This document shows positions 1-64,000 of a stretch of 64,000 bases of DNA, piece after piece. How positions within the stretch are numbered: position 1 is the first letter of the stretch; the number at the start of each line of letters is the position of its first letter. This stretch comes from Actinospica robiniae DSM 44927 (GTDB lineage: Bacteria; Actinomycetota; Actinomycetes; Streptomycetales; Catenulisporaceae): NCBI RefSeq assembly GCF_000504285.1, contig NZ_KI632511.1, positions 2,167,372-2,231,371 of the forward strand. Reading direction: 5' to 3'. Made by a program: the position numbers and the translations under genes. The notes beneath the pieces are model-generated. The model ran no database searches and was not told the origin of the DNA. It saw nothing but the letters and a program-made list of their open reading frames with translations.

Positions 1-189
1 GGCGACGTGCTCGGCGCGAACGCCGTGCTGATGGACGCGTACAACACTGACGTGCGCCCACTGCTGGCGGAGGTCCGTCAGGAGATGGGACTGCATCCGA
101 ACCCCTTGGCCGCTTACCAGGCCAACGGGTACGCGGCGAAGATCGTCGCCGAGCGGGTCGGCGGCAACCAGGCCGGATGGGGAGCATAA
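1..189 (+). CDS. C-terminal end of an unidentified protein (cut by window edge)
   Basis: The reading frame is open from the first base to a TAA at 187-189, so this is the 62-residue tail of a longer protein that begins upstream. It ends in a helix-like stretch (PLLAEVRQEMGLHP) followed by an Ala/Gly-rich tail. I do not recognise the family. It lies about 125 bases before the ATP-grasp gene on the same strand and could share a transcript with it. Confidence 0.5.
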   Translation, partial: GDVLGANAVLMDAYNTDVRPLLAEVRQEMGLHPNPLAAYQANGYAAKIVAERVGGNQAGWGA

Positions 190-312
190 GGCCATGCACG
201 AGACGGCGGCGACCTCCCTGCTCCGCTCCGCGCCGCGCCGGGGCCACCGACCTGACCAAGGCATACCATCCCGTACAGTCTCGGCTCGGGGGATGAGCCG
301 AGGAGAGACCAG

Positions 313-1134
313 ATGCACCGCCGCAGCAGGATCCTGTTCGTGACCGACCTCGCCTACCCGGCTCGAGGACGGCGCTACTGCGACGAGGACATCTTCCTGA
401 CCTCCCGGCTGCGCGAGACCTTCGACATCGCGCTGTGTCACCCGCTGGATGCAGAAAGCCTGATGGACGCCTTCGACGGCGTCGTCGTCCGCAACAGCGG
501 GCCGGTGCTGCACTACCAAGACGCGTACGACGCGTTTCGGGAGCAGGCCGCCGCCCGCCGCACCCGCGTCTACAACCCGCTGACCGGCCGTGGTGACATG
601 GCCGGCAAACAGTACCTACTCGACCTCTCCGCCGCCGGGCACCCGGTCATTCCCACCATCGACCGGCCCGAAGACCTGCACCTGCTTCCAGAAGCCGAGC
701 AGTACGCGGTAAAGCCGAAGGTGGGAGCGGACTCGATAGGCCTGGCCTTCGTGCCGCGGGAGCAGCTGGCCGACCTCACGTACGGCGACATCCTGATCCA
801 GCCGCGCGTCGACTTCCGCTACGAAGTGTCCTTCTACTTCGTCGACGACGACTTCCAGTACGCCCTTCACGCCCCCGACCCCGAGCAGCGCTGGGTCCTC
901 GAGCCCTACCAGCCCACCGACGCCGACCTGGCCTTCGCCCGCCAGTTCATCGCATGGAACACCCTCGACCACGGCATCCAACGCGTCGACGCCTGCCGCA
1001 CCCACGACGGGGAGCTGCTGCTCGTCGAACTCGAAGACCTCAACCCCTACCTGTCGCTGGACCTGCTCAGCGACGGGACCCGCGACGGGTTCGTGGCGAG
1101 CATGACCGCATCCCTGCACCGGTTCCTGGGTTAG
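313..1134 (+). CDS. ATP-grasp domain protein (RimK/glutathione-synthetase-like)
   Basis: This 273-residue protein has an N-terminal Rossmann-like half (RILFVTD near residue 6, then GVVVRNSGPV) and an ATP-grasp-like C-terminal half. Recognisable elements are QYAVKPKVGADSIG near 135-148 (a Lys in the nucleotide-binding strand), a DILIQPRVD segment near 160, and the metal-binding type segment ELLLVELEDLNPYLSLD near 234-250. Such enzymes join a carboxylate to an amine with ATP; the substrates here are not evident. The start follows GAGGAGAG. An 8-bp inverted repeat (280-287 with 295-302) sits directly in front of that ribosome site. No RiPP precursor or other biosynthetic partner is visible in the window. 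Confidence 0.7.
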   Translation: MHRRSRILFVTDLAYPARGRRYCDEDIFLTSRLRETFDIALCHPLDAESLMDAFDGVVVRNSGPVLHYQDAYDAFREQAAARRTRVYNPLTGRGDMAGKQYLLDLSAAGHPVIPTIDRPEDLHLLPEAEQYAVKPKVGADSIGLAFVPREQLADLTYGDILIQPRVDFRYEVSFYFVDDDFQYALHAPDPEQRWVLEPYQPTDADLAFARQFIAWNTLDHGIQRVDACRTHDGELLLVELEDLNPYLSLDLLSDGTRDGFVASMTASLHRFLG

Positions 1135-1370
1135 CCGCGGAGCTCAGCGCCATCCTTCGAGTCCGAGTCCGGCTCAGTTCCGTCCTCAACGACTTTCTTC
1201 GCGTCCTCGAGCGTGTCCTGGGTCTGGTCGCTCTTGTCCTCGGCGGCGTCGGTGCGCTCGGCTTCGCCCTTGACAGTGGCGGGCGGGACGTCGTGCTTGT
1301 GCGCTTCGTGATCGATGTCTATCTGCCCGCTGTACCCGGTCCGCCCATCTTCGAACAGCTCGGGCCGGTC
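1131..1370 (-). pseudogene. N-terminally truncated remnant of an acidic, charged-tail protein
   Basis: On the minus strand a 79-codon frame runs from just after a TAG at 1371-1373 to a TAA at 1131-1133. It contains no ATG, GTG or TTG. The translation (beginning DRPELFEDGRTGYSGQ, ending in a Glu/Asp/Lys-rich tail) has clear codon-position GC bias and protein-like composition, unlike random antisense. It therefore looks like the surviving C-terminus of a gene. It lies downstream of the sugar kinase on the same strand and its stop overlaps the ATP-grasp stop codon convergently. A sequencing frameshift upstream could also explain the missing start. Confidence 0.4.
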
Positions 1371-1385
1371 CTAACGCTGCCGGCG

Positions 1386-2321
1386 TCAGCCGACCGGCCG
1401 TCCGCGCTGGCGGTCGGCGCGGGTTCGCACGCTCTCGTACGTCAGCCGGGGCCGGCCGCCCTCGTGCTCGACGGCGAGGGATGCCGCCGCGACCGCCCAG
1501 CGACCTGCCTCCGCCGCGTCGAGCCCTTCGTCCAGCGCCGTGACCAGGGCGGCGACCAGTGCGTCACCGGCGCCGGTGGTGTCGCGGGCTTCGGCGCCGT
1601 CGAGCGGGTAGAAGACGTGCCCTTCCGACCACGCGAAGAGGTTCCCGACCCCTTCGACGGCCAGCGCGACCAGTCTGGGACCCTGGCCCAGCAGGTTCCC
1701 CGCCGCATGCAACGCGTCGGTCTCCCCTCTGATGCTCGTGCCGGTCAGCAGCTCGGCCTCGTGGCCGTCTGCGCGCAGCACGTGGGCGAGCTCGAGTAGG
1801 TCCCGGCGGTGCTCCGCCTCCGGGGCTCCGTCCAGAACGACTCGGCAGCCGACCTCCCGCGCCAGGCGCGCTGCGGTCAGCGCGCTTTCCGCCGGCTGCT
1901 GAAGCTGCACGACGACCGAGGCGGCACGTTCGACCACGTCGCGCGCGCCCAGCACGTCGGCGCCATCCAGCTGCACCGATGCCGGAGTGTCCTGCAGATA
2001 GCGCCAGCGGTTCTCGCCATCCAGAACCTCGACGATCAGCCCGGTCGAGGCTCCCGCGCGCCGGACCACGCAGGAGACGTCGATCCCGTCCGCTTCAGCC
2101 TGCGCCAGAGCGTCCGCACCCGCACTGTCGTCGCCCACCACGCCGACCAACGCCACCTCGACGCCGAGCCGGGCGAACGCGACGGCCTGGTTGGCGCCCT
2201 TGCCCCCCAGCACCTCGCGCCGCTGCCACACGCCCGCCGACTCACCGGCGTCCGGCACGTCGTCGACGCATAGCAGCAGGTCACGACCCACCGGACCGAA
2301 CACCACAGCAGCCGCGGCCAT
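1386..2321 (-). CDS. PfkB/ribokinase-family sugar kinase
   Basis: The protein is about 311 residues from the ATG at 2321, which is preceded by GGGAGG at good spacing; an upstream extension in frame lacks a ribosome site. Both PfkB signatures are visible: the N-terminal GGKGANQAVAFARLG and the C-terminal anion-hole/catalytic-base motif DTTGAGDALVAALV. The early GPVGRDLLLCVDDVP strand fits the substrate lid of ribokinase-like enzymes. It probably phosphorylates a sugar or nucleoside with ATP in the cytoplasm. The exact substrate cannot be told. The glycosidase genes that follow at 2.5-7 kb suggest, but do not prove, a pentose. Confidence 0.85.
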   Translation of the reverse strand: MAAAAVVFGPVGRDLLLCVDDVPDAGESAGVWQRREVLGGKGANQAVAFARLGVEVALVGVVGDDSAGADALAQAEADGIDVSCVVRRAGASTGLIVEVLDGENRWRYLQDTPASVQLDGADVLGARDVVERAASVVVQLQQPAESALTAARLAREVGCRVVLDGAPEAEHRRDLLELAHVLRADGHEAELLTGTSIRGETDALHAAGNLLGQGPRLVALAVEGVGNLFAWSEGHVFYPLDGAEARDTTGAGDALVAALVTALDEGLDAAEAGRWAVAAASLAVEHEGGRPRLTYESVRTRADRQRGRPVG

Positions 2322-2473
2322 CCGTACCTCCCTGCTCGATCGTCCAGTCTGGGTACCCCGCCGCCTCCGATCCATCCCGGCCGGGCGGCCGTTCAGGCAG
2401 TCTGCGCCTCGGCGGGTCCGAGTCCTGAACCCGCCGAAGCGCGCTGGGCGACGAGGTCGCAGCCGGAGGGCGA

Positions 2474-4018
2474 TCAGGGCGCGTAGCCGGCCGCGGTGAT
2501 GTCGGCCTGGACGGCATTCTCGGTGGCGTCGGAGGGATAGCCGGAGGTCATGACGCCTTCGTAGAAGGTGCCAGCGCCCTTGATGCTGTTGTCACCGCCA
2601 GTGCCGAGGATGATCGCGCCCTGCTTCTGCATCGGGTTGTAGCCGGAGGTGTTCACGTCGGGGCGCACGCCGCTGAAGTAGGTCGAGAGGCCGCCGGACT
2701 GGGCGTTGCCGGCCCGGATCGCCCACTGGTTGGCCTTTCCCTTGATGATCGCGGTGGTGAAGCGGTAATCGATCGTCGGGTCGTTGGGGTCGGAGCCCTT
2801 GACGTTGCCGGCGTACATGCCGTTCTCCATGTCGCCCATGACCCACGGGCCGCTGCCTGCGCCCTGGGTGTAGTTGCCGTCGTTGCCGAAGTAGATCGCT
2901 TCCATGGTGCCGTTGCCGTCGTCGCTGCTGTTGGTCTCGGCGTTGCCGAAGTCGAAGCAGCAGCCGTTGCTGTAGTGGGTGCCGTCGACGACGGCGTACA
3001 TGCCCTCGGGCTGGTCGCCGGTGGCGATACCGCTGGTGGAGTTGTCGCGGTATCCGTCGCCGGGCACGATGGAGACGCCGTATACCTCGTGGCCGCCTAC
3101 CGTCGCGGGTGCGGCGGTGGCGTTCGCCAGGTTGTCGGCTCCGCCGGACGCGGGACCGGTGAAGTGGCCCGGAGGCGCCTGGGTCAGGTTGTTCCCCTTG
3201 CCGCTCTGGTCGTAGATGACCGTGATGACGCAGGTCGTGCCGGAGCAGAACGAGTCCTGCGACGCGGCGTTGGCGTAGCCGCCGGTCGAGAGCACGCCGA
3301 TGTTCTTCGTGGTGCTGTCCGATGCGCGGCGTACCTGGTAGAGGTTGCCGGAGTACGCGCTGTACATCGCACGGGTAGTGCTGTACGCGGCGACGCACGG
3401 GGTTCCACCGGAGACGTAGATGTCGCACGGCTGCGTGCCCGAACCACCGCTCGGAGTCCCGCCGACGAGGTTGAAGGCGACCTGCATGCGGGCGATATCC
3501 GAGCAGGTCTCCTGCACGATCGGGTTGTTCCCGGCGGTCGAGCCGCCCTGATCACTGAGGCACTCGGAGCTGGCGGCGTTGATGACCTCGTACTTGCCCG
3601 GGGTCGCGGAGGAGCCGGTGAGCGACCACAGCTGATTGCTCTGCGCCGCCCCACAACCCCACTGCTGCAACTGCGCGCCCGACGTGGTCGAATTGCCCGG
3701 GTCGTCGATGCACATCCCGCTGCCGACGTTGACCAGGTTGTACTTCCCGCCGCTCGCGACGACCTTCCACTCCTGGTACGTCGACCCGGTCGCGCACGCC
3801 GCCTGCGTCAACAGCGTCCCGCTCGCATTCGAACTCGACGGCACCTGCACGCACTTGCCACTCGCACCCGGCACCAGCGTGTAGATCCCGCCCGCCACCG
3901 GCGCCGTCGCCGCCTGCGCGACCGTCGGTAGCGCCAAGACGGCGGCCACCAAAGCGATCAGCGCCGAAACCAGCGCCGGCCAAGACCGCCACCGAGCATT
4001 CGCGTGGGGAGACATCAC
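2474..4018 (-). CDS. Secreted GH54 alpha-L-arabinofuranosidase with N-terminal CBM13
   Basis: The signal peptide covers residues 1-36, ending ALPTVAQA. A ricin-type beta-trefoil (CBM13) spans about 40-186 with repeated QxW-type motifs (LQQWGCG, NQLWSL). A GH54 arabinofuranosidase B catalytic domain spans about 198-512. It begins PCDIYVSGGTPCVAAYSTTR and carries YDQSGKGNNLTQAPPG and CCFDFGNAETN. Glu361 in NAET matches the GH54 nucleophile. The adjacent Cys353-Cys354 pair is typical of the family. It should release arabinose from arabinan or arabinoxylan outside the cell. Fungal GH54 enzymes carry a C-terminal CBM42; here that is absent and a lectin-type module sits in front instead. The start is GTG 4018 or the adjacent ATG 4015. 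Confidence 0.9.
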   Translation of the reverse strand: MMSPHANARWRSWPALVSALIALVAAVLALPTVAQAATAPVAGGIYTLVPGASGKCVQVPSSSNASGTLLTQAACATGSTYQEWKVVASGGKYNLVNVGSGMCIDDPGNSTTSGAQLQQWGCGAAQSNQLWSLTGSSATPGKYEVINAASSECLSDQGGSTAGNNPIVQETCSDIARMQVAFNLVGGTPSGGSGTQPCDIYVSGGTPCVAAYSTTRAMYSAYSGNLYQVRRASDSTTKNIGVLSTGGYANAASQDSFCSGTTCVITVIYDQSGKGNNLTQAPPGHFTGPASGGADNLANATAAPATVGGHEVYGVSIVPGDGYRDNSTSGIATGDQPEGMYAVVDGTHYSNGCCFDFGNAETNSSDDGNGTMEAIYFGNDGNYTQGAGSGPWVMGDMENGMYAGNVKGSDPNDPTIDYRFTTAIIKGKANQWAIRAGNAQSGGLSTYFSGVRPDVNTSGYNPMQKQGAIILGTGGDNSIKGAGTFYEGVMTSGYPSDATENAVQADITAAGYAP

Positions 4019-4524
4019 AGAAGACCCCTTCGTGGGTGAGGGAAATCAGCGGCCGATGGCCATGTGAGCGCTCACAATCGTGATGGAGAGCTGACCGCTG
4101 TGGAAGAGCTGGGGTATCGGCTGATGACGATGCCTGCGAACCCGGGCGCTGTCAACGACGGCGGGCGCGAGGCATTGAAAGCCACGGTGGCGGGCACTGT
4201 AAATTTCACCCGGCCGGACATCCGATGAAGCCGTCTGCCTGCACCTGCGGCAGAAGCGAGGTCGCAGGGCTCGTTGTCACCTCAGCGTGAGACTTTCACG
4301 ACTAAAGGCCCGATCTTCGCCCTCACGGTTCCTTGGCGAGGGGAAAAAGACCTGTGACTGACCAGATGGGACGGCATCTCATTTCCGAATTAGCTTGAAT
4401 CATGGGATGACTCGGCCGCGATTGTTTCGAGCGGACCCTAGACACGACGCAGGGCGGGCGCTAGAAACACCTCCGATGTATCGCCGCGCGGCGACCCCAC
4501 TCGCTCGATCATGCGGAGGATCAA
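4019..4524. promoter_or_regulatory. Divergent promoter region between two secreted glycosidases
   Basis: This 506-base gene-free stretch separates the divergent starts of the GH54 gene (minus) and the GH95-like gene (plus). It holds the perfect operator-like palindrome at 4063-4076 near the GH54 side. It also has an A/T-richer segment (about 4330-4400) typical of promoters in this GC-rich DNA. No conserved ORF was seen in it. Confidence 0.5.
4063..4076. promoter_or_regulatory. LacI-type operator, perfect 14-bp palindrome
   Basis: TGTGAGCGCTCACA is a perfect palindrome and matches the core of LacI-family operators with the central CG. It lies 45 bases upstream of the GH54 start, where repressor binding would block transcription. 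A LacI-family sugar sensor is inferred, but none is encoded next to it. The LacI gene at 41 kb has a different operator sequence beside it. Confidence 0.65.
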
Positions 4525-7008
4525 TTGACCAGACGAGTAAGACCTCGTCATCGCCTACTCGCCGCCGTGGTGGCGCTCGCCGTGAGCGTGCCGCTTTCCG
4601 CGGCCACGCTCACCTCGACCGCCACGGCCGCCACGACGACCACTGCGTGGCAGAACGGCGCCTTCAACCTGGATGTCGCGGGCGTCGTCTCGCGCTCGGA
4701 CATCGTGCTCGGTGAGCCGAACACCGCCGCCACCCAGTCGCTGCCGCTGGGCAACGGATCCCTGGGTGTGGCCGCGTGGGCCGCGAACGGTTTCACCGCC
4801 CAGCTCAACCGCAGCGACACCATGCCCAACCGCCTCTCCCCCGGTCAGGTGAACATCCCCGGGCTGTCCACGATGACCTCGGCCTCCGACTTCACCGGGC
4901 ACCTCGACGTCTACCGCGGCGTGCTCGACGAATCCGGTGGCGGGATGACGATGCAGGCCTGGGTGCCCAAGGGCAAGGACGAGCTGATCATCGCCGTCAC
5001 CGGGGCCAACCCGAACACCGCGCAGTCCGCCACACTGAACCTGTGGTCCGGGCGATCCCCGGGCACGAGCAGCTCCGGCGCGTACGCCGCGTTCGCCCAG
5101 ACCTGGACGGACAACGTCACCAACGGCGGATCAGGGCTCACCTTCGGCGCCATGGCCGCGATCACCGCCGGGGCGCGCAGCGTCACCGGATCCGTGGTCA
5201 ACTCCACCCAGGTCAAGGTCACCTTCACCCCGAACACCGACGGCTCCTACCGCATCGTCGTCGCCGCACCCAAGTGGACCGGCGGCACCGCGATCACCGC
5301 TGCGCAGTCGCTGATCGGCTCCGACACCACCACCTCCGCCCCGAACCTGCTCGCGTCGCAGGCCTCTGCCTGGCATTCCTTCTGGGGCAACGCCGGACTG
5401 ATCGAGGCCACCTCCTCGGACGGCACCGCCGCGTACATGGAGAACCTCAGGACCCTGTACCTCTACGACGAAGCGGCCTCGATGAAGTCCGGGACCTACC
5501 CCGGCAGCCAGGCCGGCGTCGCGGACATGTTCAACTTCAGCGAGGACCACCAGGACTGGTTCCCGGCCGGCTACTGGGGCTGGAACCTGCGCGGCCAGAT
5601 CGCCGCGAACCTCTCCTCCGGCGGCTACTCCCTGAACGTCCCCGTCTTCGACATGTACCTCAACGCCCTGCCGGCCATCGAATCCTGGACCAAGGCGCAG
5701 ATGAGCGGTAAATCAGGGGCCTGTGTCCCGGAGACGATGCGGTTCAACGGAAACGGCTACATGGAAGGCGGCGCGATCACCTCCGACGCCTCCTGCGCCA
5801 CCGCCTCCAGCCCCGGCTGGAACGCGCTCGACATCTCCACCGGCGCCGAGATGGGCATGTGGATCTGGCAGCAGTACCAGGACACCGGCTCGCTCAGCTT
5901 CCTGCAGACCTACTACCCGGTCATGGAACAGGCCGCGATCTTCCTGCTCGCCTGGCAGACCAAGGGCTCCGACGGCTTCCTGCACGACACCGCCAACGCC
6001 CACGAAACCCAGTGGGCCGTGACCGACCCGACCACCGACATCGCCGCCGAGCAGGCACTGTTCCCAGCCGTGGTCACCGCCGCAGGACTCCTCGGCACCG
6101 ACACTTCGCTCGTGAGCCAGCTCAAGACCGCCGAAGGCGAGATCCAGCCCTACCCCCGCACCGACGCGTCGACCAAGAAGAGCCTGCTCAACTCCCAGCC
6201 CACCTCCGCATCCGCGGTCGCCACCATCGACGCCGCGGGCAGCGACGTCATCGCAGACTCCTACCAGCCCTCCGCGGCCCTGCACAACGGCGAGAACATC
6301 GGCCTCGAACCGCTCTGGCCCTGGAACGTCATCGGCGACGCCACCACCGTCAACGGCGACAACCTCACCGCGCTCGAGAAGCGCACCTTCACCAACCGGC
6401 CCAACAAGGCCGGCCACGACTGGAGCTTCGACGCCGTCGACGCCGCACGGCTCGACGACGCCACCGACTTCGCCTCCAGCCTGACCACCCTCACCGAGAA
6501 CTACCAGGTCTACATCAACGGCCTGGGCGAGGTCTCCAGCAGCACCGTCGGCGACGAGGGCTACATCGAGCAGATCTCGACCGTCGCCACCGCGATGGAC
6601 GAAGCCCTGGCCACCGACTACGACGGCACCATCCGCTTCGCCCCCGCCTGGCCCTCCACCTGGACCGGCTCCGGCACCGTCTACATCCAGGGCGGGTCGA
6701 AAGTCGACGTGCAGGTGGAAAGCGGCACCCTGGCCACCGCAGCGATCCAGGCCGGAACCACCACCACTCTGAACGTGCGCAACCCGTGGTCGGGCCAGCA
6801 GGCCGAGGTCGTCAACGGCTCCACCGGCGCCGTCGTCCTCGCCGCCACCACGGCCTCCACACTCAAGTTCGCGGTCACCGCCGGTTCCACCTACCTGGTC
6901 GAGCTGGTCTCCAGCCCGACCACCTCGATGACCTACGCCCAGGTCACCGGTTCCCAGCCCAGTGCCTACAAGACCCTCGGCGGCAAGGTCCAGATCGGCC
7001 TGCCGTAG
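4525..7008 (+). CDS. Secreted glycoside hydrolase, GH95-like (alpha-fucosidase/galactosidase type)
   Basis: This 827-residue exported protein starts at TTG 4525 behind GCGGAGGA. The signal peptide covers about residues 1-36 and ends TATA/A. The N-terminal beta domain contains SLPLGNGSLGVAAWA and LNRSDTMPNR, the pattern of GH95 and related clan GH-L enzymes. A helical (alpha/alpha)6-type region follows (NFSEDHQDWFPAGYWGWN, later AHETQWAVTDPTTDIAAEQ) and then a C-terminal beta region. It probably removes terminal fucose or galactose residues from plant polysaccharide, next to the arabinofuranosidase with which it shares a promoter region. The family assignment is by pattern recognition, and the catalytic residues were not pinned down. 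Confidence 0.7.
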   Translation: MTRRVRPRHRLLAAVVALAVSVPLSAATLTSTATAATTTTAWQNGAFNLDVAGVVSRSDIVLGEPNTAATQSLPLGNGSLGVAAWAANGFTAQLNRSDTMPNRLSPGQVNIPGLSTMTSASDFTGHLDVYRGVLDESGGGMTMQAWVPKGKDELIIAVTGANPNTAQSATLNLWSGRSPGTSSSGAYAAFAQTWTDNVTNGGSGLTFGAMAAITAGARSVTGSVVNSTQVKVTFTPNTDGSYRIVVAAPKWTGGTAITAAQSLIGSDTTTSAPNLLASQASAWHSFWGNAGLIEATSSDGTAAYMENLRTLYLYDEAASMKSGTYPGSQAGVADMFNFSEDHQDWFPAGYWGWNLRGQIAANLSSGGYSLNVPVFDMYLNALPAIESWTKAQMSGKSGACVPETMRFNGNGYMEGGAITSDASCATASSPGWNALDISTGAEMGMWIWQQYQDTGSLSFLQTYYPVMEQAAIFLLAWQTKGSDGFLHDTANAHETQWAVTDPTTDIAAEQALFPAVVTAAGLLGTDTSLVSQLKTAEGEIQPYPRTDASTKKSLLNSQPTSASAVATIDAAGSDVIADSYQPSAALHNGENIGLEPLWPWNVIGDATTVNGDNLTALEKRTFTNRPNKAGHDWSFDAVDAARLDDATDFASSLTTLTENYQVYINGLGEVSSSTVGDEGYIEQISTVATAMDEALATDYDGTIRFAPAWPSTWTGSGTVYIQGGSKVDVQVESGTLATAAIQAGTTTTLNVRNPWSGQQAEVVNGSTGAVVLAATTASTLKFAVTAGSTYLVELVSSPTTSMTYAQVTGSQPSAYKTLGGKVQIGLP

Positions 7009-7030
7009 CAGCACCTCGCCACAGCACCCT

Positions 7031-7067
7031 CCGTCCGTAGGCGGGCAGCCAGCTCGCCTACGGACGG
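7031..7067. terminator. Bidirectional terminator hairpin
   Basis: A perfect 13-bp stem (7031-7043 with 7055-7067) and an 11-nt loop lie between the convergent GH95-like and kinase genes. The 3' arm overlaps the kinase stop codon at 7058-7060, so the same hairpin can serve both strands. There is no strong T-tract, as is common in actinomycetes. Confidence 0.75.
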
Positions 7068-7606
7068 ACTTCGGCGAAGCCGGGGTGGGGCGGACGTGGG
7101 GCGTCGAGCAAACCGGTCTCGGCCAGAATGCGTTGCACCGTCTCCTCAGCCCGGCTTTCCAGTCCGATGATCCGTTCATCGTGGCCGGACAGCAGGTCCT
7201 TCTCCCGGTACCACCCGCGCATGTCCTCCGGCGACCAGTCGGCGCAGTTGCTCTTGGTCCAGTGCCGCTCGACAGTGGCCTCGTACGGGATATCGAAGTA
7301 GTACCCGAAGGTGGGCCCCGTGTGCTCGCGGCGGAGGGAGTCAAGCATCCGGCCGTAATGCGAGGCGTACAGAATGCCTTCGAGCACGACGTGTACGCCC
7401 TGGTCCAGCAGGTGCTTGGAGATGATACCGATCAGGTCGACGTTGATCGCGCCGGGCAGATCTCGTTCCCTGACGATCTCGCGGCGCACGACATCCTGCG
7501 GGATGATCGCGATCCCGCGGCCATACGCGGCTCGCAAGCCGGCGGCGACGGTGCTCTTCCCGCTTCCGGAGTTGCCGCGAAGTGTGATCAGCAGAGCGGT
7601 GGTCAC
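7058..7606 (-). CDS. P-loop kinase-like NTPase
   Basis: The protein is 182 residues from GTG 7606, preceded by GGAAG; the longer open frame upstream overlaps the divergent Nudix gene and has no homologous look. It has a Walker A motif LRGNSGSGKST at residues 8-18, then a LID/substrate region (HYGRMLDSLRREH). It resembles small uncharacterised actinobacterial kinases of the AAA_33/zeta-like group that phosphorylate small molecules or antibiotics. No antitoxin-like partner is adjacent, so a toxin role is unlikely. It is divergent from the Nudix gene, 73 bases away. Confidence 0.7.
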   Translation of the reverse strand: MTTALLITLRGNSGSGKSTVAAGLRAAYGRGIAIIPQDVVRREIVRERDLPGAINVDLIGIISKHLLDQGVHVVLEGILYASHYGRMLDSLRREHTGPTFGYYFDIPYEATVERHWTKSNCADWSPEDMRGWYREKDLLSGHDERIIGLESRAEETVQRILAETGLLDAPRPPHPGFAEVRP

Positions 7607-7679
7607 GTGTACTTCCTTGCGCTCGAACCGGCACGGACCGTGAGAGCACGGCAGCACCTTCAACTCTAGACTCGGCTGG

Positions 7680-8201
7680 ATGTCGCGCCTACTCGGAGAG
7701 ATCCACCACGCGGAGGGCCTTGACCTGGCCGCCGGCGTCGTCGAGCGCACCGCCGTGCGCGCCATCGTCCTGCGTGGCCGCGAGCTGCTCCTGCTGCACT
7801 CGCCGCACAATGCCGACTACAAGTTCCCTGGTGGCGGGGTGGAAACCGGCGAGAGCGACGACGATGCGTTGCGCCGCGAGATGTTGGAGGAGTGCGGGGC
7901 AAACGTCACTGCCATCCTCGAGCCGTTCGGCGAGATCGTCGAGTATTCAGCCACGGTCGAAGCTCAAGCCGCCGTGTTTCGCATGGTCTCGCGCTACGTG
8001 CGCTGCGAGGTCGACGACAGGTTCGGGCAGCAGAACCTTGAGCAGTATGAACGAGACCTCGAACTCGCGCCGGTCTGGGTCGATGTCGCGGATGCGATCC
8101 GCTTGAACGAGGCGATTCAGCGGGAGCGTGGCGCGCACGCAGCGCGCTGGAATCGGCGCGAGACCTTGGCTTTGCGGTCGATCGAGCGCGAGCTGCTGTA
8201 A
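7680..8201 (+). CDS. Nudix hydrolase
   Basis: This 173-residue protein carries a complete Nudix box near residues 51-74 (GGGVETGESDDDALRREMLE followed by ECGA). All conserved Glu residues for Mg2+ binding are present. It should hydrolyse a nucleoside diphosphate linked to another moiety; the substrate is unknown. The C-terminal RWNRRETLALRSIE segment matches the shorter house-cleaning type of Nudix protein. It ends 14 bases from the AfsR-like gene, which is convergent. Confidence 0.85.
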   Translation: MSRLLGEIHHAEGLDLAAGVVERTAVRAIVLRGRELLLLHSPHNADYKFPGGGVETGESDDDALRREMLEECGANVTAILEPFGEIVEYSATVEAQAAVFRMVSRYVRCEVDDRFGQQNLEQYERDLELAPVWVDVADAIRLNEAIQRERGAHAARWNRRETLALRSIERELL

Positions 8202-8215
8202 CTCGGACCTTGCCG

Positions 8216-11188
8216 TCAGCAGTCGTGCAAGAGCGTCTCCGCCTCATCGATGTGCTCGTCGCCGAGCATGTGGAAGAGCCGGCAGGCTTCTTCGAGGTGG
8301 GCGCGCGCCGCCGGGCCCCGGTCGGAGGCGATCAGGGCGCGGCCGAGGTCGAGGCGGATCAGCGCCTGCGTATGGAAGTCGTCCGCCTCCAAGGACTTCG
8401 CCAGTCCCTGCTCGAACCAGGACACTGCCTCAGCAGCCTGGTTTCCCCGCAGGTATTCGGCGCCGATGCCGTGCGCGGTCATGCCGGTCCCGCGCACGTC
8501 GCCGACCTCGATGCGGATCGCCATCGCCGCGGTCAGGTAGCCCAGCGCCTTGTCGGGGCGGCCGGCGAGCGGGACGATCTGGCCCAGATTGCTCAGCGTC
8601 ATCGCCTGACCGGGCAGGTCGCCGACGCGGACCTGGAGCGCGAGGGAACGCTCGAGGAACCCCACCGCCTCGGTCATGTCCTCGCGGCGATAAGCCAGGA
8701 CGCCGAGGTTGTTGAGCGTCAGTGCCTCGCCGGCCGGGTCGTCGATCGACTGGCGGAGCACCAGGGCTTGGCACAGCACATCTTCGGCCTCCCCGAGCTT
8801 CTGCATCTCGATGTAGGCGGTGCCGATGCCGTTGAGCACCCAGGCCTCGGCCAGCCGGTCCGCCGCCGCGCGCGCTGCGGTCAGACCGTGGCGGTGTACG
8901 CCGAGCAGCGGCTCCCAGCGGCGGCGCACGGACATCGGACCCCAGGCCGCGACGGCTATCCGCCAGGCGTGTGCGAACGCGCCGATCGCGAGCGCGTGGG
9001 ATGCCGCGGCGCACACGTTGAGGTGCTCGAAGTCGACCCAGGCGAGGGCGTCCGAGCGGGACTCGAAGCCGACGTCCGGCGGCAACGGTGCGGCTTCGGC
9101 GGCCATGCGCCGGCGCTGCGGGGTCGCGACGAGGTCCGCCGTGTACACGGCGTGCGCGTACCAGGCGACGACCCGCTCGAAGCCGACGTCCGGCGGCGAC
9201 GGTGCGGCTTCGGCGGCCATGCGCCGGCGCTGCGGGGTCGCGACGAGGTCCGCCGTGTACACGGCGTGCGCGTACCAGGCGACGACCCGCTCGACGGCGT
9301 CGCCGCGGACCTGCTCGTCGAGGCGCGCTTGAGCCTGCTCGGCGGCGAAGACCCGCAGCAGATCGTGCAGCCGATACCGGCCGGCTGCGGGCGATTCCAC
9401 CATGTGCCGATCGACCAGCCGTTCGAGTACGCACTCTGTCTCGGCCGGCCGGCGGCCGAGCAGGGCGGCTGCGGCGGGAAGCGAGAGGTCCGTGCCAGAC
9501 CACAGACTCAGCAGGCACAGCGCGGTCGCCGGGTCGAGCGCGGAGACCGGCGCGGAGACTGCCGCGGCCTCGAGCTGCTCGAAGCCGACTTCGAAGCAGG
9601 CCCGGACGTCGAGATCGCCGGAGGCCAGCGCGTCGAGCCGGCCGCGCTCGTCGGCCAGGCGGTCCGCCAGGTGCCGGATCGGCCAGGCCGGCCGGGCGGC
9701 GAGCCTGGTTCCGACGATCCGGACCGCGAGCGGCAGTCCGGCGCAGGCGCGCGCGACGGCGTCGACGGCCTCGGGCTCGGCCGCCACCCGCGCCTCGCCG
9801 GCCAGCCGCGCCAGCAACTGGCGGCTCTCGGCCTCGGTCAGGCCCTCGAGTTCGACCGTCGTGGCGCCGTCGATGCCCGCCAGCGACGTGCGGCTGGTCA
9901 CCACGACCGCCGAGCCGGGGCCTGTGGGCACCAGGTCGCGCACGTCCTTCGAGTCGCTGACGTCGTCGAGCAGGATCAGCAGCCTGCGCCCGCTCGTGGC
10001 CGACCGGTACGCGCCGGTCAGGTGGGCCGCGTCGGCGGGCTGGGCTTCGGTCCGCGTCCCGAGGGCGGCGAGGAAGCCCCGCTGAACGTCCGCCGGTGAC
10101 ACCGCGTCAGCCGCGACACCGGCCATCGAGGCGAACAGCTGGCCGTCGGGGAACCGGGAACGCAGCCGGTTCGCGACGTGGACGGCGAGCGCCGTCTTGC
10201 CGACACCGCCGGGGCCGGTGACCACGAGGATCCGCGGCGCCTCGTCGTCCGGGTCCAGCAGTTTCGCGATCAGCCGGGCGTCGTCCTCGCGGCCGGAGAA
10301 GTCGGCGGTCGCGGCGGGCAGCTGGGCTGGAGCCGTGTACTGCTCGTCGTGGACATCAGGCTTCGAGGGCGCGGCGGGGGCGGCCGATGCGGTCGGGGCC
10401 GGGGCTGAGGTGACGGCGATCGGCGCGGCGCGGCCGCGGTGTTCGAGGCTCGGATCGGCGTCGAGTATGCGCTCGTGCAGATTCCGCAGAGCCGGACCGG
10501 GCTCGACCCCGATCTCGCTGCTGAGCAACGCGCGTACGCGCTGGTAGACGGCCAGGGCCTCGCTCTGCCGGCCGGTCCGGTAGAGCGCCAGCATCATCTG
10601 TGTGGCCGGGGTCTCGCGGAACGGATGCTCGGCCATGAGGCCGGCGAGATCGGTGACGACGGCGGCGTGCGCGCCGAGCTGGAGATCGGCTTCGATGCGC
10701 GCCTCGACGGTCTGCAGCCGCGCCTCCTGCAGGCGGTGGATCTCCTCGCTCCACGCGGCCGGCGGATCGAGGTCGGCGAGCGGGTCGCCCCGCCACAGCG
10801 CGAGCGCGGCCACGCAACTGGCACGGGCCTGGTCCCAGGCTCCTGCCTCGGAATGCCGACGCGCGGCGGTCCGGAACCCCTCGAACTGCGCCACGTCGAG
10901 CTCCGCGTCGTGCACGACGGCGAGGTAGCCCGGCGACCGGGTGAGGATCCTGGCTGCGGCGGCCGGTCCGAGCGCGCGCCGAAGCCGCATCGCGTAGCTG
11001 TGCAGGGTGGTGTCGGCGCAAGCCGGCGGGTCTGTGTTCCAGACGAGGTCGGCGAGGCGGGAGAGCGAGGCGACCCGGTTCGGTTCAAGCAGCAGCGCCG
11101 CCAGCAAGGTGCGCTGCCGCAGGGAGGAGATCCGCCGTTCCACGACGTCGTCGTGGACGAAGACCGTTCCCAGTAAACCGAAGCGCAT
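8216..11188 (-). CDS. AfsR/SARP-family regulator (SARP-BTAD-NB-ARC-TPR)
   Basis: This 990-residue regulator has an OmpR-like DNA-binding domain at about 1-95, a bacterial transcriptional activator domain at about 97-240, and an Ala/Pro linker. An NB-ARC ATPase follows, with Walker A GPGGVGKT at 325-332 and Walker B RLLILLDDV at 402-410. TPR repeats fill about 740-985. The architecture is that of AfsR-type activators of secondary metabolism. Between the ATPase and TPR parts, residues 634-671 and 672-709 are a near-identical tandem repeat (see the separate feature). No biosynthetic cluster is adjacent, so its targets lie elsewhere. Confidence 0.9.
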   Translation of the reverse strand: MRFGLLGTVFVHDDVVERRISSLRQRTLLAALLLEPNRVASLSRLADLVWNTDPPACADTTLHSYAMRLRRALGPAAAARILTRSPGYLAVVHDAELDVAQFEGFRTAARRHSEAGAWDQARASCVAALALWRGDPLADLDPPAAWSEEIHRLQEARLQTVEARIEADLQLGAHAAVVTDLAGLMAEHPFRETPATQMMLALYRTGRQSEALAVYQRVRALLSSEIGVEPGPALRNLHERILDADPSLEHRGRAAPIAVTSAPAPTASAAPAAPSKPDVHDEQYTAPAQLPAATADFSGREDDARLIAKLLDPDDEAPRILVVTGPGGVGKTALAVHVANRLRSRFPDGQLFASMAGVAADAVSPADVQRGFLAALGTRTEAQPADAAHLTGAYRSATSGRRLLILLDDVSDSKDVRDLVPTGPGSAVVVTSRTSLAGIDGATTVELEGLTEAESRQLLARLAGEARVAAEPEAVDAVARACAGLPLAVRIVGTRLAARPAWPIRHLADRLADERGRLDALASGDLDVRACFEVGFEQLEAAAVSAPVSALDPATALCLLSLWSGTDLSLPAAAALLGRRPAETECVLERLVDRHMVESPAAGRYRLHDLLRVFAAEQAQARLDEQVRGDAVERVVAWYAHAVYTADLVATPQRRRMAAEAAPSPPDVGFERVVAWYAHAVYTADLVATPQRRRMAAEAAPLPPDVGFESRSDALAWVDFEHLNVCAAASHALAIGAFAHAWRIAVAAWGPMSVRRRWEPLLGVHRHGLTAARAAADRLAEAWVLNGIGTAYIEMQKLGEAEDVLCQALVLRQSIDDPAGEALTLNNLGVLAYRREDMTEAVGFLERSLALQVRVGDLPGQAMTLSNLGQIVPLAGRPDKALGYLTAAMAIRIEVGDVRGTGMTAHGIGAEYLRGNQAAEAVSWFEQGLAKSLEADDFHTQALIRLDLGRALIASDRGPAARAHLEEACRLFHMLGDEHIDEAETLLHDC
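9062..9289 (-). repeat. 114-bp in-frame tandem duplication inside the AfsR-like gene
   Basis: Bases 9062-9175 and 9176-9289 are 113/114 identical; the only difference is A9084 versus G9198. The unit is 38 codons (starting RVVAWYAHAVYTADL), so the frame is preserved. The single difference changes one residue (Leu versus Ser). The near identity marks a very recent duplication. Confidence 0.95.
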
Positions 11189-11320
11189 TCAGGACCTCCC
11201 GCCGCAAAGGCCTCCCGTGGACCCCCGAGTCAGTTTGCTCATCACCGGGAGAGCGGGTCAATAGGTCTGGACCAATTGATGGCGGCGTCCGGCGTGCGCA
11301 ACCGGTCCGGGCAGGCTCGG

Positions 11321-12247
11321 CTACCGCTTCAACTCACGGTTCAGTTCCTCGAGCAGGTCGACGATCTGCAGCCTGCTGAAGCCTTCCGGCATCGTCCGCG
11401 TGGTGCCGTACGCGAGTTCGACGAGGGCAGCTCGTGCGCAGCCCACCTCCTCCGAAGTCGCATCGAGCTCGTGCCACGATGCCGTGCTAGCCGGGCTGCC
11501 TCCCTCGCGCAGCCTCTCCGCGAAGGCGAGCGCCGCCTGCCCCTCAATGCCCGTTCGCGTGCTCCATTCGCGCTCGCCGAGGTCGTCCATCGCGATGTCG
11601 ATGACGCTCGCCAACACCTTGAACATCCGGGGATCACAGGTCATACGGACGGCCGTGGCAGTGAGACGCAGCGCGGTGCGATTGATCGGCACGTTGTCCA
11701 GGCCGGCTCGATTCCGGCCCAACATGAACTCCATTCTCTGCCGCTGCCATCCGCGGGCCAGCTCGAGCGCCGTCATGCCGTCGGCGCTCACCGCGTCGAT
11801 CGCCGCGCCGGCGTGAAGCAGAACTCCGACGGTCCGGCTCTGACCGCGCTCGACCGCGTGCATAAGCGCGGTGCGCCCCTGCGTGTCCGACGCATCCACG
11901 TCGGCGCCGGCCTGCAGAAGCACGTCGACCGCAGCATGATCGCCCAGGCGGGCGGCAATGATGATCGCGGGCGTCCCGTCGGTTCGGCACTGGTCCGGGT
12001 CCGTGCCCAGCTCGATGAGCATGCGCAACACCGCAGGAGCTGCGCATCTCATCACTCCGATGATCAGCGGAGTCTCGTCGTCCGGAGCCGGAATGCTCTC
12101 CTCGCGTAGCAGCGTCTGCAGGGTCTCCAGAGCGGCCGGCGTCGGATGGTACACGCAGTCGTCCAAAGCTCGCGTCAGCATTCTCCTCCTGGCCGCGATC
12201 TGCTGGTCCGGCGCGGCGGGTACGTTGGAATTCTCCATGGTCGACAT
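11321..12247 (-). CDS. Ankyrin-repeat protein
   Basis: About 308 residues from ATG 12247; a longer frame to 12436 would run into the divergent cellulase start and is less likely. Ankyrin repeats are visible at roughly residues 50-175 (DGTPAIIIAARLGDHAAVDV, then TQGRTALMHAVERGQ, then DGMTALELARG). They are followed by a helical C-terminal domain with no recognised fold. No signal peptide or membrane segment is present, so it is probably a cytoplasmic protein-protein interaction module. Its partner is unknown. Confidence 0.75.
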   Translation of the reverse strand: MSTMENSNVPAAPDQQIAARRRMLTRALDDCVYHPTPAALETLQTLLREESIPAPDDETPLIIGVMRCAAPAVLRMLIELGTDPDQCRTDGTPAIIIAARLGDHAAVDVLLQAGADVDASDTQGRTALMHAVERGQSRTVGVLLHAGAAIDAVSADGMTALELARGWQRQRMEFMLGRNRAGLDNVPINRTALRLTATAVRMTCDPRMFKVLASVIDIAMDDLGEREWSTRTGIEGQAALAFAERLREGGSPASTASWHELDATSEEVGCARAALVELAYGTTRTMPEGFSRLQIVDLLEELNRELKR

Positions 12248-12429
12248 CTTGAGGCATCCGACGCCGCTTCGACGCCTGAAGCTTTCACCCGCAGCCCCCG
12301 GCGCCACTGCGGTGAGCTGCCCGAAAGCGGGCTCACTGCGGCCTTTTCGCAGGTATCTGTGACAAGCCGGGTGGCCGTGCTTAGCGTGACGGGCAGGCGG
12401 CTCGCCGCAGGCCGCGAAGGAGGCTATCC

Positions 12430-13527
12430 GTGGCAAGATTCTCTCGCGCTACCAGCATCGTGATCTCAGTGCTCTTAGGGCTGGGGTCCCTCACCCTGGC
12501 CACCAGCGCCCAGGCGGCCACCACGCAGCTGTGCCAGGAGCAGTCCGCGCCTGCGGTCAGCGGTGTCTACAACGTGCAGAACGACGAGTGGGGGTCGGGC
12601 GCCGCCGAGTGCATCACCACCGACGGCAACGCCGACTTCACCGTCGGCAGCTCGGCAATCGCCAACGCGACGAACGGCGCGCCCGGCGCCTACCCGTCCA
12701 TCTATCAGGGCTGCCACTTCGGTGTCTGCACCTCGGGCGGGCTGACCTCCACTCCGGTCCAGGTCTCGAGCCTGACGACCGGCAAGGTCACCTCGAGCTG
12801 GTCCACCACGCAGCCCGGGGGCAGCAACGACTACGACGTCGCCTACGACGTCTGGTTCAACCACACCGCGACCACGAACGGCCAGCCCAACTGCACCGAG
12901 CTGATGGTCTGGCTCAACCACAACGGCCCGGTCCAGCCGTACGGCACCCAGGTGGCGACGGGCGTCAGCGTCGGCGGCCGGAGCTACAACGTCTGGGAGG
13001 GCAGCCAGTGGTTCGGTAACACGGTCTCGTACACCATGACCACTCCGGCCACCTCGGTCAGCGGGCTCGACTTCGCGCCGCTGGCCCAGGACGCGGTCAG
13101 CCGCGGCTACCTGTCCAGCTCCTGCTACCTCATCGACATCGAGGCCGGCTTCGAGATCTGGCAGGGCGGGGCCGGGCTGGCCACCAACTCGTTCTCCGTG
13201 GCCGTGAACGGCGCCGCGCCGGTCCCGCCGTCCTGCACCGTGGCCTACACGCTCAACAACAGCTCCAACGGGTCCATGCAGGCCAACGTCATCGTGACAG
13301 ACACCGGCAACAGCCCGCTCAACAGCTGGAAGCTGACCTGGACCTACCCCGGCGACACGAAGATCACCAGCATGTGGGCGGGCACGTACGCGCAATCGGG
13401 CGCCGCGGTCACGGTGACCAACGCGTCTTACGACGGGACGATCGCCCCTGGCGCCTCGGTCGAGGTCGGCCTCAACGGCACGTATACGAGCAATGACGCG
13501 GTGCCGACCAACATCACCTGTAGCTGA
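12430..13527 (+). CDS. Secreted GH12 endoglucanase with C-terminal CBM2
   Basis: The protein has 365 residues from GTG 12430, behind GAAGGAGG. The signal peptide covers 1-29 (ATSAQA). The GH12 domain spans about 33-260: Glu157 in TELMVW is the expected nucleophile and Glu242 in AGFEIWQGG the acid/base. A short linker leads to a CBM2 at about 268-365, flanked by Cys residues and with surface Trp (NSWKLTWTYPG). It should cut beta-1,4-glucan or xyloglucan internally. A second GH12/CBM2 enzyme at 36.8 kb has the modules in the reverse order. Confidence 0.92.
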   Translation: MARFSRATSIVISVLLGLGSLTLATSAQAATTQLCQEQSAPAVSGVYNVQNDEWGSGAAECITTDGNADFTVGSSAIANATNGAPGAYPSIYQGCHFGVCTSGGLTSTPVQVSSLTTGKVTSSWSTTQPGGSNDYDVAYDVWFNHTATTNGQPNCTELMVWLNHNGPVQPYGTQVATGVSVGGRSYNVWEGSQWFGNTVSYTMTTPATSVSGLDFAPLAQDAVSRGYLSSSCYLIDIEAGFEIWQGGAGLATNSFSVAVNGAAPVPPSCTVAYTLNNSSNGSMQANVIVTDTGNSPLNSWKLTWTYPGDTKITSMWAGTYAQSGAAVTVTNASYDGTIAPGASVEVGLNGTYTSNDAVPTNITCS

Positions 13528-13552
13528 GAGCCCTGATTCAACTCTCTGAATC

Positions 13553-13591
13553 GCGCCCTCGACCCTGCCGCTGCAGCGGGGTCGAGGGCGC
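13553..13591. terminator. Strong bidirectional terminator
   Basis: A perfect 13-bp stem (13553-13565 with 13579-13591) has a 13-nt loop that is itself partly self-complementary and is followed by CTTTCT. It lies between the convergent cellulase and flavoprotein genes. Confidence 0.85.
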
Positions 13592-13596
13592 CTTTC

Positions 13597-16356
13597 TCAC
13601 GCCGGAGAGATCACGCGACGCACGTAGGCGCGCACGTCGGCGTCCGAGTCGTCCGCTGCCTTGGCCAGCGCCTGGTCCACGTCGGCGCGGCCCGCTCGGG
13701 GTGTCAGGGCTATGACTGCCGCTTTACGCACGTCGGCGTGCTCGTCCCGGAGCAGCGAGGCCAGCGCGTCAGTTGCCGCTGAGTCGAACTCGGAGCCGGA
13801 CGCCGCGCCGCCCAAAGCCATGGCAGCCCCCTTACGCACTTGCCACGCCTCGTCCTCGGCGGCCGCGACCGCCGCGGTGGCGAGCTCAGGGTCCGTGACC
13901 AGACTCGACGCGGACTCCAGGGCGGCCGCACGCACCAAGTAGTCCGGGTCGCGCGCGAGGCGGGCCAACGGTTCTGCCGAAGCGGGGTGGCCGATCGTGC
14001 CGATTCCCTTGGCGGCTGCTATTCGGACGTCGCGGTCAGGGTCCGTGATCGCCGCGGCCAGCGCCTCGTGTTCGTCGAGTGAGACCAGCGCGTGCACAGC
14101 CGCAGCCCGGACTCGTGCCTGCTCGTCGCGCAACGCCGCAGCGAACAACGCGCGGTCGCCCATGCGCAGCGCCCGCAGGACGTCGACGACCACGGCTCTG
14201 ACGTACGGGTCCGGAAGACGGAGCGAGTCAGTAAGGGCACTGACGAGATCGGGCGAGGGAGTCAGCACCTCGACCAGTTCCGTCAGGCCGGCTGCGGCAG
14301 CGCGCCGGACGGAGCTGTCCTCATCGCCGAGTAGCGTCGTCAGCAGCCGGCCGGCCTCCGGTGGCACGGTCTCGGTAAGCACACTGATGACGGCTCGGCG
14401 CACTTCCGGCGCGGGGTCGGCGAGGTAGCCGGCCAACTGCCCAGATCCGGCCTCCTCCTCGGCGAGGGCCAGCAGAGCCAGGATGCGCGCACCGCTCGGC
14501 AGGGCGGGCGCGTCGCGCCCGACGCTCTCCTCGAGCCGAACCGCCTGTACCGGCGTCCCCGCAGCGCTTCCCGCGCGGGCAACGTCGAGTCCTGAAACGA
14601 TCGGCCCGAGGACACGGACCGGCCGGTCCGGCTGTGGCTCGTACTCTTCGACCGGCACGAGGTAGGCGGCCACCGGACGTCGGAGGAACTCCATCCGGCC
14701 ATCAGGGTCCTTGCGCAGGTTGAGGTGGTCGAGCCACTCGGCGTCGTCCTGCTCAGGGATGTCCGCGCGCTCGTGGTAGAGGCCCCAGCGGCTCTCCGTA
14801 CGCACGAGCGAGGACTGCGCCGCCATCATCGCGCAGTCCAGGATGAACCCGACCTCGGCGCAGCGCATGAGCTCGTGCGGGGTGCGGGCGCCCATCGAGG
14901 CGACCTCGTCGGCCATCCGCTCGAAGGTCTCGACCGCGATCCCCAGCTTGCGGCCGGTCTTGGGCGGCGCGACGTAGTCGTTCACGAAGCGGCGCAGCTT
15001 GTACTCGACCTGCGGCTGCGGCGGACCATCGGGGTTGCGCAACGGTCGGTAGATCAGCTCGTGGGCGGCGGCGACCTGCTCCTCCGGCAGTTCCGCGGGC
15101 ACAGGGCCGGCGGAACGGACCAGGTGCGCGGCATGCTGGCCGGCGAGGTCGCCGAAGACGAACGCGCCGATCATGTAATTGTGCGGGACGCAGGCCAGGT
15201 CGCCCGCCGCGTAAAGGCCGGGCACCGTCGTGGCCGCGTTCTCGTCGACCCAGACCCCTGATCCCGAGTGGCCGCCGCACAGGCCGATCTCGGAGATGTG
15301 CATCTCGATGTCGTGGGTCCGGTAGTCGTGCCCGCGGTTGGCGTGGAAGGTGCCGCGGGTGGGCCGCTCGGTCGTGTGCAGGATGCCTTCGAGTGCTTCG
15401 ATCGTGCTCTCCGGCAGATGGCTGACCTTCAGGTAGACCGGCCCGCGCGCGGACTCGATCTCCCGGGCGACCTCCGCCATCATCCGGCCGGACCAGTAGT
15501 CGCAGTCCACGAAGCGCTCGCCGCGGCTGTTGACCTGGTAGCCGCCGAACGGGTTGGCCACGTACGCGCAGGCCGGGCCGTTGTAGTCCTTGATCAGGGG
15601 ATTGATCTGGAAGCACTCGATGCCGCTGAGCTCCGCGCCCGCGTGGTACGCCATGGAATGGCCGTCGCCGGCGTTCGTCGGATTCTCGTAAGTGCCGTAC
15701 AGATAGCCGCTGGCCGGCAGACCGAGCCGACCGCTCGCGCCGGTCGCCAAGATCACGGCGCCTGCCGACACGGTCACGAAGGCGCCGGTCCGAGTGTCGA
15801 ACCCGGCGGCACCGAGCGCGCGGCCTTCCGCGGTGAGCACCCGCACCGGCATGACCCGGTTCTCGATCCGGATCAGCTCGCGCATCGAGCGTTCGCGCAG
15901 CACCCGGTAAAGCACCTTCTTGACATCCTTGCCCTCCGGCATGGGAAGGACGTAGCTGCCGGAGCGGTGCACCTTGCGCACGGCGTACTCGCCGTATTCG
16001 TCCTTCTCGAACTTCACGCCGTAGCGCTCAAGGCGTTGCACCATCTCGAAACCGCGGATGGCGGTCTGGCGCACCGTGCGCTGGTTGACGATGCCGTCGT
16101 TGGCGCGGGTGACGTCGGCGACGTACGTGTCCGGGTCGGCCTTGCCGGGGATGACGGCGTTGTTCACCCCGTCCATGCCCATGGCAAGGGCACCGGAGTG
16201 GCGCACGTGCGCCTTCTCGAGAATCAGGACACGTGCGCCCTCGTCGGCAGCGCTGAGCGCGGCCATGGTTCCCGCGGTGCCGCCGCCGATCACCAGCACA
16301 TCGCACTCCAGACGGGTGCGATCATCGATCGACGGGGTCGTGAGGTGGCTCGTCAT
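13597..16356 (-). CDS. AprA/fumarate-reductase-like flavoprotein fused to HEAT repeats
   Basis: This 919-residue protein has an N-terminal FAD-binding fold (VLVIGGGTAGT at 21-30, then HSGALAMGMDG). It has the second FAD motif VPGLYAAGDLACVPHNYMIG at 378-397 and the C-terminal helical domain of the succinate/fumarate/adenylylsulfate reductase flavoproteins, ending near ESRWGLYHERADIP (521-534). From about residue 622 to the end there are around nine PBS-lyase-type HEAT repeats (for example DPAPEVRRAVISVL, DPDRDVRIAAAKGIG). Its start overlaps the ATPase stop as ATGA. With the ferredoxin-like gene of the same operon it forms an AprAB-like redox pair. The substrate is unknown, and the rest of dissimilatory sulfate metabolism is not visible. 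Confidence 0.85.
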   Translation of the reverse strand: MTSHLTTPSIDDRTRLECDVLVIGGGTAGTMAALSAADEGARVLILEKAHVRHSGALAMGMDGVNNAVIPGKADPDTYVADVTRANDGIVNQRTVRQTAIRGFEMVQRLERYGVKFEKDEYGEYAVRKVHRSGSYVLPMPEGKDVKKVLYRVLRERSMRELIRIENRVMPVRVLTAEGRALGAAGFDTRTGAFVTVSAGAVILATGASGRLGLPASGYLYGTYENPTNAGDGHSMAYHAGAELSGIECFQINPLIKDYNGPACAYVANPFGGYQVNSRGERFVDCDYWSGRMMAEVAREIESARGPVYLKVSHLPESTIEALEGILHTTERPTRGTFHANRGHDYRTHDIEMHISEIGLCGGHSGSGVWVDENAATTVPGLYAAGDLACVPHNYMIGAFVFGDLAGQHAAHLVRSAGPVPAELPEEQVAAAHELIYRPLRNPDGPPQPQVEYKLRRFVNDYVAPPKTGRKLGIAVETFERMADEVASMGARTPHELMRCAEVGFILDCAMMAAQSSLVRTESRWGLYHERADIPEQDDAEWLDHLNLRKDPDGRMEFLRRPVAAYLVPVEEYEPQPDRPVRVLGPIVSGLDVARAGSAAGTPVQAVRLEESVGRDAPALPSGARILALLALAEEEAGSGQLAGYLADPAPEVRRAVISVLTETVPPEAGRLLTTLLGDEDSSVRRAAAAGLTELVEVLTPSPDLVSALTDSLRLPDPYVRAVVVDVLRALRMGDRALFAAALRDEQARVRAAAVHALVSLDEHEALAAAITDPDRDVRIAAAKGIGTIGHPASAEPLARLARDPDYLVRAAALESASSLVTDPELATAAVAAAEDEAWQVRKGAAMALGGAASGSEFDSAATDALASLLRDEHADVRKAAVIALTPRAGRADVDQALAKAADDSDADVRAYVRRVISPA

Positions 16357-17138
16357 GGTTTCTCCGGCTCGAGTGCGTCAAGGATCTGCTCGCGGGCCTG
16401 CTCACGCGCGACGTCCTCGACGCGCGGGCTCGGCACTCGGACCAGGTCGCGTACGCCGCGCCGGCCGAGCACGACGATCCGATCGCCGAGGGCGAGGGCC
16501 TCGTCCACGTCGTGCGTGACGAACAGGACGGTCGGCGAAGACTCCTGCCACACCGTGACGAGCAGGCGGCGCATCGCGGCGCGGGTCGCGGGATCGAGAG
16601 CGCCGAAGGGTTCGTCCATCAGCACCGTCGGCGGGCCGCCGATCAGCGCGCGGGCCAGCTGGACCCGTTGCCGCATGCCGCCGGACAGCTGGCGGGGCAG
16701 GTGGCTTTCGAAGCCTGCGAGGCCGACCTGCTCGATCCAGCTTCGTGCCTGCTCGTCGCGCTCGAGTCGCGAATGCCCCTTCACCGTGAGGGGGAATTCG
16801 ATGTTGCGCCGCACGTCGAGCCACGGCAGCAACGCATCCTCTTGGAAGATCATGGCGCGATCCGGGCCGGGGCCGGTGACAGGGCTGCCGTCCACGGTGA
16901 TCCGGCCGCCGCCGACCGGCAGCAGGCCCGCGACGCCGCGCAGCAGCGTCGACTTGCCGCAACCCGACGGTCCGACCACGACGAGGATCTCTCCGGGCGC
17001 GGCCTCGAGGTCGACATCGGCCAGGACCGTGCGTCGGCCGTAGCCGAGGCTGAGGCGCTCAAAGCGGATGTGCGAGCCGCGGCCCGCGGTGTCGCGGCCG
17101 TCGGCGAGTGCGGCCGGGCCGCTCAGCGTCGCGCTCAC
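16353..17138 (-). CDS. ABC transporter ATPase (nitrate/sulfonate/taurine type)
   Basis: The protein has 261 residues from GTG 17138, whose codon overlaps the permease stop (GTGA). Walker A is VVGPSGCGKSTLL near residues 50-62. The Q-loop segment is IFQEDALLPW, the signature LSGGMRQRVQLARALIGG, Walker B PTVLMDEPFGALDP, and the H-loop LFVTHDVDEA. It is a SsuB/TauB/NrtD-type ATPase energising the permease encoded just upstream. The overlaps on both sides indicate translational coupling. Confidence 0.92.
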   Translation of the reverse strand: MSATLSGPAALADGRDTAGRGSHIRFERLSLGYGRRTVLADVDLEAAPGEILVVVGPSGCGKSTLLRGVAGLLPVGGGRITVDGSPVTGPGPDRAMIFQEDALLPWLDVRRNIEFPLTVKGHSRLERDEQARSWIEQVGLAGFESHLPRQLSGGMRQRVQLARALIGGPPTVLMDEPFGALDPATRAAMRRLLVTVWQESSPTVLFVTHDVDEALALGDRIVVLGRRGVRDLVRVPSPRVEDVAREQAREQILDALEPEKP

Positions 17139-17995
17139 CGCTGTGCTCCTTCCTCGCGCGGCAGCCATCGGGTCGCCCGGCGTCCGGCGAGCTCGACTGC
17201 TCCCGAGGTGATGCCGCCGAGCAGCCCGATGGTCAACATGCCGACGACCACGCCGGGATAGTCGATCACTGTGTAGGCCTCCCAGGTGCGGTATCCGACC
17301 CCGTATTGGCCCGAGATCATCTCCGCGGACACGACGCAGATCCATGCGACACCCATGCCGACCGAGAGCCCGCCGAAGATTCCGGGCAGCGCGCCCGGCA
17401 GTACGACGCGGCGCAGCACGGTGTACCTTCCGGCGCCGAGCGTCCGCACTGCTTCCTCGACCGTGACCGGCAGAGCCCTGACGGCGTGGCGGGTGGAGAC
17501 GAAGATCGGGAAGAAGGCCGCCGTGGTCGTGATGGCGACCATGCCCTGCTCGTTGCTGGGAAAAGCCAGGATCGCCACTGGAACCAGCGCGATCGCCGGG
17601 ATCGGCCGGACGACTTCGAGGATCGGCTTGAGCAGGTCCTCGGCCACCCGGGAGCGGGCCACCGCCACGCCCGCCGCAACGCCGAGGACGCCGGCGATGC
17701 AGAAGCCGAGGACGATGCGCAGCAGGCTCGCGCCGAGGTCCTGGTAGTACTGCCCGGTATGCAGCTGCCGCCAGAACTCCGAGGCGACCGCCGTGGCCGA
17801 GGGCAGGTTGCCGAAGCGGATCCAGACGGACGCCTGGTGCGTGGTCAGCAGCTGCCAGAGCAGTACGGCCGTCACCAGCGAGGCGATGCGCACGCCCCAG
17901 CGTGCCGGGCGGCCGTAGCGGCTGCGGACGCGGTGCTCGGGCAGCGGATCGCTCGCCGCCGGAGCCCAGTCGAGTTCGGGTGATGCAGTGGTCAT
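17135..17995 (-). CDS. ABC transporter permease (SsuC/TauC/NrtB type)
   Basis: This 286-residue membrane protein has about six hydrophobic segments (for example VRIASLVTAVLLWQLL near 36-51 and IVLGFCIAGVLGVAAGVAVA). It carries the EAA cytoplasmic loop that docks on the ATPase (VEEAVRTLGAGRYTVLRRVV then LPGALPGIFGG). It forms the inner-membrane pore of the uptake system and follows the binding-protein gene by 25 bases. Confidence 0.92.
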   Translation of the reverse strand: MTTASPELDWAPAASDPLPEHRVRSRYGRPARWGVRIASLVTAVLLWQLLTTHQASVWIRFGNLPSATAVASEFWRQLHTGQYYQDLGASLLRIVLGFCIAGVLGVAAGVAVARSRVAEDLLKPILEVVRPIPAIALVPVAILAFPSNEQGMVAITTTAAFFPIFVSTRHAVRALPVTVEEAVRTLGAGRYTVLRRVVLPGALPGIFGGLSVGMGVAWICVVSAEMISGQYGVGYRTWEAYTVIDYPGVVVGMLTIGLLGGITSGAVELAGRRATRWLPREEGAQR

Positions 17996-18020
17996 CGAAA
18001 CCGTCTCCTCGTCGGCGGTA

Positions 18021-19472
18021 TCAGGCCAGCGCGACCGCGTCGGTGTAGCTGACGATGGACGTGCCGGGGTGCGCGCTCACGTAGCTCGCGGCGGCGGAAC
18101 GGGTCGTGAACGGCAGGTACCGGTCGTTGGCCGCGGCTGAGGGATCCAGGACCCAGATATCGTCCTCGGCGAACCAGCGGGTGCCGATCTGCGCGTCCGG
18201 AACGTACGCCGCCCGCACCTTCTGGCCCTCGGCCTGGGCGGTGCGGATGAAGCGCAGCAGGCAGGTCGGCGTCGCGGCCGGGTGGGTGGAGTCCTCGCCC
18301 TGCAGCCAGACCTCGCCGGCTGTCGCCTGATCCGTCACCGGGATGCCGCACGCCGAGTCTGTCCCGGTGATCGTGCTCGGATTCGTGGTGGAGGACAGTT
18401 GCGCCGCGTACCCCGTCCCGTAGGCCTTCTGCACGTAGCTGCTGTCGATGAACGAGTTCAGGTTGATCGAGTTCAGCACTCCGATGGAGCTGAGGAACGG
18501 CACGTCCTGGCGCATCGCAGAGGTCAGCTGCGGCTTGAGCGTCGGATCGAAGGTCGCGATGCCGTCGGGGCCGTTGTAGAGGTAGACGACCTCGGGCGCC
18601 AGACCGGTCGCGGAGGCCACACTCTGCGCGGCCTGCAACGGGTGATTCCAGATGTACTGGGTCGCCTGGATCTCGGCGCGCAGAAAGGCCTCGACGATGT
18701 CGGAATGGCTCTTCGCGAACGCGTTGCGCACGACGACGCCGTGCAGCGTCGGCACGTTCAGCGCGCCGCCGTCGTAGAGCACCTGTGCCTGTCCGGAAAA
18801 GACGAGCTGTCCGGGCCACGCGATGAACTGCGATAGCGCCGCGACGCTGCCGGCCTGCAAAGCCGAGGAGCCGACCGAGGGCTGCTGGTTGACCACGTGC
18901 ACCGCGTTCGCGGGATCGAGCCCGGCCTGCCGCAGCGCCTGGACGAGGGTGCCGTCCGCGGCGGAGCCCACGCTCGTCGACACGTTGCGCCCGGCCAACT
19001 GCGCGACCGACTGCACACTCGAGCCGGGCTTGACGACGATCATGTTGAGCGAGCCGCGCAGGTTGTAGCCGGTCGTCGCGATCATCGTCGTGGCCGTGGA
19101 CGCACCGGTCTGGGCCTTGGCGCCGTTGATGAGCAAGGGATAGTCGCCCATCGAGCCGATGTCGATCTTCCCGGCGATCATCTGGGTCGTGATCGGCGCT
19201 CCGGTGTCGTAGGCCTCCCAGTCGACCGTGTACTTCTTGCCGGTCGTGCGGCCGAGCTGGTGGAGCTGCTGCTCGAAATAGCCGAGCGAGCGCAGCAGGG
19301 TGCCGGCGTTGACCGTGTCGATGGTGTTCGGCTGGTAGCCGATCACCACGGTGACCGTGTTGCCGGAGCCGCCGCTGCAGCCGGCAGCCGCCGAGGGCAC
19401 CGCGAGCACGAGCGCCAGCGGGATTATCAGGGGTTTTATTCTGGACCGGAGGGACCGGAGGGTGAGACGCAC
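18021..19472 (-). CDS. Lipoprotein solute-binding protein with NosL-like C-terminal domain
   Basis: This 483-residue protein has a lipobox PSAAAGC, with Cys32 as the likely lipidated residue. Residues about 40-350 are an NMT1/SsuA/NrtA-type binding fold (VVIGYQPNTIDTVNAGTLLR, GSMGDYPLLINGAKAQTG). This region is followed by about 110 extra residues. The last 80 or so (CLLRFIRTA, VRAAYVPDAQIGTRWFAEDD, YLPFTTRSAAASYVSAHPGT) look like NosL, the copper-binding accessory lipoprotein of nitrous oxide reductase. Cys375 and Cys404 lie in the extension. The binding domain should capture the transported anion outside the membrane. The NosL-like part hints at metal handling or a structural role, which is inference. 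Confidence 0.8.
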   Translation of the reverse strand: MRLTLRSLRSRIKPLIIPLALVLAVPSAAAGCSGGSGNTVTVVIGYQPNTIDTVNAGTLLRSLGYFEQQLHQLGRTTGKKYTVDWEAYDTGAPITTQMIAGKIDIGSMGDYPLLINGAKAQTGASTATTMIATTGYNLRGSLNMIVVKPGSSVQSVAQLAGRNVSTSVGSAADGTLVQALRQAGLDPANAVHVVNQQPSVGSSALQAGSVAALSQFIAWPGQLVFSGQAQVLYDGGALNVPTLHGVVVRNAFAKSHSDIVEAFLRAEIQATQYIWNHPLQAAQSVASATGLAPEVVYLYNGPDGIATFDPTLKPQLTSAMRQDVPFLSSIGVLNSINLNSFIDSSYVQKAYGTGYAAQLSSTTNPSTITGTDSACGIPVTDQATAGEVWLQGEDSTHPAATPTCLLRFIRTAQAEGQKVRAAYVPDAQIGTRWFAEDDIWVLDPSAAANDRYLPFTTRSAAASYVSAHPGTSIVSYTDAVALA

Positions 19473-19482
19473 CGTCGACCTT

Positions 19483-19713
19483 TCAACGCAGCAGGTAGGG
19501 CATGTTGACCGTGACCGCGCCGGTGGGACATCGGGCGGCGCACGGACCGCAGTACCAGCATTCGTCGACGTGCATGAACGCCTTGCCGGTCTCGGGATCG
19601 ATGGCCAGCGAGTCGAGCGGGCAGACCTCGACGCACAGCTTGCAGCCCTCGATGCACAAGGACGCGTCGATCGTCACCGGGACGTCGCTGCGCGAGTTCT
19701 CAATCAGCGGCAC
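19483..19713 (-). CDS. 2x[4Fe-4S] ferredoxin (AprB-like)
   Basis: This 76-residue protein has two full cluster motifs: CIEGCKLCVEVCP at residues 20-32 and CWYCGPCAARCP at 52-63. The spacing and the aromatic CWYCGPC are typical of the AprB/bacterial ferredoxin fold. It overlaps the regulator gene by 10 bases and precedes the binding-protein gene by 10 bases. It is the natural electron partner of the flavoprotein at the operon's end. Confidence 0.9.
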   Translation of the reverse strand: MPLIENSRSDVPVTIDASLCIEGCKLCVEVCPLDSLAIDPETGKAFMHVDECWYCGPCAARCPTGAVTVNMPYLLR

Positions 19714-20477
19714 GGGTCTTCTTCCCCCGGGGAGGTGAGGTGCGGACGGGAGAGCAGGCCGTTCATCCGCACCCGGTCGCCGCGGAAGCGGATGTACTCC
19801 AGGTCGACCGGACGGCCGTCCTCGAGGTGGGTCAGGCGCTCGACCATGAGCAGCGCCGCGCCCTCGGGGAGCTGGAGCAGCGCGGCCGAGTGCGGATCGG
19901 CGTTGACGGCCTCGAGACTGATCTCGGCCGTGCCGAGCCGCTGGCCGCAGAGTTCTTCGATGAGCACGAAGACGTCGTTGGCCGCCAGGTCCTCGGCCAG
20001 CACGGCCTCGCCGACGTCAGGGTGCAGATAGGTCAGGTCCAGCGAGAGGACCAACCCGTTGAGACTGCGCAGCCGCTCGAGGTAGACGACCTTCGTCGGC
20101 TTCGCCAGGCCGAGCCGGCGCGCGACGGCCGGCGGCGCCGCGACGGACCCGGCGGAGCGGATCTCGTTGCTCACCCGGCCGTGCCCGACCAGCGTCTCGC
20201 CGAGCCCCAGCAGGGTATTGAGACCGTGCGGGTACTTCTCGCAGACCACGAACGTGCCGATGCCCGGCACCCGGTCGACCAGACCCTCGTCCCGGAGCAG
20301 CCCCAGCGCCTCGCGGACGGTGTTGCGCGTCGTGTCGAACTCCTGGATCAGCGCGTTCTCGACCGGCAGCGTCCCCTCGCGCAGCGCGCCGTCCAAGATC
20401 TGCCGGCGCAGCACGTCGGCGATCTCCCGCGCCCGGTCCGCGCGCCGCCTGCGCTGCGGGGCCAGGGGTGTGCTCAT
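19704..20477 (-). CDS. GntR/HutC-family regulator of the flavoprotein/ABC operon
   Basis: About 257 residues from ATG 20477, preceded by AAAGGGCG; an earlier in-frame ATG at 20501 lacks a ribosome site. The winged-helix domain contains REIADVLRRQILDG and EFDTTRNTVREALGLLRDEG. The rest is a UTRA ligand-binding domain (YLERLRSLNGLVLSLDLTYL, ALLMVERLTHLEDGRPVDLE). It is the first gene of the operon and probably senses the substrate or product and autoregulates. Confidence 0.88.
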   Translation of the reverse strand: MSTPLAPQRRRRADRAREIADVLRRQILDGALREGTLPVENALIQEFDTTRNTVREALGLLRDEGLVDRVPGIGTFVVCEKYPHGLNTLLGLGETLVGHGRVSNEIRSAGSVAAPPAVARRLGLAKPTKVVYLERLRSLNGLVLSLDLTYLHPDVGEAVLAEDLAANDVFVLIEELCGQRLGTAEISLEAVNADPHSAALLQLPEGAALLMVERLTHLEDGRPVDLEYIRFRGDRVRMNGLLSRPHLTSPGEEDPCR

Positions 20478-20819
20478 CGATGACGCCCTTTCATTCCTCA
20501 TTCACGAGGGGCATTGAACAGCCCGCTCGGCTTCGGAACGGAGGTTAGCAACGACGCAAGAGAATGTGTGTTTCCCTTGAGTTACGCCACCCGGGGGCCG
20601 TCTCATCTTCCGCTGGTCAGCGGCGATGGCGGGGTGGCCGGGAATATGCCGGTGTTCCGCCAGTACGTGCACACGGCGAGATGCATTCTCTATTTGCTGG
20701 GTCGTCAGAATATTTCTGTGTACGAGATATTCGGCGGTCAGCGGATTCCGGCGGCGATGCCGCCACCGCTTCGCCGTTCAACGCGCACCGGCCGGTGCAA
20801 TCCACACCGCAGCAGCGCG
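20478..20819. promoter_or_regulatory. Promoter region of the flavoprotein/ABC operon, with AT-rich inverted repeat
   Basis: These 342 bases separate the caspase gene from the GntR gene and hold no convincing gene. An unusually AT-rich inverted repeat, GAATAT (20708-20713) - N13 - ATATTC (20727-20732), stands out against the GC-rich background. It could be a promoter/operator for the GntR regulator, which is read leftward from here. A second A/T-richer patch lies near 20680-20700. Confidence 0.4.
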
Positions 20820-21836
20820 CTAGCCGCGCAGCCTCTGCAGCGTCGAGCGCGCCTGGCTGACGTCGGCGGGGCGGCAGCCGGAGAGATCGCCCGAGAGCAG
20901 GATCTCAAGACTCTGCCGCGCCTCGTCCGGTCGGCCCGCGACGCTCAGCCAGTTCGCGGCGGTGTATGCGTAGTCGAATACGTCGGCCGGATCGGCTCCG
21001 GCCGCCTGCCGGGCGTCGGCGACGATGCCCGTGAACGACTCCGCCGCTTCCTCGGGCCGGCCGGAGTTCCCGAGCAACTGGGCGTATCGCGCGCGCTTGC
21101 GCAGGCCGGCCGGGGTGAGCCCGGTGCCGTGGGCACGGTTGGGCGCCAGCGCTATCCATCCGCTCTCGTCCACCGTGCGCTGATGCGGCGTGAGCCGACC
21201 GTCCGGCGCGTGCCGCAGCTCCACGACGAGCCGTTGATAGATCGTGTGCAACTCCAGGGATCGACGGTCCTCCGGGATCCCTTCGTGCAGGAGGCGCAGG
21301 AGCCCGCCGGTGAAGACCGTGTGCCGTCGCTCGCCTTCGACCAGTGCCTTGTTCTTGGGGCCGACCGCCGTCAGGAGGTGCATCTCGGCCGCCGCCGGCT
21401 CGCGCATGGCCAGGCCGGCGAAGCAGCAGTCGAGGATGACCACGACCCGGCACCGCGACCTGCCGTGCGTGACGGCCTGAAGCTGGGCCAGGACGTCGGC
21501 GAGGGCGAGTCCGGTGCGGTCGCGGTGGCCGCGCTGGTCGATGGACCCGGTGAGCGCCAGGTAGAGGCGCCCGTCATGATCCATGCCGTGTCCGGTGTAG
21601 TAGAACAGCAACCGGTCGCAGGGCTCTTGGACGGCGATCGCGTCGAGAACCGCCGTGCCCTGCTGGGGATCGATGACGCAGCGGACGGCGCCCTCGTCCA
21701 CGACGCCGTCCGGCCCGGTCAACGTGCTTGCCAGATCATTGATGTTGTTGACGGCCTGTTCCACGTTCGGCAGGCCGCCGGTGTGCTGCGACGTGCCCAC
21801 CAGCACGGCGCGCCACTCGGGCCGATCAGCCGGCAT
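20820..21836 (-). CDS. Caspase-like protease (peptidase C14 family)
   Basis: This 338-residue protein has an N-terminal caspase fold with the catalytic dyad in place. His83 is in FYYTGHGMD and the Cys pair C137-C138 in VVVILDCCFAGL, C138 being the usual nucleophile position. Residues about 230-338 form a helical, TPR-like C-terminal part (LRKRARYAQLLGNSGRPEEA). It should cleave proteins after an activating signal. Its start overlaps the end of the EACC1-type gene by 11 bases. In actinobacteria such pairs belong to predicted conflict or cell-death systems. The target is unknown. Confidence 0.85.
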   Translation of the reverse strand: MPADRPEWRAVLVGTSQHTGGLPNVEQAVNNINDLASTLTGPDGVVDEGAVRCVIDPQQGTAVLDAIAVQEPCDRLLFYYTGHGMDHDGRLYLALTGSIDQRGHRDRTGLALADVLAQLQAVTHGRSRCRVVVILDCCFAGLAMREPAAAEMHLLTAVGPKNKALVEGERRHTVFTGGLLRLLHEGIPEDRRSLELHTIYQRLVVELRHAPDGRLTPHQRTVDESGWIALAPNRAHGTGLTPAGLRKRARYAQLLGNSGRPEEAAESFTGIVADARQAAGADPADVFDYAYTAANWLSVAGRPDEARQSLEILLSGDLSGCRPADVSQARSTLQRLRG

Positions 21837-22275
21837 CGGCGCCGTCGTCGGGAGCGGCGAGCTCGCTGCGCACGGGCCCGGCCGCCCCGCCGCCCGCGTC
21901 GGGCCGGAAGAACTCCGTCAACCGCGGGACCAGCCGCTGCGCCGCGGCCTCGTCGGCGGCCTTGATATGCAGGCTCGAGCCGTCGGCCTTCGTGGCCGTG
22001 ACGTCGACGACCCCGTTCTTGAGGCGCTCCTTGAGCCAGTCCACCACGACCTTCGCCAGCGGCGTCAGCGCGGCGAGCACCTCGACCGCGTCGGCGACGC
22101 CGCCGAGCTCGCCGGGGCCCGGCTCGCGCGTGCGCACGCTGGCGACGGCCTCGACGTCGTCGTTCTCCTCGATCCACTCGGCGAGATCGCGCAGCGCCTC
22201 CGCCGCCTCCATCTCGTCCGGCCCGCTCCCGGGCGCGTCATCCGGACTGCCGCCGGTGAAGACTATGCGATTCAC
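21826..22275 (-). CDS. EACC1-type (effector-associated constant component) protein
   Basis: The protein has 149 residues from GTG 22275, behind AGGAG. The pattern is a short strand, EALRDLAEWIEENDDVEAVA, a glycine-rich turn, then VLAALTPLAKVVVDWLKER and a C-terminal beta region VDVTATKADGSSLHIKAADE. It fits the EACC1 family, which is found next to caspases and other effectors in actinobacterial conflict systems. It has no enzyme motif and presumably acts as a scaffold or regulator of the caspase. Residues after about 125 are a low-complexity tail. The family assignment is by recognition of pattern and context. Confidence 0.7.
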   Translation of the reverse strand: MNRIVFTGGSPDDAPGSGPDEMEAAEALRDLAEWIEENDDVEAVASVRTREPGPGELGGVADAVEVLAALTPLAKVVVDWLKERLKNGVVDVTATKADGSSLHIKAADEAAAQRLVPRLTEFFRPDAGGGAAGPVRSELAAPDDGADAG

Positions 22276-22306
22276 GGGACTCCTGTTCGCTCTGTGTCGG
22301 TCGGAC

Positions 22307-23476
22307 TCAGCCGAAGCGGTCCTTGTCCAGGCCCGGATCCGGGAACGACGGCTCGGTCGCGCGCTGCGGCGTCTCAGAGTACTGGCGAACGGGGTCGAAA
22401 AGCTCTTCGTGCCCGGCCCGGTGGGTCGGCATCCTCATCACGGCGCGCGCCTGGAAGGGATCGACGAGGTCGGCGAGCACCTGCTCGGCCGGCGCGAGGG
22501 CGGTCGGCGGCACGCCCTGGGCATAGGTGGCCGCGAGCCAGTCCGAGTTGAGCGCGTTGAGGTTGGAGACGGCGGTCCTGCCCTCCTCCCCGACCGGCCG
22601 CATCGCGACGGCGCCGCCGCCGGGTGCCATCGCCGTGGCGGCGAACTGGCCGAGGTAGTCGGGCAGTTCCCCTTCGGCGGCGAGCGAGACGCGCACCCGG
22701 TAGCAGGGGCCGACGTACCGCTGGCGCTCCAGCGCGTAGCGCGGGGTGACGTCCTTCGCGAACGGATCGGCCTGTGCGGGCGCGTTGAAGATGATGTCGC
22801 CGTTTCCCGGCCGACCCAGGTACGCGTACTCCTCGGCGAGATCGGCCACCGCCTTGCGGAACGACAGGTCGATCGGGAAGGGCACGAAGCAGATGCTCAG
22901 CGCCGCCCGGTACGGCAGCTGCGCGAGGGCGCGCAGCAGCTCCTCCCAGTCGGACCGGCCGGGCCCGAACTCCCCGAACGCCAGGCCGACCCGGCGCCCG
23001 GTCTCGGTCCGGGTGATCTGCGCCCACGTCAGCCGTTTGCGGATCTCGACCAGCCCCCGGGCCGCCGGGGTGAAGGGCACCATCCAGCTGTGGATCTCGG
23101 TCTCGGCCTCGATCTCCTCGCCGCGCACGTGCGGCGGCAGCTGGGCCAGCCGCGCCACGGCCTGCCCGGCCCGCGCCCGCGCGGCCTCGGCGGTCGGGCC
23201 GCCGGCCCGGGTGAGCACCGCGCACTCCAGCCGGCCGGAGGGCGGCCGGCTCAGATACCTGATCTCGAAGGCCGTCCCGGCCTCCGGCGACCACTGCGCC
23301 GACAGCCACGCGCCCTCGGCCTGGGCCAGCCGCTCCTCGCGCTCCGGCGCCGACACGTCCAGGTAGTTGTGCGCGGAAGTGAGCCCCAGCACGGGTTTGA
23401 GCCGCAGGCCGGACCAGGCCCACCAGCCGCCGGCCCCGCCGGCCAGCAGGACGGCGGGGCCGGCGGTCGGGCTCAT
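22307..23476 (-). CDS. Unknown protein of the caspase operon
   Basis: The protein has 389 residues. Its ATG at 23476 overlaps the stop of the membrane-protein gene (ATGA); the open frame continues further upstream but only as antisense-type sequence. A hydrophobic N-terminus (AVLLAGGAGGWWAWSGL) may anchor it to the membrane. The middle (EIRYLSRPPSGRLECAVLTR, VPFTPAARGLVEIRKRLTWA) is alpha/beta and loosely recalls the non-ATPase N-terminal region of HerA/VirB4-type proteins, but no P-loop is present. The tail is polar. I cannot assign a family. Its position suggests a role in the caspase system. Confidence 0.7.
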   Translation of the reverse strand: MSPTAGPAVLLAGGAGGWWAWSGLRLKPVLGLTSAHNYLDVSAPEREERLAQAEGAWLSAQWSPEAGTAFEIRYLSRPPSGRLECAVLTRAGGPTAEAARARAGQAVARLAQLPPHVRGEEIEAETEIHSWMVPFTPAARGLVEIRKRLTWAQITRTETGRRVGLAFGEFGPGRSDWEELLRALAQLPYRAALSICFVPFPIDLSFRKAVADLAEEYAYLGRPGNGDIIFNAPAQADPFAKDVTPRYALERQRYVGPCYRVRVSLAAEGELPDYLGQFAATAMAPGGGAVAMRPVGEEGRTAVSNLNALNSDWLAATYAQGVPPTALAPAEQVLADLVDPFQARAVMRMPTHRAGHEELFDPVRQYSETPQRATEPSFPDPGLDKDRFG

Positions 23477-24384
23477 CGCGACGGGCCGGGCTGCGGACCG
23501 GCGGGCGCCGCCGGCTGCGGAGCCGCCGGCACCGGGGCGGACGCGGGGGCCGACGGAACCGGGGCGGACGCGGGAGCCGCGACGGCGAACGGCTCGATCT
23601 TCGGCAGCCCCCGCGGGAAGCCGTAGTCCGGCCCCACGACCTCGTGCAGCCGAGCGCTGGTGACGCCTTCGCGGCAGGCCGCGTGGACGGCCTCGCGCAT
23701 GGCCCGCGGGCGGTCCGTGCGCAGCATGACCCGCACGCCGTCCACCACGCCCAGCATCGAGCCGATGCTGTCGGTGACCATGCGCCAGATCATCGCGGCG
23801 CCCGACCGGCGCCGCCACATGTTCCAGCCCAGGTACAGGCTGCTGCCGTACGGGAAGACCGTGACGTACACCGAGTACTGGCCCTCCTTGAGCTCCAGCA
23901 CGTTCTTGACCGAGCGGGAGGCCGGATCGGCGTAGATGCGCCGTTCCCGCGGCTGGATCGGCATGAAGCGCCGCGCCAGCACGCCGTTGACCTTGCTGTA
24001 GACCGAGTCTGCGTACTGTCCGCGGTCGACCAGCAGCACCCGCCACTCCGCGATCGGCTCCTGGATCTTGGCGAACAGGATCAGCACCCAGAAGATGATG
24101 CCGGACCCGAAGAACCCGATGGCCAGCAGGCCGAAGTCGGGCGAGCCGCCGTCGATCGCGCTGCTCGAGCTGTTCGACATCGACTGCGGGCCGCCGGTGA
24201 GGATCCAGAGCACCACGAAGACGATGAAGAACACGAACGAGACGAACCACGCGCGGAACCACAGCAGCAGGATCGCCCGGAAGGAGACCGAGTCGTCGAG
24301 CGATAATTCCATCGGCTCGTGACGGAGTGTCTTCTCCAGATAGACTCCGTCGACGTCTGGTCCGGGCACGCTCGTATCACTCAT
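23473..24384 (-). CDS. Two-pass membrane protein of the caspase operon
   Basis: About 303 residues from ATG 24384, preceded by GGAGGGGG at good spacing; an in-frame ATG at 24408 is weaker. Two transmembrane segments lie at about 38-62 (AWFVSFVFFIVFVVLWIL) and 83-104 (FGSGIIFWVLILFAK). A cytoplasmic domain follows (RFMPIQPRERRIYADP, SVYVTVFPYGSSLYLG) and then a Pro/Ala-rich tail. The family is not recognised. It is the first gene of the four-gene operon and could be the membrane sensor or target of the system. Confidence 0.7.
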   Translation of the reverse strand: MSDTSVPGPDVDGVYLEKTLRHEPMELSLDDSVSFRAILLLWFRAWFVSFVFFIVFVVLWILTGGPQSMSNSSSSAIDGGSPDFGLLAIGFFGSGIIFWVLILFAKIQEPIAEWRVLLVDRGQYADSVYSKVNGVLARRFMPIQPRERRIYADPASRSVKNVLELKEGQYSVYVTVFPYGSSLYLGWNMWRRRSGAAMIWRMVTDSIGSMLGVVDGVRVMLRTDRPRAMREAVHAACREGVTSARLHEVVGPDYGFPRGLPKIEPFAVAAPASAPVPSAPASAPVPAAPQPAAPAGPQPGPSR

Positions 24385-24507
24385 CTGGAACCCCCTCCAT
24401 ATGATCACTGACAGTCGTCAACTGTACGGCATCCGCTACCTCGCCTGGTCATCGTTATGCGATCGATATGCAGGGGCTCGCAGGAATCTGCGACGTGACG
24501 GCCGGCC

Positions 24508-24834
24508 TCAGGCCTCGTCCTCGGCGGACCCGCCTTCGGCAGACTTCTGATAGAGGTCCGCATAGGTCGGCGAGTCCTTGATCAGGCCGTCACAGAAGGC
24601 TGCGACGTCGGCGCCGGTGAGTTCGAGGACCCCCTTGCCCTCCGCGACGCCCTCTTCGAAGAAGTCGACGATGCCGGGGAGCAGGCTCTCGCCGGTCAGG
24701 CTGACCGGACCGACCTTGAACAGGTACCGCTGCATCTCGTGGTAGACGATCCGGTAGTCCGGCGGAAGCGCCTTGACCCGGGCCACGTGCGCCCGCCACT
24801 GCTTCTTGCCCTCGATGATCTCTTGGATGCCCAC
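24508..24834 (-). CDS. DUF1048-family protein
   Basis: This 108-residue helical protein has the DUF1048 pattern (KQWRAHVARVKALPPDYRIV, ADVAAFCDGLIKDSPTYADL). It is a paralogue of the next gene upstream, one base apart. Such proteins accompany PadR regulators in Firmicutes and actinobacteria; their biochemical role is not established. Confidence 0.8.
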   Translation of the reverse strand: MGIQEIIEGKKQWRAHVARVKALPPDYRIVYHEMQRYLFKVGPVSLTGESLLPGIVDFFEEGVAEGKGVLELTGADVAAFCDGLIKDSPTYADLYQKSAEGGSAEDEA

Positions 24835-24835
24835 G

Positions 24836-25192
24836 TCAGTCTCCTAGCCGGCTCAGTTTCCGGGCGACGTTGCGATTGAGCTGCTCGCGCCAGCGGTCGC
24901 GATAGGTCCGGGCGCCCTCTCCGCCGGCCAGCGCCGCGCAGAAGCCCGGGATGTCCTCGCCGAGCACCTCGGAGATGCCCTGGCCGTCCGCCGAGGCCTC
25001 TTCGAGCAGCGCGAGCGCGGCGTCGACGATCGGGGTCAGGTTGCGGCCGGTGAAGCCGCCGTAGGGCATCAGGTGGGCCACGATCTGCGCCCAGGCCGCC
25101 TGATAGTCGGGCGGCAGCGCCTGCGCCCGGGCTTCGAAAGCCTTCCAGTCCCGGGTGAGATCGCTGCCCGTGACGGTCTCCCAGATGTTCAT
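24836..25192 (-). CDS. DUF1048-family protein
   Basis: About 118 residues from ATG 25192, which overlaps the PadR stop (ATGA). It shares the pattern DWKAFEARAQALPPDYQAAW and EDIPGFCAALAGGEGARTYR with its downstream paralogue, so the pair arose by gene duplication. It is translationally coupled to PadR. Confidence 0.8.
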   Translation of the reverse strand: MNIWETVTGSDLTRDWKAFEARAQALPPDYQAAWAQIVAHLMPYGGFTGRNLTPIVDAALALLEEASADGQGISEVLGEDIPGFCAALAGGEGARTYRDRWREQLNRNVARKLSRLGD

Positions 25193-25515
25193 CTGCCGCC
25201 CTCCTTGAGGCTGTCGATACGTGTGGAGACGTACTGCCATTTCGCCCAGAACGTCGCGAGCTCCGCGCGCCCGGCGTCGTTGAGCGTGTAGAACTTGCGC
25301 GGCGGGCCGACCTCGGAGGCCCGCTTCGCCACCTGGACGAGGCCGTTGCGCTCGAGCCGCAGCAGGATGGTGTAGACCGTCCCCTCCACGACGTCGGTGA
25401 AGCCGAGCCCGTTCAGGCGGCGGGTGATGGCGTAGCCGTAGGTCTCCTCGCCGCCGATGATCTCCAGCACGCAGCCTTCGAGCGTGCCCTTGAGCATTTC
25501 CGTCAGTCCCTCCAT
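25189..25515 (-). CDS. PadR-family transcriptional regulator
   Basis: This 108-residue winged-helix protein of the short PadR type has MLKGTLEGCVLEIIGGEETY at the start, the recognition wing VVEGTVYTILLRLERNGLVQ, and a C-terminal dimerisation helix. It heads the PadR-DUF1048-DUF1048 operon and very likely represses it through the palindrome just upstream. Confidence 0.9.
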   Translation of the reverse strand: MEGLTEMLKGTLEGCVLEIIGGEETYGYAITRRLNGLGFTDVVEGTVYTILLRLERNGLVQVAKRASEVGPPRKFYTLNDAGRAELATFWAKWQYVSTRIDSLKEGGR

Positions 25516-25537
25516 CGCGGCTCCTCCTGGGTCCGCC

Positions 25538-25560
25538 GGTACTCCGTACTACCGAGTACC
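25538..25560. promoter_or_regulatory. Probable PadR operator
   Basis: The inverted repeat GGTACTC - N9 - GAGTACC lies 23 bases upstream of padR. The half-site ACCGAGTA occurs again at 25574-25581, suggesting two adjacent sites. PadR boxes commonly have TACT/AGTA arms, which fits. Confidence 0.65.
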
Positions 25561-25623
25561 ACTATACGGTGTCACCGAGTAGATGCAAGCGACTGGGGTG
25601 GCGAACCTCGGAAACCGCGGGAT

Positions 25624-26397
25624 TCAGCGGGCGGACGCGCCCCTGCGCCACCGGGGACCGCGCCGCGCGAACGCCGCGAGCGTGGTCGCGCCGACTGCGG
25701 CGAAGGCGAAGACGAACACTCCCCGGGTGATGCCCGTCGCGTACGATCGCGCGTCCTGGATCGTCGCGCCGGCCGTGCACATCCCGGCCCCGGCCGAACC
25801 GCCGAGCACGCTGAGGGCCAACCACAACCGTGGCCGGCGGACCCGAAGCGGAGAGATGTCGAGAGTGCCGAAGAGGGCGTACAGGATGGCCACCAAGCCG
25901 AACGGGAACAGCGCGATGCCGATGTCGTCGTAACGGCCCAGCGGTGCAGAATCTTCGCTGTAGAGGATCTCACCGTCCGGTTGACGCAGCGCCTGAGCCT
26001 GATTCCTCCACACGAGCACCCGGACGGACGCTCCCGCGGTCAGGCCGGAGGCCCAGCTGTAGTGCAGGTACGAGAGAGTCTGCCCCCCGGCACCCAGCCG
26101 GACATCGGTGGAACCGCCTTTACCGACGACGACACTACTGACGGTCTCCTGTTCCCACCCGATGCAGTTGCCGACAGGTGTCGTGCCCGGCGCGCAGGAC
26201 GGAGCTGCCGCGAAGGCCGTAGCCTGAGCGGCGTTTCGATCCGCTGCGATCATCTCGAAGGAGCCGAGCACGATGGCGGCGGCGAACAAGACCGCGAACA
26301 CGCCGCGGAAGACCCATCGGCCTCTCACGCTGAATGTCCATGCTTTGGGCCGCTCATCCGACCCGAAGTCGGCAGGCACGCGAATCCACTCCCCCAT
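25624..26397 (-). CDS. Hypothetical membrane protein
   Basis: This 257-residue protein has a predicted membrane segment near 29-50 (VFRGVFAVLFAAAIVLGSFE). It has an extracytoplasmic loop with a Cys pair (APSCAPGTTPVGNCIGWEQ) and strand-rich sequence, then further membrane segments (IGIALFPFGLVAILYALFG, LWLALSVLGGSAGAGM, VFVFAFAAVGATTLAAF). The family is not recognised, and no operon partner is obvious. Confidence 0.6.
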   Translation of the reverse strand: MGEWIRVPADFGSDERPKAWTFSVRGRWVFRGVFAVLFAAAIVLGSFEMIAADRNAAQATAFAAAPSCAPGTTPVGNCIGWEQETVSSVVVGKGGSTDVRLGAGGQTLSYLHYSWASGLTAGASVRVLVWRNQAQALRQPDGEILYSEDSAPLGRYDDIGIALFPFGLVAILYALFGTLDISPLRVRRPRLWLALSVLGGSAGAGMCTAGATIQDARSYATGITRGVFVFAFAAVGATTLAAFARRGPRWRRGASAR

Positions 26398-26515
26398 GAT
26401 GAGACGGACTCAATCTAGACCGAAGACGGCCCGCACACCATGGTTCACAGGGGCCTGATCTCAATCACGGATCCGGCTCGGCTGCGAACAAGGCACGGCT
26501 GGAGCGTCACGAGCG

Positions 26516-26917
26516 TCACACCGAGTGCTGGGCGAGCGCGGTGCGGAGCGCGGCCAGGGCCGCGTCGTCGGTGAGGCCGAGTTGCCGGGCGGTGGCGGCG
26601 AGGTTGTCGGCGGCCGTGGAAAGGGCCTGATAGCGCGCCTGCTCCTCTTGGCCGGACTCGGTCTTCGCGCAGACGAAGGTTCCGCGCCGGCCCTGCCCGG
26701 TGATCAGCCCGGCCTGCTCCAGCTCCCGGTAGGCGCGCGCGATCGTGCCGCCGGCCAGACCGAGATCGGCGGCGAGCTGCCGCACCGGGGGCAGCCGCGT
26801 CCCGCCGGCGAGGACGCCGGTCGAGATCAGGCCGGCCAGCTGCTCCCGCAACTGTTCGTACGGCGGAACCGGGCTGGACAGGTCCAGCCGGAGGATCGGC
26901 GCGGACTCGGCGGTCAT
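26516..26917 (-). CDS. YtrA-type GntR regulator
   Basis: The protein has 133 residues from ATG 26917, overlapping the stop of the membrane-protein gene (ATGA). It has a GntR winged helix (PPYEQLREQLAGLISTGVLA, LAADLGLAGGTIARAYRELE) and a short C-terminal helical extension rather than a large effector domain, the hallmark of the YtrA group. It probably represses its own operon through the palindrome at 27834-27853. Confidence 0.88.
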   Translation of the reverse strand: MTAESAPILRLDLSSPVPPYEQLREQLAGLISTGVLAGGTRLPPVRQLAADLGLAGGTIARAYRELEQAGLITGQGRRGTFVCAKTESGQEEQARYQALSTAADNLAATARQLGLTDDAALAALRTALAQHSV

Positions 26918-27825
26918 GCGCCGACCACGCCGCCGGCCACGTCGGCGGTGACGCGGGCGAGGCGGCGGGCGCCGAGGACGCTCCAGGCCAGGATGGCCGC
27001 GACGGCCAGACCCAGGCCGGTCCACAGCATGATCCGCGACGCCAGATATGCGGCGCCGCCGTTCACTCCGGGCACGGCGAGCCCACCGCTGGCCGCGATC
27101 GTCAGCGCGGCCAAGGCGAGCAGTTCGATGCCGATCATGGCGCCCGCGCCGGCGCGTCCGATGCGGCAGCGCAGGCGCTCGTCCACGACCGGGTCGTCGG
27201 CGAGCGGGGGAAGCAGCGTGATCCGACGCGCCAGCAGGGTTCCGGCCACGATTCCGCATGCGGCGACTGCGGCGAGTGGAACGCTCGTCGCCGCCGCCGG
27301 CCAGGAGAGAGAACCACCTGGGATGGTGAACTGCTGCCCAGCGACGTCCGGACTCCACGGCAGGTAGTGCACGCGGGGCAGCACGGCGAACAGAAGGGGC
27401 GTCAGGATACAGAGCACGCCGGTAACGACGCTGACCCACACCGCCCAGCGCGGCAGGTATCGGTTGGACTCCCGGCTGACCACGAGCGCGGTCCGCACCG
27501 GCCCGCTCGGCACGGGCACCGACAGCAGCTCCCGCAGCACGCCGAAGAGGTACCCGATGGCGACGAGAGCCGGTGCCACAAGGCCTTCGGCGTACCAGAT
27601 CGCGACCACTCCGGCCGCGGCTCCCGCGGCGAGGCCGGTGAGCCGGCCGTGCCGCGCCCGGCGTGCCACGGCGCCGAGCCCGTCCGCGGCGTCGCGCCGG
27701 CTGCGGCGGGTGGCCCACCAGACGGATACGCCCACCAGCAGCGCCGGTACTCCCACGTAGACCACGGCGAGCGCGGTACGGAACCACAGCAGCGCCGTGA
27801 AGAGGCTTGTCCCCTGCGAACCCAT
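26914..27825 (-). CDS. Hydrophobic membrane protein co-transcribed with YtrA-type regulator
   Basis: This 303-residue protein has six to seven likely membrane segments (for example VVYVGVPALLVGVSVWW, AVWVSVVTGVLCILTPLLFA, LLALAALTIAASGGL). It resembles the DUF1648-like or ABC-associated membrane proteins that sit beside YtrA regulators, but no ATPase is present. The ATG at 27825 has no ribosome site. A TACATT-like -10 (minus strand, bases 27832-27837) ends six bases before it, so translation may be leaderless. Confidence 0.65.
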   Translation of the reverse strand: MGSQGTSLFTALLWFRTALAVVYVGVPALLVGVSVWWATRRSRRDAADGLGAVARRARHGRLTGLAAGAAAGVVAIWYAEGLVAPALVAIGYLFGVLRELLSVPVPSGPVRTALVVSRESNRYLPRWAVWVSVVTGVLCILTPLLFAVLPRVHYLPWSPDVAGQQFTIPGGSLSWPAAATSVPLAAVAACGIVAGTLLARRITLLPPLADDPVVDERLRCRIGRAGAGAMIGIELLALAALTIAASGGLAVPGVNGGAAYLASRIMLWTGLGLAVAAILAWSVLGARRLARVTADVAGGVVGA

Positions 27826-27833
27826 GCCAGTAA

Positions 27834-27853
27834 TGTATCACTCAGTCGATACA
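27834..27853. promoter_or_regulatory. YtrA/GntR operator overlapping a divergent promoter
   Basis: TGTATC - N8 - GATACA is a perfect inverted repeat 8 bases from the membrane-protein start and 14 bases from the divergent gene at 27868. It covers the presumed -10 box, so binding would block initiation directly. Confidence 0.7.
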
Positions 27854-27867
27854 AAGTGGAGGCAGTC

Positions 27868-28536
27868 ATGCAACGACTGGGCACGCCGTCGTGGCGCCTG
27901 AGTGTGCACGCTGACTCGTCGTCGGTCCGCTTCGCGCTCTACCTTCGCGACCGCTTCGACCTACCGGTGCCGCCCTCCCCCGACGCGCCGCCGCGTGACG
28001 AGCGGGTGTCGCGTGACGAGGCGGGGCTTCCGGATGCCGACCGCCGGGAGGCTGGTCCGCAGTGGCTCGCCTGGTGGCGCCGGCTGGTGGATGCCGAGTT
28101 CCGGGTGCATGCGCCGATACCTCCCGACGTCGAGCCGAGCACACTTGCGCGCGAACGGATCGCCGAGCGGCAAAGCGTCTACGATCCGCCGTCTTTCGAA
28201 GCGCTCCGAGCGAGCCCGGTGCTGCGAGCCGCGGCACTCGCCCTGTTCGATGCCGAACACGGACCGGCAACGTCGTCAGCCGCTGTGCCGCGACACCGAG
28301 ACGGCCCGGAAGGGTTCGCTTGGAACCTCACCCGGGACGTCGCCACGGCACTCGCCGCCGAGCACGGTGTGAGCCCTGACCGCCTCGACGCAGCCGTGCT
28401 GTTGATCGACGTGCCAGGGCACTGGTATCACATCCCCCGGCCCGGCACCGCGGTCTGCACAACCGGCGTCGCCACCGACCCGTCCGCAGCGGAAAGCCTG
28501 CTTCGCGCAGTGTTCACCTCCAATCTCGGGGCTTGA
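27868..28536 (+). CDS. Hypothetical protein
   Basis: The protein has 222 residues from ATG 27868, behind GTGGAGG. It begins RLGTPSWRLSVHADSSSVRF, has a polar Pro/Asp/Arg-rich middle and ends HWYHIPRPGTAVCTTGVATD. No domain, membrane segment or signal peptide was recognised. It shares the short operator-containing region with the YtrA operon, so it may be regulated with it. Confidence 0.6.
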   Translation: MQRLGTPSWRLSVHADSSSVRFALYLRDRFDLPVPPSPDAPPRDERVSRDEAGLPDADRREAGPQWLAWWRRLVDAEFRVHAPIPPDVEPSTLARERIAERQSVYDPPSFEALRASPVLRAAALALFDAEHGPATSSAAVPRHRDGPEGFAWNLTRDVATALAAEHGVSPDRLDAAVLLIDVPGHWYHIPRPGTAVCTTGVATDPSAAESLLRAVFTSNLGA

Positions 28537-28651
28537 AGATCGATTACCGGGTAGGCTCAAGGGAACGCTGAGGCCGGCGCGTTCGGTGCGCTCGTCTCGA
28601 CGGCGTGGACGAAAGGTGCCGACATGCGGCGAGATCGCGGTAGGGCTGAGT

Positions 28652-30139
<1,488 letters not shown>

Positions 30140-30439
30140 TGCAGCTTCAGCGAGCATCGCAGCGAAGAGACGCCGACCACCAATCCGCAGACACATCGCC
30201 GCGAGTTGATGATCGGCTGGGTGTTGGTGGGTCGTGGTGGCTTGTCGTGATGGGTGCTCGCCGCTTCGCTTCGCCCGTTTTGTCCGGCCACCCACCCACC
30301 CGTTGCGTTGGCGGGGCGGGCTGGAGTTTCAAGATCTCGCCTCCGGCGTGGGCCTTCCCTCGGAGAGAATGCCGGGGTCGCGTGGGTGCTGGCGTGGCGG
30401 GGCGGGCTGTTGTTTGGGATGGTGGGGTTGCGGGTGTGT

Positions 30440-30590
30440 GTTCTCTCCTCGGTCGGTCCCCGGAGGCAATCAGGAACCTGCCGGGAGGTCAAGCGGCGGT
30501 GGTTTCCGCTCATGCTCGATCTTGCATGGCGCCGCTTGACCTCCCGGCAGAACCCTGATCGGGCTTCGCCTGCCCGACCGAGGAGAGAAC
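30440..30590. repeat. 151-nt hairpin unit, copy A
   Basis: The outer stem is a perfect 17 bp (30440-30456 with 30574-30590). The inner stem is a perfect 20 bp (30479-30498 with 30530-30549). Between them is an asymmetric middle of 22 versus 24 nt, and the apical loop is 31 nt. It is the same length as copies B, C and D. Confidence 0.9.
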
Positions 30591-31234
30591 CCACCCCCTG
30601 AGGTCCGGTGCGAGCTGCGCTCGGGCCCGGGTCCCGGCCGGTGTCCCGGTCGCGCTCGATCCGGAAAAATCCTGCATCGCCGTGGCCCCTGCCATCCCGA
30701 TCCTTGATCCGTGCGAGGGCATCGGCGTCTGGTTCGCACTTGCTGCTGCATCCTGCACCGCTTTGGTGCGACCGGCCTCGATCCCTGACCTCGCGGCAGA
30801 ATCCCGCAGGCCGGCCCCGTTCGACGCGGAAGGATTCAGCATCGCCCTGATCCGATCCACCCCGTGCTCACAACTGCACAGGATCGCGCGGCCCGGTCGC
30901 ACCCCGAAGGGAAATCGTGCACCGCCTTGAGCCACACTTCTGACGCCATCTGCCCAGCCACTCCGTCCATTACCCCTCCGGTCACGAGCCCTGACAACCC
31001 CGTACGTATCCATGCTAAACGCCGCTACCGACAAAAACCGCGTATCCGGCTTTTGTCGGTTAGGGAAAATCAAGGAGATTTCCGGGGAACTCGGGCGCGT
31101 TCCCCCGCGTTGAAGTAGGAGAGAAGAGGAGAACGGACCAGAACGGCGATGCAGGATTCTTCCGCACCGAGCGCGACCGGGCCACGGGAAGGGACCCGGC
31201 CCGAGCGCAGCTCGCACCGGACCTCAGGGGGTGG

Positions 31235-31385
31235 GTTCTCTCCTCGGTCGGGCAGGCGAAGCCCGATCAGGGTTCTGCCGGGAGGTCAAGCGGCGCGATG
31301 CATGATTCACCATCAACGGAAACATCCGCCGCTTGACCTCCCGGCAGGTTCCTGATTGCCTCCGGGGCCCGACCGAGGAGAGAAC
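31235..31385. repeat. 151-nt hairpin unit, copy B
   Basis: Inverted copy of unit A, again exactly 151 nt, with identical outer and inner stems. Its asymmetric arm order is reversed, so copies A and B face each other across the core of locus 1. Confidence 0.9.
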
Positions 31386-31727
31386 CCACACCCGCAACCC
31401 CACCATCCCGAACCTCAACCCGCCCCACCAACGCCAGCACCCACGCAACCCCGGCACTCTCTCCGAGGAAGGGCCCGCGCCGGAGGCGAGATCTTGAAAC
31501 CCCAGCCCACCCCGCCCACGCAACGGGTGGGCGGGTGGGCGGGTGGACAGACAAAGCGGGCGGAGCGAAGCAGCCGCCCCCACCACGACGACCACGCCGA
31601 CCCATGAATTCGCAGCAGGCTCGGCCAGCCGTTGATCCCATCGCTAACCGGCAGCAGATAAGCCTCGGCGAGGATGCGGAGGCATAAGCATCTGAATGCG
31701 GGAGCGGACCGACGAAGAGTCTGGCCC

Positions 31728-32572
31728 CTACGACAGAGCCGCGTACCCCCGCGCCACCGCGTGTTCGAGCGTGGCCGGCGGCAGCGACCACGTGCCTTCA
31801 CTCAGGGCCTCACCGACCGGTACGCCCGCCTTCTGTAGGCGGGCGATCTCCCGCGCGACGGCGTCGATATCAGCCTGCTGGCGCCGGACGAAGTCGGCGT
31901 CGACCGGCGCTCCGTGGCCGGGGATGACCACCGTCGCGGGGCCCATCAGCTCGAGCGCGCTTCCTAGCGTCGCGGCCCAGTCGAGCGGGAACGAGTCGGG
32001 GCCGTAGGCGGGTGGGCCCGATTCCTCGACCAGGTCGCCCGCGAGCACGAGGTCGGCGTCGCTGACCCTGAGCCAGAGGTCTCCGTCCGTGTGGCCGCGG
32101 CCTCGGTGGAGCAGTTCGAGTGCGCGGTCGCCGAGATCGATTACCGCCCGCGCGTCGACTAACTCGGTGGGCACGGCGGCTTCGAGGTCGTCGAGCCTGT
32201 CCGCACTGCCCGGGTCCTCGGCGCGCAGGCGCTCGATCATGGCTTGAGTCTCGGGCGAGGCGAGGTCGAACTCGTAGTTGCCGGGCAGCGTGACGTGTCC
32301 CAGATCCGCGCAGGCGGGGTTAGGCGGGGGGCGACGAACTCGGCGTTGCCCCACACGTGGTCGAAGTGGGCGTGGGTGTTGACCACCCAGCGGATCGGGG
32401 CGGCCGTCAGCTCCCGCACAGCCTCCTTGACCTCCCGCCCCTCGGCCAGCGAGCCGCGGGTGTCGACTACCGCGACACCTGCTTGGCCGACCACGACGGT
32501 GACCGTGACGTCGAACGGCTCGAACCTTGCCCGGAAGACGCGGTCGGCGGCCTCGTGCCATGCGCTGTCCAT
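31728..32572 (-). pseudogene. Metallo-beta-lactamase-fold hydrolase with a frameshift
   Basis: The N-terminal part reads from ATG 32572 (FDVTVTVVVGQAGVAVVDTR, with the zinc motif NTHAHFDHVWGN). The C-terminal part reads in another frame down to 31728 (LLHRGRGHTDGDLWLRVSDA, LAGDLVEESG, VVIPGHGAPVDADFV). Together they make one complete MBL-fold enzyme with all metal ligands. The switch lies between about 32290 and 32335, next to a run of six G (plus strand) near 32327, and is equivalent to one missing base. It may be a true lesion or a homopolymer sequencing error. Confidence 0.8.
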
Positions 32573-32608
32573 GCCACGGATCCTACCCAGCGGACCTCAC
32601 ACCCCTGA

Positions 32609-34132
<1,524 letters not shown>

Positions 34133-34145
34133 TCATCCGGGGGCC

Positions 34146-34424
34146 ATGGCTACTTTCATCATCGTCCTGATCATCATCGGCGCGATCGCGGGTCTGATCG
34201 CCCGGGCCCTGCTGCCGGGCCGCGACTCGCTCGGGCTGCTCGGCACGATCGTGCTCGGAGTGGTCGGCTCCTTCGTCGGCGGATTCCTGGAGAACATGAT
34301 CCAGTTCCACACGTTCTCGATCCACCAGTTCCACGCCACCGGCATCATCGGCTCGATCATCGGCGCCTTCGTCGTGCTGCTCCTGCTGCGCCTGTCCGGC
34401 CACGAGCCCGGCCACTACCGCTGA
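34146..34424 (+). CDS. GlsB/YeaQ/YmgE-family small membrane protein
   Basis: This 92-residue protein has three hydrophobic segments (FIIVLIIIGAIAGLIARALL, LGTIVLGVVGSFVGGFL, IIGSIIGAFVVLLLLRL), the pattern of transglycosylase-associated (GlsB) stress membrane proteins. It lacks any catalytic motif. It is divergent from rox. Confidence 0.85.
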   Translation: MATFIIVLIIIGAIAGLIARALLPGRDSLGLLGTIVLGVVGSFVGGFLENMIQFHTFSIHQFHATGIIGSIIGAFVVLLLLRLSGHEPGHYR

Positions 34425-34508
34425 GCCGGACACCCCGGGGTTTGCCGGGTGGCTTTCGGGTCACCCATCGAAGAACCGGATCTGAAAATCGGAAGGATGC
34501 GTGGACCG

Positions 34509-35060
34509 ATGACCATGGTGGACAACGCCGAAAGCATCTCGGGTTCGCAGCCCGATGTCGTCGACGTCCTGCTGGCCCAGCACAGGCTCGTGCGCGAGCT
34601 GATGACCGAGGTCTCCGACGGCCACGGCGAGGCGCGGCAGCGGGCGTTCGACGAGCTGCGGACGCTGCTGGCGCTGCACGAGGCGGCCGAGGAGTCGATC
34701 GTGCATCCGGCGGCGCACGGCGAAGTGGCGGAAGCGCGGGTGGCGGAGGAGGAGCACGCCGCTCGGGCGATCGCCCGGCTGGAGTCGCTGGACCTGAGCA
34801 GCGAGGCGTTCGACCAGGCGTTCGCCGAGTTCGCCCAGGCGGTGCTCGCGCACGCCGACAAGGAGGAGCGCGAGGAGTTCCCGGCGCTGCGTCAGGGCAC
34901 TCCTTCGCGGACGCTGCAGGAGATGGCGGACCGCGTGGTGAGCGGACAGGAGGACGCCTACGCCCAGATGGGCGGCGATCCGGTCGGCGCCACGGCGGTG
35001 ACGGCCGAGCCGTTCGCCGCGAGGCTGGACGAGGCCAGTTCCGCGATGGAGTCGCACTGA
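34509..35060 (+). CDS. Hemerythrin-like HHE domain protein
   Basis: About 183 residues from ATG 34509 (ATG 34497 is an alternative closer to GGAAGG). It is a four-helix HHE domain with metal-ligand-type segments LLAQHRLVRELM, LLALHEAAEESIVHP, EEEHAARAIARLE and VLAHADKEEREEFP. It may bind a di-iron centre for oxygen or redox sensing. The C-terminal 60 residues are unstructured. Confidence 0.88.
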   Translation: MTMVDNAESISGSQPDVVDVLLAQHRLVRELMTEVSDGHGEARQRAFDELRTLLALHEAAEESIVHPAAHGEVAEARVAEEEHAARAIARLESLDLSSEAFDQAFAEFAQAVLAHADKEEREEFPALRQGTPSRTLQEMADRVVSGQEDAYAQMGGDPVGATAVTAEPFAARLDEASSAMESH

Positions 35061-35079
35061 CGCGGCAGATCGCTGGTAT

Positions 35080-35115
35080 GACGAAGCCGACGCCCGGCCG
35101 GGCGTCGGCTTCGTC
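35080..35115. terminator. 36-bp perfect palindrome, terminator of the hemerythrin gene
   Basis: Bases 35080-35097 are the exact reverse complement of 35098-35115 with no spacer. Pairing continues outward with one mismatch to 35076-35119. It lies 20 bases after the hemerythrin stop and is the obvious transcription terminator. Confidence 0.75.
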
Positions 35116-35228
35116 GTACCAGGGGCGGAGAAAAATCCTCGGCGCGTTGTCGAAACGGAGCCGCGTCGTTCGTGATACAGGTGAGCGGCCGCCATGAGGG
35201 GTGGCCGGTGACACCAGGAGATGATCCG

Positions 35229-35555
35229 ATGCACTACCTGCTTTCCGTGATCGCCGACGACGAGACGACCACGGCCACGCCCGAGGAAGACGCCGCGATC
35301 GAGGTGTTCAACGACCGGCTGCGCGCCACGGGGCACTGGGTCTTCGCAGGCGGGCTCGGGTCGCAGGGTCCGGCCACCGTCGTCGACTACCGGGGTGACG
35401 AGGCACTGGTCACGGACGGGCCCTTCATCGAGTCGAAGGAGTACCTGGCCGGCTTCTGGATCATCGCGGCGGCGGACCTCGATGTGGCGCTCAAGCTCGC
35501 CGCCGACGGCTCGAAGGCGTGCAATCGCAAGGTCGAGGTGCGGCCGTTCCTGTGA
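35229..35555 (+). CDS. YCII/DGPF-domain protein partner of ECF42
   Basis: The protein has 108 residues from ATG 35229, with AGGAG upstream. It has the YCII-related fold with MHYLLSVIADDE, ATVVDYRGDEALVTDGPFIE and the diagnostic DGPF motif. DGPF proteins are encoded with ECF42 sigma factors, and here the downstream sigma gene begins within its stop codon (GTGA). Confidence 0.9.
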   Translation: MHYLLSVIADDETTTATPEEDAAIEVFNDRLRATGHWVFAGGLGSQGPATVVDYRGDEALVTDGPFIESKEYLAGFWIIAAADLDVALKLAADGSKACNRKVEVRPFL

Positions 35556-36784
35556 GCGGGTCTTCGGCCCAGGAGGCGGTCACGCGGGCCCATCGTGAGC
35601 AGTGGGCCCGCATCGTCGCCGTTCTGACCAGGCGCTTCGGCGACCTCGACGTGGCCGAGGAGGCGGCGGCCGAGGCGTTCGCGACCGCGGTCGAGCTGTG
35701 GCCGGCCGACGGCGTGCCGCCGAACCCGGCCGGCTGGCTGTTCACGACCGCCCAGCGCAAGGCCATCGACCGGATCCGGCGCGAAAGCAAACGCGAGGAC
35801 AAGCAGATGCAGGCCCGGCTCTTGTACGAGGACGACCCGGCCGAGCCGCTCGGCGCGATCGACGACGAGCGGCTTCGGCTGATCTTCACCTGCTGCCACC
35901 CGGCGCTCGCGCCGCAGACCCGGGTGGCGCTGACGCTGCGCATGGTGGCCGGTCTGACGGTGCCGGAGATCGCCCGCGCGTTCCTGGTGTCCGAGACCGC
36001 GATGGGGCAGCGGATCACCCGGGCGAAGGCCAAGATCAAGGCGGCCCGGATCCCTTACCGGGTGCCGTCCGCGCCGGACCTGCCGGGACGCGTGAGCGGT
36101 GTGCTCACCGTGCTCTACCTCGTCTTCAACGAGGGCTATCTGGCGACGGGCCCGGAGACCGATCCGATCCGCCGGGACCTGACGGCCGAGGCGATCCGGC
36201 TCGCCCGCCTGATCAGGGCTCTACTGCCGGACGACGGCGAGGCGGCCGGCCTGTTGGCGCTGATGCTGCTGATCGAGGCCCGCCGCGACTCCCGGGTGTC
36301 GGCGAGCGGCGAACTGGTCCCCCTGGCCGAGCAGGATCGCGGGGCCTGGGACGCGGCGCTGATCGCCGAGGGGCACCAGCTGGTGCGCGAGCGTCTGGCC
36401 GCCGGTGAAGCCCCGGGCCGCTATCAGATCCTCGCCGCGATGAACGCGGTGCACACCTCCGCGCGCGACGTGCGCGACACCGACTGGTCACAGGTCGTCG
36501 CCCTCTACGACCTGCTCGTCCGGCTCGATCCCTCGCCGATCGTCGCGCTGAACCGAGCGATCGCCGTCGCCGAGCTCGACGGGCCGGAGGTCGCGTTGGC
36601 GACCCTCGATCAGCTCGCGGAGGACTTGGCCGACTATCACGCCTTCCACGTGGCTCGCGCCGACCTGCTGCGCCGGCTGGGCCGCGGTCGGCAGGCGCGT
36701 GCGGCGTACGACCGCGCCATCGAGTTGGCGGGCAACACCGCCGAGACCGCGTATCTGACGCGGCGTCGGGATCAGCTGCGTTAG
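35552..36784 (+). CDS. ECF42-type RNA polymerase sigma factor with TPR-like extension
   Basis: The protein has 410 residues from GTG 35552, overlapping the DGPF gene by 4 bases. The sigma2 region contains FGDLDVAEEAAAEAFATAVE and PAGWLFTTAQRKAIDRIRRE. Sigma4 contains LTVPEIARAFLVSETAMGQR. The C-terminal 200 residues form the helical TPR-like domain typical of ECF42 (DPSPIVALNRAIAVAELDGP, RADLLRRLGRGRQARAAY). No anti-sigma gene is adjacent; in this group the extension itself is needed for activity. Confidence 0.9.
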   Translation: MSGSSAQEAVTRAHREQWARIVAVLTRRFGDLDVAEEAAAEAFATAVELWPADGVPPNPAGWLFTTAQRKAIDRIRRESKREDKQMQARLLYEDDPAEPLGAIDDERLRLIFTCCHPALAPQTRVALTLRMVAGLTVPEIARAFLVSETAMGQRITRAKAKIKAARIPYRVPSAPDLPGRVSGVLTVLYLVFNEGYLATGPETDPIRRDLTAEAIRLARLIRALLPDDGEAAGLLALMLLIEARRDSRVSASGELVPLAEQDRGAWDAALIAEGHQLVRERLAAGEAPGRYQILAAMNAVHTSARDVRDTDWSQVVALYDLLVRLDPSPIVALNRAIAVAELDGPEVALATLDQLAEDLADYHAFHVARADLLRRLGRGRQARAAYDRAIELAGNTAETAYLTRRRDQLR

Positions 36785-36792
36785 AACGAGCT

Positions 36793-36825
36793 CCGGGGGC
36801 GGGCGTGTGGGTCGCCCGCCCCCGG
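36793..36825. terminator. Bidirectional terminator
   Basis: A perfect 13-bp GC stem (36793-36805 with 36813-36825) and 7-nt loop lie between the convergent sigma-factor and GH12 genes. Confidence 0.8.
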
Positions 36826-36844
36826 GCTTGGCGCGTCCGGGAAC

Positions 36845-38020
36845 TCAGGACACGCTGAGGGTGTAGTTGTTGATGGTGAAGTTCTCCTGTGTGCTGCCCG
36901 TACCGCTGATCTCCCAGCCGTACTGCACGGTGGAGAGCGTCGGGTTGGAGAAGTAGCCTTCGGTGTTCTCCAGGTACTTGAGCAGGTTGAGGATGTTGAC
37001 CGTGCCCGAGCTCTCGTTGCTGGTCCGGACGAACGAGTAGGTCGGGTTCGCGCCGTTGCTGCCCGCATAGAGCGTCCAGGTGTTGCCGTCGAGGGTGACG
37101 GTGCCGACGGAGGAGCCGAGCGGTCCGACGTTGCCGCTGGTGTCGGTCCAGATCATGATCTCGATGGCGCTGCTGTTGAGCCAGATGTCGTAGGCCGACT
37201 CCCAGTTCCCGCTGCTGGGGTTGGTCTCGTTGAAGGTGCTGCTCACGGTGCTCAACGAGTTGAGCGCCGTGCCGACGGTGTAGCTCTCGTTCGCGTACGA
37301 CTTCACGCCGGAGGTGTTCGGCTGGGTGGAGTTCACGCCCCAGTTGGTGGCCGAGTTCACCCAGAGCGTCTGCGAGCCGTAGCCGCTGCCCCACTCGTCG
37401 TTGTAGATCGTGTAGCCGCCGATGGTGTACTCGGCCCACTGACCCGAGTCCTCATACAGGTGGGAAGAGGACGACGAGGCGGATGCGGACGGCGACGCGG
37501 AGGCCGAGGCCGACGGGGACGCGGAGGCCGACTTCGACGGGCTGGGCGAGCTCGAGGAGACCGCGCCGGTGCAGGCCGTGCCGTTGAGGGTGAACGACGA
37601 CGGGTTGCCCGGGTAGGTGCTGCCGGAGTACGAGCCGTTGAACCCGACGGTGGTACTGCCGTTCGCGGCCAGGCTGCCGTTGTAAGAGACGTTGGAGACG
37701 GTCACGTTCTGGCCGGACTGGCTGAAGGTGCCGTTCCAGCCGGAGCTGACCGCCTCGGTCCCCGGCAGGGTGAAGCCGAGCGTCCAGCTGGTCACCGCCG
37801 AGCCGAGGTTGGTGATGGCGACGTTGGCCGTGAAGCCGCCCGACCAAGAGCTGGAGATGGTGTACGAGACCTGGCATCCGCTCGCCGCGTTCGCGGTGGG
37901 CGTGAGTGCGAGCGCGGTCAATCCGGTGGTCGTGAGCACCGTAGCGGTCGCGGCGGCCACCCGCGCCCGGGTGCGCGTGGCCGCGCCGCTGCGGCGCGCG
38001 CGCACGGTGGAATCTGACAT
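36845..38020 (-). CDS. Secreted CBM2-GH12 endoglucanase
   Basis: The protein has 391 residues. The signal peptide covers about 1-46 (TPTANA/A) with a twin-arginine-like basic N-region. CBM2 spans about 48-151 between Cys49 and Cys150 (SSWSGGFTANVAITNLGSAV). A Ser/Ala/Pro linker at 153-188 leads to a GH12 catalytic domain at about 195-391, with Glu287 in AIEIMIW (nucleophile) and Glu370 in YGWEISGT (acid/base). It should cut cellulose or mixed glucans. The module order is the reverse of the 12.4-kb enzyme, so the two are not simple duplicates. Confidence 0.93.
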   Translation of the reverse strand: MSDSTVRARRSGAATRTRARVAAATATVLTTTGLTALALTPTANAASGCQVSYTISSSWSGGFTANVAITNLGSAVTSWTLGFTLPGTEAVSSGWNGTFSQSGQNVTVSNVSYNGSLAANGSTTVGFNGSYSGSTYPGNPSSFTLNGTACTGAVSSSSPSPSKSASASPSASASASPSASASSSSSHLYEDSGQWAEYTIGGYTIYNDEWGSGYGSQTLWVNSATNWGVNSTQPNTSGVKSYANESYTVGTALNSLSTVSSTFNETNPSSGNWESAYDIWLNSSAIEIMIWTDTSGNVGPLGSSVGTVTLDGNTWTLYAGSNGANPTYSFVRTSNESSGTVNILNLLKYLENTEGYFSNPTLSTVQYGWEISGTGSTQENFTINNYTLSVS

Positions 38021-38089
38021 GCCGTGCCTTTCTCAAGGAATGAGCTGTACTCCCCGGGGGGTGCGGGGATCCGACCTGGATGCGGTGTT

Positions 38090-38099
38090 GAAGCGCTTC
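38090..38099. promoter_or_regulatory. Operator-like GAAGCGCTTC site upstream of the cellulase
   Basis: The perfect 10-bp palindrome GAAGCGCTTC lies 70 bases upstream of the GH12 start. The related palindrome AAGCGCTT recurs at 38245-38252, and TCGAA-GTA-TTCGA occurs at 38215-38227. Repeated CG-centred palindromes upstream of a cellulase suggest control by a LacI-family sugar repressor. Confidence 0.45.
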
Positions 38100-38340
38100 G
38101 ATGCGAAGCCGCATCCGGGTGCTCAGTACTATCTAGTATCGATGGGCCGGATTGACAAGAGGTCGTGAGAATCCTGATGAACGTGCACTTCAACGCTTGA
38201 TCTTTTATGTATAGTCGAAGTATTCGATTCATCGAGTGAACGGCAAGCGCTTCGACTGGCATCCGCAGCGGGCCGGGCACGGCTGCCGGCTGCTGCAGAA
38301 GGCCGTCGCGTCGCCGGTCCGAACCTGCCCCCAGACACCA

Positions 38341-38373
38341 GTCGGCCCCAGCCTGGTTCAGGCTGGGGCCGAC
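38341..38373. terminator. Terminator of the L31 gene
   Basis: A perfect 14-bp stem (38341-38354 with 38360-38373) and 5-nt loop lie 23 bases beyond the L31 stop on the minus strand. Confidence 0.8.
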
Positions 38374-38395
38374 GGCCGGGTGGTGCTCACGCCGT

Positions 38396-38668
38396 TCACG
38401 ACGAACTGGCGGCTCGCGCTGCGTCGCCGCGCTGGTAGCGGCGGTTGAAGCGCTCGACGCGCCCTGCGGTGTCGAGCACGCGCGTGTTGCCGGTGTAGAA
38501 CGGGTGGCTCGCCGCCGACACCTCTACGTCGACGACCGGGTAGGTGCGGCCGTCAGTCCATTCGACGCTCGCGTCGCTGACCGCGGTCGAGCGGGTCAGG
38601 AAGGCGTAGCCGGCCGACTTGTCGCGGAACACGACTGGGGCGTAGGCGGGGTGGATGGTGGGCTTCAT
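38396..38668 (-). CDS. rpmE2: 50S ribosomal protein L31 type B
   Basis: This 90-residue protein contains [40 protein letters not shown] and [20 protein letters not shown], clear L31 type B features. It lacks the Cys residues of the zinc-binding form. A strong GAGGAGG precedes it. Type B L31 usually replaces the zinc form under zinc shortage. It is followed by its own terminator and preceded by the L33 gene. Confidence 0.95.
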
Positions 38669-38735
38669 GCGGTCCTCCTCGGCGTTCTTCTGGATCGTTC
38701 GGTGCGCTCGCCGGGCCCGGGCAGGCGGCCCGGCT

Positions 38736-38785
38736 TCAGTGCTCCTCGCGGAACTCCGGCCTCAGCGCTCTTCGCGGAACTCGAC
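38736..38785 (-). repeat. Imperfect 26-bp tandem duplication of the L33 gene tail
   Basis: The last eight codons plus stop of the L33 gene (VEFREER, stop at 38762) are followed at 26-bp period by a second, diverged copy reading PEFREEH and stop at 38736. The copy lies beyond the stop codon and is not translated from the L33 start. Confidence 0.75.
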
Positions 38786-38926
38786 ATGCCGGCCCGCGAC
38801 GGCGTCGTACTTGCGCAGTACGAGCCGGTCCGGGTCGTTGCGGCGGTTCTTGCGGGTCACGTAGGTATAGCCGGTCCCGGCGGTGGAGCGGAGCTTCACG
38901 ATGGGGCGCAGTTCGCTTCGGGCCAT
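38762..38926 (-). CDS. rpmG: 50S ribosomal protein L33, zinc-free form
   Basis: The protein has 54 residues from ATG 38926, behind GGAGGACC (the longer frame has no L33 homology). The sequence has [20 protein letters not shown] and [20 protein letters not shown], typical L33. It lacks the CxxC pairs that bind zinc in the alternative form. It heads a short operon with L31B. Confidence 0.95.
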
Positions 38927-38952
38927 GGTCAGGGGTCCTCCGTGGATCTCTC

Positions 38953-38965
38953 GACAATGAATGTC
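38953..38965. promoter_or_regulatory. Possible Zur-type operator upstream of L33
   Basis: GACAATGAATGTC is a near palindrome 26 bases upstream of the L33 start and resembles the AATGA-centred zinc-uptake-regulator box of actinomycetes. Both genes below it encode zinc-free ribosomal proteins, which is the usual Zur regulon content. The match is imperfect, so this is tentative. Confidence 0.35.
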
Positions 38966-39180
38966 ACTCCCAACTACGCTCGCGAGCCCCGAACTATTCC
39001 CGCGCCGCTCCCGCACCAAGGTGTTACTCTCTGCGACATTCAGGGGGCCCTATCGACGGGGTCGTCCCAAGACGCCGCGAAACGTGGCAGAATTGATCAC
39101 ACCCCGTGACGAGGCCGAGTTGTCGGGAAATATCCCGCCCGGCCGCAGCGTTACACCGCCGGAAACCGAGGAGGACGCGT

Positions 39181-39402
39181 ATGACGAAGACGAAAGACGC
39201 CATCGAGGTCGAGGGCCGGGTCGTCGAGTCCCTGCCGAACACGATGTTCCGGGTGGAGATGACCAACGGCCACCGGATACTCGCGCACATCAGCGGCAAG
39301 ATGCGGAAGAACTACATCCGCATCCTGCCCGAGGACAAGGTCGTCGTCGAGCTCAGCCCGTACGACCTGACCCGTGGACGCATCGTCTACCGGTATAAGT
39401 AA
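39181..39402 (+). CDS. infA: Translation initiation factor IF-1
   Basis: The protein has 73 residues from ATG 39181, behind GAGGAGG. It is a full S1/OB fold: [60 protein letters not shown]. It is paired with rpmJ but not with rpsM/rpsK/rpsD/rpoA as in the main ribosomal operon, so it is probably a second copy. Confidence 0.95.
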
Positions 39403-39410
39403 GGGGTATG

Positions 39411-39527
39411 ATGAAGGTCAAGCCGAGCGTCGGGCCCATGTGCCCGCACTGCAAGACGATCCGCCGTCGCGGGCGCGTGACGGTGATCTGCGACGCCAAC
39501 CCGCGCCACGCCCAGCGTCAAGGCTGA
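39411..39527 (+). CDS. rpmJ: 50S ribosomal protein L36
   Basis: The protein has 38 residues from ATG 39411, with TAAGGGG just upstream (ATG 39408 is the alternative). It begins [14 protein letters not shown] and continues with [10 protein letters not shown] and NPRHAQRQG. The zinc ligands Cys11, Cys14, Cys27 and His33 are present, so this is the zinc form, unlike the zinc-free L33 and L31 nearby. It has one extra residue between the third Cys and the His relative to the common 37-residue L36. Confidence 0.93.
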
Positions 39528-39559
39528 GACCGCCGAGCTGAGGCGAGGGCGCACCGACT

Positions 39560-39622
39560 CTCTCGAGAGCAATGATCCCTTCGAAAGTGCGAAGCTCTTT
39601 CGAGGCCGCTGCTCTCGAGAGC
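39560..39622. other. Two CTCTCGAGAG palindromes framing a CGAAAG/CTTTCG stem
   Basis: CTCTCGAGAG occurs at 39560-39569 and again inside GCTCTCGAGAGC at 39611-39622. Between them CGAAAG (39582-39587) can pair with CTTTCG (39597-39602). The two palindromes can pair with each other, closing a larger stem-loop just after rpmJ. Confidence 0.6.
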
Positions 39623-39634
39623 ACTGACTCTTTC

Positions 39635-39669
39635 CGGCCCGGTACCGCGCTTTGCCGCGTACCGGGCCG
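39635..39669. terminator. Terminator between rpmJ and the epimerase gene
   Basis: A perfect 11-bp stem (39635-39645 with 39659-39669) encloses a 13-nt loop. It lies between the convergent rpmJ and epimerase genes and can serve both. Confidence 0.75.
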
Positions 39670-39692
39670 AGCTGTGCCATCCCGGCTCTGGC

Positions 39693-40643
39693 TCATGTGC
39701 TCTTCAACGCGAGGTCATCGGCAGCGAAGTCCTCGTCGGGGGCCTCGGGTGGGTGGTGGAGGTGCCACTCGACCGAGCGCCGCAGGCTCTCGGCAGGGTC
39801 GCGCTCCCGCCACCCCAGTCGTTGCCGAGCCTTGGTCGCGTCGGTCAGCATCGCCTGCGCGCCGGCACGGGTGATGCGCAGGTCGGCCGGGAGCACGGAT
39901 TCCGGCACCGTGACCAGCTCCGCGCGGGAACCGGCGGCGGCCAGGATCCACTGGGCGTACAGCTTCATCGAGGGCGTCGTCGCCTCGACGACGTTGTAGA
40001 TCTCGCCTTCCTGGCCTTCGGCCTCCAGCGCGGCCGCGACCGCGGTGGCGACATCCCCGACATAGACCAGGCTGAAGAGCATCGTGCCCGCGCCGAAGGG
40101 GATCCGTTGCCGACCCGCCCGCACCCGCCGCAGGATGCACTCGAAGCGGTGCTGGTAGTCGTGCTCGCCGTAGATGCCGCCGGGACGCAGAATGGTGGCG
40201 CCGGCAGCGAGGTACCGCTCCTCGATGTCCAGGTTCTCCCATTGCGGTCCGTCGAGGTGACGAGCCGTACGAAGTGGCGAATCCTCGCGCAGAGGCACCG
40301 GATCGGTGTGGATGCCGGCCCGGGCCGACTCGTAGGCCCGGTAGACGTCCACGCTCGAGATCGCGACCAAGCGCAGCCCGTCGGGCAGCGCCCGCAGCGA
40401 GCTGTCCGCGCCGGCTCCGTCGAGCGCTGAGACGTCCACGGCCGCGTCGGGCCGGAACTCGGCGAACTCGGCCCGATGCTCAGGCCACGCCGCCCGCTCC
40501 GCGTGCAGATGTCGGAACGAGGACAGCTCCGGCGGCTCCGCCCGCCCGCGATGGACCACGAGCAGTTCGTGCCCTCGGGCGGCCAACTCCGCGCAGATCG
40601 CCCGGCCGACGAACCAAGTGCCACCCAGCACCACCACACGCAT
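39693..40643 (-). CDS. NAD-dependent epimerase/dehydratase family protein
   Basis: This 316-residue protein starts with the nucleotide-binding motif VVVLGGTWFVGRAICAEL. It is an extended SDR/isoflavone-reductase-like fold with LVAISSVDVYRAYE, ATILRPGGIYGEHDYQHRF and the downstream substrate region LVYVGDVATAVAAALE. The usual YxxxK is not obvious, so it may be a non-canonical NAD(P)-binding protein rather than a sugar epimerase. An operator identical to that beside the LacI gene lies 166 bases upstream. Confidence 0.75.
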   Translation of the reverse strand: MRVVVLGGTWFVGRAICAELAARGHELLVVHRGRAEPPELSSFRHLHAERAAWPEHRAEFAEFRPDAAVDVSALDGAGADSSLRALPDGLRLVAISSVDVYRAYESARAGIHTDPVPLREDSPLRTARHLDGPQWENLDIEERYLAAGATILRPGGIYGEHDYQHRFECILRRVRAGRQRIPFGAGTMLFSLVYVGDVATAVAAALEAEGQEGEIYNVVEATTPSMKLYAQWILAAAGSRAELVTVPESVLPADLRITRAGAQAMLTDATKARQRLGWRERDPAESLRRSVEWHLHHPPEAPDEDFAADDLALKST

Positions 40644-40809
40644 GTAGCGACCTCCCGACCAGTGGTTTCTCCTGTCTCTCCGACCAGATTAAGGTCCCGT
40701 GAGGCCACTGTGCGGTCCCAAGGGCGCAACTTCGCTGACAGCAGAAAACCGCCGCCTGATCACCTCTCCACTGCGGGCTGGGATCTGTCGGGGGGTGCGG
40801 TGTGACTAA

Positions 40810-40829
40810 CCGGAAACGTTTACGGAACG
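40810..40829. promoter_or_regulatory. LacI-family operator, copy 1
   Basis: CCGGAAACGTTTACGGAACG is identical over 20 bases to 42077-42096. It has the CG-centred AAACGTTT core of LacI-family sites. It lies in the 280-base gap between the LacI gene's stop and the epimerase start. This gap contains no other gene, so it may serve the epimerase promoter or act as an auxiliary site. Confidence 0.75.
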
Positions 40830-40923
40830 TGGGTTGGGTCAGAGTATGAGAACTCTGCGGGTGCGGCGTCAAGTCCGTCGAGGCTGGACTTTTCGTGGAT
40901 CTCCGCGGCGCCCCGAAACCGAA

Positions 40924-41997
40924 TCAGTCCCGGGCTGTCGTGGCCGCGGACTCGCCGGCGCCGCAGGACTGACGCACGATCAGGCGGGTCGGGGTGAGTA
41001 CGGGCTCGATCGTGTGCGTGGCGTCCTTGCCGTCGACAAGGCGCAGCAGCGTGTCCACGGCGGCGGCGCCGAGCGCGTGCGAGTCCTGCTTGATCGTGGT
41101 CAGAGCCGGGCGGACCAGGGCCGCCGCCTCGATGTCGTCGAAGCCGACCACCGCGATGTCGCCGGGGACGGACAGGCCCGCGTCGGCGAAGGCGTGCACG
41201 GCGCCGAGCGCCATCTCGTCGCCGGCCACGAACACGGCGGTGGGGCGGTGCTCCGGGGACATCCCGGCCAGGCGCTCGCCGCAGGTGTATCCGCTGTCGA
41301 GGAAGAAGTCGCCGGAGGAGACGTACTCGTCCTCCAGGCCCAGTTCCCGGCACGCGTCGCGGTATCCCTCCAGCCGCGCCTCGGCCGGCATCATGGTCAG
41401 CGGGCCGGTGATCGTGGCGATCTTCCGGTGGCCGAGCGCGTGCAGGTGGCGCACGGCCTGGATCGCGCCCTCGCGGTTGTCCGAGGTCACGTACGTCGCG
41501 CGCGGACCGCTGATGGGCACGTCGAAGCCGATGCAGGCGAGGTCCGAGCCCAGCAGGGCGCGCATCGCCGGACGGCGCTCGTCCACGCCCATCAGGATCA
41601 CGCCCTCGAGCTGGAACTGCGCCGCGGCCTCGAGGTACGCCCGCTTGCCGAGGCGGTCGGTCTCCACGTTCAGCAGGATCAGGTGCCGGCCGGCCGCGTC
41701 GAGCGCCTGCTTGATCCCGACCAGCACCGAGAGCAGGAACGGATGGCGTCGCCCCGCGGTCTCGTAGGCGCTGTCCCACAGCAGGCCCACCGCGTCCGAG
41801 CGACCGCGCACGAGCGCCCGGGCGGACACGCTCGGACGGTAGCCGAGGACCTCGGCGGCCAGCTGGATCTGACGCCGCGTCTCCTCGTTCACCTCCGGGC
41901 GTCCGTTGAGCGCGCGTGAGACGGTCGCCACGGACACGCCGCAGACCTTCGCGAGTTCTCTGATACCAGCCACCGAGGCACCCCCCGTCCGAGCCAT
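40924..41997 (-). CDS. LacI-family transcriptional regulator
   Basis: The protein has 357 residues from ATG 41997; the longer open frame upstream crosses the operator and the divergent gene's leader. The HTH domain is IRELAKVCGVSVATVSRALN followed by GRPEVNEETR and the hinge YRPSVSARALVRGR. The core is a periplasmic-binding-protein-like sugar domain (VGLLWDSAYETAGRRHPFLL, GDIAVVGFDDIEAAALVRPA). It is divergent from the GH16 glucanase and probably represses it until a glucan oligosaccharide binds. Confidence 0.93.
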   Translation of the reverse strand: MARTGGASVAGIRELAKVCGVSVATVSRALNGRPEVNEETRRQIQLAAEVLGYRPSVSARALVRGRSDAVGLLWDSAYETAGRRHPFLLSVLVGIKQALDAAGRHLILLNVETDRLGKRAYLEAAAQFQLEGVILMGVDERRPAMRALLGSDLACIGFDVPISGPRATYVTSDNREGAIQAVRHLHALGHRKIATITGPLTMMPAEARLEGYRDACRELGLEDEYVSSGDFFLDSGYTCGERLAGMSPEHRPTAVFVAGDEMALGAVHAFADAGLSVPGDIAVVGFDDIEAAALVRPALTTIKQDSHALGAAAVDTLLRLVDGKDATHTIEPVLTPTRLIVRQSCGAGESAATTARD

Positions 41998-42076
41998 AGA
42001 CGTCGAATGTATCCGAACCGGCCACGCCGGGTCTTGACGCGGGCCGACTGGTTCCGGATACTCCAGCCTAGTACTT

Positions 42077-42096
42077 CCGGAAACGTTTACGGAACG
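42077..42096. promoter_or_regulatory. LacI-family operator, copy 2
   Basis: The same 20-base sequence as at 40810-40829, here in the divergent promoter region 80 bases upstream of lacI and 131 bases upstream of the GH16 start. It is ideally placed for autoregulation and glucanase control. Confidence 0.8.
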
Positions 42097-42227
42097 ATCG
42101 CGCGGCGCGCGACGGACGTTTCCCGTTCGGGCGCGATGCCGCCGTGCGGCGCCGGCCTCACCACGGCCGGCCGCCGTCAGGGACCGAAGGTTCCTTCCAT
42201 CATGCCTCTTGGCAGTTCGGAGCAAAG

Positions 42228-43835
42228 ATGCGACCGTCTGCACCATCCGCACCGCACCAACCCACACCCCCGTCGCGCCCTGACGCCGCCGCCGCGGCCC
42301 GGCGCCCGGACCGCGCCCGGCGCCGCCGCGGGCTGATCGCCGTCATCGCCGCCGTCGCGCCGATCGCGGCGCTGCTGACGGTGATCGTGCCGGACAGCGC
42401 GTCCGCCACCACCGTTCCGAGCGCGCCCTCCGGCTGGACCACCGTCTACAGCGACGCCTTCGCCGGTAGCGCGGGCAGCGGGGTCGACTCCTCGTGGACC
42501 TACGACACCGGCACCCAGTACAACGGCAACGGCTGCACCGCGAACTACGGCACCAGCGAGGTCGAGTCGAACACGAACTCCACCTCGAACGTGGCGCTCG
42601 ACGGCAGCGGCCACCTGAAGATCACCGCGGTCGAATCCGGCAGCTCCTGGACCTCGGGCCGGATCGAGACCACCTCGGACAGCTACGCCGCGCCCGCCGG
42701 CGGAGAGCTCGAGGTCACCGCCTCCATCCAGCAGCCGAATCCCGCCTCGGGCGTCGGTTACTGGCCGGCGTTCTGGATGCTCGGCGCCGGATTCCGCTCC
42801 TCGGGCGCCGGCACCTCGGGCACGATGAACTGCTCGAACTGGCCGTCCGCCGGCGAGATCGACATCATGGAGGACGTCAACGCGCTGAGCGAGCACTCCG
42901 GCACTTTCCACTGCGGCGTCGACCCGGGCGGCGCGTGCAACGAGACCACCGGTCTCGGCAGCGGACTGGTGGCCTGCTCCGGCTGTCAGACCGGCTACAA
43001 CACCTACACCGCGATCATCGACCGCACCAACACCAGCAACGAGTCGATCACCTACTACCTCAACGGTATCTCGTACTACACGGTGACGGAGAGCCAGGTA
43101 GGCACGGCGACGTGGCAGGCGGCGGTGGACCACGGGTTCTTCCTGATCCTCGACCTGGCCATGGGCGGCGCCTACCCGAACGCGATCTGCGGCTGCGGCT
43201 CGCCGAGCGCTTCCACCAGCTCGGGCGCTTCGATGAGCATCGGTTACGTGGCGGTGTACCAGAAGGCTGCCGGCGCCTCGGCCAGCGCGTCCGCCAGTGC
43301 CTCGGCGAGCGCGTCCGCGAGCGCCTCGGCGAGCGCGTCCGCGAGCGCCTCGGCCAGCCCGACGGGCACCTCGGGTAGCGGAGGCGGTACCTCGTGCACC
43401 ACGACGGCCACTTCCAACATCTCAGCCGACTGCTACGGCGCGGCCAACGGCACGATCAGCGTGCAGAGCACCACGGACGCCGATCCGTCCGGGGTGGACT
43501 CGAACCAGACGGCCCAGCTGTCGAACGGGAACTACCTCGAATATAAGAATGTGAACTTCGGAACCACCGGGTCGACCCAGTTCGACGCCCGGGTCGCCTC
43601 CGGCGCCGCGGGCGGAGTCAGCGGCCTGGTCGAGGTGGTGCTGGACAGCCCGACCAACTCCCCGATCGGCAGCTTCGCGGTGGCCAACACCGGAGGCTGG
43701 TCGAGCTGGGAGACCGTGCCGGCGAACATCACCAAGGTCACCGGGACCCACAACGTCTATCTCGAGTTCGTCTCCGGGGCGTCCGGGAACCCGGCCTACG
43801 TGAGCCTGCACTACTTCGACTTCCCGGCTTCATGA
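42228..43835 (+). CDS. Secreted GH16 beta-glucanase with C-terminal CBM6-like domain
   Basis: The protein has 535 residues from ATG 42228, behind GGAG. A basic N-region and hydrophobic core (LIAVIAAVAPIAALLTVIV) end near DSASA. The GH16 domain spans about 67-325 with the catalytic motif SAGEIDIMEDV (Glu210, Asp212, Glu215). A long Ala-Ser linker (about 26 alternating residues, encoded by a 24-bp DNA repeat near 43275-43355) leads to a CBM6-like domain (ISADCYGAANGTISVQSTTD, GNYLEYKNVNF, YVSLHYFDFP). It likely cuts beta-1,3 or mixed-link glucan. Confidence 0.92.
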   Translation: MRPSAPSAPHQPTPPSRPDAAAAARRPDRARRRRGLIAVIAAVAPIAALLTVIVPDSASATTVPSAPSGWTTVYSDAFAGSAGSGVDSSWTYDTGTQYNGNGCTANYGTSEVESNTNSTSNVALDGSGHLKITAVESGSSWTSGRIETTSDSYAAPAGGELEVTASIQQPNPASGVGYWPAFWMLGAGFRSSGAGTSGTMNCSNWPSAGEIDIMEDVNALSEHSGTFHCGVDPGGACNETTGLGSGLVACSGCQTGYNTYTAIIDRTNTSNESITYYLNGISYYTVTESQVGTATWQAAVDHGFFLILDLAMGGAYPNAICGCGSPSASTSSGASMSIGYVAVYQKAAGASASASASASASASASASASASASASASPTGTSGSGGGTSCTTTATSNISADCYGAANGTISVQSTTDADPSGVDSNQTAQLSNGNYLEYKNVNFGTTGSTQFDARVASGAAGGVSGLVEVVLDSPTNSPIGSFAVANTGGWSSWETVPANITKVTGTHNVYLEFVSGASGNPAYVSLHYFDFPAS

Positions 43836-43885
43836 TCTCAGCTCACTGATCCCAGCTCCATGAGCTCTACCGCCCGAAGCCAGAC

Positions 43886-43914
43886 GGGCCGGCCGGCCCC
43901 GTGCCGGCCGGCCC
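43886..43914. terminator. Terminator of the GH16 gene
   Basis: A perfect 11-bp stem (43886-43896 with 43904-43914) and 7-nt loop, followed by TTCC, lie 50 bases after the GH16 stop. Confidence 0.8.
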
Positions 43915-44003
43915 TTCCGGCTTCCCGCGCACGCGTCCCGGCTTCATCGGCTCCATCCGCTGAACCACTCGCCGCCCACCGGCGAAGACCGAAGGGTTCG
44001 ACC

Positions 44004-44642
44004 ATGAATACCGCCACTCTGCAGTCCCCGCACGTCGACGAAGGGCTCGACTTCGCCCGGCTCTTCCCGGCGTCGCCGCACGGCACCCACCTGACCGCGC
44101 GCACCGCCCGGCTGCTGCACGACGTGCTGCGCTACCTCGGCGAGGCCGGGCACACCCGGCTCGCGCAGCTGGGCGACCGGCCGGTGTGCGCGCAGGACGA
44201 GGACCTGTTCACGGCGCTGCCCGAGTTCACCTGGCACCAGTCGGTGCACTGGCGGCGCCGCTTCATCGCGGTCTTCGACGAGATCGCGGACCAGCTGGCG
44301 CAGGGGCGCATCCCCATGCCGGGGACGCCGGCCGAGGAGTTCGCGCTCTGGCTCGCCATCGTGCAGGCCGAGCTGCTGATCACGATGCAGCCGGACGTGG
44401 TCGAGCACGCGGTGGGCGCCGTCGCGCCCGAGCCCGGCGACTTCGACTGGCCGCAGTGCCACGCGCGGCTGTTCCGGCACGCCTACGTGCCGTTGCTCTT
44501 CCTCGACGAGTTCGCCGGGATGCACGATCCGGCGCACGAGGCGAACCGGCGGCTGCGGATCGGCGACTACCGTCCGGCCGGCTGGTTCCGCGAGTTCACC
44601 GCCGTCGTCGCGCCGACGTACCCGGCGATGCGCTGGGTCTAG
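44004..44642 (+). CDS. Hypothetical helical protein
   Basis: The protein has 212 residues from ATG 44004, with AAGGG upstream. It is rich in helices and aromatic/His residues (TALPEFTWHQSVHWRRRFIA, FDWPQCHARLFRHAYVPLLF, EEFALWLAIVQAELLITM). No family was recognised and there is no signal peptide. Confidence 0.6.
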   Translation: MNTATLQSPHVDEGLDFARLFPASPHGTHLTARTARLLHDVLRYLGEAGHTRLAQLGDRPVCAQDEDLFTALPEFTWHQSVHWRRRFIAVFDEIADQLAQGRIPMPGTPAEEFALWLAIVQAELLITMQPDVVEHAVGAVAPEPGDFDWPQCHARLFRHAYVPLLFLDEFAGMHDPAHEANRRLRIGDYRPAGWFREFTAVVAPTYPAMRWV

Positions 44643-44835
44643 ACCCGATTCGCCGGCGGACGCACCCTCGGCCCTGCTCCGCCGGGCGTGTTCCCGGAAC
44701 CCGCGCGCGCCCTCGCGCACTCCCGAATCAACCCGTTCTCCAGCCTCGCGTGACAGAGTTCTCATAAACTGTGGCTTCCAGACCACGGCCGGTCCGCCCA
44801 CCGGACGGCCGCGACCTTCGGAGGGAACCAGAGCC

Positions 44836-46260
44836 ATGCGAGCCACACGCAGGCAGGCGATCAAGACGTTGGCGGGGGCCGGAGCGGCGGCGGGGATCGG
44901 CGTCTTCGACCCCGCCGCCGCACACGCGGCGCAGGACCCGGCCGCGGGTACGTCGGGCGCGCGCCGGGTCATCGAGCGGGACGTCGTCGTGATCGGCGGC
45001 GGCTCCGCGGGCACCTACACCGCGGTGCGGCTGACCGACCTCGGCAAGAGCGTCGTCGTGGTCGAGCACAAGGGCCGGCTCGGCGGGCACTGCGAGACCT
45101 ACACCGATCCGGCGACCGGGCTGACCACCGACATCGGGGTCGTCGTGTTCCACGATCTGCCCGTCGTCCGTGACTACTTCTCCCGCTTCGGCGTGGATCT
45201 GACCGTCGGGAGCGCGGGAGGCGGCTCCACTCCCGCCTTCGCGGACTTCCGCACCGGCGAGGTCGTCGCGGGCTGGACGCCTCCGGACCCGACCGCGGCC
45301 CTCCAGGCCTACTACGGCATCCTGCAGAAGTACCCGTATCTGGCGGGCACCTACGACCTGCCGAACCCGGTCCCGGCCGAGCTGCTCACGCCGTGGGGCG
45401 AGTTCGCCGCGGCGAACGGGCTCGGCGGCCTGATGACGATCCTCTCGGACTACGCCCAGGGCTTCGCGCACCTGCTGCGGATGCCGACGGTCTACATCCT
45501 CAAGTACTTCGGGCTCAGCGTCGTCGGCAGCCTCTTCACCGGCGACTTCCTGAGCACGCCGAACCACGACAACAGCGCACTGTACGAGGCCGCCACCGCC
45601 TTCCTCGGCGAGGACGTACTGCTCGAGACGAACGTGCTGAGCGGCACCCGCGGCCCCGGCGGCGTGGAGTTCGCCGCCGTCGGACCGCACGGGCCGGTCA
45701 CCATCCGCGCGGAAAAGGCGGTCATCACCGTGCCGCCGATGCCCGCTCTGCTCGCGCCGTTCGACCCGAGCCCTTCGGAGCTCGCGCTCTTCAGCCGCTT
45801 CCGGCAGGGCAACTACTGCACCGGCCTGATCCGGCTGCCCGGGGCGCCGGACTCCACCGCGGTGCAGAACATCGGCGCGGACACGCTCTACAACCTGCCG
45901 CCGCTGCCCGCGCTCTACGCCGTGACCCCGAGCAGCGTGCCAGGGCTCTTCGACCTGAAGTTCGGCAGCGACGTCCCGCTGAGCGACGTTCAGGTGCACT
46001 CGGTGATCCAGGAGAGCCTCGGCCGGCTGCAGGCCGCGGGCACGATCCCGGCGACGACGCCGGTCTTCGTGGACTACTCGAACCACTCGCCGTACGAGCT
46101 GACCGTGAGCGCGGCCGACGTGGCCGGCGGCTTCTACTCGCGGCTCTACGGCCTGCAGGGCCGCCGTAACACCTTCTGGAACGGCGCCGCGTTCGCCGGC
46201 CACGACTCCTCGCTTATCTGGCAGTACGCGGAGTCGCTGCTGCCGCAGATCGCGGAGTAG
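44836..46260 (+). CDS. Tat-exported FAD-dependent amine-oxidase-like oxidoreductase
   Basis: This 474-residue protein starts with a twin-arginine signal (TRRQAIKTLAGAGAAAGIGV) ending near AAAHAA. The mature part begins with an FAD-binding Rossmann motif, VVVIGGGSAGTYTAVRLTDL, followed by GRLGGHCETYTDP. The rest is of the flavin amine oxidase/protoporphyrinogen oxidase-like superfamily. Folded export with bound FAD fits the Tat signal. The substrate is unknown. Confidence 0.82.
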   Translation: MRATRRQAIKTLAGAGAAAGIGVFDPAAAHAAQDPAAGTSGARRVIERDVVVIGGGSAGTYTAVRLTDLGKSVVVVEHKGRLGGHCETYTDPATGLTTDIGVVVFHDLPVVRDYFSRFGVDLTVGSAGGGSTPAFADFRTGEVVAGWTPPDPTAALQAYYGILQKYPYLAGTYDLPNPVPAELLTPWGEFAAANGLGGLMTILSDYAQGFAHLLRMPTVYILKYFGLSVVGSLFTGDFLSTPNHDNSALYEAATAFLGEDVLLETNVLSGTRGPGGVEFAAVGPHGPVTIRAEKAVITVPPMPALLAPFDPSPSELALFSRFRQGNYCTGLIRLPGAPDSTAVQNIGADTLYNLPPLPALYAVTPSSVPGLFDLKFGSDVPLSDVQVHSVIQESLGRLQAAGTIPATTPVFVDYSNHSPYELTVSAADVAGGFYSRLYGLQGRRNTFWNGAAFAGHDSSLIWQYAESLLPQIAE

Positions 46261-46270
46261 GCGGCGTCGT

Positions 46271-46630
46271 TCAGCTGGGCCGCTGGAATTCGGGCTGGTC
46301 CAGCACGCGCAACCAGGTCCCGTCCGGCTGCTGCCGGACCACCTGGGCGCGGGCGCCGCTGCCGTCCTTCGGCGGAGTGGAGGTCAGCGCGAGGTCGCCG
46401 GAGACGAGCGTCGGCAGCGGCTGCTCGTATTCGAAGTGCGGTGCCTGCTCGAGGATCTTCGCCCACAGGGCCCTGATGGCCTCCCGTCCGACAGTCGTGC
46501 TGCCGGGCGGGTAGGCCATCACCGCGTCCGGTTCGTAGAGCTCTGCGATTCCCTCGGTGTCGCGGGCGTTGGCCGCCTGGACGAACAGGCGGGTGAGGTC
46601 CTCGGGCTGCTGTGCCTTCTCGCGAGCCAT
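46271..46630 (-). CDS. SnoaL/NTF2-like fold protein
   Basis: This 119-residue protein is of the DUF4440/SnoaL-like type: LFVQAANARDTEGIAELYEP, AVMAYPPGSTTVGREAIRAL, GARAQVVRQQPDGTWLRVLD. It could bind a small hydrophobic ligand or act as an isomerase. It is divergent from a LysR regulator with a shared 96-base promoter region, so it is the likely LysR target. Confidence 0.85.
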   Translation of the reverse strand: MAREKAQQPEDLTRLFVQAANARDTEGIAELYEPDAVMAYPPGSTTVGREAIRALWAKILEQAPHFEYEQPLPTLVSGDLALTSTPPKDGSGARAQVVRQQPDGTWLRVLDQPEFQRPS

Positions 46631-46702
46631 GACGTGCTCCTCTCTCGTTGCCTTCTCCCCCAGGCTACGAGCGCGGTCAGCGATGAGTCCAACAGATGGT
46701 TC

Positions 46703-46717
46703 TTCTCGGAACTAGAA
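46703..46717. promoter_or_regulatory. LysR-type binding site
   Basis: TTCT - N7 - AGAA contains the T-N11-A pattern (46704 to 46716) expected of LysR boxes. It lies 9 bases upstream of the LysR start, in the region shared with the divergent SnoaL-like gene. Confidence 0.55.
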
Positions 46718-46726
46718 TCATTGGTT

Positions 46727-47647
46727 ATGGAACTGAGGCAGCTGGAGTACTTCGTCGCCGTCGCCGAGGAGGCGAACTTCACCCGGGCGGCGGAGCGGGT
46801 GCACATCAGCCAGTCCGGGGTGAGCGCGCAGCTCAAGCAGCTGGAGCGGGAGCTGGGCGCGGAGCTGATCGACCGCTCGGGCCGGATCGCGACGCTCACC
46901 ACCGCGGGCAAGGCCGCACTGGAGCACGCCCGCACGGCCCTGCGCGCGGCCGCGGAGTTGCGCCGTTCGGTGGACGAGGTGACCGGCCTGATCCGGGGCG
47001 AGCTGACCGTGGGCATGCTCAAGGGCTGCACGATCGCGCCGTTCTTCGACGCACTGGCGGCGTTCCGGCAGGCCCATCCCGGCATCGGGCTGGCGCTGAT
47101 CGAGGACGACGCGGACGCGCTGATCGCGAAAGTCCGCGCCGGTGAAGCCGATGCCGCGCTCGTCGCGGTCGCCGACGAGATCCCGAAGGATCTGGCCGCG
47201 ATAGAGATCACGCGGGAACGGCTCGTCGCGGCCGCGCCCCCGGGCCATGCGTGGGCGAAGGCGGCGAAGCGGAGCACGACACTGAGCGAACTGGCCGAGC
47301 ACACGCTCATCTGCCTGCCGCAAGGCGCAGGGATCCGGGCTGCCTTCGACCTGTCCTGCGCCGCGGCCGACGTCGACGCCGCGGTGCGGCTGGAGGCCGG
47401 CGCCCCACCCACGGTGGCCGACCTCGCCGCGCGCGGCCTGGGCGTCGCAGTGCTCAGCGAAACCACGGCCGCCCCGCACGCCGACCGGCTCAGGATCCTG
47501 CCGATCGCCGACGCGCGGGCGGAGGCCGTGCTCGCGCTGGTCTGGCCCCGCTCGCCGAATCCAGCAGTCAGTGCGCTGATAGGCTATGCTCGGCGCGCCT
47601 TCTTCACGCTATCTGCGACGGTCACGAATGACGGTCTTCTTAGGTGA
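46727..47647 (+). CDS. LysR-family regulator
   Basis: The protein has 306 residues from ATG 46727. The N-terminal HTH reads MELRQLEYFVAVAEEANFTR then VHISQSGVSAQLKQLERELG. A LysR substrate-binding domain follows (GELTVGMLKGCTIAPFFDAL, AAPPGHAWAKAAKR, ARGLGVAVLSETTAA). The longer frame starting at 46436 overlaps the divergent gene and was not used. Confidence 0.92.
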   Translation: MELRQLEYFVAVAEEANFTRAAERVHISQSGVSAQLKQLERELGAELIDRSGRIATLTTAGKAALEHARTALRAAAELRRSVDEVTGLIRGELTVGMLKGCTIAPFFDALAAFRQAHPGIGLALIEDDADALIAKVRAGEADAALVAVADEIPKDLAAIEITRERLVAAAPPGHAWAKAAKRSTTLSELAEHTLICLPQGAGIRAAFDLSCAAADVDAAVRLEAGAPPTVADLAARGLGVAVLSETTAAPHADRLRILPIADARAEAVLALVWPRSPNPAVSALIGYARRAFFTLSATVTNDGLLR

Positions 47648-48140
47648 CAGGGGCGGGTTCGCCGTCGAGGTCGGCGAATGGGCGGGCCCGGCGCTACGTC
47701 GAGTAGACCTGTGGGCCGCCGGCCAATGGCTGACCTGTGATGACGACACGGCCTTCGTCCCGCAGTTCCGCATCGCCGTTGCCGACACGGCGGACCGGCT
47801 ACGCACTGGGCACGGTGCGGCGGCGCCCTTCGCCGGTTTGTCCGCGGCCGCCGCTCATCGTCGACTGATCGCAGGGTCCGGACAGGAAGAGCAAGACGAC
47901 GTCCTGCGTAGGAGATCTCAGTTCTTCGACCGGTGGGGGCCAACGACCGACAACCTCATGGCTTTCGCCTTCCGCGACGGCGATCGCCTGGAGCTCACAT
48001 GGCAGTTCTGGCGCGAGGAGCACTTGCGCAGTCATCCCGAGCACGTCGGGGTAGTCTTCGTGCTCGACATTCAGGCCACTGAAATGACATCGATCCTCGA
48101 CGAACTCCTCGCGGCGCTCGACCGCCGTGACGTGTCGTAG
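47628..48140 (+). CDS. Hypothetical protein
   Basis: The protein has 170 residues from ATG 47628, overlapping the LysR gene by 20 bases. It starts MTVFLGDRGGFAVEVGEWAG and contains RVDLWAAGQWLTCDDDTAFV and ELTWQFWREEHLRSHPEHVG. The family is not recognised. The composition is that of a soluble cytoplasmic protein. Confidence 0.6.
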   Translation: MTVFLGDRGGFAVEVGEWAGPALRRVDLWAAGQWLTCDDDTAFVPQFRIAVADTADRLRTGHGAAAPFAGLSAAAAHRRLIAGSGQEEQDDVLRRRSQFFDRWGPTTDNLMAFAFRDGDRLELTWQFWREEHLRSHPEHVGVVFVLDIQATEMTSILDELLAALDRRDVS

Positions 48141-48199
48141 CAAGCATCCGACCCATATTCAGTTGTGTTTATACGCTGGGCCTGCGATCCTCACGCCTC

Positions 48200-48670
48200 G
48201 TGATCTCAGAGCCTTTTGACGCCGCCGCCATCGACATCCGCCGTGCAGCCCCCGCTGATGCCGCGCAGATGGCCGAGGCGTGGTTGCTCTCGTTCTCCGC
48301 CGCGTTGCCGACTGTGCGACGCGCGCATACTGACGACCAGGTCCGCCAGTGGATGCGCGACGTGGTCATCCCAGAGTTCGACGCGTTCGTCGCCGTCGAC
48401 GCCGGGGTGGTGGTCGGTTTACTGGTGCTCGGCGAGCATGCCATCGAACAGCTCTACCTGCACCCGTCTTGGCGCGGCCGGGGGCTGGGTGACCGGCTTG
48501 TCGAGCTGGCGAAGAGCCGGCTACCGCACGGGCTGGAGTTGTGGACGTTCCAGGTGAACGAATCTGCAATGCGCTTCTACGCACGTCACGGCTTGGTCGA
48601 GATGGAGAGAACGGACGGCTCTGCCAACGAGGAACGGGAACCGGATGTGCGCTTCGTCTGGCGCCCGTGA
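48200..48670 (+). CDS. GNAT-family N-acetyltransferase
   Basis: The protein has 156 residues from GTG 48200. The acetyl-CoA-binding segment LYLHPSWRGRGLGDRLVELA is visible near 91-110, preceded by VVVGLLVLGEHAIEQ and followed by the NESAMRFYARHGL motif. It should transfer an acetyl group to an unknown amine. It ends 22 bases before the second palindromic repeat locus. Confidence 0.9.
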   Translation: MISEPFDAAAIDIRRAAPADAAQMAEAWLLSFSAALPTVRRAHTDDQVRQWMRDVVIPEFDAFVAVDAGVVVGLLVLGEHAIEQLYLHPSWRGRGLGDRLVELAKSRLPHGLELWTFQVNESAMRFYARHGLVEMERTDGSANEEREPDVRFVWRP

Positions 48671-48925
48671 GTCTGTATGGCCTACTCCAAATTGATGAAC
48701 GGCTGGGTGCTCGTGGGGCATGGCGGCCTGTCAGATCGGGGTGGTCGTCGAACTGTGGGCGGTCGCTTTGCGACGCCCCCACCCGTGGCGTTGGCAGGGC
48801 GAGCTGCAGTTTCAAGACGAAAATCGCCGCTGGCAGGCCCTCCCTCGGAGAGAGTGCCGGAGTCTGTGGAGTGCTGGCGTTGGCGGGGCGGGCTGAGGTC
48901 CGGGATGGTGAGGTTGCGGGGGCGT

Positions 48926-49076
48926 GCTCTCTCCTCGGCCGGTCCCCGGAGGCAATCAGGAACCTGCCGGGGGGTCAAGCGGCGGCGGCCCTCGTTGATG
49001 CTGGATCTTGCATCGCGCCGCTTGACCTCCCGACAGAACCCTGATCGGGCTTCGCCTGCCCGACCGAGGAGAGAGC
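48926..49076. repeat. 151-nt hairpin unit, copy C
   Basis: Same architecture and length as copy A. The second base pair of the outer stem is C-G here instead of T-A, a compensatory change. Some other positions (one inner-stem and one outer-stem base) are mismatched or wobble. Confidence 0.88.
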
Positions 49077-49566
49077 ACACCCCCTGAGGTCCGGTGTGAG
49101 CTGCGCTCGGGCCGAGTCACGTCCCGTGGCCCGGCCGCGCTCGGTGCGGAAGAATCCTGCATCGCCGTTCTGGGCCGCTGTCTTCTCCTCTACTCCTTCA
49201 ACGCCGGGGAGCACGCCCGAGTGCCCGGAAATCTCCCATATTTTTCCTTTTCCGGCAAAGGACGGATACGCAGCTTTTGTCGGTGGTGGCGTCTAGCATG
49301 GAAGAGTACGGGGATCGGGGCTTGTGACGGGAGGGTGGTGGACGGGGTGGCTGGTCAGATGGCGTCGGGAGGGTGGCCGACAGTGGTGCAGGATTTCCCC
49401 TCGGCGTGCGACCGCGCCACACGACCCGAGCACCGGCGCCTTCACACGGATCGAGGGTCGGGATGCTCGGATCACGGCGATGCAGAATCCTTCCGCACCG
49501 AGCGCGACCGGACCACGGGATGGGACTCGGCCCGAGCGCAGCTCGCACCGGACCCTCAGGGGGTGT

Positions 49567-49717
49567 GTTCTCTCCTCGGTCGGGCAGGCGAAGCCCGGTC
49601 AGGGTCCTGCCGGGAGGTCAAGCGGCGCGATGCAAGATCCAGCATCAACGGATGCTACCGCCGCTTGACCTCCCGGCAGGACCCTGATTGCCTCCGGGGA
49701 CCGACCGAGGAGAGAAC
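49567..49717. repeat. 151-nt hairpin unit, copy D
   Basis: Inverted relative to copy C, again 151 nt. Next to the inner stem both strands carry GTCC/GGAC, extending perfect pairing to about 29 bp; copies A and C have an internal loop at this position. Confidence 0.88.
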
Positions 49718-49978
49718 ACACACCCGCAACCCCACCACCCCGAACCCCAACCCGCCCCACCAACGCCAGCACCCACACGACCCCGGCACTCTCTCCGAGG
49801 AAGGGCCCGCCGGCAGCGATTTTCATCTTGAAACCGCAGCCCGCCCCCGCCAACGCAACGGGTGGGCGGGTGGACAGACGAAACGGGGCGACGCAAAGCG
49901 GCCGCCCACACCCCGACGACCACCCCGGACCCGACAAGCCACCACACCCACCAGCACCCAACCGACAACCGACTCGGA

Positions 49979-50548
49979 TCAGGTCAGATCCTGCAGCAGC
50001 ACTGCCTGCGTGCCGGGGTCGAGCGCCTCGAACAGGTGCGGCAGATCCCCCGGGTAGACCACGTAATCGCCGGGGGCCAGCTCGACCGGATCGTCCGTCA
50101 GGCCGACGAGCGCGCGGCCGGTCATCAGCACGACGTGCTCGACGGCGCCGGGCATGTGCGGGTCGGAGCGGCGGCCGCGGCCGGGCTCGGCGTCGATGCG
50201 GTAGATGTCGCGGCGCGCGGTGGGCGGGCAGGCGGCGAGCAGGATGGCGCGGTAGTCCGCTTCGGCGGCCACGACGGTGCCGACGCCGTCGCCGGCCCGG
50301 ATCACCTGCACCCGGGGGCGGGGCGGGTCGAGCAGGCTGGAGACCGGGACGCCGAGCGCGCCGCACAGCGCCCAGAGCGTCTCCAGGCTCGGATTCCCCT
50401 GCCCGGATTCCAGCTGGGAGAGCGTGGATTTGGCCACTCCGGCGCGCCTGGCCAACTCGGTGAGCGTCATCCCCGCGGCCTCGCGGATCCGGCGCAGGGC
50501 GGCGGCGATGGCGGCCAGCGGCGGCTTGGGGGCGCTCTCCTCGGACAT
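49979..50548 (-). CDS. XRE-family regulator with cupin domain
   Basis: The protein has 189 residues from ATG 50548, preceded by GGAG; an in-frame ATG at 50587 lies inside the operator. The HTH is LTELARRAGVAKSTLSQLES with GNPSLETLWALCGALGV. A C-terminal cupin follows (DPHMPGAVEHVVLMTGRALV, LAPGDYVVYPGDLPHLFEAL). It is divergent from azlCD, the usual partner of such regulators. Confidence 0.92.
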   Translation of the reverse strand: MSEESAPKPPLAAIAAALRRIREAAGMTLTELARRAGVAKSTLSQLESGQGNPSLETLWALCGALGVPVSSLLDPPRPRVQVIRAGDGVGTVVAAEADYRAILLAACPPTARRDIYRIDAEPGRGRRSDPHMPGAVEHVVLMTGRALVGLTDDPVELAPGDYVVYPGDLPHLFEALDPGTQAVLLQDLT

Positions 50549-50568
50549 CGTTCGCTCCAGCGGTCTAC

Positions 50569-50586
50569 TGTTCGGCTTGACGAACA
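50569..50586. promoter_or_regulatory. Operator between the XRE-cupin and azlCD genes
   Basis: TGTTCG - N6 - CGAACA is a perfect inverted repeat in the 65-base divergent promoter region, 20 bases from the regulator start and 27 from azlC. A related TTCGAA lies at 50588-50593. Confidence 0.7.
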
Positions 50587-50613
50587 CTTCGAACCCTGTT
50601 CACTATATCGAGT

Positions 50614-51288
50614 GTGCGTACGATCTGGCGAACACTGGACCGGTCCGAGCGGCGCGACATAGCTGTCGTCTGCCTCGGCGTCGGCGTCATCGGGCTCTCC
50701 TACGGCTCGAGCGCGGTGACCTCCGGGCTCCCGCTGTGGGTCCCGATGCTGTTGGCCGTGCTGGTGATCGCGGGCGCCTCCGAGCTGCTGTTCGTCGGCA
50801 TCATCGCCGCCGGCGGCAGCCCGATCGCGGCCGTGCTGGCCGGATTGCTCGTCAACGCACGGCACGTGCCGTACGGGCTCGGGCTGCCGGACGTGATCGG
50901 GCGCGGCTGGCGGCGGGTGCTGGGCACGCACGTGATGAACGACGAGTCCGTGGTCTTCGCCCTCGCCCACCCGGATCCGGTCCGCAGCCGAGCCGCCTAC
51001 TGGATATCAGGGCTCGGCATCCTGCTGTGCTGGCCGCTCGGCGCCGCACTCGGCGCGCTGCTGGGCACGGTCGCGCACGACACCGACGCCTTCGGCCTGG
51101 ACGCCATGTTCCCGGCGGTGCTGCTCGCCCTGGTGCTGCCCTCGCTGCGGGAACGCGACAAGCGGCTCGCCGCGCTCACCGGCGCCGCGATCGCGCTGGC
51201 CACGGTGCCGATCCTGCCGGCCGGCCTGCCCGAGCTGCTGGCGCTGGTCGGCCTGGCCACGCTCGGGATCCGGCGGGCCGCGCGATGA
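50614..51288 (+). CDS. azlC: AzlC-family branched-chain amino acid exporter, large subunit
   Basis: This 224-residue membrane protein has the AzlC pattern (AVVCLGVGVIGLSYGSSAVT, ASELLFVGIIAAGGSPIAAV, LLVNARHVPYGLGL, HVMNDESVVFAL). With AzlD it forms a two-component exporter of branched-chain amino acids or analogues. Confidence 0.92.
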   Translation: MRTIWRTLDRSERRDIAVVCLGVGVIGLSYGSSAVTSGLPLWVPMLLAVLVIAGASELLFVGIIAAGGSPIAAVLAGLLVNARHVPYGLGLPDVIGRGWRRVLGTHVMNDESVVFALAHPDPVRSRAAYWISGLGILLCWPLGAALGALLGTVAHDTDAFGLDAMFPAVLLALVLPSLRERDKRLAALTGAAIALATVPILPAGLPELLALVGLATLGIRRAAR

Positions 51289-51620
51289 ACGCGACAGAAC
51301 ACGAACCCGTCGTCCTGATCGCCGCGATCCTCGCGCTCGCCGCCGGAACCTTCGCCTGCCGGCTGGCCGGACCGCTGCTGCGTTCGCGCTTGCAGGTGCC
51401 CGAGCCCGTCCAGCGCGTGCTGGAGACCGCGGCGATCGTGCTGTTGACCGCCCTGGTCGCGACGACCGCGCTGACGCAGGGCCATGCGCCGGCCGGCCCG
51501 GCCCGGCCGATCGGGGTCGCCGTCGCCGGAATCCTGGCCTGGCGCAAGGCGCCCTTCCTCGTCGTCGTACTCAGCGCCGCGGCCGCGACCGCGCTGCTCC
51601 GGCTGGCCGGCCTGGCCTGA
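51285..51620 (+). CDS. azlD: AzlD-family exporter, small subunit
   Basis: The protein has 111 residues; its ATG at 51285 overlaps the azlC stop (ATGA). It has four hydrophobic segments (VVLIAAILALAAGTFACRLA, VLETAAIVLLTALVATTALT, FLVVVLSAAAATALLRLAGL), typical of AzlD. Confidence 0.9.
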   Translation: MNATEHEPVVLIAAILALAAGTFACRLAGPLLRSRLQVPEPVQRVLETAAIVLLTALVATTALTQGHAPAGPARPIGVAVAGILAWRKAPFLVVVLSAAAATALLRLAGLA

Positions 51621-51643
51621 GCCCGCGGCTCAGGCCGCCGACC

Positions 51644-52228
51644 TCACGCCATCGCCACGTAGCTGGCCATCGCGTGCTCCACCAGCCGGATCAGCATCGC
51701 CTTGGTCGAGTCCCGGCTGCGCGCGTCGCACGGGATCACCGGCACGTGCGGCGGGACGGCCAGGGCCTCGCGCACGTCGTCGGTGGCGTGGGTCTGCTTG
51801 CCGTTGAAGGCGTTGATGCCGATGGCGTACGGCAGCCGCGCGTCCTCGAAGTAGTCGATCGCGGAGAAGCAGTCGGCCAGCCGGCGCGTGTCGACCAGGA
51901 CCACCGCGCCGATCGCGCCCCGGCACAGGTCGTCCCACATGAACCAGAACCGGCTCTGCCCGGGCGTGCCGAACAGGTACAGGATCAGGTCCTGGCCGAG
52001 GGTGATCCGGCCGAAGTCCATGGCCACCGTGGTGGCCACCTTGTCCGGAGTCTTACTCAGATCGTCCACGCCCACGCTGGCCGCCGTCATCACCGCCTCG
52101 GTGGTCAACGGGTCGATCTCCGAGACGGCCCCGACGAACGTGGTCTTGCCGACGCCGAAGCCGCCGGCCACCACGATCTTCGCCGAGGTCGCGCCGATCC
52201 CGGCGGACCTAGAGTCTCTGGAGTCCAC
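51644..52228 (-). CDS. cvnD: Conservon Ras-like GTPase CvnD
   Basis: The protein has 194 residues from GTG 52228, overlapping cvnC by 20 bases. G1 is VVAGGFGVGKTTFVGAVSE. A switch region (VATTVAMDFGRITLGQDLIL) and the G3-like YLFGTPGQSRFWFMW follow. It acts as the GTP-binding output of the conservon complex at the membrane. Confidence 0.93.
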   Translation of the reverse strand: MDSRDSRSAGIGATSAKIVVAGGFGVGKTTFVGAVSEIDPLTTEAVMTAASVGVDDLSKTPDKVATTVAMDFGRITLGQDLILYLFGTPGQSRFWFMWDDLCRGAIGAVVLVDTRRLADCFSAIDYFEDARLPYAIGINAFNGKQTHATDDVREALAVPPHVPVIPCDARSRDSTKAMLIRLVEHAMASYVAMA

Positions 52229-52565
52229 TGAGCACCCTTTCCAGCAGCTGTATGTCGGGCGCCGCGTCGGCGCCGGCGTTGGGCTCGATCTCCACGAGCC
52301 CGTATTCGGCCAGATCCCCCACCACGACCTCGGCGACCCCCAGCGGGACGCCGAGCAGGGCGGCGATCTCGGCCACCGACTTGAGCTGGCGGCACATCCG
52401 GCACACCGACTCGTACTCCGGCACCAACGTGTGCATCGTGTCCCGGCCGCGCGAGGTGGTCGAGACCAGCGCCTCGATCGCCAGCCGGCGGCGGGCTTCG
52501 GTCCGGCCCCCGGTGACCGCGTAGGGACGCACGAAGGGAGAGGAACCGTCAGAACTCGGAGCCAT
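52209..52565 (-). CDS. cvnC: Conservon DUF742 protein CvnC
   Basis: This 118-residue DUF742 protein contains VRPYAVTGGRTEARRRLAIE, LVSTTSRG and LKSVAEIAALLGVPLGVAEV, a winged-helix-like fold. It links CvnB to CvnD in the conservon. Confidence 0.92.
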   Translation of the reverse strand: MAPSSDGSSPFVRPYAVTGGRTEARRRLAIEALVSTTSRGRDTMHTLVPEYESVCRMCRQLKSVAEIAALLGVPLGVAEVVVGDLAEYGLVEIEPNAGADAAPDIQLLERVLSGLQRL

Positions 52566-52652
52566 GCGCTATCTCCCCTCGTCGCCTCGCCTCGGGGCCC
52601 GCCTGGCCCGGCCCCGCCGGCCGGACCCGCGCGCGACCCCGCGCAGCCCGGC

Positions 52653-53075
52653 TCATCTCGGCAGAGACGCCTGAAGCTCTTCGCGCACCGCGGGGGTGAG
52701 CGAGTCGCCGGTGCGCTCGACCACGAGTGTCATCTGATAGCCCACCAGGCCCATGTCGCAGTCGGGCGCTGCCATCACCGTGAAGACCGAGCCGTCGCTG
52801 ATGGAAGATACGAACATAAATCCGTACTTCATCTCCACGATGGTCTGGGCCACCGGGCCGCCCTCGAAGATCCGGGACGCGCCCTGGGTGAGGCTGGCCA
52901 GTCCGCAGGCGACCGCGGCGAGCTGGTCGGCCCGGTCTCTGGCCAGGCCGTCGGAGAAGGCGAGCACCAGTCCGTCGGCCGAGAGCACCACGGCGTGGGC
53001 GACCTTGGGCACCTGGTCGACGAAGTTGTTGATCAGCCAGTTGAGGTCCTTGGCGGCCTGGCTCAGCGTTTCCAT
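52653..53075 (-). CDS. cvnB: Conservon roadblock/LC7 protein CvnB
   Basis: This 140-residue roadblock/LC7 protein contains LNWLINNFVDQVPKVAHAVV, LSADGLVLAFSDGLARDRAD and FVSSISDGSVFTVMAAPDCD. It likely acts as a regulator of the CvnD GTPase. Confidence 0.93.
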   Translation of the reverse strand: METLSQAAKDLNWLINNFVDQVPKVAHAVVLSADGLVLAFSDGLARDRADQLAAVACGLASLTQGASRIFEGGPVAQTIVEMKYGFMFVSSISDGSVFTVMAAPDCDMGLVGYQMTLVVERTGDSLTPAVREELQASLPR

Positions 53076-53100
53076 GGGTCACTCTTCCGATCTGGGCGGG

Positions 53101-56034
53101 TCACGGCCTGCCTCCCTGCGGTGGGTTGCGGCTCAGGTGCGACGGCGGCACCGCGGGCGCGGCGCCGCTGCTGCCGGCGCGGCCGGGCACGAGGTTGGCC
53201 CGGGGAGTGCGCCGCGGCAGGCCGGCCGGGGTCTGGCCGCTCTGGGCGGGTTCGGAAAGGGCCTGGGCGGCCCGCCAGCCGTCGTCGCCGGGCGAGCTCC
53301 AGCTGCGTACGACCGCGGCGGGCGAGATCGTGGGCGCGGGCACGCCGCCCCCGGTGTCGGGCGATCCGGCCTGCTGCGGGATCCGGACCGCGGCGTCCGG
53401 CGCGGTGCGCGGGTCGGTCAGCAGCGCAGGCTCGGCGTCCCAGGCGGCCTCGGCCTGGTGGCCCGTGTGCGCCGCGCGGGCCTCGTCGCGCCGGCGGAAC
53501 CACTCCGACTCGATGGCCTCGAAGATCGGGGTGCGCTCCAGCGGTTCGGCCACCGGCTCAGGGGCCTGCGACATCGGCCGCACGTGCTGCGGCGGCTGGT
53601 TCTGCTCCCGCCCGCGCCGCTGCGGCAGCGCACCGCCGAGCCCGCCGTCCTGCGCGAACGCCGGCGGCGGCTCCTGCCGGCGGGCGGCCGCGGCCGAGCG
53701 GCCGAAGGCGTTGTAGCGCTCGTCCGTCACGGTCGCGCGCGCGTCCTGCTCGGCCGCGCGGGCCAACGCGCTCTCGGCCGCCGCGCGCTTCGGGTCCTGC
53801 GCGTCGCCCGGTTTGCGATCCTCGGAGGGTTGGAACCAGATCATCCCGCCGGGCCGCGCCTTCGCGGCGTCCGCGAGCTGGCCGAACCGGCGCTCGTGCC
53901 GCGGCACCGTGTCGAAGAGCGGGACCGCGGGCGTGCCGCGCATCGAACCCTGATGATCCGCGGTGCGCTCCACCGTCTGGTTCACCGCGTGCGCGAACTG
54001 CCGGGAGAGCGCGTAGAACTCGTCGTCCACCCGGTCCGCCGCCGGCGCGACCGTGTCGGCGCCTTCGCCGAGCAGGGCGAGCGGCAGGTGGATCAGGGCC
54101 GCGACCCCGCCAGCCTGGGACTCGCCGAGCCGCACCTCGATGCCGTAGCGCGCGGCGAGCCGGCCGACCACGTACAGGCCCATCCGGCGCGCGACCGAGA
54201 CGTCGACCACCGGCGGGTTGTTCATCCGCTCGTTGGCCTCGTCCAGCTCCTCGCGCTTCATGCCGAGCCCGGCGTCCTCGATCCGCAGCACGATGCCGGA
54301 GTCGTCCGCCATCCGCCCGGCGATCCACACCTTCGTGCGGGGCGCGGAGAACGCGGTGGCGTTCTCCAGCAGCTCCGCCACCAGGTGCGCGACGTCGGGC
54401 GCGGCCTTGCCGACGATGCCGACGCGCGGCATCTCGCCCAGGATGATCCGCTCGTACTGCTCCACCTCGGCGGCCGCGGCGCGGGCCACGTCCACGAGGC
54501 GCACCGCCTCGGTCCACCGGCGTGCCGTCTCCTCGCCGGCGAGCACCAGCAGGTTCTCGTTGTTGCGGCGCATCCGGGTGGCCAGGTGGTCGAGCCGGAA
54601 GAGCTGGGAGAGCCTCGCCGGTTCGCGTTCGCCGCTCTCGAGGTCGTCGATCAGCTGGAGCTGACGCTCCACCAGGGTCTGGCTGCGCCGGGAGAGGTTG
54701 GTGAAGACCGCGTTGACGCTCGCCCGCAGCAGCGCCTGCTCGCTCGCGAGCCGGACCGCGGCGTGGTGCACGCCGTCGAAGGCGCGCGCCACCGAGCCGA
54801 TCTCGTCCCTGGAGTCGATCGCGATCGGCTCCACCTCGATCGGCGTCTCGGCCTGCCGCGGGTCGCGCAGCCGTTCGATGACCGCGGGCAGCCGCACTCC
54901 GGCGATGTCCAGCGCGGCGGTACGCAGCACCCGCAGCGGATGGGCGATCGAGCGGGCGATGACCACGGTGGAGACGAACGCGAACAGCAGCACCGCGACG
55001 ATGATGCCGAGGTTCAGGTACATGTCGCGCTTGGCCGCGGACAGCAGGGTCGCGGTGCGGCCGGTGATGTCCTGCGCGACGACCTCCTCGATCGCCCGGA
55101 TCTGGTCGATCTTCGCGGTCACCTGGGTGACCGCCTCGGTGGTGGTGGTGTCCACCTCGGAGATCGGGAAGTCCTGCAGCGCGGCGTCGATGGCCTGCTG
55201 CACGGTGCTGTCCGCGGCGCCGGTCTCGTTGCCGCTCACCTGCGCCTGGTAGAGCCCGACGATGTCGCCCGGCGCCTGCGCGTCGAGGTTCGCCAGGGTG
55301 CTGTTGTACTGTGCCTGCGCCTGGACCAGGTCCTCCTCCTGGGAGAGCAGCTGGCCGCCGCCGCCCAGGATGCCCACCAGGTAGCCGCGTTCCTGCGCGG
55401 TCTGCTCGCCGAGCTGCTCGACCAGGGCCAGCGTGGTGACGGAGTTGGCCAGGGTGTGGTCGGTGGTGTCGGTGGCGAGCTGGCCGCTGAAGTTCAGCAG
55501 GTCGCTGACGATGGTGTTGTAGGCCTGGTAGATGGGCCGGCTGGCGCCGAGGACGGTGACCGACGCGCGCAGCGTCGGCAGGTCGCCGAGCCGGGCCACC
55601 GCGTGCTCCTGCAGCGACTGGTCGGCGGCGGGCATCGCGGCCAGCGCGCCGGCGTAACGCTGCTGCACGGAGGCGAACTCGGCGGCGTGCGCCTGGGTCT
55701 GCGCCTCCGCGCGGGTGAGCGCGGCCATGTCGGTGCTCTGACCCCCGTCGGTGAGGTAGACCTCGACCGCGTCGCGCTCGTCCTCGACCGCGTAGATCAG
55801 GCCGGCCATGGTGACCGCGACCTGGGACTGGCCGGTCAGGTCGTTCTCGGACCGGATGGTGGTGGCCTCGCTCGCCACCCGGGCGGAGGCCAGCGCCACC
55901 CCGGCGACCAGCGGCACCAGCACGAGCAGCACGAGGCGCTTGCGCAGCCGCAGGTCGCGCAGGCTCCATCGCCGCCGGGGCGCGCTGGGCGGATTGTGCG
56001 GCGAAGGGCTCACCGCCGCGCCTGACTTGCGCAC
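53101..56034 (-). CDS. cvnA: Conservon sensor histidine kinase-like protein CvnA
   Basis: The protein has 977 residues from GTG 56034, with GAGGA upstream. The first membrane segment is at about 33-51. A large extracytoplasmic NIT-type domain spans about 60-335, then a second membrane segment at 342-362 and a HAMP region. The H-box-like RLDHLATRMRRNNENLLVL lies at 480-498, and the ATPase region has N-box LVAELLENATAFS at 551-563 and EDAGLGM at 586-592. The C-terminal 280 residues are disordered and Pro-rich. It senses a signal and controls the CvnBCD module. Confidence 0.92.
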   Translation of the reverse strand: MRKSGAAVSPSPHNPPSAPRRRWSLRDLRLRKRLVLLVLVPLVAGVALASARVASEATTIRSENDLTGQSQVAVTMAGLIYAVEDERDAVEVYLTDGGQSTDMAALTRAEAQTQAHAAEFASVQQRYAGALAAMPAADQSLQEHAVARLGDLPTLRASVTVLGASRPIYQAYNTIVSDLLNFSGQLATDTTDHTLANSVTTLALVEQLGEQTAQERGYLVGILGGGGQLLSQEEDLVQAQAQYNSTLANLDAQAPGDIVGLYQAQVSGNETGAADSTVQQAIDAALQDFPISEVDTTTTEAVTQVTAKIDQIRAIEEVVAQDITGRTATLLSAAKRDMYLNLGIIVAVLLFAFVSTVVIARSIAHPLRVLRTAALDIAGVRLPAVIERLRDPRQAETPIEVEPIAIDSRDEIGSVARAFDGVHHAAVRLASEQALLRASVNAVFTNLSRRSQTLVERQLQLIDDLESGEREPARLSQLFRLDHLATRMRRNNENLLVLAGEETARRWTEAVRLVDVARAAAAEVEQYERIILGEMPRVGIVGKAAPDVAHLVAELLENATAFSAPRTKVWIAGRMADDSGIVLRIEDAGLGMKREELDEANERMNNPPVVDVSVARRMGLYVVGRLAARYGIEVRLGESQAGGVAALIHLPLALLGEGADTVAPAADRVDDEFYALSRQFAHAVNQTVERTADHQGSMRGTPAVPLFDTVPRHERRFGQLADAAKARPGGMIWFQPSEDRKPGDAQDPKRAAAESALARAAEQDARATVTDERYNAFGRSAAAARRQEPPPAFAQDGGLGGALPQRRGREQNQPPQHVRPMSQAPEPVAEPLERTPIFEAIESEWFRRRDEARAAHTGHQAEAAWDAEPALLTDPRTAPDAAVRIPQQAGSPDTGGGVPAPTISPAAVVRSWSSPGDDGWRAAQALSEPAQSGQTPAGLPRRTPRANLVPGRAGSSGAAPAVPPSHLSRNPPQGGRP

Positions 56035-56079
56035 TCGTCCTCGCAGTTGTCTCGGGAAAACGGAGTCTTATACCTCATG

Positions 56080-56143
56080 GTGAATCCCGATGTATTGGCC
56101 GCGTGGTGGCGCGGCCGAGATGATCGGCTGGTGTGAATCCCGA
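56080..56143. other. Hairpin flanked by 11-bp direct repeats upstream of cvnA
   Basis: GTGAATCCCGA occurs at 56080-56090 and 56133-56143, flanking a 7-bp stem GGCCGCG / CGCGGCC (56097-56103 with 56110-56116). The segment lies in the 191-base gap between cvnA and the IS4-like gene; its function is unknown. Confidence 0.5.
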
Positions 56144-56225
56144 CTGTGGGTAGTCGTGGGTATGGCGTATTTGAACACAGCGGTAGTTCGACTTCCAAGA
56201 CCTCGCCCGGGGGCGGTTACTGACT

Positions 56226-57299
56226 TTAGAGGCACGCCGATTCGCCCCTATTCGGGTCGACCAGCTCGCCGATGGCCAGGTGGACGCACAACATCGCGTA
56301 CAGCTCCTGCCGGACCATTTCAGGATCCTTCGACCGCAGTTCCAGCCGGTCGCCGTGGCCGTAGGCGCCGGCCCCGTCGAAGCCGGGGCCGGCCGGATGC
56401 GCCTCGTAGAGCTCGGCGATCTCGCCGGCCGGGACGGCCCGGTGGTCGAGCAGAGAGGTCGCCAGCAGCCGCGACCCGGGCCCGGCGAGCACCCGGACGA
56501 CGAGCTCCGAACCGTCTTCGGCGGCCAGCTTCGCCAGCGCCGAGCCGTCCGGCAGCCGGGTGGCGCAGCCGAGCGCCGTCGCCTCAGGCAGCGGCCAGAG
56601 CAGCTCGGCGCCGAGCCGCTCGACCGCGCTCCACAGGCGCGCGGAGACCGGCTGCTCGTCGGTGACGAGCAGGTCTCCGGCCCGCACTCCGTCGGGCAGG
56701 CGCTCGGCTTCGTCCGGCCCGACGACCTCGGCGGCGATGATCCGCCGCGATCCGCCTTCGATCAGCAGTCTGCTGCGGGCCCGCGCGGGCCGGGCCGTGG
56801 GCGGGCCGGCCGGGTGCGCGGCGGCGAGGCCGGGGAAGCCGCTGGTGTTCGCCGGGGTCGCCGGCATGGAGACGTCGAGTTCGCCGAGACGCAGCGGACG
56901 CAGGTGGTGGAACGGGGCCGCGGCCGGGACCGCCGCGGGGGGTATGCCCTGTTCGAACAGCAGGCGCAACGGCTCGACGCCGAGGCGTCGGCGGGCGCGG
57001 CCGATGGCGGCCGCGCTGGCCTGCTCCTGCGGGGTCACCGCGGGCGCCAGACCGGGTGCGTCGCGCAGCAGTTCGGCCAGGATCAACTCGTAGGGAAGTG
57101 CTCTGAATATCCACATGGCAAGGGTGAAATAGACCATGAGGCGCGCGGGCAGCAGGCGCTGGCGCTGCTCGCGTCGCCCCACCTCATCTAGGACGTCGTC
57201 GACGAGCGCGGGTGGGAAGGAACGCAGCAGTACGCCGAGGGCGACCCGCTGCGGAAGCCTCGTGCCCGGATCGTGGGAGAATCGGCCGGCCGTTGGCAT
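56226..57299 (-). CDS. IS4-like transposase derivative, apparently catalytically dead
   Basis: This 357-residue protein has an IS4-type N-terminal domain (LPQRVALGVLLRSFPPALVD, RLLPARLMVYFTLAMWIFRA). The core contains the landmark PATPAN (146-151), VTDEQPVSARLW (212-223) and a C-terminus RSKDPEMVRQELYAMLCVHL as in IS4 transposases. The first catalytic Asp expected before PATPAN is replaced (LRLGELDVSM), and the usual YxxRWEIE block is degenerate (YEAHPAGPGFD). The frame is intact over its whole length and no terminal inverted repeats were seen. It may be a domesticated DNA-binding protein. Confidence 0.72.
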   Translation of the reverse strand: MPTAGRFSHDPGTRLPQRVALGVLLRSFPPALVDDVLDEVGRREQRQRLLPARLMVYFTLAMWIFRALPYELILAELLRDAPGLAPAVTPQEQASAAAIGRARRRLGVEPLRLLFEQGIPPAAVPAAAPFHHLRPLRLGELDVSMPATPANTSGFPGLAAAHPAGPPTARPARARSRLLIEGGSRRIIAAEVVGPDEAERLPDGVRAGDLLVTDEQPVSARLWSAVERLGAELLWPLPEATALGCATRLPDGSALAKLAAEDGSELVVRVLAGPGSRLLATSLLDHRAVPAGEIAELYEAHPAGPGFDGAGAYGHGDRLELRSKDPEMVRQELYAMLCVHLAIGELVDPNRGESACL

Positions 57300-57461
57300 G
57301 GGCGTACTTTAGGGCACGGGCCGGAATTGGTCAGCATCGAAGAATCCTAAGTTAGTAGCCGCGCGCCGACCACTCTTGTTGCGCTTGACTCCGTGATGGC
57401 ATTCTCATCACCCATACACATCTTCAGGCCGCGAATTCGGTCCGGACGAGAGGCGGATTGC

Positions 57462-58310
57462 ATGATGCGAGCGTCGAGGGCGGACCCGCGCTCCCGGGCC
57501 GCGCCCGCCTCCCCTCCGGTGCTCGGCCTGACCGCGCTGACCAAGCGTTTCGCCGATCCGGCGACCGGGGCGCGCACCGTCGTGGCGGACTTCGAACTCG
57601 AGGTGGCGCCGGGCGAGTTCTGCGTGCTGATCGGGCCGAGCGGCTGCGGCAAGTCCACGGTGCTCTCGATGGTCGCGGGTCTGGAGGCGCCGAGCTCCGG
57701 CAGCGTCCTGGTGGACAAGGTCGAGCTGGCCGGCACGGATCCGCGCACCGGCTTCGTCTTCCAGCACGACGCGCTCTTCCCGTGGAAGACGGTGCTGGCC
57801 AACGTCGCGGCCGGGCCCCGGTTCCGCGGCGCCGGCCGGAAGGCGTCGCTGGACCAGGCGCGCGAGTGGATCGTCCGGGTCGGCCTGGAGGGCTTCGAAC
57901 AGCACTACCCGCACCAGCTCTCCGGCGGCATGCGCAAGCGCGTCGCGCTGGCCCAGACCTTCGTCAACCGGCCGGGCCTGCTGCTGATGGACGAGCCGTT
58001 CTCCGCTCTGGACGCGCAGACCCGGCAGATCATGGCGGACGAGCTGCTCGCGCTGTGGGAGTCGCTCGGCGCCTCGGTGCTGTTCGTCACCCACGACCTC
58101 GAGGAGGCGATCGCGCTGGCGGACCGGGTGATCGTGATCACCGCGCGCCCGGCCACGGTCAAGGAGGAGTTCGTCATCGACCTCCCCCGGCCGCGGTCGC
58201 TGCGCGAGATCCGCTTCCAGCCGCGCTTCGTCGACCTCTACGAGAAGATCTGGAGCTGCCTGAGCGACGAAGTCCGGATCGCCTACGCCCGCGCCACCAC
58301 CGCGGCCTGA
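57462..58310 (+). CDS. ABC transporter ATPase (nitrate/sulfonate/taurine type)
   Basis: The protein has 282 residues from ATG 57462, behind GAGAGG. Walker A is VLIGPSGCGKSTVLSMVAG. The Q-loop is VFQHDALFPWKTVL, the signature LSGGMRKRVALAQTFV, Walker B LLLMDEPFSALDA and the H-loop LFVTHDLEEA. It energises the permease at 58404; a 93-base spacer separates the two. Confidence 0.92.
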   Translation: MMRASRADPRSRAAPASPPVLGLTALTKRFADPATGARTVVADFELEVAPGEFCVLIGPSGCGKSTVLSMVAGLEAPSSGSVLVDKVELAGTDPRTGFVFQHDALFPWKTVLANVAAGPRFRGAGRKASLDQAREWIVRVGLEGFEQHYPHQLSGGMRKRVALAQTFVNRPGLLLMDEPFSALDAQTRQIMADELLALWESLGASVLFVTHDLEEAIALADRVIVITARPATVKEEFVIDLPRPRSLREIRFQPRFVDLYEKIWSCLSDEVRIAYARATTAA

Positions 58311-58403
58311 CGGCGCCCCACCCCGTCCAAGGGGTGAACCTGAATGAAACCTGAAGCCGACGACGCGAAATCGTCAAGTTCGTAAAGTCGTGAAGCTGCT
58401 GCG

Positions 58404-59339
58404 ATGTTGACTCCCGAAACCCACATTTCCGACGGTCTGTCGGATCCGCCGCTCCCGGCCGGTTCCGCGGACGCCCCACCCCACCCCCACCCCTCCCCTG
58501 ACGCCGCGCCCGGCAGGCCGGCGAAAGAACGCCGGCTGCGCGCCTTCGGCCGCCGGGCCTGGGTGCCCGCGACCCAGATCGGCCTGCTCCTGGCCGTGCT
58601 CGGCAGCTGGCAGCTGGCCGTGGACACCAAGAGTATCGACGTGTTCTTCTACGGCTCCCCAGGCGGCACCGGGAAGGAGCTCTACGCCTGGATCCGGCAC
58701 GGCACCGGGCAGGGCGCGCTCTGGCAGCAGGCCTGGGTGACCATGCAGGAGACCCTGATCGGCTTCGGCGTGGGCGTGGTGTGCGGCGTCGCGATGGGCA
58801 TGCTGCTCGGCCGGATCGGCTGGCTCGCGCGCGTGTTCACGGTCTACATCGGCACCTTCAACGCGATTCCGCGGATCGTGCTGGGCTCGGTGTTCGTGAT
58901 CTGGTTCGGCACCGGCATGACCTCGAAGATCGCGCTGGCGATCCTGCTGGTCTTCTTCAGCGTGTTCTTCAACACCTTCCAGGGCGCGCGCGAGGTGGAC
59001 CGCAATCTGATCGCGCACGCGCACGTGCTCGGCGCCGGGCGCACGGCGACCTTCCTGCACGTGGTGCTGCCCTCCACGCTCAGCTGGATCATCGCCAGCC
59101 TGCGGGTCGCGTTCGGCCTGGCCATCACCGGCGCCGTGGTCGGCGAGCTGCTCGGCTCCACCCAGGGCCTCGGCCTGCTGATCGAGCAGTCGCAGGGGAA
59201 CTTCGACCCCGACGGCGTCTACGCGGGGCTGATCGTCACCACGGTGCTCGCCATCACCGCGGAGGCGCTGATCAACGTCCTCGAGCGGCGGTTCCTGCGG
59301 TGGAAACCGCGCCGCCGCGCCCTCACGGCCGAGGTGTGA
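58404..59339 (+). CDS. ABC transporter permease (SsuC/TauC type)
   Basis: This 311-residue protein has a Pro-rich N-terminal tail and about six membrane segments (IGLLLAVLGSWQLAVD, TLIGFGVGVVCGVAMGMLLG). It carries the EAA loop (AHAHVLGAGRTATFLHVVLP) that contacts the ATPase. It forms the membrane pore of the second anion-type uptake system. Confidence 0.92.
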   Translation: MLTPETHISDGLSDPPLPAGSADAPPHPHPSPDAAPGRPAKERRLRAFGRRAWVPATQIGLLLAVLGSWQLAVDTKSIDVFFYGSPGGTGKELYAWIRHGTGQGALWQQAWVTMQETLIGFGVGVVCGVAMGMLLGRIGWLARVFTVYIGTFNAIPRIVLGSVFVIWFGTGMTSKIALAILLVFFSVFFNTFQGAREVDRNLIAHAHVLGAGRTATFLHVVLPSTLSWIIASLRVAFGLAITGAVVGELLGSTQGLGLLIEQSQGNFDPDGVYAGLIVTTVLAITAEALINVLERRFLRWKPRRRALTAEV

Positions 59340-59431
59340 CCCGGGCACCACCCCCGCTCCTCGGCCCGCCCCACCAGGAAAACCCTCCCTCCCCACCCAC
59401 GCGCACGCGCGCAAAGAAAAGGTGTTCAGCC

Positions 59432-60511
59432 ATGTTCCGCATACCCCTGCACCGGGCCAGGCCCGCGGTCACCCTGCTCGCGGTGGTGCTCGCCGCGACC
59501 GCCGCCGGCTGTTCCAGCAATGCCTCATCACCCTCGTCCCCCGCGTCCGGGGGCGCAGCCGCGGCTCCGGCCGTCAACATCAGCTTCGCGCTGTCGAACA
59601 AGACCAACCAGACCTACCTGCCGCTGGTGCTGGCCGAGTCGCTCGGCTACTTCAAGAAGGAAGGGATCAACCTCTCCATCGTCAGCGTCACGAGCGGCAG
59701 CCTGGCCTGGACGGACATGATCGCCGGGAAGGTCAACGGCGTCATCGGGTTCTACGACCACAACATCGACCTGCGGGCCAAGGGCACCGCGACCGAGTCG
59801 GTGATCCAGCTCAACCAGGCCCCGGGCATGGCGGAGTTGGTGCGCACGGACGAGGCGGCCACGATCACCTCGCCGGCCGACGAGTCCGACAAGAAGCTGG
59901 GCATCACCGGTCTCGGCAGCTCCACCGAGTTCCTCGCGGAGTACCTCGCCGCCCACAACGGCGTCGACGTCAGTACCCTGCATCCGGTCGCCATCGCGGC
60001 GGGCCCGACGTTCATCGCGGCGATGCAGCACGACGAGGTCGACCTCGGCGTCACCACCGAGCCGACGATCTCCTCGCTGCTGTCGCAGAAGGCCGCAAAG
60101 ATCATCGTGGACCTGCGCTCGGCGAGCGGCACCGAGGCCGCGCTCGGCGGACCGTACCCGGGCACCGCGCTGTCCTTCGAGACCTCGTACGTCCAGCAGC
60201 ACCACGACACCGTGCAGAGGATCGTGAACGCGCTGGAGATGGGCCTCAAGTACGTCCAGAGCCACTCGGTCGAGCAGATCGCCGCGGTGATCCCGAGCTG
60301 GTTCCTCGGCACCGCGAGCAAGACCGCGTGGGAGGAGTCGCTGGCCAACGAGATCGGCGTCTACAGCCCGACCGGCCTGATGCCGGCCGACGGCCCGCAG
60401 AGCGTGAACCGGGTGCTCTCGGCCTTCGACCCGCAGGTCAAGGGCAAGACGGTGGACCTGTCGCAGACATACACCGACGCGTTCGTGCAGGCCGCGTCCA
60501 GCACGAGCTGA
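59432..60511 (+). CDS. Lipoprotein solute-binding protein (NMT1/SsuA-like)
   Basis: The protein has 359 residues from ATG 59432, with AAAGG upstream. The lipobox is AATAAGC, with Cys27 lipidated. The mature protein is an NMT1/SsuA/NrtA fold (VNISFALSNKTNQTYLPLVL, ESLGYFKKEGINLSIVSV, AGKVNGVIGFYDHNIDLRAK). Unlike the 18-kb binding protein it has no C-terminal extra domain. It completes the ABC operon. Confidence 0.9.
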   Translation: MFRIPLHRARPAVTLLAVVLAATAAGCSSNASSPSSPASGGAAAAPAVNISFALSNKTNQTYLPLVLAESLGYFKKEGINLSIVSVTSGSLAWTDMIAGKVNGVIGFYDHNIDLRAKGTATESVIQLNQAPGMAELVRTDEAATITSPADESDKKLGITGLGSSTEFLAEYLAAHNGVDVSTLHPVAIAAGPTFIAAMQHDEVDLGVTTEPTISSLLSQKAAKIIVDLRSASGTEAALGGPYPGTALSFETSYVQQHHDTVQRIVNALEMGLKYVQSHSVEQIAAVIPSWFLGTASKTAWEESLANEIGVYSPTGLMPADGPQSVNRVLSAFDPQVKGKTVDLSQTYTDAFVQAASSTS

Positions 60512-60538
60512 CGCGAAGCCCTGAGCGGCCGAACGTCT

Positions 60539-60570
60539 CGGGTCCCCGGAGCAGCGGCTCCGGGGACCCG
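60539..60570. terminator. Bidirectional terminator
   Basis: A perfect 14-bp stem (60539-60552 with 60557-60570) and 4-nt loop lie between the convergent binding-protein and methyltransferase genes. Confidence 0.85.
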
Positions 60571-60588
60571 GGCGGGCGGTGGATCCGG

Positions 60589-61374
60589 CTACTGCCGGGT
60601 GGCGCGCCAGACCTGGGTGAGCATGGGCAGCGGCACCCGTCCGTCCGCGCCGGCCACGATCCGGGCGTCGCCCACGACGTGCTCGATGAACTTGCGCAGC
60701 ATCTCCGGCTTGTCCTCTTCCGGGGCGGCGATGAAGGCGTGGAAGGTCGTGGGCAGGTGGGCGAGTTCGTACTTGGTCATCGGGCAGGACCAGGCCGGCG
60801 CTTCGATGCGGATGTCCGCGAAAGGCGATCCGGCCGGAAGCCAGGGCTCTGAGGCGTAGTACCGGATCCGCTCGTCGATCCAGTCGTCGGCCGCGGTGAC
60901 CTCGAGGCGCAGGGCTTCGAAGTCGGCCACCCAGGGCACCGAGCGGTCGCGCCGGTTCCACACGATGCACAGCGTGCCGCCCGGTCGCAGGACCCTGGCG
61001 ATCTGCGGGATCGCCGCCGCCGGGTCCATCCAGTGCCAGGCGGCGGAGACCACCACGGTGTCCACGCAGGCGTCCGGCAGCGGGATGTCCTCGCCGGTCC
61101 CCTGGCGCACCTCGACGTCGGGACAGCCGCGGGCCAGCAGCGCGGTCATCCGCGGGTCGGGATCGACGGCGTAGACCTTCTCGGCGCGCCCGACCAGCCG
61201 CCGGGTCATCGCGCCGGTCCCGGCGCCGAGGTCGAGCACCGCCCCGATCCCGCTCGGCAGGATCGCGTCGGCCACCTCCTGCGGCATGCCGAGCCGGTAC
61301 CGGTCGTAGTCCTCCGCGGCCGCGCCGAAGGACGTGGCCTTCGCGGCTTTCGCAGTATCCGTATCCGAGTTCAT
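60589..61374 (-). CDS. SAM-dependent class I methyltransferase
   Basis: This 261-residue protein has motif I VLDLGAGTGAMTRRLV near 46-61, then KVYAVDPDPRMTALLARG, the acidic region GEDIPLPDACVDTVVVS, and IARVLRPGGTLCIVW. It is a UbiE/methyltransferase-11-like small-molecule methyltransferase. The target is unknown. Confidence 0.9.
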   Translation of the reverse strand: MNSDTDTAKAAKATSFGAAAEDYDRYRLGMPQEVADAILPSGIGAVLDLGAGTGAMTRRLVGRAEKVYAVDPDPRMTALLARGCPDVEVRQGTGEDIPLPDACVDTVVVSAAWHWMDPAAAIPQIARVLRPGGTLCIVWNRRDRSVPWVADFEALRLEVTAADDWIDERIRYYASEPWLPAGSPFADIRIEAPAWSCPMTKYELAHLPTTFHAFIAAPEEDKPEMLRKFIEHVVGDARIVAGADGRVPLPMLTQVWRATRQ

Positions 61375-61519
61375 GGCGCCTAGCGTATATGTGAGCTCTG
61401 TACCGGTAAATACCGTTTCGTCGCCTATTTGAGCGCAGCCGCCACTGAGGGCTCGCGCAATACGCGCACCCTGATATGACGGTCGAATGAGGGGTGGAAT
61501 GCGGAACGGCGCCGGCCGC

Positions 61520-62716
61520 TCAGTTGGCCCAGGACCCCGCGGTGTAGAGGAACGCCAGGACCACGGCGACCGGTGCGCTCACCCATACGTACGCGCTGCC
61601 GATCCAGGCGCGCCGTTCCGCGGCGCGGGCCAGCACGAGGTAGAGCGGGAAGCAGATCAGGAAGCCGCGATCGGCCCCCTGCTGGGTGTTGACGAAGACC
61701 ATGCCGGCCAGCACCAGCCCGCAATAGCAGGCCTGCGCCCAGGATCGCTGCCACAGCAGCACGACCACCAGCACCGCCGCGGCGACCGTGCACGCCAGCT
61801 CCAGCTGGTACGACCAGGCGTACGCGCCCGCGCCGTCCCGGTACTCGAACGCTCCGCGCCAGCTCGACTCGAGCGCCGTCCACGGCCAGTCGGTCTGCAG
61901 GCCCCAGCCCTTCTGATTCGCCTGCTGCCAGGCGGTCCAGCTGCCCGTCGAGGCCTCGAGGTACAGCTCGTACATCAAGGGTCCGGCGATCGCCAAGGCC
62001 GAGTAGGCCAGGGCCCGCAGCCTCTTGCCGACCGGGTTCGCGAAGGCGAGGAGCATCAGGGCCGGAATCAGGGCGAGCCCGTCGATCCGGGTGAGGCCGG
62101 CCAGAGCCGCCAGCACTGCGGCGTACGGCCAGTTCCCGCGTTCGGCGAGGTACCACGCACCCACGGCGAAGGCCAGGAACAACGGCTCGCTGTAGCCGAC
62201 ACCCAGGAAGGCGGCCGCGGGGGCCGCGCACAGGAACAGGGCCGCGCGCGTGCTGCCGGCCATCCGGTTCAGCAGCACCGCGGTGAAGCAGTCGGCGACG
62301 AGCGAGATGAGCAGCGCCGCGTCGATCCAGTTGCGCAGGATCAGGTGCACGGCCGCGAGCAGCAGCGGAAACCCGGGCAGGAAGGCGGCGTTGTTCGGCG
62401 TCGAGGCGGCGGAGAACAGCCCGTGCTGCGCGTAGTTGACGTAGAGGTTCGCGTCCCACTGCTGGTAGCCGCGGGTCAGCGGGAGATGACTGCCGTTCGA
62501 GCCCTCGATCCAGGCGGAGCAGTACGTGATGACGGCGAGGGCCACGTGCGCGCCGAGCACCACGCCTATCGCGCCCCAGTCCCGGCGGTCGAGCCGGGTG
62601 AGCCTCTTCGGCGCGCGCCGACGGACCGGGGGCTCAACCGCCTCGTCGAGCTCCGCCGCCTCGACGGGCTCAACCGTGACCGGCATGGCCGGTGTCGCAA
62701 GGGTGCGGTCGAGCAT
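61520..62716 (-). CDS. Multi-pass membrane glycosyltransferase (PIG-V/Gpi18-like)
   Basis: About 398 residues from ATG 62716, preceded by GGGGGGAG; the open frame further upstream is low-complexity and unlikely coding. It has about nine to ten membrane segments and the early loop motif QQWDANLYVNYAQHG, typical of actinobacterial GT-C mannosyltransferase-like proteins. LTRIDGLALIPALML is another conserved-type segment. It probably transfers a sugar from a polyprenyl phosphate donor outside the membrane. Confidence 0.75.
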   Translation of the reverse strand: MLDRTLATPAMPVTVEPVEAAELDEAVEPPVRRRAPKRLTRLDRRDWGAIGVVLGAHVALAVITYCSAWIEGSNGSHLPLTRGYQQWDANLYVNYAQHGLFSAASTPNNAAFLPGFPLLLAAVHLILRNWIDAALLISLVADCFTAVLLNRMAGSTRAALFLCAAPAAAFLGVGYSEPLFLAFAVGAWYLAERGNWPYAAVLAALAGLTRIDGLALIPALMLLAFANPVGKRLRALAYSALAIAGPLMYELYLEASTGSWTAWQQANQKGWGLQTDWPWTALESSWRGAFEYRDGAGAYAWSYQLELACTVAAAVLVVVLLWQRSWAQACYCGLVLAGMVFVNTQQGADRGFLICFPLYLVLARAAERRAWIGSAYVWVSAPVAVVLAFLYTAGSWAN

Positions 62717-62879
62717 TGCGGATCTCCCCCCAGGTCTGCCGCGCGTCGGCGAAGCACAGTGTAGGGATCGGGCGCCCGCGGAACCGAATTCGACCGACTT
62801 CACGGCGCGGCGCCGCCCCCGACCGATCGGTGAAATCTCCAACACCGGGCGAGGGCGGAACGAGGGATCCGCGAGGTCT

Positions 62880-64000
62880 TCAGTACATGTCGACGCAGTC
62901 GTAGCTGTAGCCGGGGCTGAGGTACTCGGTGCCGCTGGAACCGCTGATCGCGGTGATGACCAGCGTGTTCGTGCCGGTGACGAAGGCACTGGCCGGCACG
63001 TTGTAGGTGTAGAGCGCGTTGTTGCCGCGATAGGTGCCGATGGTCAGGCTGCGCGAGCTGGGCTGGGTCGAGGCCGCCGGCGCGGACGAGGTCCAGCTGT
63101 TCACGGAGATCTGCGGACGGCCGCCGGCGTACGCGGCGGTGAGCCCGATCCGGATGGTGCGCGCGGCGATCTGGCTCGAGCTGAGGGTGAACTTGACGGT
63201 GGTCGGGTTGTTCACGCCTTTCCACTGGTACGCCGGGAAGTCGCTGGTCTGGCTGCTGCCGACGGTGTAGGTGACCGGGCCCCAGCTCGCGTCGCGCGTG
63301 TCGGAGGGGTGCATCAGCGACAGGTTGGCGAAGTTCTTGAAGCCGGTGGGCGCGCCGTCCCAGGTGCCGATCTGGAAGACGGGCGACGCCGGCGTGGACC
63401 AGCCGTTGTCCATGTTCTGGCCGGTCGTGGTGGCGCCGGCGGTGACCGTGACGCTGCGCGTGGCCACGGCCAGTTCGCCTTGGTACAGCGTCTGCGTGTA
63501 AGTTCCAGGCTTCATCGCGGGGCTGGAGAAGTTTCCGGTCGAGGGGTCCGTGGTCGCCCAGTACTGCGCGGTCGAGTTCGCCCAGCCGACCATCGCGGTC
63601 GCCACGGTGACACCGATCGCCTTGCCGACCACGTATCCGCGGCCCGAACTGCTCACCGTGCCCTGGAAGCCGAAGTTGTACATGAAGCTCAGGTCGGGCG
63701 CCGAGGGGGTCGAGCCGTTGGTGACCATGACGGCGTAGGGGCCGTAGAGGACGTTCAGGCGCTGCGCCTCGGTGTCGTTGTGGCCGGACCACAGGTAGTT
63801 GTAGACCTGGATCGAGTCCGAGGTGCCCTGCTGCTCGATGTCCCGGAAGAACGGCCCGCCGCTGCTGGACTCACGATTGCCGAAGTCCATGAACACCCCG
63901 ACACCGCTGCCGGTGACGCCGCGGATGGTCAGGTCCTTGGCCTGGCGGTTGCCGTAGTACTTCGACCGGGTCTGGCTGCCGACCAGGTAAATGTCGGTGG
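62880..64000 (-). CDS. PL4-type rhamnogalacturonan lyase (5' end beyond window)
   Basis: The frame is open through the window edge; the visible 373 residues are the C-terminal part. The catalytic-domain portion contains TRSKYYGNRQAKDLTIRGVT, GVGVFMDFGNRESSSGGPFF and YNYLWSGHNDTEAQRLN, typical of PL4. A fibronectin-III-like domain follows (GKAIGVTVATAMVGW) and then a C-terminal carbohydrate-binding beta domain (APTGFKNFANLSLMHPSDTR, YLSPGYSYDCVDMY). It should cleave the rhamnogalacturonan I backbone of pectin by elimination. Confidence 0.9.
   Translation of the reverse strand, partial: TDIYLVGSQTRSKYYGNRQAKDLTIRGVTGSGVGVFMDFGNRESSSGGPFFRDIEQQGTSDSIQVYNYLWSGHNDTEAQRLNVLYGPYAVMVTNGSTPSAPDLSFMYNFGFQGTVSSSGRGYVVGKAIGVTVATAMVGWANSTAQYWATTDPSTGNFSSPAMKPGTYTQTLYQGELAVATRSVTVTAGATTTGQNMDNGWSTPASPVFQIGTWDGAPTGFKNFANLSLMHPSDTRDASWGPVTYTVGSSQTSDFPAYQWKGVNNPTTVKFTLSSSQIAARTIRIGLTAAYAGGRPQISVNSWTSSAPAASTQPSSRSLTIGTYRGNNALYTYNVPASAFVTGTNTLVITAISGSSGTEYLSPGYSYDCVDMY

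Follow-up and report, generated by a model that had tools for sequence, protein, structure and literature searches.

A conserved six-gene operon of Actinospica robiniae linking an AprA-like flavoprotein, a ferredoxin and an SsuABC/TauABC-like importer, with a possible role in organosulfur scavenging

Among described systems, the closest to the operon studied here are the Methanothermococcus thermolithotrophicus PAPS reductase (8a8o) and the dissimilatory APS reductase AprAB (1jnr, 2fja), in which, as in our case, a FAD flavoprotein is paired with a 2x[4Fe-4S] partner; for PAPS/APS reductase, the nearest relative, an N5-attack mechanism is proposed in the portion of the source cited (PMC10322725). 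The C-terminal RxE[ST]RW..Y..R.D.PE stretch, Asn74 and the active-site His (on the 8a8o alignment) are common to these enzymes and the present family, which differs from them in having Leu for Arg265 and Tyr for Trp234, while the operon adds a HEAT module and a dedicated ABC importer and has a shorter ferredoxin (76 aa against 104–166). Another related system is the AsfRABC arylsulfonate cluster, which also comprises a reductase, a ferredoxin and a sulfonate-type ABC importer, AsfAB being described in the parts of the papers cited as an electron-transport pair beside the importer (PMC4267179, PMC2864759). However, in these descriptions the regulator is of the LysR type, whereas here it is GntR/UTRA, and no HEAT module is mentioned in them. 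In respect to SsuABC/TauABC, the binding-domain fold of the substrate-binding protein (SBP) and the type of permease and ATPase are alike, but the SBP of the operon, at 483 aa, carries a NosL-like extension at its C-terminus, and the SsuA, TauA, SsuC and TauB cut-offs are missed. Finally, by curated cut-off the flavoprotein is a full-length member of NCBIfam PRK13800/PRK08275, a family that is named fumarate reductase/succinate dehydrogenase. Among the open-access literature matches listed there is no paper on this flavoprotein family; the part of PMC8401276 that concerns PRK13800 names it as a domain match of a fungal PP2A HEAT subunit.

We have analysed a 64,000-nucleotide stretch of A. robiniae DSM 44927 (the window), in which an operon of fixed gene set, order and domain make-up, conserved in many actinobacteria, encodes a flavoprotein with a divergent active site. 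We propose, with a probability of about 0.4, that it serves transport-coupled scavenging of organosulfur compounds with FAD-based release of sulfite. The interpretation given in an earlier note on this DNA is, as a whole, partly supported.

Layout and conservation of the operon

The six genes lie tightly packed on the minus strand from 20477 to 13597 in the order GntR/UTRA regulator, ferredoxin, SBP, permease, ATPase and flavoprotein-HEAT, all six reading frames being open (Table 1). The corresponding Pfam domains are GntR and UTRA; Fer4_7; NMT1; BPD_transp_1; ABC_tran; and FAD_binding_2, Succ_DH_flav_C and HEAT_2. The ferredoxin and GntR genes overlap by 10 nt, gaps of 10 and 25 nt separate ferredoxin from SBP and SBP from permease, and overlaps of 4 nt join permease to ATPase and ATPase to flavoprotein-HEAT, the ATPase start (GTG at 17138) having been chosen from the sequence since the mechanical reading frame begins at 17345. 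The six overlapping or closely spaced genes described earlier are thus borne out, with spacings from a 25-nt gap to a 10-nt overlap, and domain and profile matches agree with the claim that the operon unites an SsuABC/TauABC-like importer, a 2x[4Fe-4S] partner and an AprA-like flavoprotein.

Table 1. Features of the operon and its upstream region (positions in the window)
Feature	Position	Strand	Basis
HutC-type regulator of the GntR family, UTRA ligand domain	19704..20477	-	PF07702 113.7 bits, PF00392 58.9 bits
2x[4Fe-4S] ferredoxin (76 aa) carrying the motifs CIEGCKLCVEVCP and CWYCGPCAARCP	19483..19713	-	Fer4_7
ABC SBP: SsuA/TauA-fold domain (residues ~37-350) and NosL-like C-terminal part (~351-483)	18021..19472	-	NMT1; fold search
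ABC permease, SsuC/TauC-like	17135..17995	-	PF00528; best NCBIfam SsuC 129 bits, cut-off 347 missed
ABC ATPase, TauB-like	16353..17138	-	PF00005; best NCBIfam TauB 223.5 bits, cut-off 357 missed
AprA-like flavoprotein: catalytic part (residues ~1-575), HEAT repeats (~604-919)	13597..16356	-	FAD_binding_2, Succ_DH_flav_C, HEAT_2; profiles; tree
Candidate operon control site: conserved element GGTGGCGTAACTC upstream, with core GTGGCGNAA	20579..20591	-	conservation across upstream regions

A scan of genome contigs found all six genes in 75 of 80 actinobacterial loci, and the gene order of the window is kept in each of these 75. The incomplete loci are either truncated by contig ends (L016, L017, L075, L080) or, in L023, retain an SBP fragment with permease and ATPase giving no match. 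Since the HEAT repeats are also fused to the flavoprotein in 80/80 loci, the six-gene set is confirmed as real and beyond chance. Among 246 genomes of the same class (completeness 90 or more, that of the window counted in), the best match to the flavoprotein family reaches at least 841.7 bits in 30 and at most 168.2 bits in the remainder, so that about one in eight sampled genomes carries this flavoenzyme under a misleading housekeeping name.

The flavoprotein and its ferredoxin

The flavoprotein exceeds the cut-off of NF010374 (PRK13800) over its full length, with 1561 bits against 1196, as well as that of NF006131 (PRK08275), with 857 against 587, and four non-actinobacterial members exceed PRK08275 at 1015–1123 bits. 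Among solved relatives, its catalytic part scores 224 bits with PAPS/APS reductase alpha 8a8o, 126 with 1jnr and 95 with SdhA 1nek. The AprA half of the earlier label, AprA/fumarate-reductase-like, therefore stands, the protein being nearer to PAPS/APS reductase alpha than to SdhA, yet the cut-offs of the listed AprA, SdhA and FrdA models are all missed: TIGR02061 gives 125 bits (cut-off 641.75) and PRK06854 272.5 (557), and among the best 25 of 68 models TfrA gives 160.2 (718) and TIGR01812 148.4 (567.3), other SdhA/FrdA models scoring lower. The AF2 model as a whole has a mean pLDDT of 63.7, with 335 of 919 residues below 50, mostly in the catalytic part; the HEAT helices are visible in it.

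The active site is divergent. The counterpart of AprA Arg265 is Leu254, invariant in all 43 rows of an alignment of the window with 42 of the 80 loci and in 27/27 family rows; both 8a8o and 1jnr have Arg at this position, which we take to have an active-site role in AprA. The counterpart of Trp234 is Tyr223, and as a result of these two replacements the sulfite-FAD chemistry would not be transferable unchanged. On the other hand, Asn65 (AprA Asn74) is invariant and His363 aligns with the active-site His of 8a8o, that of AprA falling outside the aligned stretch. Across the 27 family rows, which span three phyla, there is strict conservation of the stretches that align with the AprA pocket. The HPTG and NR motifs of the dicarboxylate site of the SdhA/FrdA superfamily, present in row L004, read INPL and NY in the family. 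The refuting outcome named earlier, a flavoprotein falling inside a characterised clade, did not occur: no family row (0/27) groups within the AprA/PAPSR pair, which forms a long branch of its own with full support. This tree has long branches, its six non-family rows being placeable only as outside the family groups; it keeps L004 and L006 of the own-genome rows, leaves out the paralogues L002, L003, L007 and L008, and has L107 and L108 standing in for L099 and L100 of C. metallidurans. Judged by sequence, the flavoprotein is a relative of the enzymes that convert activated sulfate to sulfite but clearly distinct from them, and the family name fumarate reductase/succinate dehydrogenase is not supported by residues, importer and scores.

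A first lead was the identity with AsfA. The C. metallidurans megaplasmid holds three weak flavoprotein matches (32%, 31% and 31%), namely L108, an AsfA candidate with an overlapping 4Fe-4S ferredoxin reading frame downstream, L107, which adjoins a reading frame with 4Fe-4S motifs, and L113, TcuA-like by eye; which of L108 and L107 corresponds to Rmet_4334 is our surmise, the record carrying no gene tags. The candidate flavoprotein is 31% identical over residues 9–402, and we have dropped AsfA membership because L108 and L107 both fall outside the family in the tree, both on very long branches.

The second motif of the ferredoxin has Trp immediately after its first Cys in 84/84 sequences. Its PDB matches include the AprB chains 3gyx_B, 8a8o_C and 1jnr_B, none of them the best, and the AprB model TIGR02060 gives 32.3 bits, below its cut-off of 135.65. 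Plasmid loci of similar gene content are found in proteobacteria and cyanobacteria, where HEAT is encoded separately, and each of the 18 annotated non-actinobacterial plasmid loci chosen for reading combines genes for flavoprotein, ferredoxin and HEAT. The fusion of HEAT in every actinobacterial locus argues that the three quite probably form one enzyme complex.

Importer, neighbouring genes and possible function

The AF2 model of the SBP (pLDDT 90.8) has SsuA as its best fold neighbour (Z 32.1), followed by TauA (Z 30.1), the alignment being restricted to the N-terminal domain, and nitrate and bicarbonate SBPs have an almost identical fold (Z ~28). With 124.2 bits for TIGR01728 (cut-off 163.5) and 74.1 for TIGR01729 (cut-off 304.25), the SBP misses both models, and SBP, permease and ATPase all stay below every substrate-specific NCBIfam cut-off listed. 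Cys32, in a lipobox-like N-terminus, is invariant across 43 rows.

Sulfur-type genes are found beside several of the distant relatives. In Leptolyngbya and two Pseudanabaena the core is followed by TauE/SafE sulfite exporters, accompanied by YeiH or a 'putative sulfate exporter'; TauE/SafE precedes it in Aquabacterium, where an ammonium transporter and PII also adjoin the operon, and the Fe-S carrier Mrp is present in 4/4 cyanobacterial loci (Pfam confirmation on one). In Methylobacterium radiotolerans, FdxA and a ferredoxin-NADP reductase belong to the same gene run as the core, which suggests reductive feeding. Sulfur neighbours are present in 10/18 annotated relatives against 1/8 control stretches (one-sided p 0.049), a comparison in which the words were picked after the loci were seen, 3 of the 10 share one cyanobacterial cluster and only 4 of the 18 records supplied controls (four 50-kb stretches, four records). 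In one control stretch a sulfonate SBP occurs together with two LLM genes and soxC, and an MsrB and a MOSC protein in another were left out of the count. The proposal of an imported organosulfur or nitrogen compound is in this way weakly tilted towards organosulfur. In the 80 actinobacterial loci such neighbours are few (for example NtaA-type 7, YeiH-like 5, TauD 2, TauE 0), and among the 45 largest neighbour clusters, built from mechanically called reading frames and many of them out-of-frame reads, none keeps a fixed place across genera. P. phymatum Bphy_7232-37, considered as a possible copy, was set aside, no P. phymatum being among the best 60 records listed (220 weaker ones lie beyond).

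In the reading that we prefer, the SBP, with its sulfonate-type domain and NosL-like part, would capture a small sulfonate-like anion, permease and ATPase would import it, and the complex of flavoprotein, ferredoxin and HEAT module would cleave it. The ferredoxin would deliver electrons to FAD, whose reduced N5 may attack the sulfur as proposed for APS/PAPS reductase; the sulfite released would go to assimilation or export, and the UTRA regulator would sense the imported compound. We consider a sulfonate-type substrate probable and, slightly less so, a role in sulfur metabolism, while direct release of sulfite by FAD chemistry is tentative and falls somewhat short of an even chance. In favour of organosulfur scavenging are the order kept in 75/80 loci, the proximity to PAPS/APS reductase alpha with Asn65 and His363 retained, the SsuA/TauA-like fold, the sulfite-exporter neighbours and Mrp; against it are the replacement of the AprA Arg265 and Trp234 residues, the weak enrichment of sulfur neighbours, their scarcity in actinobacteria, the missed importer cut-offs and the nearly identical nitrate and bicarbonate SBP folds.

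An unlikely alternative is that flavoprotein and ferredoxin merely feed an oxygenase encoded elsewhere, which cleaves the imported sulfonate. This has the AsfAB precedent in aromatic desulfonation (in the parts cited of PMC4267179 and PMC2864759), and luciferase-like genes related to SsuD, though scoring under its cut-off, lie together with remote SBP relatives at G000:C1 809-844 kb of the same genome. However, strict conservation of the pocket stretches is unusual for a mere carrier, the C. metallidurans AsfA candidates are far outside the family, and no oxygenase has a fixed place beside the operon among the 45 largest neighbour clusters or the matches to sulfur-gene seeds. None of the 22 genome matches to SsuD-type monooxygenase (TIGR03565) lies inside the window, in line, for this type, with the earlier remark that no sulfonate monooxygenase is nearby. 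We hold it similarly improbable that an inorganic or N-S oxyanion (e.g. sulfamate, thiosulfate or sulfite) is reduced or oxidised instead of an organosulfonate: the nearest flavoprotein relatives act on sulfo-nucleotides, according to the part cited of PMC10322725, sulfite and sulfate exporters adjoin three cyanobacterial clusters and the ammonium transporter and PII adjoin the Aquabacterium operon, but the SBP fold is nearest to SsuA and TauA and no sulfur-oxidation gene set accompanies the core in the loci read. Less likely still is a non-sulfur substrate (a carboxylate, nitrogen or thiamine-precursor-like compound) handled by an SdhA/FrdA-superfamily dehydrogenase or reductase, which would suit the family name and the many anions and pyrimidines served by NMT1-type proteins (fold list) but not the listed SdhA/FrdA models, missed by far (148 against 567 bits, for example), nor the altered dicarboxylate-site positions.

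If sulfite is released from sulfonates, the family would extend sulfur scavenging by a further class of enzymes. To our knowledge, the known assimilatory desulfonases all use oxygen; it is a doubtful extension of our reading that a new, widespread class of ferredoxin-dependent desulfonases, AprA-derived flavoenzymes with a rebuilt active site and a HEAT module, would, without using oxygen, release sulfite reductively from imported organosulfonates or N-sulfonates in Actinobacteria, Proteobacteria and Cyanobacteria. If no sulfite is released, the family is still a lineage within the AprA superfamily whose active site is unfamiliar and strictly conserved. The presence of importer SBP and enzyme in one operon offers a ready assay.

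SBP extension, regulator and upstream element

The NosL-like part of the SBP had been overlooked in the earlier note. Against NosL PF05573 (cut-off 24), three of eight C-terminal pieces score above (34.4, 26.9 and 24.3), three below (18.2 for the window) and two give no match; 9 of 43 full-length SBPs match NosL at E<=1, and a profile of 11 C-terminal pieces has NosL 7og7 as its best PDB match (E 5.7e-4). Three cyanobacterial LysR regulators contain a copy of the SBP.

The regulator scores below both the HutC and the PhnF cut-off, its designation as HutC-type being upheld via the UTRA domain (PF07702); an alternative in-frame ATG is possible at 20501. The element upstream of it had likewise escaped the earlier reader. 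Rfam gives no match at E up to 1 for 20300-21000, and the genome contains 5 exact copies of GGTGGCGTAAC but also 3 of the reversed control, so that no regulon can be read from it. The core GTGGCGNAA is absent from the upstream stretches examined in six non-actinobacterial loci. Of 78 actinobacterial upstream regions (the window counted in), 61 carry it on the sense strand and 0 on the opposite strand, with about one occurrence per 99 kb in the rest of these loci, these counts being taken on the data in which the motif was discovered. Together with the NosL-like C-terminus and the SBP copies in the LysR regulators, this upstream element is new here.

Spread of the family and its gene set

The operon is widespread and belongs to an AprA-like branch that is misnamed in annotation. 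The flavoprotein scores above the curated cut-off of PRK13800 (NCBIfam NF010374), HEAT part included, and above that of PRK08275 (NF006131), both named fumarate reductase/succinate dehydrogenase. The scores indicate a discrete family: the PRK08275 cut-off is passed in 30 of 246 class genomes, all with 841.7 bits or more, and the best score among the remaining genomes drops to 168.2. In the species-genome scan at least 550 candidate stretches encode relatives, a lower bound which implies a true number above 550; the best 80 loci, which were kept, all come from actinobacterial records, 79 having 64–70% identity in the best segment and a Catenulisporales MAG (L009) the highest, 87%. A tblastn of plasmid records gave some match in 280, and among the matches listed 48 of 60 have at least 54% identity and at least 61% query coverage, four of these 48 (Cupriavidus, Acidithiobacillus, Pseudanabaena and Sinorhizobium members) scoring 1015–1123 bits with PRK08275.

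The six overlapping or closely spaced genes described in the earlier note are indeed all open, tightly packed on the minus strand and assigned to domains. The operon is single-copy in its genome, as none of the seven further flavoprotein matches scores above 92.7 bits, against 2028 for the operon's own, and relatives of the substrate-binding protein (SBP) elsewhere are remote (≤49.6 bits). The full complement occurs in the same order at 75 of the 80 actinobacterial loci, the others being four contig ends and L023. Annotation was compared for 18 non-actinobacterial plasmid loci, picked among annotated records (L096 is unannotated), and for a Tsukamurella locus, which has the window's gene order. 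Flavoprotein, ferredoxin and HEAT gene are present in all 18, and 14 have a complete annotated importer of SBP, permease and ATPase; at L093, L094, L116 and L124 importer genes are absent, partly annotated or of other kinds. Ten of the 18 add a DUF971/GBBH-like small protein (PF06155 confirmed on two), the four cyanobacterial loci add an Mrp/NBP35 Fe-S carrier (confirmed on one), and the Nostoc locus has five unrelated genes inserted between flavoprotein and ferredoxin.

Relation of the redox proteins to AprA and PAPS reductase

The nearest solved structure to the catalytic part is the methanogen PAPS reductase alpha subunit (8a8o; E 4.6e-58 by sequence, 3.9e-65 by profile), followed by AprA and then SdhA and L-aspartate oxidase, while the HEAT part is matched by designed HEAT-type proteins. 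Counting along the AprA (1jnr) alignment, the AprA residues Asn74, Trp234 and Arg265 correspond to Asn65, Tyr223 and Leu254, and the active-site His of 8a8o aligns with His363. Asn74 and, on the 8a8o alignment, the active-site His are kept, and the flavoprotein differs in having Leu for Arg265 and Tyr for Trp234. All 43 actinobacterial rows agree at these four positions and at Cys248 and Cys263, and GTYEN, ECxQxNPLxKDYNG, SEIGxCxGHSxSG and VPHNYMxGAF are kept in all 27 family rows, from three phyla. Methanogen PAPS reductase is reported to retain the proposed AprA catalytic residues and to release sulfite, an attack by FAD N5 being proposed (PMC10322725).

The maximum-likelihood tree comprised 33 rows: the 27 family rows, AprA, the PAPS reductase, two AsfA candidates (C. 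metallidurans megaplasmid) and two own-genome paralogues. The refuting case named in the earlier note, a flavoprotein inside a characterised clade, did not arise, as all 27 family rows lie outside the AprA/PAPS reductase pair. This pair has its own branch (length 8.3, support 100/99), whose join point with the family base the tree leaves unplaced, and the AsfA candidates and paralogues form a separate group (100/98); the six non-family rows lie on long branches, so no finer placement is claimed.

The ferredoxin has 76 residues and two cluster motifs, the second with Trp immediately after its first Cys in 84 of 84 sequences. AprB chains are among its PDB matches, polyferredoxins scoring higher. 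FdxA occurs with ferredoxin-NADP reductase at one annotated non-actinobacterial locus and by itself at another, electron supply genes that hint at a reductive direction.

Ligand, possible sulfur link and regulation

In the SBP model (pLDDT 90.8) the best folds for the binding part are SsuA (Z 32.1, rmsd 2.6, 287 aligned) and TauA (Z 30.1, rmsd 2.2, 280 aligned), and bicarbonate and nitrate SBPs score slightly lower (Z about 28); a sulfonate-type ligand is favoured, not proved. Residues about 351–483 look NosL-like: among eight such C-terminal pieces PF05573 scored three above and three below cut-off (the window's own included) and left two without a match, and a profile from 11 pieces has NosL as top PDB match (E 5.7e-4). 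No invariant Cys, His or Met was found in these 11, which makes a copper role doubtful.

A named sulfur gene (luciferase-like monooxygenases included) lies outside the core at 10 of the 18 annotated loci (L089, L091, L092, L115, L116, L117, L122, L123, L124, L127) and in one of eight 20-kb controls, which were drawn from four of these records (one-sided p 0.049); since the word list was compiled after the loci were viewed, and three of the ten lie in one cluster, these neighbours suggest a lean towards sulfur, not proof. Most telling are sulfite exporters behind the cyanobacterial core. The likeliest prediction is that the operon imports a sulfonate-like anion and releases sulfite from it. A possible oxidative sulfonate route of the genome may sit apart from it (Table).

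By annotation, L089, L091, L094, L117, L119 and L120 have a GntR/UTRA regulator, and the rhizobia and Methylobacterium one of Crp/Fnr type. Three of the four cyanobacteria encode a LysR protein of 666–678 residues, whose C-terminal half copies the SBP of its own transporter (31–37% identity over 265–297 residues, E 3e-48 to 2e-58). Given this copy, these fusions are probably transporter-derived cytoplasmic sensors of the imported compound. At 61 of 78 loci the roughly 300 nt preceding the regulator gene carry GTGGCG[CTG]AA on the sense strand, a count for which no significance is claimed, as the motif derives from these same, often related sequences. On the opposite strand there it occurs at none of the 78, and elsewhere in those loci 34 times (~1 per 99 kb); it was not seen at six non-actinobacterial loci.

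Neighbouring genes

The caspase/EACC1 genes look like a conflict-system pair. The ORF preceding the L108 pair on the same strand, which by eye we take to be fatty-acid-desaturase-like, is a possible oxygenase partner of it.

Coordinates of the features discussed (G000:C1, the window's own genome and contig; L, compared loci)
Feature	Location	Strand	Remark
Window	G000:C1:2167372-2231371		9.92-Mb genome
LysR-SBP fusion regulators	L115:7646-9661, L127:7661-9661, L092:7388-9424	-	SBP copy of neighbouring transporter
SsuD-related luciferase-like matches (below SsuD cut-off) and remote SBP relatives	G000:C1 about 809-844 kb		L128, L129, L135, L137-L139
Nostoc insert	L116:11704-14885		two HAD hydrolases, methyltransferase, acetyltransferase, VOC/FosA-like
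C. metallidurans AsfA/AsfB candidate pair	L108:5882-9015	-
Caspase-domain protein (PF00656) adjoining EACC1 effector-associated component (PF19953)	window 20820-22275	-	directly upstream of operon
GH12 glycosidase with CBM2 domain	window 12430-13527	+	convergent with operon's end
BTAD/NB-ARC/TPR regulator	window 8216-11188	-	translation repeats about 39 residues (VVAWYAHAVYTADLVATPQRRRMAAEAAP...) in tandem, near-perfectly
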